In this document: piece after piece, positions 1 to 64,000 of the stretch | Numbering within the stretch: position 1 is the stretch's first letter | Layout: each line of letters opens with the position of its first letter | Program-made: the position numbers and the translations under genes | The notes under the pieces: model-generated | What the model saw: only the letters and a program-made list of their open reading frames with translations | Database searches by the model: none | What the model was told of the DNA's origin: nothing | Assembly (NCBI GenBank): GCA_003569705.1 | Contig: BGOU01000002.1 | Location: 186,001 to 250,000 of the forward strand | Direction: 5' to 3' | DNA from: Nitrosarchaeum sp. | Lineage (GTDB): Archaea; Thermoproteota; Nitrososphaeria; Nitrososphaerales; Nitrosopumilaceae | DNA length: 64,000 nucleotides

Positions 1-336
1 GGTTCCATAGAGTACTTCAATTGTGTATGTTCCGTCAGCTTTCATAAGTGCTCCACCTGCAGTTAATTCAGTACTGAATTTTTTATCTGAACCAACGTCA
101 ATTTGTGCAATTGTTACTAAATTGCCGTTTGGTGCTATTACTCTGAGGCTAACAGGATATCCTGAAAGAAGGTCTCTTACTTCTCCAGTTACTAAGATTG
201 TGTCACCGTCTTCATATGATGGCTTATCTGTAGTAACAACGATTGAATCTGCTATTTGTCCAAATGCTGGTGCTAAACCAATACTTGCAATAATAATTGC
301 AGATAAGGCAAACACCGATAGATGAGTATTCATCAT
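1..336 (-). CDS. Secreted Ig-like domain protein, N-terminal part (runs off window start)
   Basis: The reading frame is open from two adjacent ATG codons (ending at 336 and 333) to the window edge. The first 26 residues form a signal peptide with a hydrophobic core (SVFALSAIIIASIGLAP) and a likely cut after AFG. The mature part carries a beta-sandwich-like module: DKPSYEDGD, then ILVTGEV, then VIAPNGN, then GTYTIEVLYG. The same layout occurs twice in the protein at 9460-10917, so both are probably exported proteins of one family. It is transcribed divergently from rpoH. The C-terminus, where a membrane or sorting tail would show, lies outside the window. Function unknown; surface location is inferred. 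Confidence 0.75.
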   Translation of the reverse strand, partial: MMNTHLSVFALSAIIIASIGLAPAFGQIADSIVVTTDKPSYEDGDTILVTGEVRDLLSGYPVSLRVIAPNGNLVTIAQIDVGSDKKFSTELTAGGALMKADGTYTIEVLYGT

Positions 337-426
337 TTTTACGCCCGAATTTATCCTATTTAAGGTTGTGAAAAATATTGTTGACTAAAAAGAAAAAAGA
401 CTGGTTTTTGCAGAATTTCAGATTAG

Positions 427-436
427 ATATATATTA
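427..436 (+). promoter_or_regulatory. Candidate TATA box of the rpoH-rpoB-rpoA operon
   Basis: A run atatatatta sits 77 bp upstream of the rpoH start in the divergent intergenic region. It is the best archaeal TATA-like sequence there. The distance implies an untranslated leader of roughly 50 nt, which agrees with the strong Shine-Dalgarno just before rpoH. Start site not proven. Confidence 0.4.
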
Positions 437-499
437 ACCTGAGCGTGACTTTTTGACAGTTTGTGTGTATTATTTACTGTTACATTTAATGTTCGTCAT

Positions 500-505
500 G
501 GAGGT
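500..505 (+). promoter_or_regulatory. Strong Shine-Dalgarno before rpoH
   Basis: GGAGGT is placed 7 nt before the ATG at 513. Such a full anti-SD match is uncommon in this window, where many genes look leaderless, and it fixes the rpoH start. Confidence 0.6.
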
Positions 506-512
506 TTTGTAA

Positions 513-764
513 ATGGCAACTAAGAAAAATCAAGTTCTTGTACCTGATCATATCTATGTGCCAAAACATGAAATCATGTCAAAACAAGAAGCTGAGGAAG
601 TTTTAAAAAAATACAATTGCAAACCTACTGAATTACCATTAATTTTTGTAAACGATCCTGCGATATTGGGACTAGGTGTTAAACCCGGTGATATGATAAA
701 AATCACAAGAAAAAGCCCAACTGCCGGTGAGAGTCTTTATTATCGATACGTGGTGGAAGTTTAG
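513..764 (+). CDS. rpoH: DNA-directed RNA polymerase subunit H (Rpb5 C-terminal homologue)
   Basis: The 83-residue product has the usual size of archaeal RpoH, which matches only the C-terminal domain of eukaryotic Rpb5. Recognisable family elements are VPDHIYVPKHEIMS near the N-terminus, then the LPLIFVNDPAI segment, and GDMIKITRKSPTAGESLYYR at the end. RpoH helps form the lower jaw that grips downstream DNA. It is the first gene of rpoH-rpoB-rpoA; its TAG stop is followed directly by the rpoB ATG, so translation is probably coupled. ATG start at 513 with a GGAGGT ribosome-binding site. Confidence 0.95.
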   Translation: MATKKNQVLVPDHIYVPKHEIMSKQEAEEVLKKYNCKPTELPLIFVNDPAILGLGVKPGDMIKITRKSPTAGESLYYRYVVEV

Positions 765-3700
765 ATGGCAGACCCTTCAGTTAAACGCTGGCCAGTAATT
801 CAAGATATATTAAAACGTGAAGGTATCGCACGCCAACATCTTAACTCATTTGATGAATTTCTAGAAAGGGGTCTTCAAAGTATTATCAATGAAGTAGGAC
901 AAATTGAAATTGAAAATGCAGAATATCCTTACAAAATTCAATTAGGTAAAGTCAAGCTTCAACAACCACGAATGATGGAACTTGATGGCTCTATTACTCA
1001 TATTACTCCAGCTGAAGCTAGACTCAGAAACGTTTCTTACTCTGCACCTGTTATGATGGAGGCAAGCGTTGTAGAGGATGGTAAAATATTAGAATCTAGA
1101 TTTGTCCATATTGGTGATGTGCCCGTAATGGCAAAATCAAACGCTTGCATTTTACATAATTTTTCAACTCAAAAACTTATTGAACATGGCGAGGATCCAA
1201 ATGATCCTGGCGGTTACTTTATCATAAATGGATCTGAAAGAGTTATTGTAGGATTAGAAGATCTATCATACAACAAAATAATTGTTGATAGAGAAAGCGT
1301 TGGTGGAAATACTGTTTTCAAAGCTAAAGTTTATTCTTCTATAGTAGGTTATCGTGCAAAACTAGAACTAGTTATGAAAAGTGATGGTTTAATCGTAGCA
1401 CGAATTCCTGGTTCTCCTGTTGATATTCCAGTTGTTACTCTAACAAGAGCACTTGGATTAGAATCTGATAGGGAGATTGCAGCAGCGGTTTCACTTGTAG
1501 ATGAAATTCAAAATGAATTAGAAGGTTCATTTGAAAAAGCAGGTGATGTACCTACAGCAAAAGATGCAATTGTTTACATCAGTAAAAGAATTGCACCTGG
1601 AATGTTAGAGGAATTCCAAATTAAACGTGCAGAGACACTTTTGGATTGGGGATTATTGCCACATTTGGGTAAACATCCTGAAAATAGAAAGGAAAAGGCT
1701 CAATTTTTAGGTGAAGCTGCATGTAAATTACTAGAGCTCAAATTAGGTTGGATTTCTCCTGATGACAAAGATCATTATGGAAATAAAGTGATTAAATTTG
1801 CAGGGCAAATGTTAGCTGATCTTTTCAGAACTGCTTTTAGAAATTTAGTTCGCGATATGAAATACCAGTTAGAACGATCTGGTCAAAAAAGAGGTATCAA
1901 TGCAGTTGCTGCAGCAATTCGTCCTGGAATTATCACTGATAAATTAAACAATGCAATTGCAACAGGAAACTGGGGCCGAGGACGTGTAGGTGTAACTCAA
2001 TTACTTGATAGAACAAACTATCTCTCCACTATTAGTCATCTTAGAAGAATCCAATCGCCTCTTAGTAGAACTCAACCAAACTTTGAGGCAAGAGATTTAC
2101 ACGCTACCCATTTTGGAAGAATATGCCCAAGTGAAACACCTGAGGGCTCTAATTGTGGTCTTGTAAAGAACTTGGCACTTTCTGGAATCATTTCTGTAAA
2201 TGTTTCGTCAGAAGAAATTGTTGAGAAACTCTATGATCTTGGAACAATTCATTTCTTTGATGCAAAAGAAGATGTAAAAAAAGACGGAGCTAGAATATTT
2301 GTTGATGGTAGATTAATTGGATATTACAAAGATGGTGCACAACTAGCAGAATCTCTTAGAGAATTAAGAAGAAACTCCAAGATTCATCCTCACGTTGGAA
2401 TTTCATTTCATAAATCAGAAATTGAAGGATCAACAAAAAGACTATACGTTAATTGTAACGCTGGACGTGTTTTACGACCATTAATTATAATTAAAGATAA
2501 CAAACCATTATTGACACAAGATCTTTTAGATAAAATTTCTAAAAAACTAATTTCATGGACTGATTTGTTACGTATGGGTGTATTGGAAATGATTGATGCA
2601 AATGAAGAAGAAAACTGCTATATCACATTAGATGAAAAAGATGCAAAGAAACACACTCATCTTGAAGTATTTCCACCATCGATTTTAGGCGCAGGTGCAT
2701 CTATAATTCCATATCCAGAACATAATCAATCTCCAAGAAATACATATGAATCTGCAATGGCAAAACAAAGTTTAGGATTTTCAACTCCGATGATGAACAC
2801 CAGTACTTATGTGAGACAACATTTGATGCTATATCCACAAACACCTATTGTTAATACAAAAGCAATGAAATTATTGGGATTAGAAGACAGACCAGCTGGT
2901 CAAAATTGTGTTGTAGCAGTATTGCCATTTGATGGTTATAATATTGAAGATGCTATTGTACTAAGTCAAGCATCTGTTGACAGAGGTTTAGGACGAACTT
3001 TCTTCTTTAGAATTTATGATGCTGAAGCAAAACAATACCCTGGTGGAATGCGTGATACTTTTGAAATTCCAAACGCTGAGGATAATATCAGAGGATACAA
3101 AGGAGAAAAAGCTTACAGATTATTAGAAGAAGACGGCGTTGTTGCATCTGAATCTCCAGTTCATGGTGGAGATATTTTGATTGGAAAAACTAGTCCTCCA
3201 AGATTTATGGAAGAATATAGAGAATTTGAATCATCAGGTCCTTACAGAAGAGACACTTCAATTGGAGTAAGACCATCTGAAACTGGTGTTGTTGATACTG
3301 TTGTAATGACACAATCCAATGAAGGTGGAAAGATGTACAAAATTAGAGTAAGAGATATGAGAATTCCTGAGATAGGTGACAAATTTGCATCTAGACATGG
3401 ACAAAAAGGTGTACTTGGAATTTTAGCAAAGGCAGAAGATTTACCATATACTGCAGATGGAATTTCACCGGACGTATTGATTAATCCACATGCATTTCCT
3501 TCGAGAATGACTGTTGGAATGTTTATGGAATCAATTTGTGGTAAAGCTGCCGCATTAAGAGGAAGCCAATTTGACGGTTCTGCATTTGTTGGAGAAAAAA
3601 TGGAAGAAGTTAAACCTGTAATGGATGCTGCTGGATTCAAATATTCTGGTAAAGAAACAATGTATGATGGAAGAACTGGTAAATCATTTCCAGTAGAAGT

Positions 3701-4112
3701 ATTCATTGGAGTAGTATACTATCAAAAATTACACCATATGGTTGCAGACAAAATTCATGCAAGAGCTCGTGGACAAGTTCAGATGTTGACTAAGCAACCA
3801 ACTGAAGGTAGAGCAAGAGGTGGTGGTTTGAGATTTGGTGAAATGGAGAGAGATTGTTTAATTGCATATGGTGCATCAATGATTCTTAAAGATAGATTAC
3901 TTGATGAATCTGATAAATCAGACATTTTTGTTTGTGAGAGATGTGGACTAGTTGCATATCATGATGTTAAACAAAGAAAATATGTGTGTCGAGTTTGTGG
4001 TGATAAAGCTAAAGTTTCATCCGTTTCTGTTGCATATGCCTTCAAACTTTTGTTACAAGAAATGCAAAGTTTGAATGTGGCTCCAAGATTAATCATAAAG
4101 GAGAAAGTATAA
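765..4112 (+). CDS. rpoB: DNA-directed RNA polymerase subunit B (unsplit)
   Basis: The 1115-residue product is the full-length second-largest RNA polymerase subunit, in one piece rather than the B'/B'' split of some euryarchaea. Visible landmarks are GYFIINGSERVIV near residue 150, HFGRICPSETPEG near 450, the IGDKFASRHGQKG region near 870, GRARGGGLRFGEMERD near 1010-1030, and a C-terminal zinc ribbon (CERCGL...CRVCGD, about 1055-1085). It forms half of the catalytic cleft with RpoA. It starts right after the rpoH stop and its last base overlaps the first base of rpoA, so the three genes form one tightly packed operon. Confidence 0.97.
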   Translation: MADPSVKRWPVIQDILKREGIARQHLNSFDEFLERGLQSIINEVGQIEIENAEYPYKIQLGKVKLQQPRMMELDGSITHITPAEARLRNVSYSAPVMMEASVVEDGKILESRFVHIGDVPVMAKSNACILHNFSTQKLIEHGEDPNDPGGYFIINGSERVIVGLEDLSYNKIIVDRESVGGNTVFKAKVYSSIVGYRAKLELVMKSDGLIVARIPGSPVDIPVVTLTRALGLESDREIAAAVSLVDEIQNELEGSFEKAGDVPTAKDAIVYISKRIAPGMLEEFQIKRAETLLDWGLLPHLGKHPENRKEKAQFLGEAACKLLELKLGWISPDDKDHYGNKVIKFAGQMLADLFRTAFRNLVRDMKYQLERSGQKRGINAVAAAIRPGIITDKLNNAIATGNWGRGRVGVTQLLDRTNYLSTISHLRRIQSPLSRTQPNFEARDLHATHFGRICPSETPEGSNCGLVKNLALSGIISVNVSSEEIVEKLYDLGTIHFFDAKEDVKKDGARIFVDGRLIGYYKDGAQLAESLRELRRNSKIHPHVGISFHKSEIEGSTKRLYVNCNAGRVLRPLIIIKDNKPLLTQDLLDKISKKLISWTDLLRMGVLEMIDANEEENCYITLDEKDAKKHTHLEVFPPSILGAGASIIPYPEHNQSPRNTYESAMAKQSLGFSTPMMNTSTYVRQHLMLYPQTPIVNTKAMKLLGLEDRPAGQNCVVAVLPFDGYNIEDAIVLSQASVDRGLGRTFFFRIYDAEAKQYPGGMRDTFEIPNAEDNIRGYKGEKAYRLLEEDGVVASESPVHGGDILIGKTSPPRFMEEYREFESSGPYRRDTSIGVRPSETGVVDTVVMTQSNEGGKMYKIRVRDMRIPEIGDKFASRHGQKGVLGILAKAEDLPYTADGISPDVLINPHAFPSRMTVGMFMESICGKAAALRGSQFDGSAFVGEKMEEVKPVMDAAGFKYSGKETMYDGRTGKSFPVEVFIGVVYYQKLHHMVADKIHARARGQVQMLTKQPTEGRARGGGLRFGEMERDCLIAYGASMILKDRLLDESDKSDIFVCERCGLVAYHDVKQRKYVCRVCGDKAKVSSVSVAYAFKLLLQEMQSLNVAPRLIIKEKV

Positions 4113-7100
4113 TGTCGATTCAAGCAATAAAATCAATTGACGCAATAAGATTTTCAGTTTGGTCTCCAACTGAAATCCGAAAATATTCTGTTGCAGAAAT
4201 TACTGCTCCTGAAACATATGATGAAGATGGAATGCCTGTACAGGGAGGTCTTATGGATGGCAGACTTGGTACACTTGAACCAGGACAAAAATGTTTGACA
4301 TGTGGAAACACTGCTGCTAGATGTCCCGGACATTTTGGTCATATTGAACTTGCTGAACCTGTTTTACATATTGCATTTATTGATAATATTTACAAGCTTT
4401 TACAATCTACTTGTCGATCTTGTGCAAGACTCAAAGTTCCACAAGAAGATCTAGATGAATTTAGAAAGATTAAAGAAAAACATGCAGCATACACTGTAAT
4501 TTCAGAAAAACGTATCCCAGAACAAATTATTGAAAAAGCAAAAAAAGCAAAAGAATGTCCTCATTGTGGTAAAACTCAGTATGAACTAATCTTTACAAAA
4601 CCAACTATTTTTGTTGAAAAAACAGAGATAGGAGAGCATAGATTACTTCCAATTACAATTCGAGAAAGATTCTCTCAAATTATTGATGATGATCTTAATC
4701 TTTTAGCATATGATCCTGTTACTGCAAGACCTGAGTGGTTTATTCTACAAGTTTTACCTGTTCCACCAGTAACTGTAAGACCATCTATTATTCTCGAAAC
4801 TGGAATTAGATCTGAAGATGATCTAACACACAAAATGGTAGATATTATCAGAGTTAATCAAAGACTAAAAGAAAGTAAGGAAGCTGGAACTCCACCATTA
4901 ATTGTTCAAGATCTAGTAGATCTATTACAATATCACACAACTACTTATTTTGATAATGAAGTTTCTGGTATTCCGCAAGCTCATCATCGTTCAGGTCGTC
5001 CACTAAAAACATTAACTCAAAGACTCAAAGGAAAAGAAGGAAGATTTAGAGGATCACTATCTGGAAAAAGAGTTGATTTTTCAAGTAGAACTGTAATTTC
5101 ACCTGATCCTAACTTGGACTTGTCTGAAGTAGGAGTTCCTGAACAAGTTGCAATGAAATTAACAATTCCTGAAATTGTTACTGAATGGAATATTGAAAGA
5201 CTGAGAGAACTTGTAATTAATGGTCCAAACAAATTTCCAGGTGTCAATTATATCGTTAGACCAGATGGTGTTAAAATTAGACTGGATTTTGTTGAAGATC
5301 GTTCTACAATAGCTGAAACATTAGAAATTGGATATCTTGTAGAGCGACATCTTTCTAATGGTGATATTGTTTTGTTCAACAGACAACCATCTCTTCACCA
5401 AATGTCCATCATGGCTCATTATGTAAGGGTACTTCCAGGAAAGACTTTCAGATTACATCCATCTGTATGTCCTCCGTATAACGCAGACTTTGATGGTGAT
5501 GAGATGAATCTTCATGTTCCTCAAAGTGAAGAGGCTAGAGCTGAGGCTATTCTATTGATGAGAGTTCAAGATCAATTAATCTCTCCAAGATATGGTGGTC
5601 CAATAATTGGAGCACTAAGAGACTTTGTTACTGGAGCATATCTTTTAACAAAAGATGATACTACTCTAACCACACAAGAATTTTACAATTATGCAATGCT
5701 TGGTGGATTTACTGATAAATTTCCAAAACCTGGAACAAAAACTAAAGATGGACCAGCATACACTGGTAAACAGCTATTCTCATTGTTCTTGCCAAAAGAC
5801 TTCAACTATGTAATTACATCAAAGTGGTCAAAAGGAACCAAAGGGGCTCAAAAAGATGTTGTAATTAAAAATGGTGAGCTAATTAGCGGTGTAATTGATA
5901 AATCATCAATAGGTGCCGAAGAACCAGAAAGTGTATTGCATAGAATTGCAAAAGATTACGGAAATACAAAAGCAAAGAATTTCTTGAATTCTATTTTAAT
6001 TATGGTAAAACAATACATCACACATTATGGTTTTAGCTATGGTTATGCTGATCTTGAAGTACCAGAAAAAGAAAAACAACAGATTCTTGATGATATTCAA
6101 GAAACATATGGTGTCATATCTGATCTTACTTCCCAATATGAAAAGGGAACTCTGAAACTAACTAGAGGAATGAGACCTGAAGAAGCATTAGAAGCATACA
6201 TTGTTAATGAATTAGGAAAAGCAAGAGATAAAGCTGGAATGACTGCCGATCAATCCCTTTCTCAAAGTAATGCTGGAAGAATCATGGCTACAACTGGTGC
6301 AAGAGGTTCATCACTTAACATTGGTCAGATGGCAGGTGCATTAGGACAACAATCAAGACGTGGAAATAGATTACATGATGGTTACAATAACCGGGCATTA
6401 CCTCATTATCAAGAACATGACAATAATCCAGATGCACATGGATTTGTAAAATCCAATTATAGAGAAGGTTTGTCTGCACTTGAATTCTTTTTCCATGCAA
6501 TGGGAGGAAGAGAAGGACTAGTAGATACTGCAGTCAGAACACAACAAAGTGGATACATGCAACGTAGATTGATCAATGCATTAGAGCATATTAGATTAGA
6601 ATATGATGGAACAGTTAGAGATCCACACGGTCATATCATTCAATTCCTTTATGGTGAAGATGGAATAGATGTCGCAAAAAGTGATCATGGTGAGGCATTT
6701 AATGTTAATAGATTAATTGAATCTCAAACAATTATTGATTCTGGTAAGAAAGCAACTAGAGAAGAGATTGTAGAGTTATCAAAGAAATACACAAAGACAT
6801 TCAATCCAAGATTAAAACAACTTGTATCTGATGGATTATTGGATTCCAAATTAAGTAAAGAGGGAGCAGAAATTGTTTGTAAGAAAGGATTATCGTTATA
6901 CAACAAAGCCAAAGTTGAACCTGGCCAAGCAGTAGGAATCATCACGGCACAATCAATTGGTGAACCTGGTACTCAGATGACATTAAGAACATTTCACTTT
7001 GCAGGAATTGCAGAAAGAAACGTAACTTTGGGTCTTCCAAGATTAATTGAGCTAGTTGATGCAAGAAAAAAACCAGTTACTCCAACCATGGATATTTATC

Positions 7101-7903
7101 TTGATAACGAATCAAAAAAATCTAGAGAAAAAGCTATAGATGTTGCAAGAAATATTTTGCAAACCAAAGTAAGTGCATTAATTTCTGACAGTGAAACTGA
7201 TTATACTTCTCAGATCAAATTAATTTTGAGTGCAACTAGACTCAAAGAAAGAGGATGTACTGTTGGTGAAGTAGAAGCAGCCTTACAATCAAACAAAAAA
7301 TTCAAAATTGAAACAACAGGCGATTTAATCACTCTGAAATTAGTTGAAGAATCTGATGCTCCAACTGTAATTGCAATTCGAAACAAAGTACTCAATACTA
7401 CTGTTAAAGGAGTTCCAGATATTGAACGTGTAACCTTGGTTCAAAAAGATGACGAATGGGTAATTCAAACAACCGGTTCAAACATAGCCAAAGTGCTTGA
7501 AGTTTCAGGAATTGATAAGAAAAATGTTAGAACAAACAATGTATTTGAAATTGCAGGTACATTAGGAATTGAGGCATCCAGAAATGCTTTGATTAATGAG
7601 CTAAACAATACTTTGGAAGATCAAGGACTAGAAGTGGATAATAGGTATATTATGTTAGTATCTGATTTAATGTGTTCTAGGGGATACATGCAACAAATTG
7701 GTAGACATGGAATTGCTGGAACCAAAGACAGTGTTCTTGCAAGGGCCGCATTTGAAATTACTGTTCCAACTATTGCACATGCTGCATTGGCTGGTGAAGT
7801 TGAACAACTCAAAGGTATTACTGAAAACGTTATTGTTGGAAGTATTATTCCAATTGGAAGTGGAACTGTAGACCTTTACATGCAAGTAAGCAAGAAGAAA
7901 TGA
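4112..7903 (+). CDS. rpoA: DNA-directed RNA polymerase subunit A (A' and A'' in one gene)
   Basis: The 1263-residue product covers both A' and A'', which most other archaea encode as two genes (rpoA1, rpoA2). N-terminal zinc site CLTCGNTAARCPGHFGH is at about residues 61-77, further Cys pairs follow near 98 and 148, and the catalytic Mg-binding motif NADFDGDEMN is at about 457-466. The A'' part begins near residue 880 with the trigger-loop and bridge region (GIITAQSIGEPGTQMTLRTF near 945) and no stop or restart between the halves. An unsplit gene is a known thaumarchaeal trait. It overlaps rpoB by one base. Confidence 0.97.
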   Translation: MSIQAIKSIDAIRFSVWSPTEIRKYSVAEITAPETYDEDGMPVQGGLMDGRLGTLEPGQKCLTCGNTAARCPGHFGHIELAEPVLHIAFIDNIYKLLQSTCRSCARLKVPQEDLDEFRKIKEKHAAYTVISEKRIPEQIIEKAKKAKECPHCGKTQYELIFTKPTIFVEKTEIGEHRLLPITIRERFSQIIDDDLNLLAYDPVTARPEWFILQVLPVPPVTVRPSIILETGIRSEDDLTHKMVDIIRVNQRLKESKEAGTPPLIVQDLVDLLQYHTTTYFDNEVSGIPQAHHRSGRPLKTLTQRLKGKEGRFRGSLSGKRVDFSSRTVISPDPNLDLSEVGVPEQVAMKLTIPEIVTEWNIERLRELVINGPNKFPGVNYIVRPDGVKIRLDFVEDRSTIAETLEIGYLVERHLSNGDIVLFNRQPSLHQMSIMAHYVRVLPGKTFRLHPSVCPPYNADFDGDEMNLHVPQSEEARAEAILLMRVQDQLISPRYGGPIIGALRDFVTGAYLLTKDDTTLTTQEFYNYAMLGGFTDKFPKPGTKTKDGPAYTGKQLFSLFLPKDFNYVITSKWSKGTKGAQKDVVIKNGELISGVIDKSSIGAEEPESVLHRIAKDYGNTKAKNFLNSILIMVKQYITHYGFSYGYADLEVPEKEKQQILDDIQETYGVISDLTSQYEKGTLKLTRGMRPEEALEAYIVNELGKARDKAGMTADQSLSQSNAGRIMATTGARGSSLNIGQMAGALGQQSRRGNRLHDGYNNRALPHYQEHDNNPDAHGFVKSNYREGLSALEFFFHAMGGREGLVDTAVRTQQSGYMQRRLINALEHIRLEYDGTVRDPHGHIIQFLYGEDGIDVAKSDHGEAFNVNRLIESQTIIDSGKKATREEIVELSKKYTKTFNPRLKQLVSDGLLDSKLSKEGAEIVCKKGLSLYNKAKVEPGQAVGIITAQSIGEPGTQMTLRTFHFAGIAERNVTLGLPRLIELVDARKKPVTPTMDIYLDNESKKSREKAIDVARNILQTKVSALISDSETDYTSQIKLILSATRLKERGCTVGEVEAALQSNKKFKIETTGDLITLKLVEESDAPTVIAIRNKVLNTTVKGVPDIERVTLVQKDDEWVIQTTGSNIAKVLEVSGIDKKNVRTNNVFEIAGTLGIEASRNALINELNNTLEDQGLEVDNRYIMLVSDLMCSRGYMQQIGRHGIAGTKDSVLARAAFEITVPTIAHAALAGEVEQLKGITENVIVGSIIPIGSGTVDLYMQVSKKK

Positions 7904-7936
7904 GGATAATCAATAAAACATTATAATGTGATATAG

Positions 7937-8167
7937 ATGGGCGACGAAATTTCTACTTTAATGAACAATAACAAAAATAAAGTTATTTTGTTACGATTAA
8001 GAAACAATAAAACTGTTAGAGGAAATCTTCAAGATTTTGATATTCATATGAATCTGACATTACATGACGCTGAAGATATTTCCGATAACAAGACTACAAA
8101 ACTTGGAACAATTCTTTTACGTGGTGATAATATTTTAGCAGTTTCATTACCTGATGAAGAATCCTAG
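7937..8167 (+). CDS. Sm-like (LSm) RNA-binding protein
   Basis: This 76-residue protein has the two Sm motifs: Sm1 around residues 15-45 (VILLRLRNNKTVRGNLQDFD) and Sm2 near the end (ILLRGDNILAV). Archaeal SmAPs form heptameric rings that bind U-rich RNA and take part in RNA processing and tRNA handling. It lies 33 bp after rpoA on the same strand and may be cotranscribed with it; in many archaea rpl30e follows rpoA instead. ATG start. Which SmAP subgroup it belongs to cannot be decided by eye. Confidence 0.9.
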   Translation: MGDEISTLMNNNKNKVILLRLRNNKTVRGNLQDFDIHMNLTLHDAEDISDNKTTKLGTILLRGDNILAVSLPDEES

Positions 8168-8223
8168 ATCAAAAACACAAATCATTCTCAAACATTAAAT
8201 TCCAACTATGATAAATTGTAATT

Positions 8224-9405
8224 ATGTTAGTACTTCCTTTAATTTTTTTAATGTTTCTCTCTCCTGTATTTGCTGAGCAAGTTCCAGATTATGATCATCC
8301 ATACTCTCCAATTTTTACTGACAAACCAGTATATTCGTGGACAGACAAAGTTCAAATGACTATTCTTGCACCTAGCTGGAACACAGATAGATATTTAATT
8401 GATTCAATAGGCGATGATAAAGATCACCCAATTAAAATTTCTACAAGGGGACACTCCCTTGATCCGTACAGATTTACAGAAACTGGTGTGAATTCTGGAA
8501 TATTTGCTGCAGAAATAATCCTTACAGGATTTTCTCATGATGTTGATGGTGATGGTAGTATTGATACCACTCCTAGAACTACTGGAAATGGACCAACCAG
8601 TGGATTTTTAGAAACAGATAGTGATTCTGCAATTACAATTTCGTTTGAATTTGCAGATGGTGTTGTATTGACTGAATCTGTTCCAATACAATGGACTATT
8701 GGAAAAATTCAATTCTCTGAAGAAAATTATCTTTCTGACAAAACTGCATCAATACGCGTAATTGATCCGGATCTTAATCTTAATCCCGAATCTTTGGATC
8801 ACATCCCAATTCAAATTTCTTCTAATTCAGATGTGTCTGGTGTTGAAGTTGATGCAATTGAAACATCTGAAAGATCCGGCGTATTTGTTGCAACTATTTC
8901 TTTTACCCAAAATCTATCTTCAAGTGGAAATCGTTTATTTGCACTTCCTGGTGATACAATTTTTGCAAAATATGATGACTATACAATTCCAAAACCCTAT
9001 TCTACATCTGATAATCTTGAAATCAAAACATTTGCAAACGTCGATTCTTCAATTCCTACATTGAAAAGATTGCAAAGTTTACCGATTGTTTTGTCCGACA
9101 CTTTTGGTAATGTATTGGCATCATTTTCAACCAGTGATCAAATACAAATTGTTGGAACAATATCAAATCAACAAAATTTTAAACAGAAATTTGTTTATCT
9201 CTTCCAAGTCAAAGATGAGAACAACTCTGTTGTATCTATTTCTTGGATACAAGGCGAGATATCTGAAAATCAAAAACTTGATGTCTCTCAATCATGGATT
9301 CCTAAGAAAACTGGGACATATACTATTGAAACTTATGTTTGGAATTCATTAATTCATACATCTCCACTATCTCCCTCTTTATCCACATCGATTTTTGTTA
9401 AATGA
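8224..9405 (+). CDS. Secreted protein with S-layer-like repeat domains
   Basis: The 393-residue product starts with a signal peptide (LVLPLIFLMFLSPVFA, cut after residue 17 or so). Two related modules follow: one ending RFTETGVNSGIFAAEIILTG (about residues 80-100) and one with RVIDPDLNLNPES and ETSERSGVFVATISFT (about 178-235). The C-terminal third contains PGDTIFAKYDDYTIPKP and VYLFQVKDENN, and ends SLSTSIFVK with no membrane anchor. From memory the layout resembles the C-terminal half of Nitrosopumilus S-layer proteins, so a cell-surface role is likely, but I could not test this. It is followed by another secreted protein gene on the same strand. Confidence 0.7.
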   Translation: MLVLPLIFLMFLSPVFAEQVPDYDHPYSPIFTDKPVYSWTDKVQMTILAPSWNTDRYLIDSIGDDKDHPIKISTRGHSLDPYRFTETGVNSGIFAAEIILTGFSHDVDGDGSIDTTPRTTGNGPTSGFLETDSDSAITISFEFADGVVLTESVPIQWTIGKIQFSEENYLSDKTASIRVIDPDLNLNPESLDHIPIQISSNSDVSGVEVDAIETSERSGVFVATISFTQNLSSSGNRLFALPGDTIFAKYDDYTIPKPYSTSDNLEIKTFANVDSSIPTLKRLQSLPIVLSDTFGNVLASFSTSDQIQIVGTISNQQNFKQKFVYLFQVKDENNSVVSISWIQGEISENQKLDVSQSWIPKKTGTYTIETYVWNSLIHTSPLSPSLSTSIFVK

Positions 9406-9459
9406 ACAAAAATATAATTTCTACATAACTAATAAATACAAAATTACGATTTTAGCCGT

Positions 9460-10917
9460 GTGTTTGGATACAAAGTTGGATTATTGTTGGCATTAATTGT
9501 TTTACTTTCAATTATCACTCCTCAAAGCTTTGCAAATTCAATTTTGATAGAATTTGATAAACCCGAATACCACACTGGTGATTCTATGGTGATTTCTGGA
9601 CATCTTTTGGATTTTAAGATGCATGTAATTGCATTGAACCTTTATGATCCCGATGGGAAAATTTTATCTGCAAATAATGTGATGATTGATTCCAATGGAA
9701 CTTTCTCAAAAATAATTCCATTAGATTCTCCATTCTATGACAAATCTGGAAAATATACTGTAAAACTAAACTATGGTAAAATAATTCAGGATGAATTTTT
9801 TACTATATCTGGTAATAATCCTGAGTCCAAAGTCATAATTTCAAAATCAATAAAACCTGAAATTGTTTCATTAGCAACTGACAAGAATCAATACCGTGAT
9901 AATGATTTTGTCATAATTGCTGGCATTGTTTCCAGCATTGACTCTCCCAATGTGTTAATTGGTGTTTATGATCCATTTGGTACTCCAGTAGGATTTTACT
10001 TTGGACAAATTAATTCTAATTTAGAATTTTCTGCAAATTTTCTTGTAAAATCTGGTGTTAATTTTAAAACAGATGGATCCTATTCAATAAAAGCACACTA
10101 TGGAGAAGCTGAAAAAATAATTAACTTTGATTTTTATAAAATAACAGATACTCAAACAAATCTCGAAAATAAATCAATAATTAAAAATAATGATGATTCA
10201 AAATTAACTGGAGAAAAAAATAATTCTAATGTCAAATCACCTGAAATCACAAATGAGCAAAATACAAAACCTGCATATGACAAAACCCAAATCAAAAAAT
10301 ATGACAATCTCTCTGTTGAAGATATAGAACTAGGCAAACTACTTAATCAGATTAATTTAGAATGTGATCAGAGTAAATTTGTTGATACTATCTCTTACTA
10401 TGACGGTATGGGTCCTGCATTATACAGACTTTGTAAATTTGATCAAGCTTTGATTTTTTTTGATAATTCTTTGATTGATGATCCAAATAATGTTGAAATT
10501 ATTACCAACAAGGGCTCAGCTTTTGGAAAACTAGGATATTTTTCAGAATCTATTTTCTATTATGATCAAGCCCTTGAAATTGACCCTTATTTCATTCCTG
10601 CAATTAACAACAAGGCAAATGCCCTTGCAAATATGGGAAAATACGCTGAATCTATTTCTCTTTATGATGAGGCTATTGAAAAAAATCCTGATTATAGTAC
10701 CGCAAGAAAAAATCTCAAATTGGTTTTATCTGAATTACCTATAGAAAATAAAATGATTCCTGTGGAACACAAGTCATTATCTGATGAAATTCAATCTGAA
10801 AAAATATCTCAAACTGAAAATAATTCAATACATCAAACAAAAAAATCTTCTAATTTTTTTGAAGAAATAGCTTTGGTCTTTTCATCATTAGGCCGTCTCT
10901 TTGGATTTCAGAATTAA
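9460..10917 (+). CDS. Exported protein with two Ig-like modules and TPR repeats
   Basis: The GTG-initiated product has 485 residues. An N-terminal hydrophobic segment (YKVGLLLALIVLLSIITPQSFA) is a signal peptide. Two copies of an Ig-like module follow at about 30-115 and 130-225, each with the pattern D-K-x-x-Y-x-x-x-D, a G-x-x-x-x strand, D-P-x-G, and G-x-Y-x-x-x-x-Y-G. A polar Asn/Lys-rich linker (about 230-290) leads to three tetratricopeptide repeats (about 310-420; for example NKGSAFGKLGYFSESIFYYDQ). The Ig module is shared with the partial protein at the window start. Probably an extracytoplasmic scaffold for protein contacts; partner unknown. Confidence 0.75.
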   Translation: MFGYKVGLLLALIVLLSIITPQSFANSILIEFDKPEYHTGDSMVISGHLLDFKMHVIALNLYDPDGKILSANNVMIDSNGTFSKIIPLDSPFYDKSGKYTVKLNYGKIIQDEFFTISGNNPESKVIISKSIKPEIVSLATDKNQYRDNDFVIIAGIVSSIDSPNVLIGVYDPFGTPVGFYFGQINSNLEFSANFLVKSGVNFKTDGSYSIKAHYGEAEKIINFDFYKITDTQTNLENKSIIKNNDDSKLTGEKNNSNVKSPEITNEQNTKPAYDKTQIKKYDNLSVEDIELGKLLNQINLECDQSKFVDTISYYDGMGPALYRLCKFDQALIFFDNSLIDDPNNVEIITNKGSAFGKLGYFSESIFYYDQALEIDPYFIPAINNKANALANMGKYAESISLYDEAIEKNPDYSTARKNLKLVLSELPIENKMIPVEHKSLSDEIQSEKISQTENNSIHQTKKSSNFFEEIALVFSSLGRLFGFQN

Positions 10918-10998
10918 GTGTGTTTTTGACTTTTTTATAGGTAGAATTTCAATAAACCTATAAAGCCCTGCAAAGACGATCGTCAATAAGGATAACAC

Positions 10999-11322
10999 AT
11001 GAGTAAGATACTAGAAAAAATACTAAAGGATGCACGCAAAGAAGACACAATTACGATGGGAACAAAACAAGTATTGAACTCTATGAAAAACTCCAAGCTG
11101 ATTGTAGTGTCTCAATCTGTAAAAAAAGAAATGTTTGCAAAAATTGAATCAGATGCAAAAAAAGAAAAAATACCATTGATTAACTTTCAAGGAACTTCAG
11201 TTGCATTAGGAAGACTATGCGGCTTACAATTCAGAATTTCAACAATTTCATTTACATCACTGAGTGATGCAAACATCAAATCAATTCTTAAAGATACAGA
11301 AACTGAGGAAAAAAATGAATAA
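10999..11322 (+). CDS. rpl30e: Ribosomal protein L30e (eL30)
   Basis: The 107-residue product carries the L7Ae/L30e fold signatures: KQVLNSMKNSKLIVVSQS early on and SVALGRLCGLQFRISTISF later. eL30 sits on the large subunit and, like relatives, binds kink-turn RNA. It begins the set rpl30e-nusA-rps12-rps7, which in many archaea directly follows rpoA; here it is 3 kb downstream. An AAGGA ribosome-binding site precedes the ATG, and a TATA-like ctataaag lies about 35 bp upstream, suggesting its own promoter. Confidence 0.92.
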   Translation: MSKILEKILKDARKEDTITMGTKQVLNSMKNSKLIVVSQSVKKEMFAKIESDAKKEKIPLINFQGTSVALGRLCGLQFRISTISFTSLSDANIKSILKDTETEEKNE

Positions 11323-11386
11323 TTACATTAAATCAAATGAAAGTTTAAATGAGACAAATTTTGCTCGGAGATAAAAAGGAATTCTG

Positions 11387-11851
11387 ATGACACAATCAAT
11401 TAAACTCACAACTGATCAAATGCGTATGATGTCTCTCTTTCAAAATGTTACTGGTGCAACTGCACGTGATTGTGTTGAAGATGAAAAACAAGATCGTGTA
11501 ATTTTTGTAGTAAATACTGGTAAAATGGGATTAGCGATTGGAAAAGGTGGAATTCATATTAAATCATTACAAAACATTGTAAAGAAAAATGTTGAACTAG
11601 TTGAATTTGATGAGGATCCAGCCAAATTTTTGACAAATTTACTCAACTCTAAACTAGTTTCTGAAGTAAAAATAAATACACGAACTGATGGTTCTAAACA
11701 GGCAATAGTCATGGTAGACCCAAGAAAGAAAGGAATTGTTGTTGGAAGAGAAGGTAGAAATGCTGAGAAAGCAAGATTGCTTGCAAAGCGATATTTTGAT
11801 ATTACGAGTGTTCTCATTAATAGTCCTGAAAAAGCAACATTGGAGATGTAA
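11387..11851 (+). CDS. nusA: NusA-like transcription factor (two KH domains)
   Basis: The archaeal NusA form is short, containing only the KH RNA-binding region; the 154-residue length fits. KH signature loops are GLAIGKGGIHIKSLQ at about residues 46-60 and GIVVGREGRNAEKARLL at about 112-128. It lies between rpl30e and rps12, the classical archaeal position, and its stop is 3 bp before the rps12 ATG. The role in elongation or termination is by analogy with the bacterial protein. Confidence 0.9.
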   Translation: MTQSIKLTTDQMRMMSLFQNVTGATARDCVEDEKQDRVIFVVNTGKMGLAIGKGGIHIKSLQNIVKKNVELVEFDEDPAKFLTNLLNSKLVSEVKINTRTDGSKQAIVMVDPRKKGIVVGREGRNAEKARLLAKRYFDITSVLINSPEKATLEM

Positions 11852-11854
11852 TAT

Positions 11855-12292
11855 ATGACAAAATCACCCCTTGGCTTATTTGCTGGTAGAGTTTTGGTTG
11901 CGAAAAGAAAAAAACAACGATGGGCAATCTCTACTTACAAGAGAAGACAACTTGGTATTGATAAAAAATCCGATCCACTTGGAGGTGCACCTCAAGGAAG
12001 AGGAATTGTTTTAGAAAAAGTGGGTATTGCAGCAAAACAACCCAACTCTGCTGTTAGAAAATGTGTTAGAGTTCAATTAATTAAAAATGGTAAAACTGTT
12101 ACCGCGTTCTTGCCACGAGACGGCGCAATGAATTTCATTGATGAACACGATGAGGTACATATTCAAGGAATGGGTGCAACACAAGGTGGTGCAATGGGAG
12201 ATATTCCTGGAGTTAGATTCAAAGTTTTCAAAGTAAATGGTACATCACTTAACGAACTAGTAACTGGAAAGAAAGAAAAACCAAGGAGATAA
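11855..12292 (+). CDS. rps12: Ribosomal protein S12 (uS12)
   Basis: The 145-residue protein is the archaeal uS12 (S23e type). The conserved decoding-centre segments are [20 protein letters not shown] (about residues 59-78) and the [17 protein letters not shown] loop; P-x-K-x-N-S-A-V-R-K is the family hallmark. It lies in nusA-rps12-rps7, only 3 bp after nusA and 2 bp before rps7. ATG start. Confidence 0.97.
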
Positions 12293-12294
12293 AA

Positions 12295-12894
12295 TTGGCA
12301 GAAACAAAGAATCTATTATTATTTAGAAAATGGGATATGTCTGATATTGAAATTAAAGATCCTGGATTAAAAACAGCGATTTCATTAAGAAAACAAATTT
12401 TGCCATACACATTTGGTCGTTCAGCACTAAAAAGATTCAACAAAGCCGATGTAAACATAGTTGAAAGACTATGCAACAAAGTTATGCATTTTGGTAAAAA
12501 ATATGCAAAAAATACCGGAAAAATGACTGGTAAAAAAACCAAAGTACTCAATACTGTAAAATTAGCATTTGATATTATTGCATTAAAGACTGGTAAAAAC
12601 CCCGTTGAGATTCTAGTTAGAGCAATTGAATTTTCTGCACCAAATGAGGATACGACAAGAATCGTGTATGGTGGCACTGTCTATCATGTATCTGTAGATG
12701 TTGCTCCGATTAGAAGAGTTGACATGGCATTAAAATTCATTGCAGATTCTATAAGAGATTCAACATATTCTAACCCCAAACCAATTGAGGAACATATGGC
12801 CGAACAGCTTATTTTGGCAGCATCTAATGATCCAAACGCTCCATCTGTAAAGAAAAAACACGAATTAGAAAGAATAGCACAAGCATCTAGATAG
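12295..12894 (+). CDS. rps7: Ribosomal protein S7 (uS7)
   Basis: The 199-residue product begins with TTG, two bases after the rps12 stop, and a GGAGAT ribosome-binding site lies at the rps12 end. Family features are the conserved NPVEILVRAIEFSAPNEDTTRI stretch (in the middle), GGTVYHVSVDVAPIRRVDMAL after it, and RIAQASR at the C-terminus. uS7 organises the 30S head. The elongation factor genes that often follow in archaea are absent; a tRNA on the other strand comes next. Confidence 0.96.
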   Translation: MAETKNLLLFRKWDMSDIEIKDPGLKTAISLRKQILPYTFGRSALKRFNKADVNIVERLCNKVMHFGKKYAKNTGKMTGKKTKVLNTVKLAFDIIALKTGKNPVEILVRAIEFSAPNEDTTRIVYGGTVYHVSVDVAPIRRVDMALKFIADSIRDSTYSNPKPIEEHMAEQLILAASNDPNAPSVKKKHELERIAQASR

Positions 12895-12906
12895 TAATTT
12901 TTCCAG

Positions 12907-13014
12907 TAGCCCGAGGCAGATTCGAACTGCCGTCTCCGCCTATCCACTCTTGAGATCCAGAGGGCAGAATCCTTGATCTAAAACTTTTTTATTTGACCGC
13001 TAGACTATCGGGCT
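12907..13014 (-). tRNA. tRNA-Gln (anticodon CTG) with two introns
   Basis: Reading the minus strand, acceptor halves AGCCCGA (13008-13014) and TCGGGCT (12908-12914) pair fully, with discriminator A at 12907 and no encoded CCA. T-arm: GGCAG-TTCGAAT-CTGCC. The anticodon stem CTGCC/GGCGG frames loop CTCTGG-A with anticodon CTG. One 15-nt intron (12942-12956) lies at the usual position 37/38. A second insertion of about 21 nt, A/T-rich (about 12974-12994; ends ambiguous by an A or two), interrupts the D-loop after GCGGTC. Removing both leaves 72 nt with a normal cloverleaf. Confidence 0.85.
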
Positions 13015-13059
13015 ACTAAAACAAATTCTAATGTTTTAGAATATAATCATTTGCTGAAA

Positions 13060-13389
13060 TTACTTGATCTTAACTTCGTGAATAGCTGTTGCATAATCAC
13101 AATTCGCTTTTAATCTCATATATGGAATCAATCTAAAATGAATTGAGTAAATATCCTCCTCTTTTAACACGATTCCTTTCTGCATTAATGATACTAGTCC
13201 ACGTGATGTGACTGTTATACTCACATTCTTTTTTTCACATATTTGATCCCGTTTTTTTTGATATTGTTTTAGTGAAAACGCTACATCATTAATTTCTAAA
13301 ATTAAAGGCCATACAATTTCAGCCCAAACAAATCTTCTATTTTCTGTAGCTGTCGCATACTTGCCTTTTTCACTCAACATTAATAACAT
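13060..13389 (-). CDS. Unknown conserved-looking protein (109 aa)
   Basis: I do not recognise this family. The product is basic and mixed alpha/beta in appearance, without signal peptide or membrane segment; a charged helix (LKQYQKKRDQICEKK) sits mid-protein followed by VSITVTSRGLVSLM. The frame extends to a TTG at 13395, but the ATG at 13389 (or 13380) is more likely. The start region lies inside a 9-bp inverted repeat (13383-13405) that also faces the divergent gene at 13416, so the two may share a control site. Function unknown. Confidence 0.65.
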   Translation of the reverse strand: MLLMLSEKGKYATATENRRFVWAEIVWPLILEINDVAFSLKQYQKKRDQICEKKNVSITVTSRGLVSLMQKGIVLKEEDIYSIHFRLIPYMRLKANCDYATAIHEVKIK

Positions 13390-13405
13390 CTGCAAAAGAT
13401 GTTAT
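13383..13405. promoter_or_regulatory. Perfect 9-bp inverted repeat between divergent genes
   Basis: Arms ataacatct (13383-13391) and agatgttat (13397-13405) are exact reverse complements around a 5-nt spacer gcaaa. It covers the start of the leftward gene and lies 10 bp before the TTG of the rightward gene. An operator-like site is the natural reading; a hairpin in leader RNA is the alternative. Confidence 0.4.
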
Positions 13406-13415
13406 AACTTAATAG

Positions 13416-14120
13416 TTGTCTCAAAAAGAAATTGAAGAATCACTGAATCTATTACAAAAAAATTGGGACATTGATCCAATTTTACGAGAATTCATGCTAG
13501 GAAAAATAACTAATGTATCTGATTATCCATTCAAAGTCAAAGATGTTATTTTTCATATTCCTTATCTTGTATCAGAAAAAAAATATATTTTATGGAAATG
13601 TTTTTGGCCAGATTGTCACAATTGCTGTGACAGACAAGGTAGATTGCCTTTAACCTCTGATGATCTAATCATTATTGGAAAAGGATTGAAGTATCAAAGA
13701 CCGTCTGATTTTATAAAAAATGAAACAATCACAACTACTTGGCATGACGTTGCTCCATCTGGTCAAGTCACTACAATGACTACAATTAATCTTAAAAGAA
13801 AGACAGATGAAACTGAGCAAGAAGATGGGACTCATATTTCATGTCGATTCTTAGATGAAAAGGGTGGATGTAGCATGCATCCAAATCGTCCTGGAGTGTG
13901 CTATTTGTATCCGTTTTCCACCTGGCTAGAAAATGAAAAAGGCATGGCACGAGTACATGCGACATATCAGTTTACAGGTGATTGTCCTGGATTTTATCTC
14001 TCTGATGATTTACAGTTAATGACACAAGAACTAAAAGATTATTCTAAAATAATTTATGATTATAACATGTCATCAAGTAGAACAATGAGAGAAAGTTTTG
14101 GCTCTGTAAGTTTTGGTTAG
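13416..14120 (+). CDS. YkgJ-family cysteine cluster protein
   Basis: This 234-residue protein has the Zn/Fe-chelating cysteine cluster pattern of the YkgJ family: WPDCHNCC at about residues 65-72, CRFLDEKGGCSMHPNRPGVC at about 143-162, then YPF and a last Cys in TGDCPG. The HPxRPxxC-x-x-(Y/F)P core is diagnostic. The cluster is thought to bind metal or Fe-S; the reaction is not known for most members. TTG start just downstream of the shared inverted repeat. Its stop overlaps the end of the convergent reductase gene by 4 bp. Confidence 0.8.
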   Translation: MSQKEIEESLNLLQKNWDIDPILREFMLGKITNVSDYPFKVKDVIFHIPYLVSEKKYILWKCFWPDCHNCCDRQGRLPLTSDDLIIIGKGLKYQRPSDFIKNETITTTWHDVAPSGQVTTMTTINLKRKTDETEQEDGTHISCRFLDEKGGCSMHPNRPGVCYLYPFSTWLENEKGMARVHATYQFTGDCPGFYLSDDLQLMTQELKDYSKIIYDYNMSSSRTMRESFGSVSFG

Positions 14121-15130
14121 GCTTTGGCAACTTTCATCAAGTCTGATATCTTGATATCCATTCCAAACCTGGCTTCGTTCTTTTTCATGTATCTAAAAAT
14201 AGAGATAAAGTCTGGAAGTGATTTAAAGAAATTAAATTCTTTGTGAATCTTTGCTCTGACAAACTTGAATACTTTGTCGTAAATTTTATAGTGTTTATCT
14301 ACTGCTTTTTCATATGCTGTAAAGTCATGCATGTTTTCTAAAAAGATATCAACACACTGCATACTTGGAATTATTCCTTCACCTAGTAACGCATAAACTG
14401 TACCAATTGATTCTCCAACTCCTACCACCTTGCCTTTGTAAAATGGCTTGCACTTTCCTGGAGTTGCAAGTCTGATTGGTCTTCCTTTAGTTTTTAGAAC
14501 TTTACCGCCGTGCTTTTTTAGAAAATCATCCGTTGCCTTGATGTGGTTTTTTCTATAATCTCCTGCACCAATATGTGCCCATTTCTCACCTAGTGGAAAG
14601 TACCAGAAATATCCAGACATTCCTGGAAATGGTTCTATGTAAAAGTCATTGTATGGTACTCCATTTTCATATTCTACTTTGTATTCGTATGTTGGCAAGA
14701 AAAAATCTTCTTCTAATTTTGGAAGATAAGTTCTTGAAAATCCAGTGCAATCAACTATCATATCATATTCTTTTTCCAAGTCTTCTAGCTTTGGAGCTTC
14801 ACCGTAGATTATTTTAGAATCTTTGATGAAATCTTTAATTAATGCTAATTTGTCATATGTACACAATCCGTGCAAACCGATATCGAATTTTACACTATTA
14901 TTCATTTTAACATGCATTGTCTTTCCATCATGGATTAGAAAGTCATCAAAATTACGTCCAGTCTTTTTGCAAAATTTTTCTAGTTCTGACTTTATTGTTC
15001 CCCATGCACAAATAGAATCATGTCTATCTTGTGAGCTCCTCTCATATCCTACAACTTCATGTTTAGAATTTTTGAGTCTAGCCATAAGGTAACTTCCTGC
15101 AACACCCATACCCATAACTGCAATCTTCAT
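14117..15130 (-). CDS. Geranylgeranyl-reductase-family FAD oxidoreductase
   Basis: The 337-residue product opens with an FAD-binding dinucleotide fold (VMGMGVAGSYLMARLKNS, residues 5-22) and has the family's later segments: DCTGFSRTYLP near 135, GYFWYFPLGEKWAHIGAGDY near 180, and VVGVGESIGTVYALLGEGI near 250. Such enzymes saturate the isoprenoid chains of archaeal lipids or related prenyl groups. Whether this copy acts on membrane lipids or on another prenylated substrate cannot be told from sequence. Divergent from the nitroreductase gene, with a short gap. Confidence 0.8.
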   Translation of the reverse strand: MKIAVMGMGVAGSYLMARLKNSKHEVVGYERSSQDRHDSICAWGTIKSELEKFCKKTGRNFDDFLIHDGKTMHVKMNNSVKFDIGLHGLCTYDKLALIKDFIKDSKIIYGEAPKLEDLEKEYDMIVDCTGFSRTYLPKLEEDFFLPTYEYKVEYENGVPYNDFYIEPFPGMSGYFWYFPLGEKWAHIGAGDYRKNHIKATDDFLKKHGGKVLKTKGRPIRLATPGKCKPFYKGKVVGVGESIGTVYALLGEGIIPSMQCVDIFLENMHDFTAYEKAVDKHYKIYDKVFKFVRAKIHKEFNFFKSLPDFISIFRYMKKNEARFGMDIKISDLMKVAKA

Positions 15131-15221
15131 TCAACCATTGGTCTCTTTTGGCCTAATAAATACAATATTACATTGTTTTGTGATTATTTGTTTTAAATTT
15201 AGCTTTTACATCTTGAATTGC

Positions 15222-15821
15222 ATGGATACATTTGATGCAATCAAAAATAGAAGATCAGTTAAGAATTTTAAAAATCATGAAATGACAAAAAATGAAATTC
15301 ATCAACTTTTAGAATCTGCAATTTTGTCTCCGACATCTTACAATATTCAAAATTGGAGATTTATTATAGTTACAAAACAAGACCTCAAAGATCAGCTATG
15401 TTCTTTATCCTATGGACAGAGACAAGTGGCAGAAGCATCACTTGTAATTATTTTGTGTGCTGATTTGAAGGCATGGGCAAAAAATCCTGAAAGATATTGG
15501 ATAAACATTCCTGAAGAATCACGAAAAGCACTAGTTGATTCTATGAGAAATTCCTATGATGGAAAATCTGAACTACAAAGAGATGAGGCGATGAGGTCCT
15601 GTGGCATGGCAGCTCAGACAATAATGTTGGCAGCAAAGTCAATGGGTTATGATACATGTCCTATGAAAGGATTTGATTACGATAAAGTTAGCAAATTAAT
15701 CAATTTGCCTGATGATCATGTGATTTCAATGATGGTAGTAGTTGGAAAGGCAATAAAACCTGCTTCTTCTAGAGGTGGACAATTACAATTATCTGAAATT
15801 ATGTTTGAAAACAGTTTCTAA
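15222..15821 (+). CDS. Nitroreductase-family FMN oxidoreductase
   Basis: From the ATG at 15222 the product has 199 residues, the usual family length; the open frame reaches further upstream but that part is hydrophobic, unlike the family. N-terminal DAIKNRRSVKNF (FMN phosphate contact), SPTSYNIQNWRFIIV around residues 35-50, and AAQTIMLAAKSMGYDTCPM near 130 support the call. These enzymes reduce nitro groups, quinones or cofactors with NAD(P)H. Substrate unknown. Transcribed divergently from the geranylgeranyl-reductase-like gene. Confidence 0.85.
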   Translation: MDTFDAIKNRRSVKNFKNHEMTKNEIHQLLESAILSPTSYNIQNWRFIIVTKQDLKDQLCSLSYGQRQVAEASLVIILCADLKAWAKNPERYWINIPEESRKALVDSMRNSYDGKSELQRDEAMRSCGMAAQTIMLAAKSMGYDTCPMKGFDYDKVSKLINLPDDHVISMMVVVGKAIKPASSRGGQLQLSEIMFENSF

Positions 15822-15905
15822 TGTTTACTCTTATTTTCAAGTCATACATATGCATAATGATATTAAATTAACATCCTTTATTATTGATTAAAATTTAGAA
15901 AATCT

Positions 15906-16121
15906 GTGAGCTCTGAGGATGCAATCAAAAAACTTGAAACATCCAATCAAGGTCTAAAAGTGATCTTGGAACATCTTAACGAACAACTTACTGATATGCG
16001 ACTTGATCCACGCCTAGAAGGATTGATGGATGATTTAGAAAATTTGTTTTACGCATATCTTAAAACATGGATAAAAAGTAATTCTGAAGTTATTGACATC
16101 TTAAAAAAAGATACAAAATAA
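15906..16121 (+). CDS. Small helical protein of unknown function (71 aa)
   Basis: A GTG-initiated frame encodes a short, strongly charged product (SSEDAIKKLETSNQGLKVIL...) predicted by eye to be nearly all helix, with leucine spacing that could form a coiled coil. No known motif. It ends 15 bp before the convergent leuS stop. Coding status rests on length, regular composition and clean placement. Confidence 0.5.
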   Translation: MSSEDAIKKLETSNQGLKVILEHLNEQLTDMRLDPRLEGLMDDLENLFYAYLKTWIKSNSEVIDILKKDTK

Positions 16122-16136
16122 ATAATTTCTAAAAAA

Positions 16137-19016
16137 TTATTCAATTAGTATTGCTGGTTTGAATGGTCTCGCATGTCTTGCTTTTTCTTTTGGATCATAG
16201 ATATCTGAATCTAATTCAGAAAATACTTGTATTTTCACCCCAAATTCCTTCTTTCCAATTTCTGCTAATTCATTTACAAGAAAACTTTTTTCATCAAAAT
16301 TCTTTGATTCTAGTTTTGTTCTTCTAATTTCTGTTGGTTCTGATAGTATATCTTTAATTGTTTTTTGTACAAAGTCTGGATTTTTCTTGACATCTTGTGT
16401 ATCTGGACTTGAAATGAGTTCTTTCATAATGATCCCCATGTTTGTCTGACCTGCCATTATTTTTTCCAAAATCGAATGATATACTTTGGACTTGAATGAA
16501 TCAGCAGTGTATATGGTGATTTTTTGTGGAGTTATTTTTGTAACTTTAAGAATTTTTGCAATATCATCAATTGTAGATTTTAAGTATTCTTCTGAGTGAA
16601 TGGCAGTTGCATCTATGTTGCTTTGAGAAAATTCTGGCCATTTTGACTTTGAGACCATTCCTGAATGACCTAATTTTTCCCACATTTCTTCAGCAATATG
16701 TGGTGCAAATGGAGAAAGCATTGCGATTCGAGTTGAATTAATTTCATGTAAAATACCTGAAATATTATTTCTGTTTTTTGCATTTGCTCGTTTCATATAC
16801 CAACTCAAATCGGATTCAAATGCAAATAAAATATCATGTAATGCTTCACGTAATCTCATTTTTTCTATGCTTGTAGTAACTTCAGACACCATGTTTTGAG
16901 TTTTGGATAAAATCCATCTGTCTTCTGCCTCTAGTGTATCGTTTTTCTCAGATTTGAGCACAGAACACTCGTTATACAATACTTCTAGCTTATTTTGAAT
17001 TCCTGAAACTGATTCCATGTTAAAATCAGCGTCTTGGAGTAATTCTGCAGAGATTATTATTGCCAGTCTGATAGGATCTGCACCATAATCCTGGATTGCT
17101 TTTCGTAATGGTATGATGTTTCCCATACTTTTTGACATTTTAGAGCCATTCATCAAGACAGAACCATTAACTACAATTTCTTTGGGCCAATTGCTTTCAG
17201 GAAATATTGCAACATGATTTAAAACAAAAAATGTCAAGTGATTTGGAACCAAATCACGTCCAGAGTGTCTTGAATCTACTGGATAAAAATACTGGAACTC
17301 TTTTTTGATTTCATTAATTATATTCTCTGACATTCCAGTAATTGCAGAAATCGTACTTGCATCACCTATATCCAAGAAAATATAATCAAAGAATTCTTTG
17401 GACAATTTTTCTGCCTTTAGTGTTCCATTGTTTACAAATTTTGAAATTATATAGTATGCCATGTAAATTACAGAATCTGAAAGACTCTCTACGATCCAGT
17501 CCTTATCCCATGGTAGTTTTGTTCCAAGCCCGTGTTGTCTTGCACATGCTCTTTCTCGTAGCCATCCAATAACATAGTTAAACTCTGATCTAATCTCTTG
17601 CGGTAAAATATTCATTTCATCAAAGCACTTGGTAGCTAATTCTTTCCAGTCTTTATCTCCATAATTTAGGAACCATTGATTATTGAGAACTTTGACAACA
17701 CATTCTGCTCCACATCTGCATCTTACTGGGGTGTTTGTTAGTTCTAGTAAGATATCTGCATGTTTGTTTTCAATTAACCATTCTTTGATGGTATCTTTTG
17801 CATATGCTACTTTGATTCCAGCAAATTTTTCTGTGTTTTGTTTTAGCTTTCCACCATAGAATTCCTTTCCATATACTTCCTTTGTTGCCTCTTCTAATTT
17901 CGGATCATTTTGATCTTTCACTCCAAATCTCTCAACTGCCTCTTTGGCTGGATTCTCACCATAACCCTCAGTCTGAATAATGGATATGGGCATGATTTTG
18001 TTTACTAGTGAGGCCAATTTAGGCTCGATTTTTGCTTTTTTGAGGTCCTCCAATGCCTGATAATCAAATGGGGCATGTGCTGGAACTGACATGACCATTC
18101 CAGTACCCGTTCCACTCTCAACAAAACTTGCAGGAAGCATCACAATTGATTTATTTCTATGTGGAACTGTTACTGATTTTCCAATTAATTCTGAACCCTT
18201 TATCTCACCATCATATGTTATTTTTTTATCCAAAAATTCTAGCTTGTATGCACACTCTGCACTTACAATCCATTTTTCATCATCAACTGTAATTTTTTTG
18301 TAAATGATTTCTGGATTAACCCAAAGATTCACAACCCCAAAAATTGTTTCAGGCCGTAGTGTTGCAGTTGGAATGATATGATCTTCATATTTGAATTTAA
18401 TCAAAATATATTCAGTAAAGTCCGGCTCTACATCCCCTAATGTGTCATGTTGTGATACTGGATTTTGATCCTTTGGACACCAACCAACTGGATGTGAACC
18501 TTGAATGATTAGCTTCTTTTCTCTTAATATGTTGATTTGCCATTCGATAAATTTACTATACACTGGATCAACTGTTGTAAACTCTCTTCTCCAGTCAATG
18601 GAGTAACCCATCTCAATCATTCCCGTCTTGATTTCTTTATGGAAATAATCTGCAATCTTTATTGGTTCGACAAATGTTTTAATTGATTCCTCTGGAACTC
18701 CATAAAGATTTTTTAAATTTTCAATTATCTCTTTGTCTTCTGCCTCTACTCTTTTTGCCATTCCAAGAATTGGTGTTCCTGTATAATGAAACGCCATTGG
18801 AAACAATACATTGAATCCTTTCATTCGATAAAATCTTGCATGAACATCAGCTAGTGTGTATGTTCTGCCGTGTCCTATGTGTTGAGGTGAATTTGGATAT
18901 GGATATGCAACTGTGATGAATTTTTTTTCTTTGGTATTTGGATCTGTTTCAAAGTCGTTGGTATCATTCCATCTTTTTCTCCACTTTGATTCAATTTCAT
19001 TCCATTTTATTTCCAT
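16137..19016 (-). CDS. leuS: Leucyl-tRNA synthetase
   Basis: The 959-residue product is the archaeal/eukaryal-type LeuRS. The class I HIGH motif appears as HIGH at residues 46-49 (SPQHIGHGRTY), and KMSKS is near residue 630 (NGSKMSKSMGN). The editing insertion CP1 with TLRPETIFGVVNLWV is at about 215-235, and an anticodon-binding region with WYMKRAN and SPFAPHIAEEMWE follows. It charges tRNA-Leu with leucine. It lies 7 bp downstream of the alaS reading frame on the same strand, so the two synthetases probably form one transcript. Confidence 0.95.
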   Translation of the reverse strand: MEIKWNEIESKWRKRWNDTNDFETDPNTKEKKFITVAYPYPNSPQHIGHGRTYTLADVHARFYRMKGFNVLFPMAFHYTGTPILGMAKRVEAEDKEIIENLKNLYGVPEESIKTFVEPIKIADYFHKEIKTGMIEMGYSIDWRREFTTVDPVYSKFIEWQINILREKKLIIQGSHPVGWCPKDQNPVSQHDTLGDVEPDFTEYILIKFKYEDHIIPTATLRPETIFGVVNLWVNPEIIYKKITVDDEKWIVSAECAYKLEFLDKKITYDGEIKGSELIGKSVTVPHRNKSIVMLPASFVESGTGTGMVMSVPAHAPFDYQALEDLKKAKIEPKLASLVNKIMPISIIQTEGYGENPAKEAVERFGVKDQNDPKLEEATKEVYGKEFYGGKLKQNTEKFAGIKVAYAKDTIKEWLIENKHADILLELTNTPVRCRCGAECVVKVLNNQWFLNYGDKDWKELATKCFDEMNILPQEIRSEFNYVIGWLRERACARQHGLGTKLPWDKDWIVESLSDSVIYMAYYIISKFVNNGTLKAEKLSKEFFDYIFLDIGDASTISAITGMSENIINEIKKEFQYFYPVDSRHSGRDLVPNHLTFFVLNHVAIFPESNWPKEIVVNGSVLMNGSKMSKSMGNIIPLRKAIQDYGADPIRLAIIISAELLQDADFNMESVSGIQNKLEVLYNECSVLKSEKNDTLEAEDRWILSKTQNMVSEVTTSIEKMRLREALHDILFAFESDLSWYMKRANAKNRNNISGILHEINSTRIAMLSPFAPHIAEEMWEKLGHSGMVSKSKWPEFSQSNIDATAIHSEEYLKSTIDDIAKILKVTKITPQKITIYTADSFKSKVYHSILEKIMAGQTNMGIIMKELISSPDTQDVKKNPDFVQKTIKDILSEPTEIRRTKLESKNFDEKSFLVNELAEIGKKEFGVKIQVFSELDSDIYDPKEKARHARPFKPAILIE

Positions 19017-19023
19017 AATATTC

Positions 19024-21713
19024 TCATCCTACAATCATTGATTTTGCTTGGGCTATTGCCTCATCTATTTTAGATGTGTCTTTTCCTCCACCCTGGGCAA
19101 ATTTTGCGTTTCCACCGCCTGCCCCACCTAGGATTTCAGCCACCGATTTAGCAATATTTCCAGCATTTTTGCTCTTTGATGCCTCATCCCCAGAGTATGC
19201 TATTATTCGAATAGTTGGACCTGACTCAAAAATCCCGACATAAACTGAATTTGGATTCTCTTTGACTAATTTTTTGCCAAAATTCATGTGAAAGAATTCA
19301 TCATATTGTTTTGAATTTGTAAAGCATGATTTTATTGAATTTACACTAATCTCAATCTCATCAATTACTCTATTACTTGAAAGTATTGCAATTTGCTCTA
19401 GCAATGCTGGAATCTTTTCTTTTGCTTTTTGCCTTTCTTCTTCTCTTTGTTTATCTTTGAGTTCTCTCTGTGCTGATTCTTCTGCTTTTTTAATTGCTCA
19501 ATTTCTTGTTGTTTTACATATTCTCGTGCAGTTGGTCCTGAAACAAACTCTAGTCTTACTACTCCGTCTTGAATTCTCTTTGTTTTGGTAATTTTGATTA
19601 ATTCAACATCTTTGGTTTTTTTGACATGAGTTCCACCACATGCTTCGACATCAAAGTCTTCAATTGATACAATTCTAACTGATTTGACAGGAACTACACC
19701 CCCCTGATAAATTTTAAATCCGTATTTTTGCTCTGCAGTTCCTCTGTCATAGTTTTCAATAGTTACTGTCATGTCTTTTACAACAATATTGTTTGCAGCA
19801 TTTTCAATGTCTTGTACTTGTTGATCTGTTAATGATGAATGATGTGTGATATCTAATCTTGCATGATCTGCTTCTTTGAATGCAGAGTGCTGCCATATCC
19901 ATGAACCTAATACCCCTCTTGCTGATGAATTTAGAATGTGTGTGCTTGTGTGGTTTTTTGTTATGTTTGCTCTACGTGTTACATCAACTTTGCATGACAC
20001 TATACTTCCTTCTTTTGGGATCTGGCCTTCTATCTCATGAATAATTATTCCCCCATGTTTATTGACATCAACTACTTTGGCTCCTGCAATGGTTCCATGA
20101 TCAGGCTCTTGTCCTCCACCTCTTGCATAAAATGAAGTCATATCAAGCACTACTGATTTATCGAAAACTTTGAGAACTTTGGCATCAAATTCCATAGGAT
20201 CATCTTTGTAAAACAACATTTCAGTTTCCGGAATATTTTCAAGTGGAAGTTGCTCCACATCTTTTTTCTTGTCTGATTGGTGCAAATCTGATAATTTTAC
20301 ATAAAATGATGAGGGAATTTCAGAGATTACTTCAATTTCTTTGAGATACTCTGGTGTGATTCCATCTGATTCGTATAGTGTGATTAGTTCCTCAACAGTT
20401 AGCGCTCTGCCTTTTTCTTTTAGACGTATTGCCATTTTACCCATTCTTGTTTTTGATTCGACATATCTTTCAGATTCTAATTTTAAAATAGTTTTGACGT
20501 CTTGTCTTTTGGCATCAAGCTCAGGATAGGTATCTTTTAGATAATCAATATGCATATCCACTAATTCATCAATGTCTAGCTTGAGATTCATTCTATCCGT
20601 TGTTCCATTAATTCTTCTCAACATCATTCTTAGATTGTATCCTCCACCAACATTACTTGGTAATGCGCCATCTGTAATTGCAAAGATCAATGTACGAAGA
20701 TGATCTGCAATCAAATACATTCCTTCAAGCGGTGTGATTATTCTATTAATCTGATCTTGTGTTAATCCTACAGAGTTTACTGCATGTCTTCTTACATCAA
20801 TTAAATCCTCATAAATCTCCAGATTTTTTGCAATTGCTGTAAAATACTTTCTAAGCATTTCAGAATCTGAATCAATTCCTATTTTTTCAAACAAGTGATT
20901 TGTAATTGGACCAAAACAGCAATCATATGCAGTTGGAGTTCCCATTGTAATCCATGCGAATCTTTCTAGACCTGCACCCATATCAATAATTTTTTGATCA
21001 AGTGTTGTGTGTTTTCCCAATTCTCCTTGAAATTCAGTAAACACGGCATTACCAAGTTCTAATCCTCTAACAAAATATTCTAATGATGAACCAAATGAGC
21101 CTCCGCCAGCCCAAACATCTTCTACAAATACAACTTCTTCTTTTTTTATTCCAAATTGATTCGTTAGTAATCTAAAGTCCAAATCTACACATTCATCTTT
21201 CCAATATCCTTGAGAATTTGGAATACTGTGTTGCCCAATCATACAAAAACTAGAAAAATGCCTTCCAGTTACTCCGACATTTTCCAAATCCTTGAATCTT
21301 AAACAAGTTTGCGGAACAACTAATGGATTTGCCGGAAACTCAAAGACAACTTTTGAACCCATTATTCTTTGAAAATCCACAATTGATGCAATTGTGAAGT
21401 AAAGATCATCTCTCCATCTGCATACGACTGGGTATCTTGAAACTGATGTGTGACCATTTTTTACAAAAAATGACTCTACTTCTTTCCAAGCTTGTGTATA
21501 ATCAAATCTCTTTGTAGTTGGAGGATCTCCAATAAACGAATATGTATCATCTGCATCATCTGGACATAACTCCCTTCCAGAATCCAAAGTCCAGAAAAAT
21601 CTTTTGCATTTCAAGCATGATTTTCTGACAAATCCTTGCTCTTGGAATAATTTAACTTTGTAGTATCTATCTGGGTCAGATGAAAATTCCTTTAGAATTT
21701 CTTTTTTATCCAA
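19024..21713 (-). CDS. alaS: Alanyl-tRNA synthetase, interrupted by a -1 frame break
   Basis: The gene reads intact from the ATG at 21713 to about 19490, then the frame runs into a basic out-of-frame tail and a stop at 19398. The rest continues in the -1 frame to 19024. Joined at the A6 run 19486-19491 it gives 896 residues, normal for archaeal AlaRS. Seen: N-terminal Cys cluster CLKCKRFFW...ELCPDD (34-55), class II core, editing-site HTSTHIL (about 590) and CGGTH (about 690), and in the shifted part the DHHA1 domain with GGGGNAKFAQGGG. Without the shift the protein ends at 771 and lacks only the C-terminal domain. An under-called A is the likeliest cause. Confidence 0.9.
19485..19491 (-). 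other. Frame-break site in alaS (A-AAA-AAG heptamer)
   Basis: On the coding strand the codons are tta-aaa-aag-cag. This is a perfect -1 slippery heptamer in phase, and re-reading one base restores KAEESAQREL, the natural continuation. Adding one A to the run does the same. No strong downstream stem-loop or upstream Shine-Dalgarno is evident, which weakens the programmed-shift reading. Confidence 0.7.
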
Positions 21714-21792
21714 CGAAGAAGCATCTATTAGTCCGATATTAAGAATTGTCGATTAATAATACATTAAATACACTACATAATGCATTCTAATT

Positions 21793-22302
21793 ATGTTTGA
21801 AAGAAAACCTGCATTACGGGAAGGAGTTCATGTTTTCTCTACTAAAAAAAATGGAGAGTTCTATGATTTCATCTTTGGTGTAGTAACTGGTGTTGATGGA
21901 AGAAAAGTTGGTATTAACGGTGTAATTGTTAACCCAGTTGGTCTCAAAAACAAAATTTCTCAAGGCAAAACAGGTATCAGATCTAATGAAATTCTTGAAC
22001 ATCCTACACCTGATAATGTCGTATTAGCTCTAGTTTACAGAGTTGAACATGAAAACTATGCTGAAGTAATAGATTTGGATAAGGACAAGTGTGATTTAAT
22101 TCCTCCAAAAGTTTATGCAATGTTGGATGGTTGGATTCGTGAATCTCTTCCAGAATTAATTAACAATGTGTTATCATTACCACCAAATTCTGAAAGAGAT
22201 GATGCAAAACGTGTTTTAAAACATCGAATGGATACATTGGTGGACCCACATCTAAAAAGAACACTTTACTCTGTTTGTAGAAGTCTGAAAATCCTAAACT
22301 AG
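21793..22302 (+). CDS. Unknown protein (169 aa) next to alaS
   Basis: I do not recognise the family. The N-terminal half looks like a beta-barrel (GVHVFSTKKNGEFYDFIFGVVTG, then VGINGVIVNPVGL), and the C-terminal half is helical and basic with regularly spaced charges (SERDDAKRVLKHRMDTLVDP). No signal peptide or membrane segment. It is divergent from alaS and 67 bp before the P1 stalk gene, so a translation-linked role is a guess from context. ATG start near a TATA-like sequence. Confidence 0.65.
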   Translation: MFERKPALREGVHVFSTKKNGEFYDFIFGVVTGVDGRKVGINGVIVNPVGLKNKISQGKTGIRSNEILEHPTPDNVVLALVYRVEHENYAEVIDLDKDKCDLIPPKVYAMLDGWIRESLPELINNVLSLPPNSERDDAKRVLKHRMDTLVDPHLKRTLYSVCRSLKILN

Positions 22303-22336
22303 AATTTCTGTTTTTGTAGGCGTAATTTCTCCATAG

Positions 22337-22346
22337 TTTTATATTA
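22337..22346 (+). promoter_or_regulatory. Candidate TATA box of the P1 stalk gene
   Basis: The sequence gttttatatt is centred about 28 bp before the ATG at 22370. The spacing puts transcription start at or within a few bases of the start codon, as expected for a leaderless archaeal mRNA; no Shine-Dalgarno is seen. Confidence 0.45.
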
Positions 22347-22369
22347 TGCCCTAAGAAAATCTCGATACA

Positions 22370-22663
22370 ATGGAATATGTTTATGCTGCTTTACTTCTTC
22401 ACAAGCTACAAAAAGAAGTTAATGAAGCCAACATCAGCTCAGTTGTTAAAGCATCTGGCGTTGCAGTGAATGATGCTCAAGTAAAAGCATTAGTTGCAGC
22501 TTTAGCTGATGTTAACATCGAAGAAGCAATCAAAGCCGTACCTGTAGCAGTAGCAGCAGCCGCTCCGGCAGCCGCAGCAGGTGAAGCAAAGAAAGAAGCA
22601 CCAGTTGATACAAGTAAAAGTGAAGAAGCCGCAATGGAAGGTTTGTCTTCTCTATTTGGATAA
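22370..22663 (+). CDS. rpl12: Ribosomal stalk protein P1 (archaeal L12)
   Basis: The 97-residue product has the N-terminal dimerisation helices ([19 protein letters not shown]), an Ala/Pro-rich hinge (about residues 55-75) and a short C-terminal tail. It forms dimers on protein P0 and recruits translation GTPases. The tail ends EGLSSLFG and is much less acidic than the usual DDMGFGLFG. It is on the opposite strand to rpl10, rpl1 and rpl11, although in most archaea it directly follows rpl10 in the same operon. Probably leaderless. Confidence 0.95.
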
Positions 22664-22737
22664 ACAACTTTTTTCAATTTAATTTTGATTTTTATTTATA
22701 TCAATGTTAATTAACAATTATTCATTTTTTATTTTAA

Positions 22738-23375
22738 TTGGTTGATTTTTCAATTCCTGGTCAAGTTTTTATTTATATTCTAGATTTGTTTGGTACCATG
22801 GCTTTTGCAGTGACTGGTGCGTTTAAGGCCATTGAGCATAAAACTGACATTGTTGGAATTTTACTCTTGGCAACAATTACTGGAGTTGCGGGTGGTACAA
22901 TTAGAGATGTTGTAATGGGCCAATTTCCAAACTCTCTTTCTGATCCTACGTATGTGATAATTACAGTGCTTTCCGGTCTCTCAATTTTTTCTTGTATTCA
23001 CATCTCAAAAAACATTGGAATTTGTTTTTGAAATTTGATGCCATTGGATTAGGAGTTTTTACAATAATTGGCGCTACATTTGCTTATAATTTAGTTGGAT
23101 TGAATTTTCTAGCAATAATGTTGGGAGGAATGCTTACTGCAGTAGGTGGTGGCATTCTTCGAGATGTTCTTGTTATTCAAGTTCCAATAGTTTTTGTCAA
23201 GGAATTTTATATTTCTGCAAGTTTTATTGGAATTACTGTGTTTTACTTGACATTGTATTTTGGAGGGGAACTGTACTCTGCAACAATTTTGGGAATAACA
23301 TTAACTACAACATTGAGATTAATTGCAATGAAATTCAATTGGAATCTTCCCAAAGCTAAAGGGAGTTTGGACTAA
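22738..23375 (+). CDS. UPF0126 / TRIC-like membrane protein, interrupted by a -1 frame break
   Basis: A TTG/GTG-region start at 22738 gives a frame that stops at 23031; the remainder is in the -1 frame up to 23375. Joined at the A6 run 23007-23012 the product has 212 residues with six or seven membrane helices and the family's two-fold repeat: GGTIRDVVMG in the first half and GGGILRDVLV in the second. Each fragment alone holds one repeat, so a single gene is certain. Relatives are trimeric cation channels (TRIC) and putative glycine-related transporters; transported ion unknown. Lies between the P1 gene and convergent rpl10. Confidence 0.85.
23007..23013 (+). other. Frame-break site in the UPF0126 gene (A-AAA-AAC heptamer)
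   Basis: In phase the codons are tca-aaa-aac, an X-XXY-YYZ slippery heptamer. A -1 slip, or one extra A, gives SKKHWNLFLKFDAIG and continues the family sequence. Same lesion type as in alaS, secY and adkA. Confidence 0.65.
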
Positions 23376-24238
23376 GACGCAGCGTAATCTTTTGCTTTAG
23401 TTGAGAGAGCTTTGGCTTGACCATGAGCTTTTTGTAATATCTGTTCCTTAGTTTCATCCGTCATAAATCCTGATTCTACAGATACTGAACGTGCAGATTG
23501 AGCTGCTTTACTAAGGATTTGGTTAATGTTATCTGCCGTAACATATGCTGCTTCAATAGATAGTGAAATTGCTTCTTGGTGGAATTGAGTGAATGCATTT
23601 CTTACTTTTGCAACATCTACAATCAACTCTTCTGCTGCATACTTTAATCCCTCTTCCAATGCAGTATAAAGTGAAATTCCTGCCTCTACTGGTTTGATAT
23701 CTAACTTACCCAGAAGTGCTGCTAATTTTTCATTAATTGCTTCTCCTTTCTTTACTGGAGTAGTATCTTTTTGAATCCAAATTGTACCTTGATCAATCTT
23801 TGTTGGGATTCCTGCCTCTTTGAATTCTGTAAGCATTGGTCCTGGAGCAATTCCTGTGTTTTTTGCTGGTACAACAATATCCACACTTGCAATATCTCCA
23901 CCTCTTGCTGCCATCATAATTTTGTTTTTTGCCAATAACACATTTAGCTTAAATGGTGACATGTTGGTAAATATGAAAAGACATTGGCCTGTAAGTTCTT
24001 CTGAAATTCCTTTAATCCCTGGAATGTTTAATTTTTCTAATGCTTTTTGTGCAATTCTATCTTTTACACATACAAACTCAACTTCACCTTTGAGTGCTTT
24101 TCGTAATGGAAGAATTTGTGATGCTCTAACTTTGTTTATTTTAACAAGAGCTATTACTTTGTATTTCTTTGGAATTTCTAGTAACTGTTGATACATCTGA
24201 GTTTTTCTTTTAGGATATATTGTTCTATTTTCATGCAT
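23372..24238 (-). CDS. rpl10: Ribosomal protein L10 / P0 stalk base (uL10)
   Basis: The 288-residue product contains the N-terminal rRNA-binding domain (ALVKINKVRASQILPLRKAL), the archaeal/eukaryal insertion (GPMLTEFKEAGIPTKIDQGTIWI at about 145-165, broken here for brevity) and C-terminal helices that carry P1 dimers. It ends KAKDYAAS and lacks the acidic DDMGFGLFD tail shared by P0 and P1 in many archaea. It overlaps rpl1 by 8 bp, so the two are translationally coupled. Confidence 0.94.
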   Translation of the reverse strand: MHENRTIYPKRKTQMYQQLLEIPKKYKVIALVKINKVRASQILPLRKALKGEVEFVCVKDRIAQKALEKLNIPGIKGISEELTGQCLFIFTNMSPFKLNVLLAKNKIMMAARGGDIASVDIVVPAKNTGIAPGPMLTEFKEAGIPTKIDQGTIWIQKDTTPVKKGEAINEKLAALLGKLDIKPVEAGISLYTALEEGLKYAAEELIVDVAKVRNAFTQFHQEAISLSIEAAYVTADNINQILSKAAQSARSVSVESGFMTDETKEQILQKAHGQAKALSTKAKDYAAS

Positions 24239-24893
24239 GTTTCTTCTTGACCTCTTCGATTTGTTTAATTGGTTTACCCATTGTGGTTTTTATGATTATT
24301 CTTTTGAGATTCTTTTCTCCATTTGGCAATTTTTTTTCAACTGCGCTTAATACTGCATATGCGTTAATTGACAAGTCTGTATTTTCCATTGATTCATCTC
24401 CTATTTTGCATGACATAGCTAATGATGCTCTTGATCTAACTTTGATTGATGATCTAAATCTTTGTAAAAATGATTCAATTGAAGCATTAAATGGAACTGG
24501 GGTTGGCATTTTTCCTCTTGGACCTAAAAGCTGTCCTAACACCTTACCTACTGCTGGCATGATTTGAGTATCTGCTAAAAAGAAATCATATTTGTTAATG
24601 AATTTTCTAGATGCTCTTTTGTTAGCTGAAAATTTATCTAATTCCTCTGACCCTAGAACTGCATCTGCTTTGGCTTCTTTTGCTTTTTGACCCATATCTC
24701 CAGTAGCCATAATGCATACTGTAGCCGGTGAACTGGTTTTTGGAAGTTGGACTATTTCATTAAGTGCAAAGCCTTTTTTCACATCAATATCTTTGAAGAC
24801 AATTATCATTTCTACTGATTGTTTGAATTTCCTTTGTTTACTTACTGCCTTGGCTTCCTTAATCATTTCTGCCAGCTTAGCCTCTGTAATCAT
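24231..24893 (-). CDS. rpl1: Ribosomal protein L1 (uL1)
   Basis: The 220-residue product shows the uL1 hallmarks: FKQSVEMIIVFKDIDVKK near the N-terminus, the PAVGKVLGQLLGPRGKMPTP core (about 113-132) and INAYAVLSAVEKKLPNG near the end. uL1 forms the L1 stalk at the E site and often represses its own operon. It heads rpl1-rpl10 on the minus strand and is divergent from an Lrp-type regulator gene that separates it from rpl11. Confidence 0.96.
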   Translation of the reverse strand: MITEAKLAEMIKEAKAVSKQRKFKQSVEMIIVFKDIDVKKGFALNEIVQLPKTSSPATVCIMATGDMGQKAKEAKADAVLGSEELDKFSANKRASRKFINKYDFFLADTQIMPAVGKVLGQLLGPRGKMPTPVPFNASIESFLQRFRSSIKVRSRASLAMSCKIGDESMENTDLSINAYAVLSAVEKKLPNGEKNLKRIIIKTTMGKPIKQIEEVKKKHA

Positions 24894-25060
24894 TATGAAG
24901 ATTTTCGAGAAAGCCTACTTAAAATCGTTTAGAGGCTACAAATTATGATTTTTATATTATTTTAAAAATTTACACTTTTTTAAGTAAATGTTTGTAATTT
25001 CAAAGTAAAATTCTACTATAACTTACATTTATTAAATCACCAAGTCAATTTTTGAGAGCA

Positions 25061-25516
25061 ATGCAGAAATTTGATGAACTTGATATGAAATTGCTTTTTG
25101 AACTAACCAAAGATGGCTCTATCTCTGTACCTGCACTGTCAAAAAAACTTGGGATTAACGCATCTGTTCTTTATAGCAGGATAAAACGATTAATGAAAAA
25201 AAAATTAATCAAAAAATTTACCGTAGTGATAGATGACTCTCTTTTGGGAATAGGTGTTAAGGCATCTGTTGGAATTAACAGAGATCCAAAACTTAAAGAT
25301 AATATTCATAAAAAGATGATGGAAACTCCTGAAGTTATATCTATTTCTGAAGTGACTGGTAGGTTTGATATTATTGTCAAAGTTCATGCGAAAAATTTAG
25401 AGGCACTACATTCCATAGTTATAGAGAAAATAGGAAAAATTGATGGTATTATAAACACTGAAACTTTTGTCGAGTTACAAAAAACCGATAAAGATCCAAT
25501 TTATTCTATCTTGTAA
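25061..25516 (+). CDS. Lrp/AsnC-family transcription regulator
   Basis: The 151-residue product has an N-terminal helix-turn-helix (LDMKLLFELTKDGSISVPAL, then KLGINASVLYSRIKRL) and a C-terminal RAM/ligand domain (VISISEVTGRFDIIVKVHA, about 95-115). An upstream TTG (25052) is possible, but the ATG gives the usual family N-terminus. Lrp proteins act as DNA-binding oligomers, often sensing amino acids. It sits opposite and between rpl11 and rpl1, and could regulate rpl1-rpl10 through the shared upstream region 24894-25060. Confidence 0.88.
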   Translation: MQKFDELDMKLLFELTKDGSISVPALSKKLGINASVLYSRIKRLMKKKLIKKFTVVIDDSLLGIGVKASVGINRDPKLKDNIHKKMMETPEVISISEVTGRFDIIVKVHAKNLEALHSIVIEKIGKIDGIINTETFVELQKTDKDPIYSIL

Positions 25517-25517
25517 T

Positions 25518-26000
25518 TTATTTTAGTTTTGTATCCCATTTGCCTTCGTTAATTTCGGCAGTGATTTCTTTTGGTGTTTTTCCCTCAACCTTGATTCCAA
25601 GTGATAAACATGTTCCAATTACTGTTTTTACAACGGATTTTAATGAAGATGCATAAGATTTCTCTAGTTTTGTATTTGCAACTTTGATAACCGAATCTAT
25701 GGTTATATCTCCAACCCACGCTGTTCCTGGAGTTCCTGTTCCTTTTTGGACTCCTGCTTCTTTTAGCAACAGTGCTGCTGCAGATGGAATTCCGATCTCT
25801 ATCTCCCATTTTTTTGTATCAGGATAAACAGAAACTGTTACTGGAACTTTCATTCCTTCAAAGTCTTTTGTCTTTTCATTAATGGCCTTGATTATCTCCA
25901 TAATGTTTACACCCAATGGACCTAATGCTGGACCCAATGGTGGGCCTGCTGAAGCAGCTCCGCCGGTTACAAGTGATGATACTTTTTGTGGTTCTACCAT
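25518..26000 (-). CDS. rpl11: Ribosomal protein L11 (uL11)
   Basis: The 160-residue product has the uL11 N-terminal motif SAGPPLGPALGPLGVNIMEI (about residues 17-36) and C-terminal GTCLSLGIKVEGKTPKEI, which bind the GTPase-associated rRNA together with P0. It follows secE and nusG in the same direction, the standard archaeal order. Its 3' end almost touches the convergent Lrp gene (1-bp gap). Confidence 0.96.
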   Translation of the reverse strand: MVEPQKVSSLVTGGAASAGPPLGPALGPLGVNIMEIIKAINEKTKDFEGMKVPVTVSVYPDTKKWEIEIGIPSAAALLLKEAGVQKGTGTPGTAWVGDITIDSVIKVANTKLEKSYASSLKSVVKTVIGTCLSLGIKVEGKTPKEITAEINEGKWDTKLK

Positions 26001-26034
26001 ATTTATCAGCTTAATATGAAAAATTTAATCCTTC

Positions 26035-26493
26035 CTAAGACTCACTCGAGAGTTTTAGATAATTGGCGTCGACAGTTACTGGTAATTGATAAGATGCATC
26101 TAATAAAACGACAGTTGCTTCTTCTTTGTCTACATCTATTCTGGTGATTGTTGCTTTCATTCCTTTGAATGGACCACCTGTGATCTCAACTATGTTATCT
26201 ACTGCTAATTGTGAAACTGTGGATTTCTTTATCAAATATCCTTCAATGTCTTTAAATTCTAATTCTCCTCTGAGTTGACCGCGAATATGTCTGACCCCTT
26301 CTACTGCCATGTATGCATCACTTGGATTTATTGCCTCGATTACAACATAGCCTTTTAGATTATCTACTAGTAATACTGACTGAATATTGATTTTATTGGC
26401 ATTTGCCTTTGCTTCCAATAACCTCATGACTATCTTCTCTTGACCTCCTGTGGTTCTTATTGCAAAAAGATGTGATTTAATTTCTTCAGACAA
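26035..26493 (-). CDS. spt5: Transcription elongation factor Spt5 (NusG)
   Basis: The 152-residue product has an NGN domain (HLFAIRTTGGQEKIVMRLLE at the start, VEGVRHIRGQLRGEL in the middle) and a C-terminal KOW domain (NIVEITGGPFKGMKATITRI, about residues 101-120). Archaeal Spt5 clamps RNA polymerase with Spt4 to aid processivity. It starts 2 bp after the secE stop and precedes rpl11. Confidence 0.94.
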   Translation of the reverse strand: MSEEIKSHLFAIRTTGGQEKIVMRLLEAKANANKINIQSVLLVDNLKGYVVIEAINPSDAYMAVEGVRHIRGQLRGELEFKDIEGYLIKKSTVSQLAVDNIVEITGGPFKGMKATITRIDVDKEEATVVLLDASYQLPVTVDANYLKLSSES

Positions 26494-26495
26494 TT

Positions 26496-26669
26496 TTATT
26501 TCCCAAACGTAATTACCGAAAAGACAAAATGAATTGTAAATCCAATAGCGCCAACTCCTGCAATTCCTATTAATACCAATCTAAGATGCTGTTGATACTC
26601 GTCACGATCTGGCTTTTTAGCCATTTTCATAGTGTTAACCATATTTTTCAAAGTCTGCTTAGGGTTCAT
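26496..26669 (-). CDS. secE: Preprotein translocase subunit SecE (Sec61 gamma)
   Basis: This 57-residue gene is small but clear: an amphipathic cytosolic helix (MNPKQTLKNMVNTMKMAKKPDRDEY) then one membrane helix (VLIGIAGVGAIGFTIHFVFSVI), the exact layout of Sec61 gamma. It is placed directly before spt5 and rpl11, the standard archaeal order. It works with SecY (broken gene at 38332) in the membrane channel. A TATA-like agataTAAGG about 25 bp upstream suggests a leaderless transcript. Confidence 0.9.
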   Translation of the reverse strand: MNPKQTLKNMVNTMKMAKKPDRDEYQQHLRLVLIGIAGVGAIGFTIHFVFSVITFGK

Positions 26670-26690
26670 TGCTGGAAATTAATAAGGTGT

Positions 26691-26700
26691 CCTTATATCT
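26691..26700 (-). promoter_or_regulatory. Candidate TATA box of secE-spt5-rpl11
   Basis: On the minus strand the sequence agatataagg lies 22-31 bp before the secE ATG. The spacing would start the mRNA at the start codon. Confidence 0.4.
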
Positions 26701-26708
26701 CTTATCTC

Positions 26709-27485
26709 ATGGAACTACTTGTAGCATATCGTGATGACCCTGCGGGATACAACATGGCAAAATTTCTTTCTCAAGAAATGACGCAGGATGGTGAGATTTA
26801 TCGAGGTAAATACTATGACTTGCTAATAATCCAAACCCCTACAATTTCCGCTGATTGGTTAGAAGAAAAATATAATTATGATGGATTTATTTTTCTCTCA
26901 AAACATGCTGCTGAGTCTGGTGTTTTAGCTCTTACTTGCCATAGCACTGGTAATTTTTCAGAAGCCAAATTTGGAGGAAATGACAGACAGGTAGCAATTC
27001 CTCATCCGTATATTCAAAAAGAATATCTTCAAACACTATGGAAAAATAAATCACAGTTTTCAGATTTTCAAATTACAATCGAAGCTACACATCATGGACC
27101 CACGGCATTGACTAAACCTATCATCTTTATTGAAATTGGTACAACCAAAAAACAATGGACTGACGTTTCTTTGTGTAACTCCGTTGCTGTTTTAGTACAT
27201 GATGTAATGACTAAAAACATCATACCCTCTCCTATGGCGATTTGTTTTGGAGGTACACATTATCCTGAAAAATTCACCAATGAATTATTGAAAGGAATAT
27301 TTTCACTTGGAACAGTTGTACCAAAACATGCACTTGATAATATTGATAAAAATTTATTTTTGCATATTTTGGAGCAAAATAAAATGGCAAAAACTGCTCT
27401 TTTGGATTGGGGGGGATTGGGTTCAAACAAACAAAAGTTAATTGATTTTTTAAATAACACCGATCTTGAGGTAATCAAACTTTGA
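26709..27485 (+). CDS. dtdA: D-aminoacyl-tRNA deacylase (GEK1/DtdA type)
   Basis: From the ATG at 26709 the product has 258 residues and begins MELLVAYRDDPAGYNMA, as in the archaeal DtdA family; the longer open frame upstream overlaps the secE promoter and is not family-like. The conserved TCHSTGN (about 77) and ATHHGPTALTKP (about 125-136) supply the metal ligands, and FIEIGTTKKQW follows. The enzyme removes D-amino acids wrongly attached to tRNA. The following ogt gene starts within its stop codon. Confidence 0.9.
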   Translation: MELLVAYRDDPAGYNMAKFLSQEMTQDGEIYRGKYYDLLIIQTPTISADWLEEKYNYDGFIFLSKHAAESGVLALTCHSTGNFSEAKFGGNDRQVAIPHPYIQKEYLQTLWKNKSQFSDFQITIEATHHGPTALTKPIIFIEIGTTKKQWTDVSLCNSVAVLVHDVMTKNIIPSPMAICFGGTHYPEKFTNELLKGIFSLGTVVPKHALDNIDKNLFLHILEQNKMAKTALLDWGGLGSNKQKLIDFLNNTDLEVIKL

Positions 27486-27781
27486 ATATAGATAAAAAAA
27501 TTTATAAAAAATTACTTGAAGTGCCTAAAGGAAAAATAACCACATATGGTGAATTGGCAAAAGCTGTTGGTTTGAAAAATGGACAAAGAGCAGTTGGTAA
27601 AATTATGAACAAGAATCCTTATCCTGTGATAATTCCATGTCACCGAGTTGTAAAATCTGATGGTAAAATTGGTGGTTATGCATATGGTGAAGAGATTAAA
27701 TCTGATATGTTGACTAGGGAGGGAATTGTAATCAAGAATGGTAAAATTTTGGATTTAGAAAATAAGATTTATAGATTCTAA
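27482..27781 (+). CDS. ogt: O6-alkylguanine-DNA alkyltransferase, short form
   Basis: The 99-residue product contains only the C-terminal alkyltransferase domain: TTYGELAKAVG (helix-turn-helix part), GQRAVGKIMNKNP (with the Arg finger) and the active-site IPCHRVV, Cys53. The Cys is present, so it is a possible enzyme and not an ATL protein (those have Trp). It takes alkyl groups from guanine in DNA. TTG start overlaps the dtdA stop. The convergent rpl19e stop overlaps its end by 4 bp. Confidence 0.85.
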   Translation: MNIDKKIYKKLLEVPKGKITTYGELAKAVGLKNGQRAVGKIMNKNPYPVIIPCHRVVKSDGKIGGYAYGEEIKSDMLTREGIVIKNGKILDLENKIYRF

Positions 27782-28233
27782 CTCTTTCTCTTGGAAATAA
27801 TTTCTTCCATTAGTGTTCTTAGGTGGGCTTTGTTTCTTACAGTGTTTCCACCTACTTTTTTGTAAAGTATCCAAAATTCTGGATTTGTTAAATCTTTTCT
27901 ATCTTTAGCGATTTTTAACAATCTTCTTAATGCGCGAACTTTGGCAACGTAAACCTCTTTCTTTCCAACTCTTGCACCTTTTGTGCCTTGTTTTGATCCC
28001 TGAGTCGTTCCTCTTTTATTCCTTTGAGATTTTTTAGTATGTGCCCTTCCTTTTGAAGTTCCGACAATTGATTTTATTTTAATTTTTTTTGCTGTAATTA
28101 AACTACGAATATTTTCTCTAGTAATTGCATCAGCTACATCATCTAGATGATCTGTATCAAATTTCACTCTATGAATTCCGACACCGGTAACTCGTGCTAC
28201 CAGTCTTTTTTTAGCTTTAAGATTTACTACCAC
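27778..28233 (-). CDS. rpl19e: Ribosomal protein L19e (eL19)
   Basis: The product is about 151 residues with family signatures: NLKAKKRLVARVTGVGIHRV at the start, IRSLITAKKI, and a very basic middle (RAHTKKSQRNKRGTTQGSKQ) reaching into rRNA. Two GTG codons are in frame (28239 and 28233); the second gives the usual VVNLKAKK beginning. It overlaps the end of rpl32e by 17 bp. It belongs to the spc-type ribosomal operon, but here is separated from rpl18 by 8 kb. Confidence 0.93.
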   Translation of the reverse strand: MVVNLKAKKRLVARVTGVGIHRVKFDTDHLDDVADAITRENIRSLITAKKIKIKSIVGTSKGRAHTKKSQRNKRGTTQGSKQGTKGARVGKKEVYVAKVRALRRLLKIAKDRKDLTNPEFWILYKKVGGNTVRNKAHLRTLMEEIISKRKS

Positions 28234-28621
28234 TTGCACTCACTCTCGCATTAAAAACTTTGAATTTACTTTCCATTGCTTTTACAATGATTTCTTTTCT
28301 TTTTCTAGTACCTACACCATGTCCAAATCGCACTCCATCTGTTTTTGGATTTAGTTTTTCCAAATCACTTATTGTATGAACTAGATTATCTGTATATCCT
28401 GAAGGATGTAATCCTTTTGCCTCTTTTGGTCCACCGTAACCTACTTTGACAAGTCCTGGACGACCTCTACTTTTTTGTTTTCTTTGATGATGATCAATTC
28501 CTTTTGGTTTTCTCCAATTTGTTTCAAGTCTAACATAACGCCAGCTTTCTGGTCTGATAAAGTCCGGATTATGTTCTTTAACTTCTTGTCTTTTAGCTAG
28601 CTTCTCTTTATTGATCGGCAT
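28217..28621 (-). CDS. rpl32e: Ribosomal protein L32e (eL32)
   Basis: From the ATG at 28621 the product has 134 residues and matches eL32: PESWRYVRLETNWRKPKGID, then RGRPGLVKVGYGGPKEAKGL, and a C-terminal region with RFGHGVGTRKRKEII. The open frame extends about 60 residues upstream, but that part is unlike the family and hydrophobic, so it is left out. First gene of rpl32e-rpl19e on the minus strand; divergent from pckA. Confidence 0.94.
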   Translation of the reverse strand: MPINKEKLAKRQEVKEHNPDFIRPESWRYVRLETNWRKPKGIDHHQRKQKSRGRPGLVKVGYGGPKEAKGLHPSGYTDNLVHTISDLEKLNPKTDGVRFGHGVGTRKRKEIIVKAMESKFKVFNARVSASGSKS

Positions 28622-28759
28622 CAGATTGACTCTTGAAATTTTAAATAAATACGTTCCTAGATGAAAAAAACTGTTTGATAGGAAAGAGATAATAAGGAAA
28701 ATTAAGGCGGATCGAATCATCTCATGATTAAACCTGGGATTATTATGATGATTGTTGAT

Positions 28760-28763
28760 GGAG
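28760..28763 (+). promoter_or_regulatory. Shine-Dalgarno selecting the pckA start
   Basis: GGAG lies 6 nt before the ATG at 28770 and supports this start over an ATG at 28752 in the same frame. Confidence 0.5.
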
Positions 28764-28769
28764 ATTCCT

Positions 28770-30374
28770 ATGATTGAAGTAATTGGTTCTGCTAAAACTG
28801 ACAAATTTTTATCTCAAATACAGGATTTTGGAATAAGTCCATCAAAAATATATCGTAATTTGAGCGTAGATGACCTAGTCCAAACTGCAGTTGCTAGAAA
28901 TGAAGGCGTGATAAATTCCACCGGGTCTCTTTCTGTAAATACTGGAAAATATACTGGAAGATCTCCTGATGATAGATTCATTGTGTATGATGATAAAACC
29001 CGTAACACCATTGATTGGGGAAAAATTAACCATCAATTCCAAAGTGAGAAATTTGAAAAAATTTTTGAAAAAATGAAACATTTTGTAGATGGAAAAGATC
29101 TTTTTATATTTGATGGATTTGTAGGTGCAGACAAAGAAAATCAACTCTCTATTAGAGTGATTAATGATCATGTTTGGCAAAGTCTTTTTGCAAGACAACT
29201 GTTCATAAGGCCATCAAAAGAAGAATTGGAGAATCACAAACCAGAATTCACTGTAATGTGTATTAATGATTTTGAAGCAATACCTAAAGTTGATGGTACC
29301 ACATCAAATGTTTTCATATTGATTGATTTGACTAGAAAAATTGTTTTGATTGGAGGAACTCAATATGCTGGTGAGATGAAAAAATCTATGTTTGGAGTAA
29401 TGAATTTTCTTTTACCTGATCGTGGGGTATTTCCAATGCATTGCTCTGCAAATATTGGAAAAAGTGGTGACACCGCTTTATTTTTTGGATTATCTGGTAC
29501 TGGAAAAACTACTCTTTCAGCTGATCCTAATAGAAGATTAATTGGTGATGATGAGCATGGTTGGTCTGATAATTCAATATTTAATTTTGAAGGAGGATGT
29601 TATGCAAAATGTATTAATCTTAGCCAAGATGCAGAGCCTGAAATCTGGAATGCAATAAAACCTGGGGCTGTACTGGAAAATGTTGTACTTCATGACAATA
29701 TTCCTGATTATGACGATAACAGTTTAACTGAAAATACCCGTGTTGCGTATCCTCTGGATTACATTCCAGGTGCAGTAATTCCTAGTGTGGGTGGTCATCC
29801 AAAAGTGATTGTATTTCTAACTGCAGATGCATTAGGTGTTTTACCTCCTGTATCTAGACTGACAAAAGAGGGTGCAATGTATCATTTCATGTCTGGTTAC
29901 ACTAGTAAATTAGCTGGAACCGAACGAGGAATCAAAGAACCAAAATCTGTATTTTCTGAATGTTTTGGAGCACCATTTATGCCTAGACCTGCATCTGTAT
30001 ATGCAAAGATACTTGGAGAAAAAATCAACAAGCACAATGCAGTTGTTTATCTTGTTAATACCGGATGGTCTGGTGGACCATATGGTATTGGTACGAGAAT
30101 CAAGATAAAGTATAGTCGAGCAATGGTAACTGCTGCTCTTACTGGAGCGCTTGATATTGTAAAGTACCGCCACGATGATTTATTCAATCTGGATATACCA
30201 ATCGATGTTCCGGGCATTCCATCTGAAATACTCGATCCAAAAAATACTTGGTCAGATAAAGACTCATACGAACTCTCTGCAAAAAAATTAGCTCAAATGT
30301 TTGTTGAGAATTTTAAGAAATTTCAAAACGTTGCACCTGAAATACTAGATGCAGGTCCTAAACTTCATTCGTAG
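28770..30374 (+). CDS. pckA: Phosphoenolpyruvate carboxykinase (ATP)
   Basis: The 534-residue product is the ATP-type PEPCK, making PEP and CO2 from oxaloacetate in gluconeogenesis; in carbon-fixing archaea it feeds sugar synthesis. The kinase-1a P-loop GLSGTGKTTLSADP is at about residue 240, preceded by the PMHCSANIGK lysine region, and followed by RLIGDDEHGWSD and TRVAYPLDYIPGA; the N-terminal TGRSPDDRFIVYD contributes the oxaloacetate site. It is divergent from rpl32e, and its 3' end overlaps the convergent protease gene by 17 bp. Confidence 0.95.
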   Translation: MIEVIGSAKTDKFLSQIQDFGISPSKIYRNLSVDDLVQTAVARNEGVINSTGSLSVNTGKYTGRSPDDRFIVYDDKTRNTIDWGKINHQFQSEKFEKIFEKMKHFVDGKDLFIFDGFVGADKENQLSIRVINDHVWQSLFARQLFIRPSKEELENHKPEFTVMCINDFEAIPKVDGTTSNVFILIDLTRKIVLIGGTQYAGEMKKSMFGVMNFLLPDRGVFPMHCSANIGKSGDTALFFGLSGTGKTTLSADPNRRLIGDDEHGWSDNSIFNFEGGCYAKCINLSQDAEPEIWNAIKPGAVLENVVLHDNIPDYDDNSLTENTRVAYPLDYIPGAVIPSVGGHPKVIVFLTADALGVLPPVSRLTKEGAMYHFMSGYTSKLAGTERGIKEPKSVFSECFGAPFMPRPASVYAKILGEKINKHNAVVYLVNTGWSGGPYGIGTRIKIKYSRAMVTAALTGALDIVKYRHDDLFNLDIPIDVPGIPSEILDPKNTWSDKDSYELSAKKLAQMFVENFKKFQNVAPEILDAGPKLHS

Positions 30375-32409
30375 CTGTTTTTCTTATTGCTATTACTCCC
30401 ACAATTCCTATGATTATGATAATTCCTAAAACTATTGCTATTTGTTTTTCTGGAATGTTCAATAATTCAAATTTACTCTGATTATTATCATTTATTGAAT
30501 TTACCTCAATAGTATTGTATGCATCAAAAGTTTTTCCATCAACTTTAATTTTTGCATAGACCCAATACTCTGCATTCTCATTTACTCTTATTGATGCATC
30601 TTTTTCTGGAGTTGCTGTAACTGTTTCTGTTTTTCCATCTATGCTGTTTATTACTGAAATTTTTGCAAAACTCCATTGTTCTGGATGATGAATTGTAAAG
30701 TTAAGTTTTCCCTCTTTTTGATTTACAGAAATTGAACCTTCAGTATAATGTATTAAAAAAGGAATTGCATATTTTACCTCATTATGATTTATAATTATCC
30801 TTCCTTCATGTTCTCCATAATTTTGTCCAAGAATTTTTATTTTGATTAGTACGTTATTTCCTTCTAAAACATGTGTAAATTGTATGAATTCTGGTCCTTC
30901 AAATCTTACTTCTAAATTTTCTAATGTTCCTTCTAAAAGTTTTAATTTTAATTGTTTTTGAGTAGTTGGATTATCTGAAGATAAATTAATCACAAAGTTT
31001 GGCGGTGTGATGATTAATTTTGCTTGAAATGCCTTTGCAATATCTAGCCTACCTGAACCTGAATCACTCAATGAAAATTTTTGACCATAGGCATCAGAAA
31101 CAGGCGCAGATGTAGTCATTAATAGTGATTTTATTTCATGATGATGCATGTTTGGATATTTTTCAAGTAATAATGCTACTGCTCCACTTACATGCGGTGC
31201 TGCAAAACTTGTACCGCTAGTGACGTTGTATCCTCCGTTGATTTGTGTTGTGTTGATGTATACACCTGGGGCTAGAATGTCTGGTTTTATGTAAAATGGT
31301 GAAACTGGTCCTCTTGAACTAAAATGTGCAACAAAATCTGGGTTATAAAAAAGATGTAATATTGCTTTATTTTTCTCTTGAAGTGATTCTTTGATTTCTA
31401 ATCCATCTTTTCTATCGATTGACACTACTGGAATTTGTGGTTTATAGTCAGACTCAACAAATTCATGTGTTAATTCTCCTAGAAAAATTCCTGGTTCATT
31501 ATTATAAACTATCAAAGCTTTTGCTCCTGCATTTACTGCATTTTTTTCCTTTGTAGAAAAATAAAGGAGTTCTCCTTTGATATCACTCCCTCTTTCTACA
31601 AGAAGAATTGAGTCTGTTGCGTTAATATCTTTAAGATCTTTTTCTTTTCCATATTCTCCAAAGATTATTTTGCTAACAATTGGCTCATTTAATTTAGAAG
31701 ATCCTACCATGGGAATTACCGTATATGGCTTTTCATTAACTTCTAATGTTGCAACCAAACTTGATGTCAAATTATTATATGTTGCACCAACTGTAACTGA
31801 ACCATAATTTTTTCCTGGACTGCCGATTGTTTGAGGCATCGGACCATCATTACCAGCTGCAGTTACAACAAAGATATTTTTTGCAAGTGCTCTATTTACT
31901 GCATGTTCAATACTGGCATTTGTTTTGTTTACTCCTAGACTGATGTTGATTATATCTGCACCATCTTCAATTGCTTTGTCTATTGCTTTTATGATTAAAT
32001 CTGATGACACCGCTTCACCATTCTCTGAAACTTTATATGCTAAAATTTTTGCTTTTGGCGATACCCCAATTAATTGTCCATCAGCAGCAATAACTCCTGC
32101 AACTTGTGTTCCATGTCCATTTGTGTCAAGTGGGGGTGTACCTTCTTGAATGAAATTGTATCCTCCAATCACCTTTCCATCTGGCCCCCATCCAAAAAGA
32201 TCTGGATGATTAAAATCTACACCAGTGTCGATCACTGCAATTTTGATTCCATTACCATCAATTCCTTCAAGTCTTGGAATATCTGCTCCTACAAAGGGGA
32301 CGCTTTTATCAAGATAAGTATGAAAAACATCGTCTGATTCAAAGGATTGTAAAATAATCAAAAATGCTGAAATAGTTACAATACATGCAAAAACTATCCC
32401 TAGTTTCAT
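30358..32409 (-). CDS. Surface subtilisin-like serine protease with PA domain
   Basis: The 683-residue product is an S8 peptidase. Signal or anchor helix at 4-22; catalytic Asp61 (IAVIDTGVD), His99 (NGHGTQVAG), and Ser about 400 (SGTSFAAPHVSG); oxyanion Asn in AAGNDGP near 187. A PA-domain insertion lies about 250-340 (ALIVYNNEPG). The C-terminal region is beta-rich with a last membrane helix (IAIVLGIIIIIGIVGVIAI, about 655-673) followed by a short basic tail. So it is a membrane-bound, outward-facing protease without a clear propeptide. Targets unknown; remodelling of surface proteins is an inference. Confidence 0.9.
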   Translation of the reverse strand: MKLGIVFACIVTISAFLIILQSFESDDVFHTYLDKSVPFVGADIPRLEGIDGNGIKIAVIDTGVDFNHPDLFGWGPDGKVIGGYNFIQEGTPPLDTNGHGTQVAGVIAADGQLIGVSPKAKILAYKVSENGEAVSSDLIIKAIDKAIEDGADIINISLGVNKTNASIEHAVNRALAKNIFVVTAAGNDGPMPQTIGSPGKNYGSVTVGATYNNLTSSLVATLEVNEKPYTVIPMVGSSKLNEPIVSKIIFGEYGKEKDLKDINATDSILLVERGSDIKGELLYFSTKEKNAVNAGAKALIVYNNEPGIFLGELTHEFVESDYKPQIPVVSIDRKDGLEIKESLQEKNKAILHLFYNPDFVAHFSSRGPVSPFYIKPDILAPGVYINTTQINGGYNVTSGTSFAAPHVSGAVALLLEKYPNMHHHEIKSLLMTTSAPVSDAYGQKFSLSDSGSGRLDIAKAFQAKLIITPPNFVINLSSDNPTTQKQLKLKLLEGTLENLEVRFEGPEFIQFTHVLEGNNVLIKIKILGQNYGEHEGRIIINHNEVKYAIPFLIHYTEGSISVNQKEGKLNFTIHHPEQWSFAKISVINSIDGKTETVTATPEKDASIRVNENAEYWVYAKIKVDGKTFDAYNTIEVNSINDNNQSKFELLNIPEKQIAIVLGIIIIIGIVGVIAIRKTATNEV

Positions 32410-32486
32410 ATTTTTACGATATTTTTAGCAAGTAAAAACCAACTGGCTAGTAAAGCAATAAATGGAATAAATGTTGAACCAACCAC

Positions 32487-33107
32487 ATGGGAAAATACAC
32501 ACTTCCAAAAATACCATATGCTTATGATGCATTAGAACCTCACATTGACGCAAGAACAATGGAGATTCATCATACAAAACATCACCAAACATACACAGAC
32601 AAACTTAATGCAGCACTAGAAAACTGTCCAACAGAAATACAGAATAAAGATATCTTGGACATCTTGTCTAACCTTAATCAAGTACCAGAAGGACAAAGAG
32701 GTGCCATTAATTTCAATGGTGGTGGATATGATAATCATAATCTATTTTGGAACAACATGAAACCAAATGGGGGCGGAGAACCTGGAGGCTCAATTGCAGA
32801 TGCAATCAATAATTCCTTTGGAAGCTTTTCTGACTTCAAGGAAAAATTCTCATCCACATCTACAGTAATTCAAGGTAGTGGTTGGGGATGGTTGGTATAC
32901 AATCCTTCATCTGGAAAGGTTGAGTACAAGTCTATGCCAAACCAAACTAGTCCAAGAACTGAAGGATTAGTACCTTTATTGGGTTGTGATATTTGGGAAC
33001 ATGCATACTATCTGAAATATCAAAACAGAAGACCTGATTATATCGCATCTTGGTGGAATGTAGTTAATTGGGATGAAGTAGAAAACAGATTCTCCAAAAC
33101 AAAATAA
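32487..33107 (+). CDS. sod: Superoxide dismutase (Fe/Mn)
   Basis: The 206-residue product has the four metal ligands in family order: His in EIHHTKHHQTY (about 27), His in the NHNLFWNNM-type segment (about 86), then Asp and His in CDIWEHAYYLKYQNRR (about 170-175). It converts superoxide to peroxide and oxygen in the cytoplasm; metal preference cannot be fixed from this alone. ATG start; a monocistronic gene between the protease (divergent) and prefoldin gene. Confidence 0.95.
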   Translation: MGKYTLPKIPYAYDALEPHIDARTMEIHHTKHHQTYTDKLNAALENCPTEIQNKDILDILSNLNQVPEGQRGAINFNGGGYDNHNLFWNNMKPNGGGEPGGSIADAINNSFGSFSDFKEKFSSTSTVIQGSGWGWLVYNPSSGKVEYKSMPNQTSPRTEGLVPLLGCDIWEHAYYLKYQNRRPDYIASWWNVVNWDEVENRFSKTK

Positions 33108-33265
33108 AATTCTATTTTTTATTTTTTTTATTAATCTATATTATTTTTTATTATAAAATTAATCTAATTTTTAATTAATTTGACAAATATTCAAAATCAT
33201 AATGAATGTATTTTGAATACGTCGCTGTTTTTACTATGTTTTCTTGTTCTTATTCTATGAATGAA

Positions 33266-33288
33266 TTTATAACCATCCCAAGATGGTT
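33266..33288. promoter_or_regulatory. TATA-like box and 7-bp inverted repeat before pfdA
   Basis: tttataa (33266-33272) is about 28 bp before the prefoldin ATG, fitting a leaderless start. Directly overlapping is an inverted repeat aaccatc (33271-33277) and gatggtt (33282-33288) with a 4-nt spacer, positioned between the box and the start codon where an operator would block initiation. Confidence 0.4.
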
Positions 33289-33296
33289 TGTTGTAA

Positions 33297-33722
33297 ATGA
33301 GTGAAGAACAAGCCCAACAATTAATGCAACAGATGCAAATGCTTGAAACTTACTTTACTGATTTATCACAACGAGAGGGAACTCTTCTTAGTGTCCTAAG
33401 GGAAGCTATATCTGCAATCGAATCGATGAAATCCCTTCATCAGAAACCAAATTCTGATACTTTGGTACCAATTGGGATGGGAACTTATGTACAGACAAAA
33501 ATTTCATCTAATGACAAAATTATTTTGAATATAGGTGCAGGAATTGCTGTGGAAAAAACATATGATTCCACTATAAATTATCTTGAGGCAAGAATTAAGG
33601 AAATTGAAGTTGCATTGCAAGATACTTCTGCTAAAAAACAAGAAGCGATAGCAAGATTGGAACAAGGTAAAGAACAAATGAATCAACTCATGCAAGAATC
33701 ATCTCAAAATATTTCAGGATAA
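33297..33722 (+). CDS. pfdA: Prefoldin alpha subunit
   Basis: The 141-residue product has the prefoldin shape: N- and C-terminal coiled coils around a short beta hairpin (LVPIGMGTYVQTKISSN..ILNIGAGIAVEK, in two strands). The hexamer (two alpha, four beta) hands nascent proteins to the thermosome. It starts the cluster pfdA-ftsY-argF; ftsY begins 4 bp after its stop, which is the order seen in other archaea (pfdA next to the SRP receptor). Confidence 0.9.
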   Translation: MSEEQAQQLMQQMQMLETYFTDLSQREGTLLSVLREAISAIESMKSLHQKPNSDTLVPIGMGTYVQTKISSNDKIILNIGAGIAVEKTYDSTINYLEARIKEIEVALQDTSAKKQEAIARLEQGKEQMNQLMQESSQNISG

Positions 33723-33726
33723 AATA

Positions 33727-35181
33727 ATGTTTGATAAACTTCGTAATGCATTTTCAAATGCAGCGAAAAGTCTTGGTGAAAAAGAACTAAATGAAAAAGA
33801 CATGGAAGAAATTCTTTTTGAGTTGGAACTTTCTCTCCTTGAATCTGATGTAGCTAGCGAAGTAATCGATTCCATAAAGTTTGATTTGAAAAATCATCTA
33901 ATTGGTTCTAAAGTATCTAGAAATGAAATTGAAAAATTTGTTAAGAATAGCTTAATTTCTAGTATTTCGTCATTGTTTGATGCTGTAGGTAAAGTTGATC
34001 TTTTTGAAAAAATTAATGAAAAAAAGAAAACAGGTCAACCTTTTCTTATACTCTTTGTAGGAATTAATGGAACTGGAAAAACTACCTCTCTTGCTAAAGT
34101 AGCTCATATGTTACAACAAGCAAAATACTCTGTAGTGGTAGCAGCGGCTGATACATTTAGAGCAGGAGCTATTGAACAACTACGTGAACATACAAATCGT
34201 TTGAATTTAAAATTGGTTGCTCAAAACTATAATTCTGATCCTGCTGCAGTAGCTAGAGACGCAGTTCTTTATGCAAAATCACACAAAATGGATTGTGTAT
34301 TAATTGATACTGCAGGTCGAATGCAAACTAGTAAAAACCTGATGGAACAAATTGCTAAAATCACCAAAGTAGTAAATCCTGATTTCAAAATTTTTGTTGG
34401 TGATTCTTTAGCTGGAAATGACACTGTAAACCAAGCACGAGAATTTTTTGAATATGTAAAATTCGATGGTTCAATTCTAACAAAAAGTGATGCTGATGCA
34501 CGTGGTGGAGCTGCATTGTCTATTGTAAAAATCACATCCACTCCTGTGCTTTATCTTGGTGTTGGGCAAGAATATCCAGATCTAAAACCTTTTGATAAAG
34601 AAACTTTTCTAGAAACTGTATTTGGTTCATTATCTGATGTAAATATTAAAGAAATTTCTTCTAAACCCAATCCAACACCAGAACCCAATCCAACACCAGA
34701 ACCCAATCCAACACCAGAACCCAATCCAACACCAGAACCCAATCCAACACCAGAACCCAATCCAACACCAGAACCCAATCCAACACCAGAACCCAATCCA
34801 ACACCAGAACCCAATCCAACACCAGAACCCAATCCAACACCAGAACCCAATCCAACACCAGAACCTCAAATTGATTCTTTTACTAGTGATCCTTTTGCAG
34901 GAATTACAGACACTGATATTTTCAATTATTCAGAATTACACAATATCTCTCCACCAGAAAATGATGATGAAGCAATTAAACTCGGCACAAAAATTCGTGA
35001 TTGGATTAAGCATGGACGATCAAAACCTGGAGAATCCAAAATAGATAAAAAAACAAAACATGGTGAATTTGAAGAACATTTGTATAATAAAGAAGAGATT
35101 AAGGATGAGAAACACAAACAAGATAAAGAAGAAGAAAAATCTAAAAAGAAACGAGGTGTATTTGGATTCTTTAAGAAATGA
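33727..35181 (+). CDS. ftsY: Signal recognition particle receptor FtsY with C-terminal repeat and charged tail
   Basis: The 484-residue product begins directly with the N domain (FDKLRNAFSNAAKSL) and continues with the SRP GTPase: P-loop GINGTGKTTSLAK about 112-124, DTAGRMQT about 195, TKSDADARGG about 256. It targets ribosomes to SecY. After residue 313 come 11 exact NPTPEP repeats, then about 100 charged residues ending [12 protein letters not shown]. In most FtsY proteins the variable charged, membrane-touching domain is N-terminal; here it is C-terminal. Its end overlaps argF by 4 bp. Confidence 0.93.
   Translation: MFDKLRNAFSNAAKSLGEKELNEKDMEEILFELELSLLESDVASEVIDSIKFDLKNHLIGSKVSRNEIEKFVKNSLISSISSLFDAVGKVDLFEKINEKKKTGQPFLILFVGINGTGKTTSLAKVAHMLQQAKYSVVVAAADTFRAGAIEQLREHTNRLNLKLVAQNYNSDPAAVARDAVLYAKSHKMDCVLIDTAGRMQTSKNLMEQIAKITKVVNPDFKIFVGDSLAGNDTVNQAREFFEYVKFDGSILTKSDADARGGAALSIVKITSTPVLYLGVGQEYPDLKPFDKETFLETVFGSLSDVNIKEISSKPNPTPEPNPTPEPNPTPEPNPTPEPNPTPEPNPTPEPNPTPEPNPTPEPNPTPEPNPTPEPNPTPEPQIDSFTSDPFAGITDTDIFNYSELHNISPPENDDEAIKLGTKIRDWIKHGRSKPGESKIDKKTKHGEFEEHLYNKEEIKDEKHKQDKEEEKSKKKRGVFGFFKK
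34669..34866 (+). repeat. 18-bp in-frame minisatellite in ftsY (11 copies)
   Basis: Unit aatccaacaccagaaccc encodes NPTPEP and is repeated 11 times with only the final codon differing (cct). The near-perfect identity at the DNA level points to recent expansion or active homogenisation. All three frames on the opposite strand stay open, giving shadow frames. Confidence 0.95.
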
Positions 35182-36089
35182 AACTCAAAACAAAAGATCT
35201 ACTCACTCTAGCGGAGTTAACCCCGAAAGAATTTGTTCAATTAATTGATTATTCTATTATTCTAAAAAAAGAACTAAAAAATGGCAACAAACCTTTATTG
35301 AAAAACAAAACACTTACTATGATTTTTCAAAAACCATCTACTCGAACAAGAGTAAGCTTTGAAATTGGTATGTATCAACTAGGTGGACATGCAATAAATC
35401 TCTCATCACATGACATGCAACTATCACGAGGTGAATCAATTGAAGATACTGCAAAAACTTTATCGAGATACACTGATTGCATTATGGCAAGAGTTTATGA
35501 TCATAGCCTATTAGAAAAATTATCGCAATCTTCTAGCATACCTGTTATTAATGGATTATCTGACTCTTTTCATCCCTGCCAAATATTGGCAGATTTTATG
35601 ACAATTAAAGAAAAAAAAGGAAAATTCAAGGGACTAAAAATTGCTTGGATAGGTGACGGAAACAATGTATGTAATTCAATGATTTATGGATGTGCTTTAT
35701 CTGATGTTAAATTATCCATTGCGACACCGAAAGGATTTGAACCTGATAAAATAGTTGTTAAGGAATCTAAAAAATTTATTGATATTGATTTAACAACTGA
35801 TCCTCTAAAGGCAATTAAAAATGCTGACGTCGTAGTGACTGACACATATGCCTCAATTCATAATAACGATCCAAAACGAATCAAAAAATTCCTGCCAAAA
35901 TATCAGATCAATCAAACTTTAATGAGCAATGCAAAAAATGATGCAATCTTCATGCATTGTCTTCCAGCAAAAAGAGAAAATGAAGTTACGTCTTATGTAA
36001 TTGACGGTCCTCAATCTGTTGTTTGGGATGAGGCAGAAAATAGACTTCATACTCAAAAAGCTTTACTTGCTTCCATAATTCGCGCTTAA
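35178..36089 (+). CDS. argF: Ornithine carbamoyltransferase
   Basis: The 303-residue product has the carbamoyl phosphate site [11 protein letters not shown] (about residues 51-61), a second site [15 protein letters not shown] (about 128-142) and the ornithine-site [11 protein letters not shown] (about 256-266). It makes citrulline from ornithine in arginine synthesis. The start overlaps the ftsY stop by 4 bp, so an arginine gene is translationally coupled to the SRP receptor, with no obvious functional link. Distinguished from aspartate carbamoyltransferase by the HCLP motif. Confidence 0.94.
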
Positions 36090-36090
36090 C

Positions 36091-36099
36091 GTATATAAG
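36091..36099 (+). promoter_or_regulatory. Candidate TATA box of the rpl18-rps5-rpl30-rpl15-secY operon
   Basis: gtatataag, the clearest TATA match in the window, lies 27-35 bp before the rpl18 ATG, so the mRNA should start within a few bases of the start codon. Confidence 0.55.
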
Positions 36100-36125
36100 A
36101 GCAGTTTCAAACTCGTGTTCTATAG

Positions 36126-36608
36126 ATGGCCTATTCAAACATTCTGAGAAGACTAAGAGAGGAAAAGACCAATTATAAAAAACGTGGAACATTATTGATA
36201 GGCAAACGTGATTTTATTACAGTCAATATTACTAATGAAAATACTCAGGTACAAGTTTTAAAGCCTGGTATGACTGGCGATAAGGTTATCGCATCTGCGC
36301 ATTCTAATTATTTACTTAAAAAAGGTTGGAAAGGTTCGAGAAAAAGTATACCTGCAGCATATCTAACTGGATATCTTGCTGGAAAGAAAGCTATTGGCAA
36401 TGGTGCCAAAGATGCTGTTTTGTATACTGGCACTAGACGATATACACAACGAATGGCAGCTGCATTGAAAGGCGTTGTTGATGCAGGTGTAAAAGTTCCA
36501 GCAGATCCAAAAACATTTCCGCCAGATGATAGAATTAACGGAAATCATCTTACAGTAAAAAATGACACTTCAAAAATTAAATCTGTTATTGATAGTGAGG
36601 TCAAATAG
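36126..36608 (+). CDS. rpl18: Ribosomal protein L18 (uL18)
   Basis: The 160-residue product is the archaeal uL18 with YSNILRRLREEKTNYKKRGT at the start, GWKGSRKSIPAAYLTGYLAG in the middle, and GAKDAVLYTGTRRYTQRMAA, regions that bind 5S rRNA. It begins the rightward half of the spc-type operon, behind its own promoter, and is 2 bp before rps5. Confidence 0.95.
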   Translation: MAYSNILRRLREEKTNYKKRGTLLIGKRDFITVNITNENTQVQVLKPGMTGDKVIASAHSNYLLKKGWKGSRKSIPAAYLTGYLAGKKAIGNGAKDAVLYTGTRRYTQRMAAALKGVVDAGVKVPADPKTFPPDDRINGNHLTVKNDTSKIKSVIDSEVK

Positions 36609-36610
36609 AA

Positions 36611-37438
36611 ATGAGCCAAACAACACAAAGTAAACCTGCTGGGCAAAAACCTGCTGGGCAAAGTAAACCCGCTGGTCAAGGTGGACCTGGAGGTAGAGGT
36701 GGACCTGGAGGTAGAGGTGGACCTGGAGGTAGAGGTGGACCTGGAGGTAGAGGTGGACCTGGAGGTAGAGGTGGACCTGGAGGTCAAAAAACTTATGGTG
36801 GAGGTAAACCTGGTGGACAAGCTAGACGACCAAGAAGAGAACCTGAAGAAGAGGTTTGGATTCCCAAAACAATTTTAGGAAAAAAAGTAGCTTCTGGAGA
36901 AATTACTTCTATTGAAGAAATTATTCAAGATGGTTTAAGAATTCAAGAAGCTGGTATCATTAAAAAATTACTCCCTGATTTAAAAAGTGAAGTCATCGAT
37001 GTTGGCATTATTCAAAAAATGACTTCTAACGGGCAATCTACTAGATTCAAAGCAATTGTTGCAACCGGTAATGAAAATGGTTACTTGGGAGTAGGTCAAG
37101 GAAAATCTAAACAAATGCGAATTGCAATTGAAAAGGCAACAAATCAAGCTCTTCTTAATGTTAGTCCAATTAAACTAGGATGTGGTAGTTGGGAATGCAG
37201 ATGTGATCAAAAACACTCTGTTCCATTTAAAATTAGAGGAAAAGGTGGAAGTGTTACAATTGAAATAATTCCAGCTCCACGTGGATTAGGTTTAGTAGCT
37301 GGCGGTAAAATTAAACGATTATTGCAATTAGCAGGTCTTAAAGATGCATGGACAACTGCAAAAGGTTCTACACCAACAATGAATTCTACTTCTAAAGCTA
37401 TATTGGACTGTTTAAAACAGACATTTAGTCAGGGTTGA
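36611..37438 (+). CDS. rps5: Ribosomal protein S5 (uS5) with Gly/Arg repeat extension
   Basis: Residues about 75-275 are a normal uS5: dsRNA-binding-like region with QSTRFKAIVATGNENGYLGV and GQGKSKQMRIAIEKATNQAL, and C-terminal PRGLGLVAGGKIKRLLQLAG. The first 70 or so residues are extra: three KPAGQ-type repeats followed by six GGPGGR repeats and another Gly-rich part. Such RGG-like tails are disordered and may bind RNA; this is inference. uS5 guards decoding fidelity at the mRNA entry. Follows rpl18 by 2 bp. Confidence 0.94.
   Translation: MSQTTQSKPAGQKPAGQSKPAGQGGPGGRGGPGGRGGPGGRGGPGGRGGPGGRGGPGGQKTYGGGKPGGQARRPRREPEEEVWIPKTILGKKVASGEITSIEEIIQDGLRIQEAGIIKKLLPDLKSEVIDVGIIQKMTSNGQSTRFKAIVATGNENGYLGVGQGKSKQMRIAIEKATNQALLNVSPIKLGCGSWECRCDQKHSVPFKIRGKGGSVTIEIIPAPRGLGLVAGGKIKRLLQLAGLKDAWTTAKGSTPTMNSTSKAILDCLKQTFSQG
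36680..36787 (+). repeat. 18-bp in-frame minisatellite in rps5 (6 copies)
   Basis: Unit ggtggacctggaggtaga encodes GGPGGR, repeated six times; the last copy ends in caa (Gln). The copies are identical, so recent expansion is likely. It is unrelated in sequence to the 18-bp repeat of ftsY 2 kb upstream. Confidence 0.95.
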
Positions 37439-37444
37439 TGTAAA

Positions 37445-37912
37445 ATGGCAAATGCATATCTCGTAGTTAGAATAAAAGGTCAAGCCGATTGTCCTTATTG
37501 GGCAACTACTACAATGACTTTGCTAAAATTAGATAAAAAATATCGTGCTACAATTTTGCCTGCTAAAGATAATACATTGGGAATGTTAAACAAAGTAAAA
37601 CACTATGTATCTTGGATTGAACTAGATGCTAGTTTAGCAAAAGAACTAATTGATAAAAAAGCAAGAAAAGAAGGGTATCAAAAAATTACTGCTGCTGATC
37701 TTAAAGAACTTGGATTTGCTAGTACTGAAGCACTTGGCTCGGCATTAGCTGAAGGTAAAGCAACTCTTTCTAAACTAAAACCTCTAAAACCTTGGTTTGC
37801 TTTAGCTCCACCAAGACATGGATTCAAACGAAGTACAAAAAAACTATATGGACAAAAAGGTATACTTGGACAAAATAAAGATCTTGGAACATTGGTAAGG
37901 AATATGATGTAA
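37445..37912 (+). CDS. rpl30: Ribosomal protein L30 (uL30)
   Basis: The 155-residue product is the archaeal uL30 (L7-type, longer than the bacterial form): AYLVVRIKGQADCPYWATTT at the start, IELDASLAKELIDKKARKEG mid-protein, and a basic end with PPRHGFKRSTKKLYGQKG. Stands between rps5 and rpl15 in the conserved operon order. Confidence 0.94.
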   Translation: MANAYLVVRIKGQADCPYWATTTMTLLKLDKKYRATILPAKDNTLGMLNKVKHYVSWIELDASLAKELIDKKARKEGYQKITAADLKELGFASTEALGSALAEGKATLSKLKPLKPWFALAPPRHGFKRSTKKLYGQKGILGQNKDLGTLVRNMM

Positions 37913-37913
37913 C

Positions 37914-38339
37914 ATGGCAACAAGATTAAGAAAAACAAGAAGACTACGCGGTGGACGACATATGGGATGGGGACAAGTAGGTCAACATCGTGCAAGTGGT
38001 CATAAAGGCGGTCTTGGAATTGCTGGATTACATAAATATCATTTTAGTACTTTGCTAAAAGAAAACCCAGATCATTTTGGACATGATTCTACTCATCCAC
38101 CTCACCCAATTATCACAAGAAAATGGGCTAGTGTCCGTGATCTAGATGATCTATTCTCAAAATTTGGTAAAGAAGAAGGAGGAAAGAAAATCATAGACCT
38201 CATAACTGCAGGATATGATAAACTCCTAGGTGGCGGTAAGTTATCCAATGCATACACCGTCAAAGTACCCAGATTTACTGCAACAGCAGAAGAGAAAATA
38301 AAATCAGTAGGGGGAGAGGTGCTAGCTGATAATGGCTGA
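37914..38339 (+). CDS. rpl15: Ribosomal protein L15 (uL15)
   Basis: The 141-residue product has the uL15 N-terminus rich in Gly/Arg/His (RKTRRLRGGRHMGWGQVGQH) and a globular C-terminus with NAYTVKVPRFTATAEEKI. It begins 1 bp after rpl30 and its end overlaps the secY ATG by 8 bp, as in many archaea. Confidence 0.94.
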   Translation: MATRLRKTRRLRGGRHMGWGQVGQHRASGHKGGLGIAGLHKYHFSTLLKENPDHFGHDSTHPPHPIITRKWASVRDLDDLFSKFGKEEGGKKIIDLITAGYDKLLGGGKLSNAYTVKVPRFTATAEEKIKSVGGEVLADNG

Positions 38340-39761
38340 AGGCAGTGTAACTAGTCTTATTAGAAAAGTTGTTTTCAAAGCAGAACCATATATTCCCCAA
38401 GTACCAAAACCTAAAAAAAGATATCACTACAAACTCGATTGATTTGGTCTGGGTTAGTATTGGTGATCTACATGGTTATGGGACAGACTCCTTTATTTGG
38501 AGCAACAGCACCACAGTTTGATTTTCTACAATTTGCCAGAGTTATTTTTGCATCTCAACAGGGAACGCTAGTTGAACTAGGAATTGGACCTATTGTTACT
38601 GCAGGTCTCTTGATGCAATTGTTAAAAGGTTCAGATATTCTAAAGTTTGACTTTAAAAAACCAGAAGAGAGGGGAGTATTTCAAACTGCTACTAAACTAG
38701 TAACTTACATTGTAATTGCAGCTGAATCGATTGTATATGCAACTGCTGTTTATGGCCCAGGTGTTCATGAACCCTACATCTTGTATGTTATGATTGGCCA
38801 ACTAATGGCTGCATCAATTATCATTATGTTCTTAGATGAATTAATCCAAAAAGGTTGGGGGCTAGGTAGTGGAATCAGTTTATTCATTATGGCAGGAGTA
38901 GCTCAACAAATTTTATGGAGTTTATTCAGTCCCTTACCAGCTGGTGATGGTGGTACTGTTGGAATCATCCCGTATGTTGCTCAACAAATGATGAGTGGAG
39001 ATTTATCTAATGTCTTATTCCGTTCAAACCAACTACCGAGTATTTTTGGATTATGTCTGACTGCCGGAATCCTCTTGATTCTAGTATTTACACAGGGTAT
39101 GAAAATTGAAATTCCTATTGTTTCTACAAAATACAGGGGCTTCTCAGCAGTTTATCCAATTAAAATGCTATACACTTCTAACATTCCAGTTATTTTGGCA
39201 TCTGCTCTAACTGCAAATGCAGTGTTTCTTGGTCAGATGCTATGGGCAAACTTTAACCCTCGAAACAATAATGCGTTTATGAATATTCTGGGTCAATTTG
39301 ATCCTACTAGTCCTTCTACACCAATTGGAGGAATAATTTACTATGTTACTCCTCCAAGAGGATTAGCTATCGCACTTTTGGATCCTGGAAGAGCTATAGG
39401 CTACATTTTGTTTATGGTTGGAATTGTAGTTTTGTTTGGCAAATTATGGGTTGAACTAGGAGGTTTATCTCCAAAGAGTGCAGCTCAAAACTTACTTGAT
39501 GCAGATGTACAAATTCCAGGATTTAGAAGATCGAATGCACCTGTAGAAGCATTACTGGCCAAATACATCCCATCTGTTACTATTATTGGTTCTATGATTT
39601 TGGGCTTGTTATCTGGAGTATCTGATGTTTTAGGAGTATTTGGTGGAGGAATTGGAATTTTACTTATGGTGGATATCCTCATCAACTATTACACTCAACT
39701 AGTACGAGAACAAGTAGAAGTTGTAATGCCACGTCTTGGTGCTTTACTTGGCAGAAAGTAG
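38332..39761 (+). CDS. secY: Preprotein translocase SecY, interrupted by a -1 frame break
   Basis: The natural start is ATG 38332 (AEGSVTSLIRKVVFKAEPYI), overlapping rpl15. After 27-28 codons, at the A7 run 38413-38419, the frame runs to a stop at 38440; adding one base, or a -1 shift, gives PKKKISLQTRLIWSGLVLVI and continues without a break to 39761. The joined protein has 476 residues and ten membrane helices, including the plug region GIGPIVTAGLLMQLLKGSD. Without the shift, translation from the TTG at 38439 would lack the N-terminus. SecY forms the export channel with SecE. Confidence 0.92.
38413..38419 (+). other. Frame-break site in secY (A7 run)
   Basis: Codons cct-aaa-aaa-aga; an eighth A would give cct-aaa-aaa-aag-ata and restore the family sequence. 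The run does not make a canonical slippery heptamer in phase (T precedes the run), which argues for a missing base. Confidence 0.75.
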
Positions 39762-40325
39762 AAAAGTTGTAGTGGTAGGGATACCTGGTGTTGGAAAAAC
39801 TTCTTTATTGCAAAAAATAGTTGAAATTTTAAAGATCATAACAAAAGTGTTAGCGTTAATAGTTTTGGAAGTATAATGTTTGAAATTGCAAAAGAAAATG
39901 GCATTAAAGATAGAGATGAACTAAGGCGATTGCCTCTATCTGAACAAAAAAATCTTCAAAAAATCGCTGCTGAGAAACTTGCAATGCTAAATGATGATGT
40001 GGTAATTATCGATACGCATGCTTTTATTAATTCTCCTGAGGGGTATTATCCTGGATTGCCCGAACATGTTTTGAAAATTCTCAAACCTTCAAACTTTGTA
40101 TCTGTTTCAGCAAAACCTGAGGAAATCTACAATAGAAGAATGCAAGATGATACTAGAAATAGAGATCAAATCTCAATTGATAATATTAAAAAAGAATTAG
40201 ACGTACAATCTGGTATGATTTCTGCATGTGCCGTACTTTCAGGCTCTCCTGTAAAATACGTGCTTAACAGAGAAGGAATGATTGATGAAGTTGCTGATAA
40301 AATAATTAGAGCGATAGGATTGTAA
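39748..40325 (+). CDS. adkA: Archaeal adenylate kinase AdkA, interrupted by a -1 frame break
   Basis: A TTG at 39748 overlaps the secY end and gives AESRKVVVVGIPGVGKTSLL, the P-loop of archaeal adenylate kinase. Near 39827-39833 (ttttaaa) the frame shifts and continues as DHNKSVSVNSFGSIMFEIAK from the -1 frame to 40325. The joined protein has 192 residues, the family length, with RNRDQISIDNIKKELDVQ in the later part. It balances AMP, ADP and ATP. The fragment starting at the ATG 39876 alone would lack the P-loop and be inactive. Confidence 0.88.
39827..39833 (+). other. Frame-break site in adkA
   Basis: Coding sequence gaa-att-tta-aag-atc reads out of frame afterwards; one extra T or A gives gaa-att-(tta-aaa or ttt-aaa)-gat-cat-aac, the family-like continuation. 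No slippery heptamer is present here, so a programmed shift is unlikely. Confidence 0.7.
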
Positions 40326-40326
40326 A

Positions 40327-40971
40327 ATGGTTCTTAATTTTATCTTTTTATTTTTGGATTCTGTATTCCTTGAAGGCAACGGCATCTTTGGATTTCTTGG
40401 TGGTGGTGGCGGCCAAGCTGCATTAGGAAGTGATGATCCAATTGTCAAAGGTGTAGTTCTAACCGTATTTGGAGTAACTGGTTTTGGAATTTTATTGAAT
40501 CTCTTTAATGCTGCAGTTAGAAAGAAAATGGTTGATCAAACAAAACTACAACGAATAATGAAAGAAACACGTTCTTGGCAAAAGGAAAGAATGGCTGCAA
40601 TGAGATCAAAAGATCAAGGGAAGATCAATGATCTAAATAAAAAATCGTCTTACATGAACAAAATGTCGATGGAAATGATGCAGATGAACATGAGGCCAAT
40701 GATGATTACTTTTGTTCCTTTGATTTTGATATTTTATTTTGTATTACCTGTATTGTTTTCACATCTTGTAGCAATATCTCCAATTTCTCTTAACATAATT
40801 CCTGGCGGTTTTTTTGAACTGACTTGTTCCGCAGCGAAAGCAGCAGACCCAACTAATCTATGTTTTCAAAAAGAAAACGCGCTATTTCTTTGGGCTTGGT
40901 ATTTTCTATCATCCATTGCGTTTAGTGGCATCATTATGAAACTAACAAAAACATCTATGGGCCCCAGTTGA
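40327..40971 (+). CDS. DUF106 / EMC3-like membrane insertase
   Basis: The 214-residue product has the DUF106 layout: an N-terminal membrane helix (VLTVFGVTGFGILLNLFNAAV), a cytosolic coiled coil with a Met-rich stretch (KMSMEMMQMNMRPMMI) and two further helices (FVPLILIFYFVLPVLF and LFLWAWYFLSSIAFSGIIM). Archaeal DUF106 proteins are related to YidC, Oxa1 and EMC3, and insert or assist membrane proteins. Its place between adkA and cmk downstream of secY is standard. Starts 1 bp after adkA. Confidence 0.88.
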   Translation: MVLNFIFLFLDSVFLEGNGIFGFLGGGGGQAALGSDDPIVKGVVLTVFGVTGFGILLNLFNAAVRKKMVDQTKLQRIMKETRSWQKERMAAMRSKDQGKINDLNKKSSYMNKMSMEMMQMNMRPMMITFVPLILIFYFVLPVLFSHLVAISPISLNIIPGGFFELTCSAAKAADPTNLCFQKENALFLWAWYFLSSIAFSGIIMKLTKTSMGPS

Positions 40972-41528
40972 CCAAATCAATCGTAATTTCTGGTCCTCCT
41001 GCTGTGGGAAAAACAACCGTAGCTAAAGGATTAGCCAACGAATTCAATCTGACATATCTCAGTGGTGGTGATATTTTAAAAGAAATGGCAAAAGAACAAG
41101 GATTTGATGCAGTTGGTGATGACTGGTGGGATACTGAAAACGGTATGAAATTTCTTAGTCAAAGAGAAAACAATTCTGAATTTGATAAGAAAGTAGATGA
41201 TAAATTAATCCAACTTTTTAATAAAGGTGGAATGGTGATAACAAGCTATACTCTTCCATGGTTAGTTGGTAACGGTATCAAAATTTGGTTAGCTGGTTCT
41301 CATGATAGTAGTTCAAAAAGAATGCAAACTAGAGATAATATGACTTCTCAGGAAGCATATGAAATAACAAAAATAAGATATGATAAAAATCGAGCATTAT
41401 ATAGAAAATTATATCATTTTGATTTTGGAAATGACATATCTGTATTTGATAAAATCATTGATACTGATAATCTTAATGCCACTCAAGTAATTAATATTGC
41501 AAAAGAAACTGTGAAGACATTATTATGA
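40968..41528 (+). CDS. cmk: Cytidylate kinase (archaeal type)
   Basis: The TTG-initiated, 186-residue product has the P-loop ISGPPAVGKTTVAKGLA (residues 6-22) and the archaeal CMP kinase features SGGDILKEMAKEQG and RMQTRDNMTSQEAYE. It phosphorylates CMP/dCMP. It overlaps the DUF106 gene by 4 bp and cbf5 by 4 bp, so DUF106-cmk-cbf5 are coupled. Confidence 0.88.
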   Translation: MTKSIVISGPPAVGKTTVAKGLANEFNLTYLSGGDILKEMAKEQGFDAVGDDWWDTENGMKFLSQRENNSEFDKKVDDKLIQLFNKGGMVITSYTLPWLVGNGIKIWLAGSHDSSSKRMQTRDNMTSQEAYEITKIRYDKNRALYRKLYHFDFGNDISVFDKIIDTDNLNATQVINIAKETVKTLL

Positions 41529-42523
41529 CTCTAAAACAACTTCAGAATCTAATCGTAATTGATCAGGATATCACTGATGATGCATATGGTACATATTATG
41601 ACAAAAGAACTCTTGAACAATTACTCAATTACGGTCTCATAATTTTAGATAAGCCTCCAGGTCCAACTAGTCATGAAACTGTTGCTTGGACAAAAAGAAT
41701 CTTAAAGATTCCAAAGATTGGTCACAGTGGAACTCTTGATCCTCAAGTTTCAGGTGTATTGCCTTTAGGTCTTGGAGAAGCAACCAAGGCACTTGGTGTA
41801 TTACTTTATGGTCCAAAAGAATATCATGCACTTGGAAGATTACATTCTCTCCCATCAAAAGAAAAACTCGATGAGATAATTGATATGTTTACAGGAGAAA
41901 TTTTCCAAAAACCACCACAACGTTCTGCTGTTCTTAGACAAACTAGAACAAGAACTATCTATGAATTAGAAGTACTTGAGCAAAAAGAAAGATTACTTTT
42001 AACTCGTATATTGTGTGAAGCTGGAACATACATTAGAAAACTATACTATGATATTGGAGAGATTCTTGGTCCTGGTGCTACTATGATAGAGCTAAGAAGA
42101 ACAAGAGTTGATCAATTCTACGAGTCTGATGGGTTAGTAACGTTACATGAGCTTGCAAATGCTTTTGCACTTTGGGAAGAAAAAAAAGACGATACCAAAC
42201 TTTTGAAAATGATTAAGCCTATAGAATATGCACTAAGTGAATTGAAATCTGTGATAATCCGTGATTCCGCAGTAGATGCATTGTGTCATGGGGCTCAACT
42301 TGCAATTCCTGGTGTATTACAGATTTCTCCAAATCTGAAAAAAGGTGACATTGTGGGAATTTATACACAAAAAGGAGAAGCTGTAGCTTTGGCTGAATCC
42401 ACAATGTCTGAGGAAGAAATACGTGATGCCACCAAAGGTTATGCTTTTGAGACAAAACGAATTATCATGACTCCCAACACATATCCAAAGAAATGGAGAT
42501 CAAAATCTCCTCCAAAGGATTAA
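41525..42523 (+). CDS. cbf5: tRNA/rRNA pseudouridine synthase Cbf5 (TruB family)
   Basis: The 332-residue product carries the TruB catalytic motif HSGTLDPQVSGVLPLGLGEAT with the catalytic Asp at about residue 76, the KPPQRSAVLRQTR segment and a C-terminal PUA domain (IRDSAVDALCHGAQLAIPGV onwards). Cbf5 is the catalytic subunit of archaeal H/ACA guide-RNA particles and also makes pseudouridine in tRNA. It ends the secY-adkA-DUF106-cmk-cbf5 operon. Confidence 0.94.
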   Translation: MTLKQLQNLIVIDQDITDDAYGTYYDKRTLEQLLNYGLIILDKPPGPTSHETVAWTKRILKIPKIGHSGTLDPQVSGVLPLGLGEATKALGVLLYGPKEYHALGRLHSLPSKEKLDEIIDMFTGEIFQKPPQRSAVLRQTRTRTIYELEVLEQKERLLLTRILCEAGTYIRKLYYDIGEILGPGATMIELRRTRVDQFYESDGLVTLHELANAFALWEEKKDDTKLLKMIKPIEYALSELKSVIIRDSAVDALCHGAQLAIPGVLQISPNLKKGDIVGIYTQKGEAVALAESTMSEEEIRDATKGYAFETKRIIMTPNTYPKKWRSKSPPKD

Positions 42524-42550
42524 AAAATCAAACAAAAAACTCTTGAATAA

Positions 42551-42997
42551 TTGTTAGCAAAAAGTCTTGTAATTTTTATGTGTGTTGGTGTTTTGGCAGG
42601 TTTTGTATTTGGTTTTTATTTGCATGATCTAAAAATTACCAATCAACTTGTGTTTGTAGATGGTTCTTCGATTTCTATAGTGACAGAAAAATCTGATTTT
42701 AAGAAAGGTGAGGAAATCAAAATAACTGTTGTAAATTCTGGAACAACACCATTATTTTTTTCAGATACATCTTATGGCTTAAAGATAAGTGGATTGTTTG
42801 GCATTATGATGTATTCTCCTCCAGCATCTCAAGTAATTACAACCTTAAAACCACGAGAAGAAATTGTATTTGCTTGGGATCAAATGAAAAATGACAATGT
42901 ACCTGTTTTAGAAGGTCTTTACAAAATCAGTTCAGATGGAATTGATTCTATGGGAAACAAAGTAGAAAAATCAATAACAATTAACATCTGGAAGTAG
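42551..42997 (+). CDS. Membrane-anchored protein of unknown function (148 aa)
   Basis: TTG start; one N-terminal membrane helix or uncleaved signal (KSLVIFMCVGVLAGFVFGFYLH) then a beta-rich extracytoplasmic domain. The latter reads VTEKSDFKKGEEIKITVVNSG, TTPLFFSD, and ends with KYKI-type strand and ITINIWK, reminiscent of the Ig-like BsuPI/intracellular-proteinase-inhibitor-like folds but without a clear family. Follows cbf5 on the same strand. Function unknown. Confidence 0.65.
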   Translation: MLAKSLVIFMCVGVLAGFVFGFYLHDLKITNQLVFVDGSSISIVTEKSDFKKGEEIKITVVNSGTTPLFFSDTSYGLKISGLFGIMMYSPPASQVITTLKPREEIVFAWDQMKNDNVPVLEGLYKISSDGIDSMGNKVEKSITINIWK

Positions 42998-43020
42998 ATT
43001 CTTGTAATTTCTAGTAACAC

Positions 43021-43030
43021 AATATATAAT
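43021..43030 (+). promoter_or_regulatory. Candidate TATA box of tRNA-Ser
   Basis: aatatataat is centred about 40 bp before the mature tRNA 5' end, the usual archaeal tRNA promoter distance allowing a short 5' leader. Confidence 0.5.
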
Positions 43031-43065
43031 CAAATTTTCCAGAATTAATTTGTCGAAAGACAAAT

Positions 43066-43166
43066 GCCGGGGTCGCCTAGCTTGGTAGGGCGCGCGCCTG
43101 GAAATGATTTACCATAAAGCGCGTTCTCGCAAGGGAACGGGAGTTCAAATCTCCCTCCCGGCGCCA
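43066..43166 (+). tRNA. tRNA-Ser (anticodon GGA) with intron and encoded CCA
   Basis: Acceptor GCCGGGG (43066-43072) pairs with TCCCGGC (43156-43162); discriminator G at 43163 and CCA encoded at 43164-43166. D-stem GCCT/GGGC; anticodon stem CGCGC (43093-43097)/GCGCG (43119-43123); loop CTGGAA-A with anticodon GGA at 43100-43102. A 14-nt intron (43104-43117, atgatttaccataa) follows position 37. The long variable arm (TTCTC-GCAA-GGGAA-type) confirms class II serine. T-arm GGGAG-TTCAAAT-CTCCC. Confidence 0.9.
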
Positions 43167-43170
43167 TTTT

Positions 43171-44481
43171 CTACAATGCAATTTTTTCAATAATATTACT
43201 GAATTTCCAAGGCCCACACTGTGCATCTGAACTTTCACTTTCAAACATTCCTTGTTTGTTTAGATGATTTACAATATATGCAGAAAATGGTAATGCACCT
43301 GTAGCTCCGGGAGAATTGTAATTCAAAATATGAAAAGACATTGAATCACCTTCTAAAATTACATCCGGAACAAATTGTCCGTTCTCATTTATTACCGCTG
43401 ATCTAATTCCCGCAGTTCCTTTCTCTGTAATTTTTTTTGCATCAATTTTTGGTAAGAATCGTTTAACTCTATTGATCATTATTGATTTTGACATTGAGGA
43501 TTGAATTTCATTTATTGCAAGTTCTTGGAATTGTTTATCTAATATTGTCTTTCTTGCACCAGACCTAAGCATCTCCCACATTTTTGGAATGAATTCTTTG
43601 ATGTTCTCTGTTTTATTATATCCGTATGGGCTAAACACCGGTACTGCATTTGGTCCAATTTCACAACTTCCATCAACTCTGATAATCCAATGAGGATCTA
43701 AAAATGGATAATCTGGATATTCTGGCACTGAATACACACTTGTTTTTGTCAAATTATTGTATTCTTTTGGTGTTCTCCAATATTCCCCTCTGAAATGCAC
43801 ATCTGTAAATGTCTCTGCAACACCAATTTTATGTGCAATATCTATTGCTTCACCTCCTGCAGCATTAATGATAAAATTTGCAAAAATCTCATGTCCATTA
43901 TTTAATATGATTTTCCATTTATCGTCAACTTTTTTGATCTTGATTACTTTGGCGTCTAAAATAAAATTTATTCTATTTTCTTTACTGTCTTTCATCACCG
44001 CATCAGTAACTTTAGAATAATCTGTAGAGCCATCTTTGTACACATAAAGTGCAGATTCACATTTTATTTCTGGTTCTATTTTTTTTAATTCATTTTTATC
44101 CATTAATTTAATATCCTTGTCTTGTAATCCGTTTTGTTTTCCCCATTTGAAATATTTATCAAGTACTTTGGTTCCTTTTTCATCTAAAGATATTTCTATT
44201 ACCCCATCTTTTTTAAATGGCAAACTTTTCAGTTTGGAATATTCTTCCAACATTTCATATCCATGAAAAGCTGCTTTTGCAAACATCTTTTTCTTCTCCG
44301 GATTGTATAGATATGGAGCATGAACTTTTCCTGTGTTTCTGCCACTTGTGTGAAATGCGACACTATGTGCTTGTTCTATGACTGCAATTTGTTTTGTTTT
44401 ATTTAGAAAACCAAGAAAATATGAGATTGAAGTACCCAGTATGCCTCCGCCAATAATTACTAGATCAAAATCATGTGCCAA
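43171..44481 (-). CDS. lhgO: FAD-dependent oxidoreductase, L-2-hydroxyglutarate oxidase type
   Basis: The 436-residue product starts with the FAD motif LVIIGGGILGTSISYFLG (residues 6-23) and has the LhgO-type segments HTSGRNTGKVHAPYLYNPE (about 44-62), INAAGGEAIDIAHKIG (about 205-220) and GIRSAVINENGQFVPDV near the end. Relatives oxidise L-2-hydroxyglutarate to 2-oxoglutarate, passing electrons to a quinone or oxygen. Substrate here is inferred from overall resemblance; a related 2-hydroxyacid could be used instead. Monocistronic, convergent with the tRNA-Ser gene. Confidence 0.8.
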   Translation of the reverse strand: MAHDFDLVIIGGGILGTSISYFLGFLNKTKQIAVIEQAHSVAFHTSGRNTGKVHAPYLYNPEKKKMFAKAAFHGYEMLEEYSKLKSLPFKKDGVIEISLDEKGTKVLDKYFKWGKQNGLQDKDIKLMDKNELKKIEPEIKCESALYVYKDGSTDYSKVTDAVMKDSKENRINFILDAKVIKIKKVDDKWKIILNNGHEIFANFIINAAGGEAIDIAHKIGVAETFTDVHFRGEYWRTPKEYNNLTKTSVYSVPEYPDYPFLDPHWIIRVDGSCEIGPNAVPVFSPYGYNKTENIKEFIPKMWEMLRSGARKTILDKQFQELAINEIQSSMSKSIMINRVKRFLPKIDAKKITEKGTAGIRSAVINENGQFVPDVILEGDSMSFHILNYNSPGATGALPFSAYIVNHLNKQGMFESESSDAQCGPWKFSNIIEKIAL

Positions 44482-44564
44482 TGTATTTCCATGTTACATT
44501 CATCAATATTAAATTGAATATGTTACAATCAAGATTAATATCGTATAAAATTTGAGTTCTAGTT

Positions 44565-44831
44565 ATGTTACCTGACAGATGCTCCATTATGGAAAAGGGA
44601 AAACAGTGTGTCAATCCTCCAGAATTTGTAGTATCAGTTGTGGTGGAAAAAGATGAATACATGGTTGGAGTTACATGCAATAAACATAAACAAATAGTCT
44701 CAGGAAAAATTCAATCTCTTCAGAATGAAGATAAACTCCCTCATGGAAAAATCAGTTTTTCACCATTAAAAGCAGTTGGAACTGATTGTATACATGGTGA
44801 TCCTGATGATTTTGTCCATTTAGACACATAA
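44565..44831 (+). CDS. Unknown Cys/His-containing small protein (88 aa)
   Basis: Not recognised. Cysteines at about positions 6, 15 and 53 and a C-terminal CIHGDPDDF segment with extra His (CNKHKQ) suggest a metal site. No signal peptide or membrane helix. ATG at 44565, divergent from lhgO; the unknown gene at 44874 follows by 42 bp on the same strand, possibly one transcript. Confidence 0.6.
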   Translation: MLPDRCSIMEKGKQCVNPPEFVVSVVVEKDEYMVGVTCNKHKQIVSGKIQSLQNEDKLPHGKISFSPLKAVGTDCIHGDPDDFVHLDT

Positions 44832-44873
44832 TTATACTAAAAATTGAAATAATTTCTTTTTAATTACACTGTA

Positions 44874-45248
44874 TTGCTTTTTGATATTTTATCTGATTTA
44901 TTAGAAATTGACGATATTTTATTAATTATAAAAAACAACGCTGCTGTCTCTGAGATTAGAAGTAACTCTCTACACATTAAACAGAAAGAAAAATGGATTA
45001 CACTTGGTGATAATGATGGGCCAGCTCACATGCACATTAACTCTGAACTGATACGAATCGCTGAATTTATTGAAGAAGAAAGACCTGATCGTACAAGCTT
45101 TAGCATTCACTTTTTTGATCAAAATGGAGAACGTATTTTGGGTGCATTTTTTACAAAAATGTATGATCAAAATAGTAATCTTAACTTTGAGAGAAAAAAA
45201 ATCTATGAAGAATTACGTAACAAGTATGGTTTAAAAATTCAGTTTTAA
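44874..45248 (+). CDS. Unknown protein (124 aa)
   Basis: TTG start. A mixed alpha/beta protein: acidic N-terminal helices (LFDILSDLLEIDDIL), then beta strands (EKWITLGDNDGPAHMHIN) and a C-terminal stretch SFSIHFFDQNGERILGAFF. The strand pattern and the H-x-H resemble a ChuX/HutX-like haem-utilisation fold, but I am not confident. A hairpin-plus-T-run terminator follows the stop. Confidence 0.6.
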   Translation: MLFDILSDLLEIDDILLIIKNNAAVSEIRSNSLHIKQKEKWITLGDNDGPAHMHINSELIRIAEFIEEERPDRTSFSIHFFDQNGERILGAFFTKMYDQNSNLNFERKKIYEELRNKYGLKIQF

Positions 45249-45255
45249 AAAAATA

Positions 45256-45290
45256 CCTTGTCTGAAAATGACAAGGAGAAAAACTTTTTT
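45256..45290 (+). terminator. Hairpin followed by T-run
   Basis: Arms ccttgtc (45256-45262) and gacaagg (45270-45276) form a 7-bp stem with a 7-nt loop, followed after a short A-rich spacer by T6 (45285-45290). It sits 8 bp after the stop of the 124-residue gene. Archaeal terminators need mainly the T-run; the hairpin is extra. Confidence 0.4.
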
Positions 45291-45378
45291 ATTCTTCTAA
45301 TTGTTTTTTCTTCTTTTCTCTTTCAGATTGTTGTTTAGCTAATTCTAATTCTTCATTTGTATGTTTGAATTTTTTCAA
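45289..45378 (-). CDS. Possible very small charged peptide (29 aa)
   Basis: A TTG-initiated frame on the minus strand would encode KKFKHTNEELELAKQQSERE followed by Lys-rich sequence and QLEE, a pure charged helix. The composition is protein-like and the frame fills most of an otherwise empty gap, but there is no known relative and no clear ribosome-binding site. Could be chance in A-rich DNA. Confidence 0.25.
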   Translation of the reverse strand: MKKFKHTNEELELAKQQSEREKKKKQLEE

Positions 45379-45458
45379 TCTATTGATAATTTACAATCTA
45401 TATATAAAAACTGCACCGTTTTTCACAATGTGATCTAAGCGTAAATTCAAACTTGTTG

Positions 45459-46430
45459 CTAATACCCGACAGAGTAAATGGGCGATTTCCCATTCATTCC
45501 TAGATTTAAATTCTCTATGGTGATTTCTGCCATCTTTACTCTTGTCTCTTTGGTTGAACTTCCTATATGTGGTGCTAAAACAATATTTTGTATCTTTGTA
45601 AATGGGTGTTTTTTACTAATGGGTTCTAATTCATATACGTCAAGTGCAGCACCTGCGATAATTTTTTTATTTAGTGCTGTTATGAGATCGTTTTCATTAA
45701 CAATTTTGCCTCGTGCAGTATTGATTAAAAATGCAGATTTTTTCATTTTTTTAAAAATTTTCATATTAAATAACTGATTGGTTTCTTTTGTATGGGGAAC
45801 ATGGATTGAAATTACATCACTCTGAGTTATCAGTTTGTCTAACGTGACATATTTTACTCCTAATAATTTCTCTTTATTTTTAGCGACAGGTTCTCTATTG
45901 TGATATATTATTTTCATATCAAATGATTTAGCTCTCTTTGCAAGAGTACTGCCAATTCTTCCTAACCCAAAAATTCCTAACGTCTTACCTTGAAGATCAA
46001 CTCCTACATAATCATATGCTCCGTAAATTTGTCTCCATTTTCCATTTCTGATTATTCTGTCTCCTTCGGAAACTCTACGTAACACATCCAGCATCAAAGA
46101 AAATGCCAAATCTGCTGTCGCATCTGTGAGAACTTCTGGGGTATATCCAACACGAATTTTCTTTTTCTTTGCATATTGTGTATCTATATGATCAAAACCA
46201 ACACTATAGGTACTGATAACTTTGAGATTTTTTGCAATATCTATCAAATCACTATCAATTTTATCATATGGAAAACAAATCAATCCTTCCACATTTTCAA
46301 TTTTTGATCGTAATCTTGTTTTTGAAATTGGAATTTTACCTGAATGGATTTCAATCTGATATCTTTTTTTTAATTCTTTTAATGCAAAATCATGAAGTGT
46401 TCTAGTGAGAAAAACTCGCTTTTTTTCCAT
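45459..46430 (-). CDS. D-isomer 2-hydroxyacid dehydrogenase (glyoxylate/hydroxypyruvate reductase type)
   Basis: The 323-residue product has the NAD-binding motif GIFGLGRIGSTLAKRA (about 150-165) and the catalytic triad of the family: Arg in NTARGKIVNE (about 238-247), Glu in the DVYELEP region (about 263-269), and His in APHIGSST (about 285-292). Closest by pattern to archaeal glyoxylate reductases; phosphoglycerate dehydrogenase is less likely because the C-terminal ACT part is absent. Direction and substrate are inferred. Monocistronic. Confidence 0.82.
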   Translation of the reverse strand: MEKKRVFLTRTLHDFALKELKKRYQIEIHSGKIPISKTRLRSKIENVEGLICFPYDKIDSDLIDIAKNLKVISTYSVGFDHIDTQYAKKKKIRVGYTPEVLTDATADLAFSLMLDVLRRVSEGDRIIRNGKWRQIYGAYDYVGVDLQGKTLGIFGLGRIGSTLAKRAKSFDMKIIYHNREPVAKNKEKLLGVKYVTLDKLITQSDVISIHVPHTKETNQLFNMKIFKKMKKSAFLINTARGKIVNENDLITALNKKIIAGAALDVYELEPISKKHPFTKIQNIVLAPHIGSSTKETRVKMAEITIENLNLGMNGKSPIYSVGY

Positions 46431-46484
46431 TATCCCTGAGATTCATCTCAAACCATTTATACGATTTCTTTCTAGATAATCAAG

Positions 46485-46625
46485 ATGTCAAAGACAGAAG
46501 AAGAGGAATTTGCAATTTGTATCGACTGTGGAAATTCTATTGAAAAATGTGCTTGTGTCTGTCCTTATTGCGGTGAACGAGATAAATGTGAATGTGCATT
46601 ATTTGATTCAGCTACTGGTGGTTAG
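46485..46625 (+). CDS. Small cysteine-rich protein (46 aa), probable zinc ribbon
   Basis: This frame encodes MSKTEEEEFAICIDCGNS, then IEKCACVCPYCGERDKCECA and ends ATGG. It has eight cysteines in four pairs (CIDC, CAC, CPYC, CEC), typical of a zinc ribbon or small Fe-S protein, with an acidic start. ATG start preceded by atcaag; 46 bp before the 2-oxoacid oxidoreductase gene, same strand. It could be a protein-interaction or redox partner, but no evidence fixes that. Too regular to be chance. Confidence 0.75.
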   Translation: MSKTEEEEFAICIDCGNSIEKCACVCPYCGERDKCECALFDSATGG

Positions 46626-46676
46626 CTCAATTTATGCATCATATTATTAATATACAAAAAAATGAGATGATTGTAT

Positions 46677-48587
46677 ATGGGTTCTATTGATTTTACTTGG
46701 TTAATTGGAGGTCCGCAAGGAAGTGGAGTAGATTCTGGTGCTAATGTTTTTTCTAAAGTTTGTGCGGAGATGGGGTATGGGGTTTTTGGTAAGAGGGAAT
46801 TTCATTCTAACATTAAGGGAGATCATAGTTATTTTACAGTTAGAGTTTCTGATGAAGAGATTCATTCAAATGTAAATGATGTTACTTTAATGGCTTCTTT
46901 TGATGCTGAAACAATTTTCAGACATTTTGATGAAGTTCCTACAGGTGGTGGAATAATATATGATTCTGATTTAGATAAAATAACCATTGATGAAGTACAC
47001 ACTCTTGATAATTATTTCAAAGAAAGATTACATAAAGAATTAGAATCTAAAAGCAAACCTTTTACCATTACAGGTGCTCTTGAGATTGCCAAAGAGAAAG
47101 GTGTTAATCTTTATCCCGTGTCTTTTCGGGAAATATTGTCAAATCTTGCTGAAAAGACAGAAAATCCAAAACTAAAGGGATTAGTTAGGTTGTTCAATGT
47201 ACTTGCGGTTTCTTTATCGTTAGGGTTAGTTAAAATGCCACTTGATCCTTTACTTCAATCCATTGATTCTATATTTTCAAAAAAACCTCAGATAGCAGAA
47301 ATTAATAAACAAGCAGCAAATTTTGCATATGATTACGCTAAATCAAAATTTAATAATTTTTCATATGCTTTAACTGGTACTACTAAACAACCTGATACAA
47401 TTCTTGTTCAGGGTCATTTTGGAACTTCGATAGGAAAAATGGTCAGTGGTTGTAGATTTCAGTCATACTATCCTATTACTCCTGCTTCTGATGAAAGCGT
47501 CTATCTGGAATCCAATGAACTTTTAGAAATTCAAAATGATAGACCTGGTTCAACCATTGTGATTCAAACTGAAGATGAAATATCTGCAATGGGTATGATG
47601 ATTGGCGCTGCATTAACTGGTACGCGTTCTTCCACATCTACTTCTGGACCTGGATTTGCATTAATGACTGAAGCACTTGGTTGGGCTGGAATTAACGAAG
47701 TTCCAATTGTAATTACTTTGTATCAAAGAAGTGGTCCTTCAACAGGTCTTCCTACACGACATGGACAAGATGACTTACTCTTTGCAGTACATGCTGGACA
47801 TGGTGATTTTCCAAAAATTGTTTATGCTTCTGGTGATATTGAAGAAAGTTTCTATGATACTGGAAGATGTTTTAATTATGCAGATGTTTACCAAATTCCT
47901 GTTATCCATATGATGGACAAATTTCTTTCAAGTTCTGTTGTTACATGTAAAAAATTTGATCCTCAAAAGATTTCTATTGATAGAGGTCTATTGTTAGATA
48001 AAGTAGATGGGGAATACAAGCGGTTTGCTTTTACTGATGATGGAATTTCCCCCCGTTCTAGATTAGGATTGGATAATGGTGTTTTTTGGAATACTGGTGA
48101 TGAATCCGATGAATTTGGTCATATTACAGAAGATCCTCAGATTCGCATCAAAATGATGGATAAAAGAATGTCTCGACTAGACTTGGTGATAAAAAGAATT
48201 CCTGATGATGAACAGGTTGTTTCATTTGGTGTCTATGATTACACTATAATTTCTTGGGGTTCTACTAAGGGTCCAATTTTGGATGCTATTTCAATGCTTA
48301 AAAAAGAGGGAATTAATGTTGGATTTATTCAAATTAAATTAATTCATCCTTTCCCATCTGATTATGTCAAGTCTCTTCTAAAAGATACAAAAACCATCAT
48401 TGACATTGAGGCAAATCATTCAGGACAATTAGGCAAAATCTTCAAGCAAAACATATCTCGGGAAATCGATTATTTTATACTAAAATATACTGGAAGAGGA
48501 ATGACTAGCACTGAAATTTATGATTCACTAAAAAAGATAGTTGAAAATAAGGCAAATAAAAGAGAGGTTCTAAGTCATGGCTCTTAA
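46677..48587 (+). CDS. 2-oxoacid:ferredoxin oxidoreductase, fused gamma-alpha subunit
   Basis: The 636-residue product joins a gamma domain ([20 protein letters not shown], residues 7-26) to an alpha domain ([18 protein letters not shown] and [18 protein letters not shown] in the middle). It works with the beta subunit encoded just downstream to make acyl-CoA, CO2 and reduced ferredoxin from pyruvate or 2-oxoglutarate. Which 2-oxoacid is used cannot be read from the sequence alone. A TTG two codons upstream (46671) is another possible start. The next gene overlaps its end by 11 bp. Confidence 0.9.
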
Positions 48588-49539
48588 ATTAGCTGATTAC
48601 AAAACTGAAGTACATAATGATTGGTGTCCTGGTTGTGGGGATTTTGGAATAGTCAATGCATTACAAATGGCGTTAGCAGAAATGGGGATAGAACGTGATA
48701 AAGCAACAATTTTTTCTGGTATTGGTTGTTCTGGAAAGACATCTCATTTTATCAACACATATGGTGTCCATACCTTACATGGAAGAGTTTTGACTTTTGC
48801 CCAAGGTGGAAAACTTGCAAATCCTGAGATGACAGTTATAGCAGTAGGTGGTGATGGTGATGGATTGGGAATAGGGGCTGGTCATTTTGTTGCAGCCGGA
48901 AGACGCAATATTGACATGACTTACATAATATTTGATAACGGAGTGTATGGTCTGACTAAAGGACAAGCTTCACCAACCTTAAGACTCGGAGAGAAAACAA
49001 AATCCCTTCCTTCTCCAAACACAAACTATAACGTAAATCCTATTGGATTGGCAGTTGTCAGTGGTTTTACATTTGTAGCCCGTGGTTATTCTTATGATGT
49101 TAGACATTTGAAAGATCTGATAATCAAAGCTGTTCGTCACAAAGGTCTTTCCTTCCTTGATGTGTTACAACCATGTCCAACTTACAATGATATCAATACA
49201 CGAGATTGGTATGCTGGAGTTGATTTAGCGCAAGAATCTATGGATAGACACTCTAGAATCTATAAACTTGAAGATACAAATTTTGACCCTATGGTACATT
49301 ATGACGATGAGACAGAAGTTAATGAAAAACTATCTCAGGCCTTGATTAAATCTCTGGAATGGGGAAATAAAATCCCGACAGGTGTATTTTATCAAAACGA
49401 AATAATTTCTCAATATTCGACCAGACTAACTGATAAAATTCCAAATTATCTTGAAAACCCTCCTGCAAAACAAAGGATTTCAGAAAATGGATCGCCAACT
49501 ACAGATGTTTCAGAAATACTTGATTCTCTTAGAGTTTAG
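48577..49539 (+). CDS. 2-oxoacid:ferredoxin oxidoreductase, beta subunit
   Basis: The 320-residue product binds thiamine diphosphate: [18 protein letters not shown] at residues 17-34 and [15 protein letters not shown] (about 89-103), followed by [16 protein letters not shown]. The two Cys near the start and one in the C-terminal half (QPCPTYND) ligate an Fe-S cluster. Its ATG lies inside the alpha gene, so the two are translated together. Alpha lacks a delta-type ferredoxin domain here, as in two-subunit archaeal OFORs. Confidence 0.92.
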
Positions 49540-49587
49540 AATGTCTGTAACCTAATGAGTTATAGACTAGTTTATTCGTAGATCACC

Positions 49588-50028
49588 TTGCTGTTGAACA
49601 TAAACGAGGCAAATAAAATATTTAGAAAATCTATTATCAAAGGTTTCTTTGAGCCCCAACTTGTTAATCTTGATTTTAAAAAATCGGGAGTAAAACATCC
49701 TTCTATAACCGACGATGGCTTGATGCAATCTGATTTACTCCATGTGTTTTTTGATGTAGATACTGGTTCTGATTATCCAGACGGGGACGAATGGTTTATT
49801 GTTGAACTACTTTTCCCACATGATATTAAACTTCCAGACACTTTGAAAGGAACTGATTATTTTACAACTATTTCAGTTGAGAATGGAAAAACATTTTGGC
49901 ATCATCGTGAACTAATACGTTACAAATATGGTAAATCAAAGAAACTCGACGATGCATTGGAATTTTTAGAATCAAAATACAAAGAACTACATGGTTTACT
50001 TGAACCCCTTCAAAAAGATCTCAAGTAA
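49588..50028 (+). CDS. Unknown protein (146 aa)
   Basis: Not recognised. TTG start. The product is acidic and soluble, mixed alpha/beta (HVFFDVDTGSDYPDGDEWFI, VELLFPHDIKLPD) with a C-terminal helix (DDALEFLESKYKELHGLLEP). Its last 8 bp overlap the end of the convergent unknown gene. Follows the oxidoreductase by 48 bp. Confidence 0.6.
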   Translation: MLLNINEANKIFRKSIIKGFFEPQLVNLDFKKSGVKHPSITDDGLMQSDLLHVFFDVDTGSDYPDGDEWFIVELLFPHDIKLPDTLKGTDYFTTISVENGKTFWHHRELIRYKYGKSKKLDDALEFLESKYKELHGLLEPLQKDLK

Positions 50029-50557
50029 TTGCATTCCAGCTATCTCCTCTGAAAACATATCTTTTATTTTCCGATGTTGCAGTATTAAGACGCCATCTTA
50101 TTGATTCAGGATCAAATTTATAAATTATTTCTAAAACATCTGATGGTAATTTTTCTGGATCTAGGTGATATGGAAGTAATTCTAAAACAAAATCTATCTT
50201 CTCAATTGCATTATCATACCACTGTCTATCTTCAGTATCTAACACAAAAACTATTTTTGGTTTTCCTAAAAAATTAATATTTATCTTTAAAGCATTTCCA
50301 GTGCCTCTACGTCTTTTCATCTCTTTGAAAACTGCCTTCATTTTTTCCCAGCGTCTAAAATCAAACCATTTGAAAAACTCCTCGTTAAAAGCAAGTGGTA
50401 TGTCCAAATTTAAAAAACTAACAAAATTATCATCGTTTGATTCAATCTCTTCTTGAATAATTAAAAATCTAGAATTCAAATATCCGTAAATTACTTCAAT
50501 CTCCCACGGTGATATCCCATAATATTGTAGGGATATTTTCAGATTCTCATCAACCAC
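50021..50557 (-). CDS. Unknown protein (178 aa)
   Basis: Not recognised. Soluble and fairly acidic; a Phe/Trp-rich segment FFKWFDFRRWEKMKAVFKEM near residues 57-76 is distinctive, followed by GTGNALKININFLGKPKIVF and a DRQWYDNAIEKIDFVLELLP segment. No signal peptide or membrane helix. Converges on the 146-residue unknown gene with an 8-bp overlap. Confidence 0.6.
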   Translation of the reverse strand: MVDENLKISLQYYGISPWEIEVIYGYLNSRFLIIQEEIESNDDNFVSFLNLDIPLAFNEEFFKWFDFRRWEKMKAVFKEMKRRRGTGNALKININFLGKPKIVFVLDTEDRQWYDNAIEKIDFVLELLPYHLDPEKLPSDVLEIIYKFDPESIRWRLNTATSENKRYVFRGDSWNAIT

Positions 50558-50658
50558 TAATTAGAAATCATGAAAATTGTAATTAAATCTTCAAATCTAG
50601 TCTAGTTAGGCTTAGTTCCTCCTCAAAATTAAAATTATGGAGTAAGAAATGTCACCTA

Positions 50659-50988
50659 ATGAAAAAGGAATTTGTAGTAAGAAGTATTGATTCTGCACCT
50701 GATGGTGCACCCTACGTTGTCGTCTCTCTATCTTCCATTAAAGACCTTAAAGAAGGAACAACATCTACTCCTTCTCCTTTTGGTGGTCCAAAAGTGATGG
50801 GATTCACTAACATGAATGACATGATGAAGGATCTTAACAAAATGTTCTCTGGAATGGGTGGCGGAGTGGGTATGCAAAGCGGTGTAACTCAACTAAAACT
50901 TGAGATGCATGAATACAAAGAAATGGGTTTATCTGTAGGCGATAAAGTCTATCTTGAATTAACCAAAGAAGAAACTCTGGGCATATAA
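50659..50988 (+). CDS. Possible arcadin-1-like protein (109 aa)
   Basis: A short beta-strand-rich product: KKEFVVRSIDSAPDGAPYVV at the start, a Gly/Met-rich loop (MNDMMKDLNKMFSGMGGGVG) in the middle, and KLEMHEYKEMGLSVGDKVYL at the end. From memory, archaeal arcadin-1-like proteins share the ends, but I could not test this. Function unknown here; actin-related genes are not seen nearby. ATG start with SD-like aagaa upstream. Confidence 0.55.
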   Translation: MKKEFVVRSIDSAPDGAPYVVVSLSSIKDLKEGTTSTPSPFGGPKVMGFTNMNDMMKDLNKMFSGMGGGVGMQSGVTQLKLEMHEYKEMGLSVGDKVYLELTKEETLGI

Positions 50989-51021
50989 TCAACCTGTTTT
51001 TTATTTTCTTTTTTTATTGTT

Positions 51022-51570
51022 TTATATAGTATTGATAAATTTCCATAGGTAAAATATACAAATTGTTCCAATCACAAATAACATTGGTTTCCATGCAAAA
51101 ACTGGAATACCTGGTGTTGCAAGTTTTACTTTGTAGTTATCAAAAATCATATGAACATTTTTTTTGATTTGATCATGCCATATTTTGTAATCTACTTGGT
51201 ACTTTTTTAATATCTCCTCGACTTCATATACCACAGGTGTTCTTTGTGATACCAAATGCTGGAGATAATCCCTTGAAACTTCAACTTCTGCATGTATTCC
51301 AATTAATCCTTTTTTAAGATCTACCATTCTTACATGCATTTCCCAAGGCTTCTTTAGTTTAAGATTTAAACCGTTTCCAATTTGGTTAGGTTGTTTATGT
51401 TCTAATTTGACTTTAGTAAATCCTTCAGCTGTAAAAATTTTCATTAATTCATCAAAGCTCTTCTTAACTACAATGTGAAGCTGTTCCACCCCTTTTTTAT
51501 CTACGTCAATATTGTGTTTTAATCCATCCAGAAATGAAATTGTTTTGGGATATCTTGTTAGGTACTCCAT
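51022..51570 (-). CDS. Unknown tail-anchored protein (182 aa)
   Basis: A soluble alpha/beta cytoplasmic part (residues 1-150, for example KKSFDELMKIFTAEGFTKV and LIGIHAEVEVSRDYLQHLV) is followed by one C-terminal membrane helix (KPMLFVIGTICIFYLWKFI). No signal peptide, so the protein should be anchored with most of it in the cytoplasm. Family not recognised. Lies between an unknown gene and cofE; same direction as cofE. Confidence 0.6.
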   Translation of the reverse strand: MEYLTRYPKTISFLDGLKHNIDVDKKGVEQLHIVVKKSFDELMKIFTAEGFTKVKLEHKQPNQIGNGLNLKLKKPWEMHVRMVDLKKGLIGIHAEVEVSRDYLQHLVSQRTPVVYEVEEILKKYQVDYKIWHDQIKKNVHMIFDNYKVKLATPGIPVFAWKPMLFVIGTICIFYLWKFINTI

Positions 51571-51618
51571 AATTTTGTTCTCAAAAAACCTCTATTTAAA
51601 GCAGAATTAATTCAAACT

Positions 51619-52395
51619 CTAGTGATTCATTGGATTTGTTAGACCTCTAACGTATACGCACTGATCTGGAGATATCGCCATCTCTGTTGGACTGATTTTC
51701 CTATCTGTAAGTTTTGCTCCTGAATCTCTAACAATCGCAAATGGTTTTGATTCTGCAGCCTCACCCATTTTGTGATTTGCAATTGTTGCAAGATTATCTA
51801 CAACTGCTTGGAAAGTTACTTTCAATGGATTTCCATCAAGATCTTTTTCAGATCTCATATCTAACACTGGCTCAATTCCAGCACATGATACTGCCACACC
51901 AGATGTTCCAATACGAGATGGCATCAATCTACTATCTACTAAAATAACTCCTATGTGGATTAAGAATTTTAAAAAAACTTTCCTTCTAATTTGTTCTGCT
52001 ATGAGATATGGATTTTTTGGATATAGAATCACTTTTCCCTTTTTAGCATTTGATTTATCAATTCCTGCATTTGGAGCCATTATGTTATCTGCTGAAGTAA
52101 TAACAAAACCTGAAATCCCACCAAAAATTTTATCTGACTCTCTTAAAATTATCTCTGCGAGTTCCTCTTTTATTTGAAATTTCCTAGAAACTTCGGTTCC
52201 TTCTTTTGATGTCTTGACTTTGGCCAAATCAATTAATCTTCCTTGAGAATTTGAGATGTATTTTGTTGATACTACTATGACGTCTCCTTCTTGTAGCCTT
52301 TCATTATTTTTGTCTAATGTCTCTAATAATGCCTCAAACACATCAAATTTGTCTTCTTTTCTTTCTGAAAATAATGGTGATACGGTTAAAGACAC
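51619..52395 (-). CDS. cofE: Coenzyme F420-0:L-glutamate ligase
   Basis: The 258-residue product has family signatures GDVIVVSTKYISNSQGR (about 37-53), NIMAPNAGIDKSNA (about 106-119), VILVDSRLMPSRIGTSGVAV (about 150-170) and GEAAESKPFAIVRDSGA (about 212-228). CofE adds glutamate to F420-0. Thaumarchaeota contain F420, so the enzyme fits. No other F420 gene is in the window. GTG or ATG start at 52395. Confidence 0.9.
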   Translation of the reverse strand: MSLTVSPLFSERKEDKFDVFEALLETLDKNNERLQEGDVIVVSTKYISNSQGRLIDLAKVKTSKEGTEVSRKFQIKEELAEIILRESDKIFGGISGFVITSADNIMAPNAGIDKSNAKKGKVILYPKNPYLIAEQIRRKVFLKFLIHIGVILVDSRLMPSRIGTSGVAVSCAGIEPVLDMRSEKDLDGNPLKVTFQAVVDNLATIANHKMGEAAESKPFAIVRDSGAKLTDRKISPTEMAISPDQCVYVRGLTNPMNH

Positions 52396-52738
52396 AATAT
52401 GATGTGAATTTCTTTTCTTTTTTATTGTTCTGAATTAAGACTTTTTACTACATATACTACTCTCTAACAAAAATTGTTAGGCATGGTATCAGGTTCAACA
52501 TTGATTCTATGGATGTGAATAATTCTACATTACACTAGAGAAAAAGAATTTAGGATTTAAAAAATAAAATCAATGCTTCTCTTAATATGTAAAATCACTA
52601 GCTTGTAATGGAAAAAAATATTGATCATTGTACAGCAGATCTTGACGTGTAAGAAATCATCATATTCATTTAATGTTTTAGCTTACCCGCAATTTTTTTT
52701 GACTTGTAGTCTCAAACCTATTTTTAAATAAATAACAT
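52396..52738. other. Intergenic stretch of 343 bp
   Basis: No credible gene is visible. It contains a 7-bp hairpin-type palindrome (52464-52480), A/T-rich sequence typical of divergent promoters for cofE and the membrane protein gene at 52739, and T8 at 52692-52699. Confidence 0.5.
52464..52480. repeat. Palindrome between cofE and the gene at 52739
   Basis: ctaacaa-aaa-ttgttag: 7-bp arms around a 3-nt loop, perfect. It could be an operator or an RNA hairpin. Confidence 0.4.
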
Positions 52739-53449
52739 ATGTTCAAAAAAATAATTGTGATAGCCTCAATTTTGGCTATAGGCGTATTTGTGTTCTCATC
52801 GGAAATCAACGGTCTATTTCCAAATCTCTCTAGTAATGTAATTGAGCCCATGAAAGAGGATGTAAATAACTTGGGATCTAGAACAATAGAGTCAGTTGAA
52901 AACGGCATTGACTCTTCAGTTAAAGCAGTAGATGAAACTAGTGATAAAATCACCAGTCAAATAAATATTGCAAAAGAATCCTCAAAGGATCAATTATCTG
53001 AAAAAATTTCTCAAATAAATCCTATAAAGAGTGTTGATGATATTTTCAAAAATGAACCTATTGATGAACCTACTCCTCAACTAACAAACCACACAGATAC
53101 GGATTCAAATAAACCAAATATTGCATTCAATTATTCTGGCTCGCCAATTTATGAGAACCTCTCTTTGTCAATGATTCAACAATCTAATGGTGATATATTA
53201 CTCCAGTATTCAGACTCTACTGGAAATACAAAAAGTACTAGTGTAGTAATTAGGACTGATGAAAAGGAAATATTTTCTGGAACTTTTTTTACTTCAAATT
53301 TTAAGACTATAGTAAATGATGTTTCTAGAACATCATATTATGTGGATATTACTGTTGAGCACAAAGATTACGGTACTGTGAAATCTTCAATATTTAATTC
53401 CGGAGACAGTATTGATTCTACAATTAATGGCGAATTTATTCAGCCATAA
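52739..53449 (+). CDS. Membrane-anchored protein of unknown function (236 aa)
   Basis: N-terminal membrane helix (KKIIVIASILAIGVFVFSSEI), a long helical, Ser-rich stalk with regularly spaced charges (about 30-95: VDETSDKITSQINIAKESSK), then a beta-rich C-terminal domain with Ser/Thr-rich strands (YENLSLSMIQQSNGDILLQY). So it is probably an outward-facing, stalked domain. Family not recognised. ATG start; ends 84 bp before the LeuC gene. Confidence 0.65.
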   Translation: MFKKIIVIASILAIGVFVFSSEINGLFPNLSSNVIEPMKEDVNNLGSRTIESVENGIDSSVKAVDETSDKITSQINIAKESSKDQLSEKISQINPIKSVDDIFKNEPIDEPTPQLTNHTDTDSNKPNIAFNYSGSPIYENLSLSMIQQSNGDILLQYSDSTGNTKSTSVVIRTDEKEIFSGTFFTSNFKTIVNDVSRTSYYVDITVEHKDYGTVKSSIFNSGDSIDSTINGEFIQP

Positions 53450-53533
53450 TTTAGATTAATGATATAGCATACAAAAAAGACGACACTAGAACATCTGAAA
53501 AGCTTTTAATCTGTAGAACTGGCTTTTTGGATT

Positions 53534-54805
53534 ATGAATATAACTGAGAAGATACTTGCGCGTGCTTCAGGAAGACCGCGGGTTACTCCTGGTGATGTAA
53601 TTTTTGCAAATGTGGACAAAGTAATGATGCATGACGTATCCGGTCCAGGTGTGATCAAAGTATTTGATAAATTAAAGAAGCAAGGCGTTAATGTTGATAA
53701 ATTATGGGATCCAACAAAAGTTTGGGTTGCAGAAGATCATTTTGTTCCTTCTCCAGATAAGGTCTCTGCTGAAAATATTGTGAAATTATCTAATTTTACA
53801 AAAAATTATGGTATTGAAAAACACTTCAAGTATGGAATGGGACAATATGGAATTTGTCACACTCTATCTCACGAAGAAGCATTGGTGTTACCTGGCGATG
53901 TATATGTTGGAGGCGACTCTCATACTAATACCACTGGTGCATTGGGTTCTTTTGCTTGTGGATTGGGTCATACTGACGTAGCATATGTTTTACTGAATGG
54001 AAAAATTTGGTTTAAGGTTCCTGAAACATTATACTTTAAGCTAAATGGAAAACTCCCAGAACATGTAATGGCTAAAGACTTTATTCTAAAGATCATCGGT
54101 GATATCAGCACTGAAGGGGGAGCATACAAAACAATGCAATTTGGTGGAAGTGGAATTAATGAAATGTCTGTTGAGAGCAGATTGACTTTGTGTAACATGA
54201 CTACAGAAGCTGGTGCTAAAAATGGAATAGTGGAACCTGATCAAAAAGTAATTGATTATCTTACAAGTAGAGGGGCTACAAATATTTCGTTAGTTGTTGG
54301 AGATGATGATGCTGAATATGAAAAGATATACGAATACGAAGGTTCGGAAATGGAACCTATCGTGGCCAAACCTTTTTCTCCAGAAAATATTTCCATAGTT
54401 AGAGAAGCACCATCTGTAGAATTGGACAAATCATACATTGGTTCTTGCACTGGTGCAAAATACGAAGATTTGCAAGCAGCTGCTAAAATTCTCAAAGGAA
54501 GAAAAGTTAAGATTAGAACCGAAATTTTACCGGCTTCAATTTCTATTTACAAACGTGCAATGGAAAATGGACTACTCAAAATATTTTTAGACGCAGGTGC
54601 TACTGTCGGTCCACCAACATGTGGAGCATGCTGTGGTGCACATATGGGAGTTTTGGCAAAAGATGAAATTTGCATTAGTACCACAAATAGAAATTTCCCA
54701 GGAAGAATGGGACATGTTGATTCACAAACATATCTTTCTTCCCCACTTGTAGCTGCTGCATCTGCAGTTACTGGCAAAATAACTGATCCGAGGGACTTGA
54801 ATTGA
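53534..54805 (+). CDS. 3-isopropylmalate dehydratase-type large subunit, archaeal form (first pair)
   Basis: The 423-residue product is the short archaeal LeuC/HacA type. Fe-S ligands: Cys in SCTGAKYEDL (about 302) and two Cys in CGACCGAHMG (about 363). Also GDSHTNTTGALGSFACGLG (about 130) and the N-terminal HDVSGPGVIKVF. With the next gene (LeuD-type) it interconverts 2- and 3-isopropylmalate or a related acid; homoaconitase-like or methylmalate use is possible. First gene of four consecutive dehydratase genes. Confidence 0.85.
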   Translation: MNITEKILARASGRPRVTPGDVIFANVDKVMMHDVSGPGVIKVFDKLKKQGVNVDKLWDPTKVWVAEDHFVPSPDKVSAENIVKLSNFTKNYGIEKHFKYGMGQYGICHTLSHEEALVLPGDVYVGGDSHTNTTGALGSFACGLGHTDVAYVLLNGKIWFKVPETLYFKLNGKLPEHVMAKDFILKIIGDISTEGGAYKTMQFGGSGINEMSVESRLTLCNMTTEAGAKNGIVEPDQKVIDYLTSRGATNISLVVGDDDAEYEKIYEYEGSEMEPIVAKPFSPENISIVREAPSVELDKSYIGSCTGAKYEDLQAAAKILKGRKVKIRTEILPASISIYKRAMENGLLKIFLDAGATVGPPTCGACCGAHMGVLAKDEICISTTNRNFPGRMGHVDSQTYLSSPLVAAASAVTGKITDPRDLN

Positions 54806-55287
54806 AAGGAAACGTCATAAAATACGCAAGAGACAATATTGATACTGATGTCATTATCCCTGGACAGTATCTCAAAGTTCATGACTATTCCGAGCTTGCA
54901 TTACATGCTATGGAGGGACTAGATCCTGATTTTCACTCAAAGGTAAAAGAAGGTGACTTTATCTTATCTGGAAGAAATTTTGGTTGTGGTTCATCCCGTG
55001 AGCATGCCCCAATAGCACTTTCCCATTCTGGAATAAAGGCCGTACTTGCTCTCTCATTTGCAAGAATATTTTATAGAAATGCAGTTGATGGTGCATTTTT
55101 GTTACCCATAGAAATTGAAGAGGATGCATATTCAAATATTTCTGAAGGCGATGAAATTGATATTGACATTCACACCAATGAAATCAAAAATATCACAAAA
55201 AATAAAACATACAAAATGAAACCTTTCTCAGAAATTATTGGAAAAATAATTGAAGCTGGCGGTCTATTCAAATACAAACCAGACTAG
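54802..55287 (+). CDS. 3-isopropylmalate dehydratase-type small subunit (first pair)
   Basis: The 161-residue product starts at TTG, overlapping the large-subunit stop by 4 bp. Active-site loop [19 protein letters not shown] (about 56-74), preceded by [13 protein letters not shown]. Small-subunit swivel domain of the aconitase superfamily. The length is of the short archaeal type, matching its partner. The second large subunit starts 8 bp downstream. Confidence 0.88.
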
Positions 55288-55294
55288 GATTAAA

Positions 55295-56710
55295 ATGGGA
55301 AAAACACTTTTTGAAAAAATTTGGGATGCTCACATTGTTGTAGAAAAAGAAAATAGTCCATCGCTAATCTATATTGACAGGCATCTTGTTCATGAGGTAA
55401 CTTCTCCTCAAGCATTTGATGGACTTCGCATGAATAATAGACCAGTGAGGCGACCTGATCTTACAATCGCAACGATGGATCATAACGTTCCAACAAACAA
55501 TAGATCTCTTCCAATTTTAGACCAAACGTCAGCAGTTCAAATACAAACTCTGGAAAAAAATTGTAATGATTTTGGAATTCAATTATTTGATATCAACAGT
55601 CCCAATCAGGGAATTGTTCATGTCATTGGACCTCAATTAGGAATTACATTGCCTGGTAGTACTATTGTTTGTGGTGACAGTCATACTTCCACACATGGAG
55701 CTTTTGGGGCATTAGCCTTTGGAATAGGAACAAGTGAAGTAGAGCATGTTTTAGCATCACAAACTCTTTGGTTAGAAAAACCAAAACCTTTTGAAATCAA
55801 TGTGATGGGTAAACGAAAGAATACACATGCTGTTACTGCAAAAGACATCATATTGTCAATAATCAAAAATATTGGCACGTCAGGCGGTAATGGCACCGTT
55901 ATTGAATACAGAGGTGAAGGTATCTGTGATCTTTCCATGGAACAACGAATGACCATTTGTAACATGTCCATTGAAGCAGGTGCGCGTGCAGGCATAATTG
56001 CACCTGATGAGAAAACATTTGATTATCTTCGAGGTAGAAAATACACTCCAAAAAATTATGAATCTCTAGTTGATTATTGGAGAGATGATCTAAAAACAGA
56101 CAGTGATGCAAAATTTGAAAAAAACTACACTTTGCATATTAATCACATTGCACCTCAAGTAAGCTGGGGTACTAATCCTGGCATGACTTGTGATGTTACT
56201 GAATCCATTCCATTTCCAGAAGATTTTTCCAAAGGTGATCAAAATCAAAAGAAAGGTGCTGAAAAAGCACTAGAATACATGGCTCTTAAACCTGGAACTC
56301 CAATCACCGAAATCAAAATAGATAGAGTGTTTATTGGTTCATGCACAAATGCTAGATTGGATGATCTAATTGAAGCATCCAAAGTTGTTAAAGGGAGAAA
56401 ATTATCTCAGCATGTTAGAGCCATGGTAGTTCCTGGCTCTCAGATGGTGAAAAAACAAGCAGAAGAATTGGGTCTTGATAAAATCTTTACAGATGCAAAT
56501 TTTGAATGGAGAGAATCAGGATGTAGTATGTGTCTGGGAATGAATCCTGATATTTTATCTCCAGGTGAAAGATGTGCGAGTACTTCTAATAGAAATTTTG
56601 AAGGTAGACAAGGAACTGGAGGAAGAACCCACTTGGTAAGTCCCGTAATGGCGGCTGCCGCTGCTATAGAAGGTCATTTTGTAGATGTTAGAGAGATGGA
56701 CTTGAATTAG
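55295..56710 (+). CDS. leuC: 3-isopropylmalate dehydratase large subunit (second pair)
   Basis: The 471-residue product is the bacterial-type Leu[17 protein letters not shown] near the N-terminus, [19 protein letters not shown] (about 130), [11 protein letters not shown] (about 347) and [10 protein letters not shown] (about 410) with the Fe-S Cys residues. It makes 3-isopropylmalate for leucine synthesis. ATG at 55295; an upstream ATG in the same frame (55250) overlaps the previous gene and is rejected. Confidence 0.93.
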
Positions 56711-57295
56711 ATGCAGTCTTTCAAAAAAATCAAAACTATAATCACTCCATTAGATAAGGTAAATGTAGATACGGATCAAATTGTACCAAAACAATTCCTA
56801 AAACTAGTTCAGAAATCAGGATTTGGAAAATTTCTTTTCTATAATTGGAGATACGATGATCAGGAACACCTAAAATCTGATTTTATATTAAATGATCCCA
56901 CATACAAAAATTCTAAAATTCTTGTTGCAGGGGATAATTTTGGATGTGGTTCTAGTCGAGAACACGCAGTTTGGGCATTACAGGATTATGGATTCTCTGT
57001 TATTATAGCTCCTTCGTTTGCTGATATTTTTTACAGCAATTGTTTCAAAAATGGAATTTTACCAATTATGTTGGATGATAAAATAGTAGAAAAACTACAA
57101 CAAGAAACAGGAGAAATAGAAGTAGATTTGGAAAATCAAATAATTAAAACAATCTCTGAGAAAATTTCTTTTGATATTGATTCACACAAGAAAAAAATTC
57201 TTTTAGAAGGATTAGATGATATATCTCAAACTTTACTATATGAAAAAGAAATATCTGAATTTGAAAAACATTCTAAAATCCCATCTGTTTTATGA
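56711..57295 (+). CDS. leuD: 3-isopropylmalate dehydratase small subunit (second pair)
   Basis: The 194-residue product is the bacterial-length LeuD with NVDTDQIVPKQFLKLVQKSG (about 18-37), [20 protein letters not shown] (about 76-95) and the long C-terminal part. It starts right after the leuC stop, so leuCD is coupled. The last 23 bp overlap the convergent nucleotidyltransferase gene. Confidence 0.93.
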   Translation: MQSFKKIKTIITPLDKVNVDTDQIVPKQFLKLVQKSGFGKFLFYNWRYDDQEHLKSDFILNDPTYKNSKILVAGDNFGCGSSREHAVWALQDYGFSVIIAPSFADIFYSNCFKNGILPIMLDDKIVEKLQQETGEIEVDLENQIIKTISEKISFDIDSHKKKILLEGLDDISQTLLYEKEISEFEKHSKIPSVL

Positions 57296-58001
57296 TCTTT
57301 TTTACTGTATTTTGATTTCTTTCTAAAATCATTGGCGATTCTGCATCCATCCATTCTTTATCTTCAATATCATATGCACTGATCTTTCCCTCTTTTGATA
57401 ACTGTTGCAAAATATCAAATGAAAGATTGATTTCTTTTTGTTTTGTTTTTGCTTTAATTCTTTTAATTATTTCTTTTCCTAAAATGTAAATTCCTAGACA
57501 TTCTGATAATTGTAATTTCATAGTTGGTTTTTCTTTGAATTCCATGATTATTCCATTTTCTACTACTGCAAATCCTGTCTCTTCTTTTCTTTTTGTTCTG
57601 GTTGCAATGCATGCAATACTATTTTTTTCTTTGAAGATTTTTCTCATCTTTACTAAATCTATGGCACATAGATTATCTACAAACCATAATAGAAATTCTG
57701 AATCTCCTTTTAGTTTATCTTCAATATGTAAAAGATCACCACCTGTTCCACTTTGTGTGTCTTGTACAAACGTAATTTTTTTTCCATTTTTTGGATTACT
57801 GTAATAATTTTTAATTTGACCTCCTAATCCCGTATAGTCTGAAATTATTATGATTTCTTTAATGAAATCAAATGTATTCAGATATCTTACAATATAATCA
57901 ATTAACGGCTTGTCATCTATTGGTGTCATTGCTTTTGGGAAATATTCTGTATATGGCTTACCTCTAGTTCCTTTGCCACCAGCTAAAATTATAGCCTTCA
58001 C
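57273..58001 (-). CDS. Sugar-phosphate nucleotidyltransferase
   Basis: The 242-residue product has the GT-A pyrophosphorylase signature LAGGKGTRGKPYTEYFPKAM (residues 6-25) and DKPLIDYIVRYLN (about 29-41), then FVQDTQSGTGGDLLHIED (about 75-92). Such enzymes make NDP-sugars for glycans. The loop LAGGKGTR differs slightly from the usual G-x-G-T-R-L (K replaces A/E, with G after TR). It sits directly after rps9, 3 bp, in the same direction, an unusual partner. Substrate unknown. Confidence 0.82.
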   Translation of the reverse strand: MKAIILAGGKGTRGKPYTEYFPKAMTPIDDKPLIDYIVRYLNTFDFIKEIIIISDYTGLGGQIKNYYSNPKNGKKITFVQDTQSGTGGDLLHIEDKLKGDSEFLLWFVDNLCAIDLVKMRKIFKEKNSIACIATRTKRKEETGFAVVENGIIMEFKEKPTMKLQLSECLGIYILGKEIIKRIKAKTKQKEINLSFDILQQLSKEGKISAYDIEDKEWMDAESPMILERNQNTVKKIIKQMGF

Positions 58002-58004
58002 AGT

Positions 58005-58463
58005 CTAACGGTATGATTTTTGTTTTCTTCTTCTTGCACCAGGTCCGCCAAATTTCTTTGGTTCTTTTCTTCTGGCATCACCGCTAATCAGATATTTGTC
58101 AAAATCTGTAATTCTTTGTCTTAGGTCTTCTCTAGTTGATTTTGGGAATGGATGATCTTTCGGGTCTTTTTTAGATTTTGTCCAACCTATGAGTGCCCTT
58201 GAGATGCCAGTAGCTGTTGCACTAGCTTGTCCCATAAATCCACCACCTCTTACTCTAACTGAAATATCTATTTTATCTCTTAAATCTCCTGTAATTTCTA
58301 ATGGTGCTAACATAACCTCACGAGCAGTTTCTTGTGGAATCATCTCGATAGGTATATTGTTTATTCTAATTTTCCCCTTTCCTTTTGTAATGTACACATG
58401 TGCGCTAGATGTTTTTCTAGTTGCAAAATAAATTTCTGTTTTTGGTGTTGTCATTCTGTCCAT
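58005..58463 (-). CDS. rps9: Ribosomal protein S9 (uS9)
   Basis: The 152-residue product has ARKTSSAHVYITKGKGKIRIN near the start, VRGGGFMGQASATATGISRAL mid-protein, and the C-terminal tail with GGPGARRRKQKSYR reaching the P site (K-S-Y-R ends uS9 proteins). It overlaps rpl13 by 13 bp. The subunit N gene that often follows in archaea is absent. Confidence 0.95.
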   Translation of the reverse strand: MDRMTTPKTEIYFATRKTSSAHVYITKGKGKIRINNIPIEMIPQETAREVMLAPLEITGDLRDKIDISVRVRGGGFMGQASATATGISRALIGWTKSKKDPKDHPFPKSTREDLRQRITDFDKYLISGDARRKEPKKFGGPGARRRKQKSYR

Positions 58464-58915
58464 CCTATTATTTTTGCAATATCTCCAACTGTTGTATAGT
58501 TTGCTGAAGATTTTCTAATTTTTGCTTCTTTGAATTGAATTTTTTCAAATGAACTTAGTTCTTTAGGTGAACCAATGTATGTTCTTAATCTTTTGTGAGC
58601 TAATATGCCAGATGGCTTTTTTCCATATGGTAGCATTCCACGAATCATTTTCTTCATTATTGTATCCGGTCTTCTTGGATGTACTGGACCATGTCTTGGA
58701 TGAATTACACTGTTAACTTCTAAAAATCCTCTATATTCATTAATTATGTTTGTTCTTGTTCCACTGATCATAATTTTTTCACAATTTACAACTGAAACTC
58801 TGTTTCCTTTTAACAATAATTTAGCAACATTTGATGATAATCTTCCTGCTATGTGATCTGTAGCGTCTACTACAATTGGCTTGTCTATTGATACAACAGT
58901 TTCTTGACTAGCCAA
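58451..58915 (-). CDS. rpl13: Ribosomal protein L13 (uL13)
   Basis: The 154-residue product has VDATDHIAGRLSSNVAKLLL at the start, NRVSVVNCEKIMISGTR, HPRHGPVHPRRPDTIMKKMI and GMLPYGKKPSGILAHKRLRT (family hallmark GMLP-x-K). It overlaps rpl18e by 8 bp and rps9 by 13 bp. Confidence 0.95.
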   Translation of the reverse strand: MASQETVVSIDKPIVVDATDHIAGRLSSNVAKLLLKGNRVSVVNCEKIMISGTRTNIINEYRGFLEVNSVIHPRHGPVHPRRPDTIMKKMIRGMLPYGKKPSGILAHKRLRTYIGSPKELSSFEKIQFKEAKIRKSSANYTTVGDIAKIIGWTE

Positions 58916-59255
58916 GTAATACGACTCCTTTTCCAGTTGGGTATTTTTTTATCAAATCTGAAAAACTAATTATTTTTCCTCCTTTTTCTAAAATCTTTGT
59001 AGCTGCAGAATTTGAAATTGAAAACGAGCAAAGCGTAATCTTATGATAAATATCGCCAGTTCCTAATACTTTTCCTGGAAAAACTACAGTATCTGCATCC
59101 TTTGTTAGTTGACCTATTCTATTCAAATTGATATGTCGTCTCGCAATAGATGGTTTTAATGCATATTCTGCCAATTTTGCCCAAATTGGAGCATCATTTT
59201 TGGTAGATGCCTTTTTTAGATCTCTTGCCATGAGTATGACGACTTGATTAGTCAT
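58908..59255 (-). CDS. rpl18e: Ribosomal protein L18e (eL18)
   Basis: The 115-residue product matches eL18: DAPIWAKLAEYALKPSIARR near the start, NLNRIGQLTKDADTVVFPGK in the middle, and GTGDIYHKITLCSFSISNSA. It is the first of rpl18e-rpl13-rps9 and follows rpoD. A short N-terminal region (MTNQVVILM) may come from a start choice; the ATG at 59231 is also possible. Confidence 0.93.
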   Translation of the reverse strand: MTNQVVILMARDLKKASTKNDAPIWAKLAEYALKPSIARRHINLNRIGQLTKDADTVVFPGKVLGTGDIYHKITLCSFSISNSAATKILEKGGKIISFSDLIKKYPTGKGVVLLG

Positions 59256-59300
59256 GTGAATAAACCGGCTTAAAACCCAAATATAATGTGTATGCTTAGT

Positions 59301-59939
59301 TTATTCTTTTAATTGACCGATTATTTCTTTAAACTCTGATAATCTATTACTTAGTTCATCTACTCCTGCAATGATTATTTGTTCTGGTTTTAATGCTCCT
59401 GTTGATTCTACTGTGAGTACTCGCTCATCTTCTTTATTGGTTTCAGTTAAAACTGAAATGTTTGCTGAATTCCACTTTGCATGTTCTGTTCCTCGACCAA
59501 GTCTTGCATAACATTCTACTTTGATTCTTTGTCCTGGTGCAAGCTGAACGATTGGAATTTTATCTGAAGTTGGTTTTACTGTATCATCCTCAGATGTTAG
59601 TTCATTTGACAATATTGTTCTAGTGATATCTGAATCTCCAGAGTCTAGAACCAACATGACTTTACAATTAGAACATCCTGTCTCACTTTGACAATCGCAT
59701 TTTGATGGCTCGTTGAATCTTGATAAAACTGTCTTAATTGGTATTAATCCCAATCTGTGTGCTAAACCTTCATCTGGTAATACGGATGAATTTTCTATGA
59801 TATCTACAGTATCTATGGCAAATACTGGAATACCATTTAGACAAATACGTCTAAGTGCATTTGCATACTGCAATGGAACTCCTTTTAGCTTGACTGACAT
59901 TCTATGATTATCCTTGTTAATTACTTCTAAAGAAGACAA
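59301..59939 (-). CDS. rpoD: DNA-directed RNA polymerase subunit D
   Basis: The 212-residue product is the archaeal alpha-like subunit (Rpb3), with the N-terminal dimerisation motif LKGVPLQYANALRRICLNGIPVFAIDTV (cut for length; about residues 18-45), EGLAHRLGLIPIK and the C-terminal PGQRIKVECYARLGRG. An inserted Cys motif (about residues 80-93: CDCQSETGCSNC) probably binds an Fe-S cluster, as in Sulfolobus. It assembles with subunit L as the platform. Heads rpoD-rpl18e-rpl13-rps9; upstream rps11/rps4 are not found here. Confidence 0.94.
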   Translation of the reverse strand: MSSLEVINKDNHRMSVKLKGVPLQYANALRRICLNGIPVFAIDTVDIIENSSVLPDEGLAHRLGLIPIKTVLSRFNEPSKCDCQSETGCSNCKVMLVLDSGDSDITRTILSNELTSEDDTVKPTSDKIPIVQLAPGQRIKVECYARLGRGTEHAKWNSANISVLTETNKEDERVLTVESTGALKPEQIIIAGVDELSNRLSEFKEIIGQLKE

Positions 59940-60187
59940 ATCTTAGAAGAAAATTTTCAAAATCCACATAAAAATCTAGCTGGTTTTACGTATATCTATT
60001 AAAGTTTTAACATCACATAATCCAGTCAATTTTAGGCGTAAAAGAGTAATTTTCTAAATTACCTCAAAGTTTTATTCATTTTCAATTTTTGTCTTGAGAT
60101 CTAGTAACTGTAACCATTGGTTCTATTTTACTTGGTTTACCATCTAATTGTTTTAAAATAAACTTGATAAAAAATAAAGAATCTAGT

Positions 60188-60643
60188 CTATGCTAAAAGA
60201 CTAGCTTTCTTTTCTCTCCTAATGGAGATTATGATGTATGCTGAAACAGCTATGATTCCGCTTTGAAGAACTTTACTTAGGATGTCAATAAAGCCGATAT
60301 CGTTTTGTTGGCCTACAAATGGAATGTCTACGGTTCTAGATAATACATACAGACCTATCAGAGCCAAAGAGCCTCCTATTGCCAAAACATAAGGTACCTT
60401 ACTTGTATGTCTGGTAATGGTTGCCCACAATCCAATTGGAATGTATGCAGCACCAACTGCAGCAAAAAATGCGGTTTCAATAAAGGCACCACTTTCAAAC
60501 TCTTGTGGTTTACCTGCATTCTCTTTGAATTCTTGACTTGCATCGGCAATTTCTTGAGTAGATACAAAGAGATACAGAACTCCTGTAGATAGCATCAAAA
60601 ATGCCATTGAAATTATAGCTGATTTCATTACTTTTGATTTCAT
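60188..60643 (-). CDS. Four-helix membrane protein of unknown function (151 aa)
   Basis: Four hydrophobic helices: SAIISMAFLMLSTGVLYLFV, then AAVGAAYIPIGLWATIT, VLAIGGSLALIGLYVLS and IIAVSAYIIISI, joined by short loops; Glu-rich loop after the first helix. ATG start; ends KASLLA. Divergent from the small membrane protein at 60718. Family not recognised. Confidence 0.65.
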   Translation of the reverse strand: MKSKVMKSAIISMAFLMLSTGVLYLFVSTQEIADASQEFKENAGKPQEFESGAFIETAFFAAVGAAYIPIGLWATITRHTSKVPYVLAIGGSLALIGLYVLSRTVDIPFVGQQNDIGFIDILSKVLQSGIIAVSAYIIISIRREKKASLLA

Positions 60644-60717
60644 GATTTGTATATGTAAAATTGGATATAATGGATACCGATCATTTTCAAAAAATGAGAA
60701 TGGTAGGTATTAATTAA

Positions 60718-61008
60718 ATGCAAATTAAAAGACAAGAGAAGATGTCTGAGGAAATTCATTATGTAATGATGGCATTACATCTGACTGTGGGATTTGTACT
60801 TGTGTTTTTTGCTGCAAGGGCATTCAAGAAAACAAAATATCCTCCAATGGCATTACTTGTTCTTGGATTTTCTTTAATTGTTATAGGAGATACAATAATT
60901 GGAGATATCGTAGAATTTCTGGAGCAAGACATTTTTGGTGAAATCATAGAGGAAGGAGTTGAAATTGCAGGTTTTATTGTTTTAATATTAGCGGTGAAAC
61001 GAAGCTGA
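60718..61008 (+). CDS. Small three-helix membrane protein (96 aa)
   Basis: Three hydrophobic helices (HLTVGFVLVFFAARAF, MALLVLGFSLIVIGDTII, IAGFIVLILAVK) with an acidic loop EFLEQDIFGEIIEEGVEI before the last. Possible starts at 60718 or 60742 (MSEEIHY). One base separates its stop from the winged-helix regulator gene, so they form a pair. Architecture resembles small membrane proteins encoded next to winged-helix regulators in haloarchaea. Function unknown; a membrane sensor for the regulator is a guess. Confidence 0.65.
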   Translation: MQIKRQEKMSEEIHYVMMALHLTVGFVLVFFAARAFKKTKYPPMALLVLGFSLIVIGDTIIGDIVEFLEQDIFGEIIEEGVEIAGFIVLILAVKRS

Positions 61009-61009
61009 A

Positions 61010-61348
61010 ATGGACAATGCACGTGAGATTCTCTCCACAATATCCGATGAACAGAATAGAGAAATAATAAAACTAGTCTCAAAGACTGAACTTACCATTC
61101 TACAAATTTCCAATATGCTAAACATTCCATTATCCACTGCATATCGAAAGATAAGAAAATTGGAGGAATTGAAGATAATCAAAAAAACCAAAATAGTTAG
61201 AACACTTGAAGGCCTTGATGAAAGTTATTATAAAAATTGGACATATGATATTATAGTTACCTATAGGGATGGGGAACTATCCTACAAACTAGAACATGTA
61301 AAGATCGAAGATAAAATTGTAAGGCTTTGGCAAAAGTTTTCGGAATAA
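61010..61348 (+). CDS. Winged helix-turn-helix transcription regulator (112 aa)
   Basis: N-terminal winged helix of the ArsR-like type: ILSTISDEQNREIIKLVSKT, then LTILQISNMLNIPLSTAYRK (recognition helix about residues 37-56) and wing LEELKIIKKTKIVRTL. The C-terminal half is a small beta-rich domain (YDIIVTYRDGELSYKLEHV) with no Cys cluster. It follows the membrane protein by 1 bp. Confidence 0.85.
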   Translation: MDNAREILSTISDEQNREIIKLVSKTELTILQISNMLNIPLSTAYRKIRKLEELKIIKKTKIVRTLEGLDESYYKNWTYDIIVTYRDGELSYKLEHVKIEDKIVRLWQKFSE

Positions 61349-61445
61349 CCTTGTAATTCTTAACACTACTTTGACTTTTGTTTTCCTAATTTACTTTATG
61401 TCAAGTTTACATCATAATGTAATTCATCTTATGCTTTTCATTATT

Positions 61446-62732
61446 TTACATCCACGTGAAGATCATGATAATAATAGAAAATCCCATAATTGCAACCGTA
61501 ACCCATCCCAAAACATTGGATAATTTCCGATTAGTATGTGTGTGTAATATTTTATTGTCATTTGCCACTTTGATGACTGCTATGAGTAAAGGAACTGCAA
61601 TTATTCCATTAATTATGGCAGTATAAAATAATGCTCTAATTGGATCCAACCCCATAAAATTAATCCATAATCCAACCACTGTAGAAGAAGCTATGATCAA
61701 ATAGAATGATTTGGCTTCTTTGAATTTCTTACTTAATCCTTGTTTCCAACCAAATCCTTCAGATAATGCATATGCTGAAGAGCCAGAAAGTATTGGAATT
61801 GCTAACATCCCTGTTCCTATTACTCCTAATGCAAAGATTGTTTTTGCAATTTGCCCAGAATTTGGAAATGTTTGTACTAGTGGTTCTAGTGCTTTTGCAG
61901 CTTGATCTGCCGTAATGATATCTGTAACTCCGTTAGTGTGAAGAGTTCCTGCAGCCGTCATAATGATAAACCACATTGTAATTTGAGCAAAACCCATTCC
62001 CATCATGACATCCATGCGCATCATCTTAATTTCACGCTTGGTGATGTGTGGTTTTCCTTCACCGATTTCATTAATTTTATTTTTTGCAACATCTTCTTCT
62101 GCTTCTTCTGATGTCTGCCAGAAAAACAAGTAAGGAGATATTGTGGTTCCAAAGAGTGCAACAAACATCATGGAAAATGCTGGAGTGAATTCTATATGTG
62201 GAATAATACTTGCAGTAAAAATTTCTTGCCAATTCCCTCCGATAATTATTGCAGTGATAAAATATGCAAGTAAAGAAAGTGTCAGGTATTTTAATATCCT
62301 GATATATTTTTGATATGGAATTAAAATTTCAGATAAAATTATTGTTGCAGTAAAAAGTAGTGTGACAAGAAGAATTGGAAATCCAGGAAAAATCAGATTT
62401 ACAGATGCAGACATTGCACCAATATCTGCCCCGATGTTTATCGTGTTTGCAACAAGAAGCAGTGTGATTATGGGAAGAACTGTTTTTTTGGAATACTTTT
62501 TTTTAATGACTCCTGCTAATCCACTTCCAGTCAAAAGACCTATTCTCCCACACATTTCTTGTACAGTTGCTGCTAGTGGATAGATAAACAAGGAAAACCA
62601 TAGTGCCCCCGTACCATATTGTGCTCCTGCTTGAGTATAGGTTGCAATTCCGGATGGATCATCATCTGAAGCACCAGTTACTATTCCAGGACCAAAAATC
62701 TTTGAGAGTTTTTTTAGCCTATGTTTTGACAT
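61446..62732 (-). CDS. NRAMP-like divalent metal transporter with altered metal-site motifs
   Basis: The 428-residue product has eleven or so membrane helices and NRAMP order. Helix 1 carries DDDPSGIATYTQAG (about 18-31) where NRAMP has DPGN; helix 6 carries GTTISPYLFFWQ (about 196-207) where NRAMP has a MPH motif. These replacements place it in a prokaryotic outgroup of the family whose substrates are less clear (Mn, Mg or others). Divergent from the P-type ATPase; shares 62733-62954 with it. Confidence 0.85.
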   Translation of the reverse strand: MSKHRLKKLSKIFGPGIVTGASDDDPSGIATYTQAGAQYGTGALWFSLFIYPLAATVQEMCGRIGLLTGSGLAGVIKKKYSKKTVLPIITLLLVANTINIGADIGAMSASVNLIFPGFPILLVTLLFTATIILSEILIPYQKYIRILKYLTLSLLAYFITAIIIGGNWQEIFTASIIPHIEFTPAFSMMFVALFGTTISPYLFFWQTSEEAEEDVAKNKINEIGEGKPHITKREIKMMRMDVMMGMGFAQITMWFIIMTAAGTLHTNGVTDIITADQAAKALEPLVQTFPNSGQIAKTIFALGVIGTGMLAIPILSGSSAYALSEGFGWKQGLSKKFKEAKSFYLIIASSTVVGLWINFMGLDPIRALFYTAIINGIIAVPLLIAVIKVANDNKILHTHTNRKLSNVLGWVTVAIMGFSIIIMIFTWM

Positions 62733-62954
62733 TACGAAAAAATCTCCATATGGTCAAATCTATTATGAAAAGTCATGTTTTACTACACGAATTTATTGTA
62801 TTAACTGATTAAAGAAGATTGTAAATTTTTATTTTCTTAATTAAGAGCAAAATATTCTAGTTTTGTGAAATGACCATTTATCATATCTACAAATCTAACA
62901 TTGCTAATTTGGGCTCATTTGTATTGCGGTTTATGTTAAAATATTCTACATGTA
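62733..62954. promoter_or_regulatory. Divergent promoter region of the two metal transporters
   Basis: 222 bp with no gene, A/T-rich; contains a perfect 12-bp palindrome tcttaattaaga (62835-62846) that could be a binding site for a metal regulator. Not proven. Confidence 0.35.
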
Positions 62955-64000
62955 TTGAAAAATTTGTTAAAAGTGGTTGAAATACATCTTCAAAATTCTG
63001 TATCTCTAGTTAGACGTTATCCAATTCCATTTTTTGCTATTTGTGGACTTTTTGTTGGAAGTGTTTTTTATTGGATTATAAATAATTCTGATTTTGGTCA
63101 TCTAGTTTGGTTAGTTGTTGTAGTTGTGGGAGGCATACCAATTGTTTGGGACACAATTAAAGGAATGCTTCATAAAAAATTTGCTGCCGACATTATTGCA
63201 ATGCTTGCAATTTTAGTTTCAATTATTACAAACGATCCATTTCCTGGTATCATAATTGTTCTAATGCAATCAGGTGGAAAAGCACTGGAAGATTATGCGT
63301 TTTACCATGCACAGGACTCATTGGAAGAATTATTGAAAAGATCTCCCCGATTTGCAATTAGAAAAATTGATGGTATTCAAAATGAAATAGATGTAAAGGA
63401 TGTACAACCTGGTGACTTGTTAGTTGTTCGCACAGGGGATTTAATACCTGTAGATGGAATAGCCAAAAACGATCAAGTTGAAATTGACGAGTCTGCAGTA
63501 ACAGGAGAACCACTTTCAAAAATTAAAAACATTAACGAGATTGTTTTGAGTGGAACAGTAAATGTTGGGGATGCATTTGAAATGGAAGCCCAAAAAACTA
63601 GCGGGGAGAGCCAATACGCAAAGATAGTTCAGATTGTTCGAAAAGCTCAACAAGAAAAAGCACCTATTCAAAGATTAGCTGACAAATTTGCTGTATGGTT
63701 TACTCCTATTGTAATTGTTGTCAGCATTATGGGATGGGTCATAACACAAAATGTGACCACAATTCTTGCAGTATTGGTAGTAGCTACACCATGCCCACTA
63801 ATTTTTGCAACTCCGACTGGTATCATTAGTGGAATAAACAAAGCAGCAAAAAATGGCATTGTTGTAAAAACTGGCACTGCGATAGAGCAACTTGGAAAGG
63901 CGAAAGCAATATTTTTTGATAAAACTGGCACCATTACATTTGGAATTCCAAAATTAGAATATCTAAAACCAATTGGAGACATTGATTCAGACACACTTTT
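62955..64000 (+). CDS. P-type metal-transporting ATPase, N-terminal part (runs off window end)
   Basis: Open from TTG 62955 (or 62964) to the window end with no stop. Two N-terminal helices, then the actuator domain with DESAVTGEPLSK (TGE motif), the metal-site helix with TPCPLIFATPTG, and the phosphorylation motif DKTGT near the end. No N-terminal metal-binding (HMA) domain. The T-P-C motif, rather than C-P-C, is typical of the P1B-5 group (nickel/iron-like) in the usual classification. Divergent from the NRAMP-like gene. The ATP-binding rest is outside the window. Confidence 0.9.
   Translation, partial: MKNLLKVVEIHLQNSVSLVRRYPIPFFAICGLFVGSVFYWIINNSDFGHLVWLVVVVVGGIPIVWDTIKGMLHKKFAADIIAMLAILVSIITNDPFPGIIIVLMQSGGKALEDYAFYHAQDSLEELLKRSPRFAIRKIDGIQNEIDVKDVQPGDLLVVRTGDLIPVDGIAKNDQVEIDESAVTGEPLSKIKNINEIVLSGTVNVGDAFEMEAQKTSGESQYAKIVQIVRKAQQEKAPIQRLADKFAVWFTPIVIVVSIMGWVITQNVTTILAVLVVATPCPLIFATPTGIISGINKAAKNGIVVKTGTAIEQLGKAKAIFFDKTGTITFGIPKLEYLKPIGDIDSDTL

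Follow-up and report, generated by a model that had tools for sequence, protein, structure and literature searches.

We found that a small cysteine-rich gene (mini-gene) in the window, the whole stretch of 64,000 nucleotides that was analyzed, is a lineage-specific, nonobligatory partner of the two-subunit 2-oxoacid:ferredoxin oxidoreductase (OFOR) encoded just downstream. We tentatively favor the reading that its product (mini-protein) is an OFOR-dedicated metal-binding adaptor that inserts or repairs the one [4Fe-4S] cluster carried by the beta subunit. OFOR is a key CoA-acylating enzyme of 2-oxoacid oxidation in the central carbon metabolism of these archaea, and we know of no work that has established how aerobic ammonia oxidizers install and maintain its oxygen-sensitive cluster. 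The features of the locus are as follows.

45459..46430, minus strand: D-2-hydroxyacid dehydrogenase-like gene, the divergent neighbor upstream of the mini-gene (family search)
46450..46461, plus strand: archaeal TATA-type promoter element AAACCATTTATA (window sequence; conservation across named loci)
46485..46625, plus strand: cysteine-rich mini-gene (translated open reading frame, homologue search, alignment, pN/pS)
46677..48587, plus strand: OFOR alpha (NF041170, 902.9 bits, cut-off 800; PF01558, PF01855, PF17147)
48577..49539, plus strand: OFOR beta (NF041171, 444.1 bits, cut-off 423)

The translation of 46485-46625 agrees with the original prediction of a 46-residue protein with four Cys pairs. 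The mini-protein, MSKTEEEEFAICIDCGNSIEKCACVCPYCGERDKCECALFDSATGG, carries 8 Cys in the pattern CxxCG-x6-CxC-x-CPYCG-x4-CxC, in which the two halves form an internal near-repeat (CxxCG-x6-CxC and CxxCG-x4-CxC), and its C-terminal end is ATGG. We aligned 60 diverse mini-protein sequences (alignment A2, from which L187 was left out, its second Cys being Tyr). Seven Cys and one Gly were invariant, and the eighth Cys was nearly so. The terminus was TGG or TGGG in 57 of the 60 rows, and 1 further row was clipped by the coordinates used. Net charge was negative in 57/60 (mean, -4.3), which suits protein binding more than nucleic acid binding. For codon comparisons and the counts over named loci, we used the best 80 of the 269 mini-gene loci confirmed in a named collection. 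Over a 35-codon core in these 80 loci, mean pN/pS was 0.030/0.528, or 0.057; the mini-gene is under strong purifying selection.

The upstream region is conserved as well. The sequence TTTATA starts 29 nt before the mini-gene ATG in the window. Among upstream regions long enough to test from the best 80 of 269 loci, TTTATA was present in 75 of 79 and the longer element AAACCATTTATA in 69 of 79. In 65 of the 69 loci with a measurable distance, the element starts 27 to 29 nt upstream of the first in-frame ATG. As controls, TTTATA occurred in 49 of 1600 random 110-nt windows from the same loci, and TTTATA or AAACCA was found within 60 nt past the mini-gene stop in just 2 loci. This spacing suggests a leaderless transcript that would begin at the mini-gene and probably run into the OFOR genes, with the mini-gene and OFOR cotranscribed. 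Since 47 of 61 relatives have homologues (protein search, order genomes), pN/pS is 0.057, the Cys are conserved, and TTTATA lies upstream, we concluded that the open reading frame is a real gene and not a chance one.

No Pfam or NCBIfam model covers the mini-protein family (the window protein and 60 members searched). Pfam Zn_ribbon_3 touches 15 of the 60 members, with a best E value of 0.00086, and NCBIfam gave just two weak matches. A mini-protein sequence profile searched against the PDB reached a best E value of 0.29. The AlphaFold model is poor (mean pLDDT, 70; pTM, 0.43); we looked for a beta-grasp fold in it and found one short helix and no strand of at least 3 residues. This low-confidence model had no Foldseek match at an E value of ≤0.001 and no VIA-align match at a Z score of ≥2. 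A study of haloarchaeal CPxCG proteins shows that neither sequence nor AlphaFold tells whether such a protein binds metal (PMC11241148). Our searches of the open literature found no paper describing the mini-gene.

The mini-gene and OFOR alpha lie on the same strand, 51 bp apart if alpha starts at the ATG at 46677 and 45 bp apart if it starts at the in-frame TTG at 46671; a gap of about 50 bp had been predicted. In the best 80 of 269 named loci, the mini-gene was directly upstream of alpha on the same strand in 80/80, with gaps of -13 to 56 bp. Among the matches listed from the protein search of the order, alpha adjoined the mini-gene in 30/30 loci, as it did in 10 more genomes, most of them in other families of that order; the mini-gene stood at OFOR in 40/40 orthologue loci examined in the order. 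In the class sample, 222 of 300 genomes had a mini-protein match, and adjacency was looked at in part of them. In the phylum sample, 99 of 398 genomes had a match, leaving 97 after we dropped G344 and G551, whose matches were weak ones to zinc ribbons in other proteins. OFOR alpha was present in 94 of these 97 genomes versus 229 of 398 overall. The set from deeper lineages of the phylum held 32 loci, or 30 without the same two unrelated zinc ribbons (L203 and L204). The mini-gene was directly before alpha in 26 of the 30, and the alpha proteins at the deeper loci were 45 to 50% identical. The 4 exceptions were a second mini-gene copy in one genome (G218) and the copies in three genomes of family f47, which had no OFOR match at threshold and in one of which a Cys was lost. 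The search for conserved neighbors in relatives, which had been proposed as a check, thus strongly supports the predicted link to two-subunit OFOR, both within the order and in deeper lineages.

The D-2-hydroxyacid dehydrogenase-like gene was divergent in 78 of the best 80 of 269 loci and is a conserved neighbor within the family; it is nonadjacent in deeper lineages. In several families (L020, L022, L027, L029, L038-L040, and L057-L062), a conserved 88-residue Cys/His-containing open reading frame (window 44565-44831, plus strand) lies close to the OFOR locus. Several genera of the family, and also L050, share a conserved 146-residue protein encoded after OFOR beta (49588-50028, plus strand); it had no family match above cut-off, the best being DUF2854 (E value, 0.064). 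One marine viral contig (L243/L244/L246; IMGVR_UViG_3300006308_000188) closes with a 57% identical relative that has its own AAACCATTTATA. Contig L271, which has the same viral gene, departs from that contig just before the promoter element, and the mini-protein motif was found in 0 of the other 150 IMG/VR viral loci, the three matches being one contig. The viral copy is therefore likely an assembly chimera, and we set it aside.

Not every OFOR has the mini-gene. Alpha scored over the cut-off in 46 of the 61 order genomes, and by profile search 9 of these 46 lack the mini-gene (G005, G021, G038, G040, G041, G045, G046, G051, and G059). Two are at contig edges, the contig ending about 94 bp before alpha in G005 and about 200 bp before it in G038. 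In the eight genomes besides G005, the available sequence upstream of alpha, bounded by contig ends at L146 and L148, contained no mini-gene-like open reading frame. Two other genomes (G076 and G081) each have two over-cut-off OFORs, with the mini-gene at just one of the two. In a tree of 70 alpha proteins, all 42 with the mini-gene fell inside one clade of 57, and the 13 Sulfolobus-type and similar alphas, 13/13 of which lack it, stood apart. Six gains or losses of the mini-gene are needed on this tree, and a genus with genomes of 0.8 Mb (G021, G177, and G299) is among those that lost it within the clade. The original prediction had named absence from relatives with the same OFOR as evidence against it. 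Such absence was found in part of them, the 9 of 46 that include the two contig-edge cases, and indicates that OFOR does not strictly need the mini-gene.

A fusion in one lineage points to a function. In family f12, both sampled genomes (G047 and G060) encode a protein of 118 to 120 residues, an in-frame fusion with a NifU domain ahead of the mini-protein motif. The N-terminal part is the NifU domain, which keeps its CxxC and matches PF01106 over the cut-off in both proteins (E values, 6e-7 and 3e-8), and the C-terminal part is the mini-protein. Both fusions sit before OFOR. They were the sole NifU matches in the 61 order genomes, while controls were positive in 5 of 14; where NifU exists in the order, therefore, it is fused to the mini-protein and placed before OFOR. 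Neither the window protein nor its genome gave a NifU match. We also considered NifU acting in trans near OFOR and rejected it, as stand-alone NifU domains of other classes were ordinary and nonadjacent to OFOR (12 stretches).

OFOR beta in the window carries WCPGC, IGC, and QPC cysteines, which we take to be the ligands of a predicted single [4Fe-4S] site. For the two-subunit type, the beta subunit is described as having a single [4Fe-4S] cluster (PMC5020499). Together with the NifU fusion, this suggests that the mini-protein supplies or repairs the cluster and so helps to build or maintain the OFOR iron-sulfur center. According to this model, transcription would start from the TATA box before the mini-gene, a promoter supported by conservation, and would run on into alpha and beta. 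The eight Cys would then provide one or two metal sites of four Cys each, and the folded mini-protein, with its conserved -TGG tail, would dock on OFOR. There it would take up or guide a [4Fe-4S] cluster that a general carrier supplies for beta, as the f12 fusion implies. Because no NifU was found in the window genome, a different partner carrier would be needed there, perhaps SufBC or ApbC/Mrp.

OFOR adjacency, co-occurrence, the NifU fusion, purifying selection, and acidic charge all support the adaptor reading. The original prediction had proposed either an assembly factor or an electron carrier, and the fusion is positive evidence that leans our interpretation to the assembly side. Several observations count against it. 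The fusion occurs in two related genomes only, OFOR lacks the mini-gene in several lineages (the 9 of 46 order genomes and 13/13 of the Sulfolobus type), NifU domains of other classes are not near OFOR, and the poor structure model matched nothing. CPxCG proteins are, as a rule, zinc and not Fe-S binders (PMC11241148). Paralogues of the mini-protein, moreover, lie in regulator-rich islands and not near Fe-S enzymes. A small partner that is outside the family libraries, conserved in several lineages, and NifU-fused in one of them offers a direct handle on how the OFOR cluster is put in and maintained. We suggest adding the mini-gene whenever OFOR of these organisms is expressed.

It is possible, although we judge it rather unlikely, that the mini-protein is instead a small structural accessory subunit that binds zinc and, in mature OFOR, stabilizes the complex or shields the cluster. 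The tight gene linkage (gaps mostly 3 to 75 bp, sometimes overlapping), the two CxxCG knuckles, and a near-invariant tail suited to docking would all fit such a subunit. So would an insertion of about 12 to 18 residues after YPITP of alpha, which was found in 0 of 42 alphas with the mini-gene versus 10 of the 15 alphas in their clade that lack it (L147-L152, L234, L235, L239, and L240; often with an ENPQ/ENPH-like core). However, differing pairs on the tree were too scarce for the correlation to reach significance in an independent-pairs test, and we rejected the insertion as a substitute for the mini-protein. The 18 alphas with neither feature (13 Sulfolobus type and 5 in the clade) also argue against a simple either-or. 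A structural subunit leaves the NifU fusion unexplained, and mini-gene presence does not follow the respiratory oxidase. We had considered oxygen protection and rejected it, since the mini-gene does not track haem-copper oxidase (COX1): it is at OFOR in three genomes with no COX1 match (G047, G056, and G060) and is absent from seven with one (G021, G038, G040, G041, G045, G046, and G059). A Pfam search for AMO gave no match in any genome, controls included, and is uninformative on ammonia oxidation.

We also found paralogues of the mini-protein (L032, L034, L036, L037, L048, L054, and G000:C8:29665-29766), often two within 1.5 kb, with the -TGG tail in some and not in others. Their neighbors, named from sequence, are single RAM-domain (Lrp/AsnC-like), TFB, roadblock, and USP genes. 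This company would suit a small zinc finger regulator of the adjacent OFOR genes, like Brz. That small CPxCG protein has its gene immediately upstream of bop, in the same orientation, and is needed for bop mRNA (PMC2253796). We consider such a regulator improbable, because the mini-protein is mostly acidic, the f12 fusion to a NifU carrier domain has no place in a regulator, and a gene that stays with one enzyme across classes more typically encodes a protein partner.

The other half of the original prediction, an electron carrier, fares poorly. We strongly doubt that the mini-protein is such a carrier dedicated to OFOR, or a redox protein like rubredoxin, standing in for the delta domain that is missing. 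The premise is sound, as two-subunit OFORs have no ferredoxin-like delta domain (PMC5020499, PMC2946596), and the mini-protein is acidic like ferredoxins, with 8 Cys that could hold two clusters. Yet the Cys spacing is that of neither ferredoxin nor rubredoxin, and we found neither a CxxCxxCxxxC motif nor a ferredoxin family match (Pfam, NCBIfam). The mini-gene is absent from many two-subunit OFOR lineages, Sulfolobus OFOR works with ordinary ferredoxin (PMC2946596), and the NifU fusion goes unexplained. Finally, we give very little weight to a functional -TGG tail, in which the mini-protein, as a metal-stabilized sulfur carrier or a conjugable tag with an activated C-terminal glycine, would deliver sulfur or mark OFOR during cluster assembly.

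Comparison with known systems places the mini-protein in a familiar class. CPxCG proteins are defined as having fewer than 100 residues and two Cys patterns 7 to 40 residues apart, at least one of them CPxCG-like (PMC2253796). The mini-protein has CIDCG at 12-16 and CPYCG at 26-30 in 46 residues. Of 14 purified haloarchaeal CPxCG proteins, 5 were zinc free (PMC11241148). Like Brz, HVO_2753, and HVO_0758, CPxCG proteins of archaea, it is shorter than 100 residues with two CxxCG-type knuckles, and like Brz, it is encoded directly upstream of the gene it would serve, in the same orientation. Unlike all three, it has two extra CxC pairs and a near-invariant -TGG tail, is fixed to OFOR across classes, and is fused to NifU in one family. 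It resembles the OFOR delta subunit and 2[4Fe-4S] ferredoxins in being small, having eight Cys, and being encoded with OFOR; in contrast to them, it is half the length and has no CxxCxxCxxxC and no Fer4 match. With ubiquitin-like and SAMP-type carriers it shares a C-terminal GG; under the tail reading it would serve a single enzyme, as an analogue of ThiS/SAMP-type carriers without the beta-grasp fold. In G047 and G060, the C-terminal (Nfu-type) Fe-S carrier domain of NifU, PF01106, is joined to the mini-protein motif upstream of OFOR, and only those fused proteins qualify as NifU/Nfu carriers, the window mini-protein having no NifU domain. The broad class of small CPxCG zinc finger proteins is thus already known, and this is a family in it without a library model. 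What sets it apart, as a family outside the libraries searched, is the fixed enzyme partner and the telling fusion to NifU.
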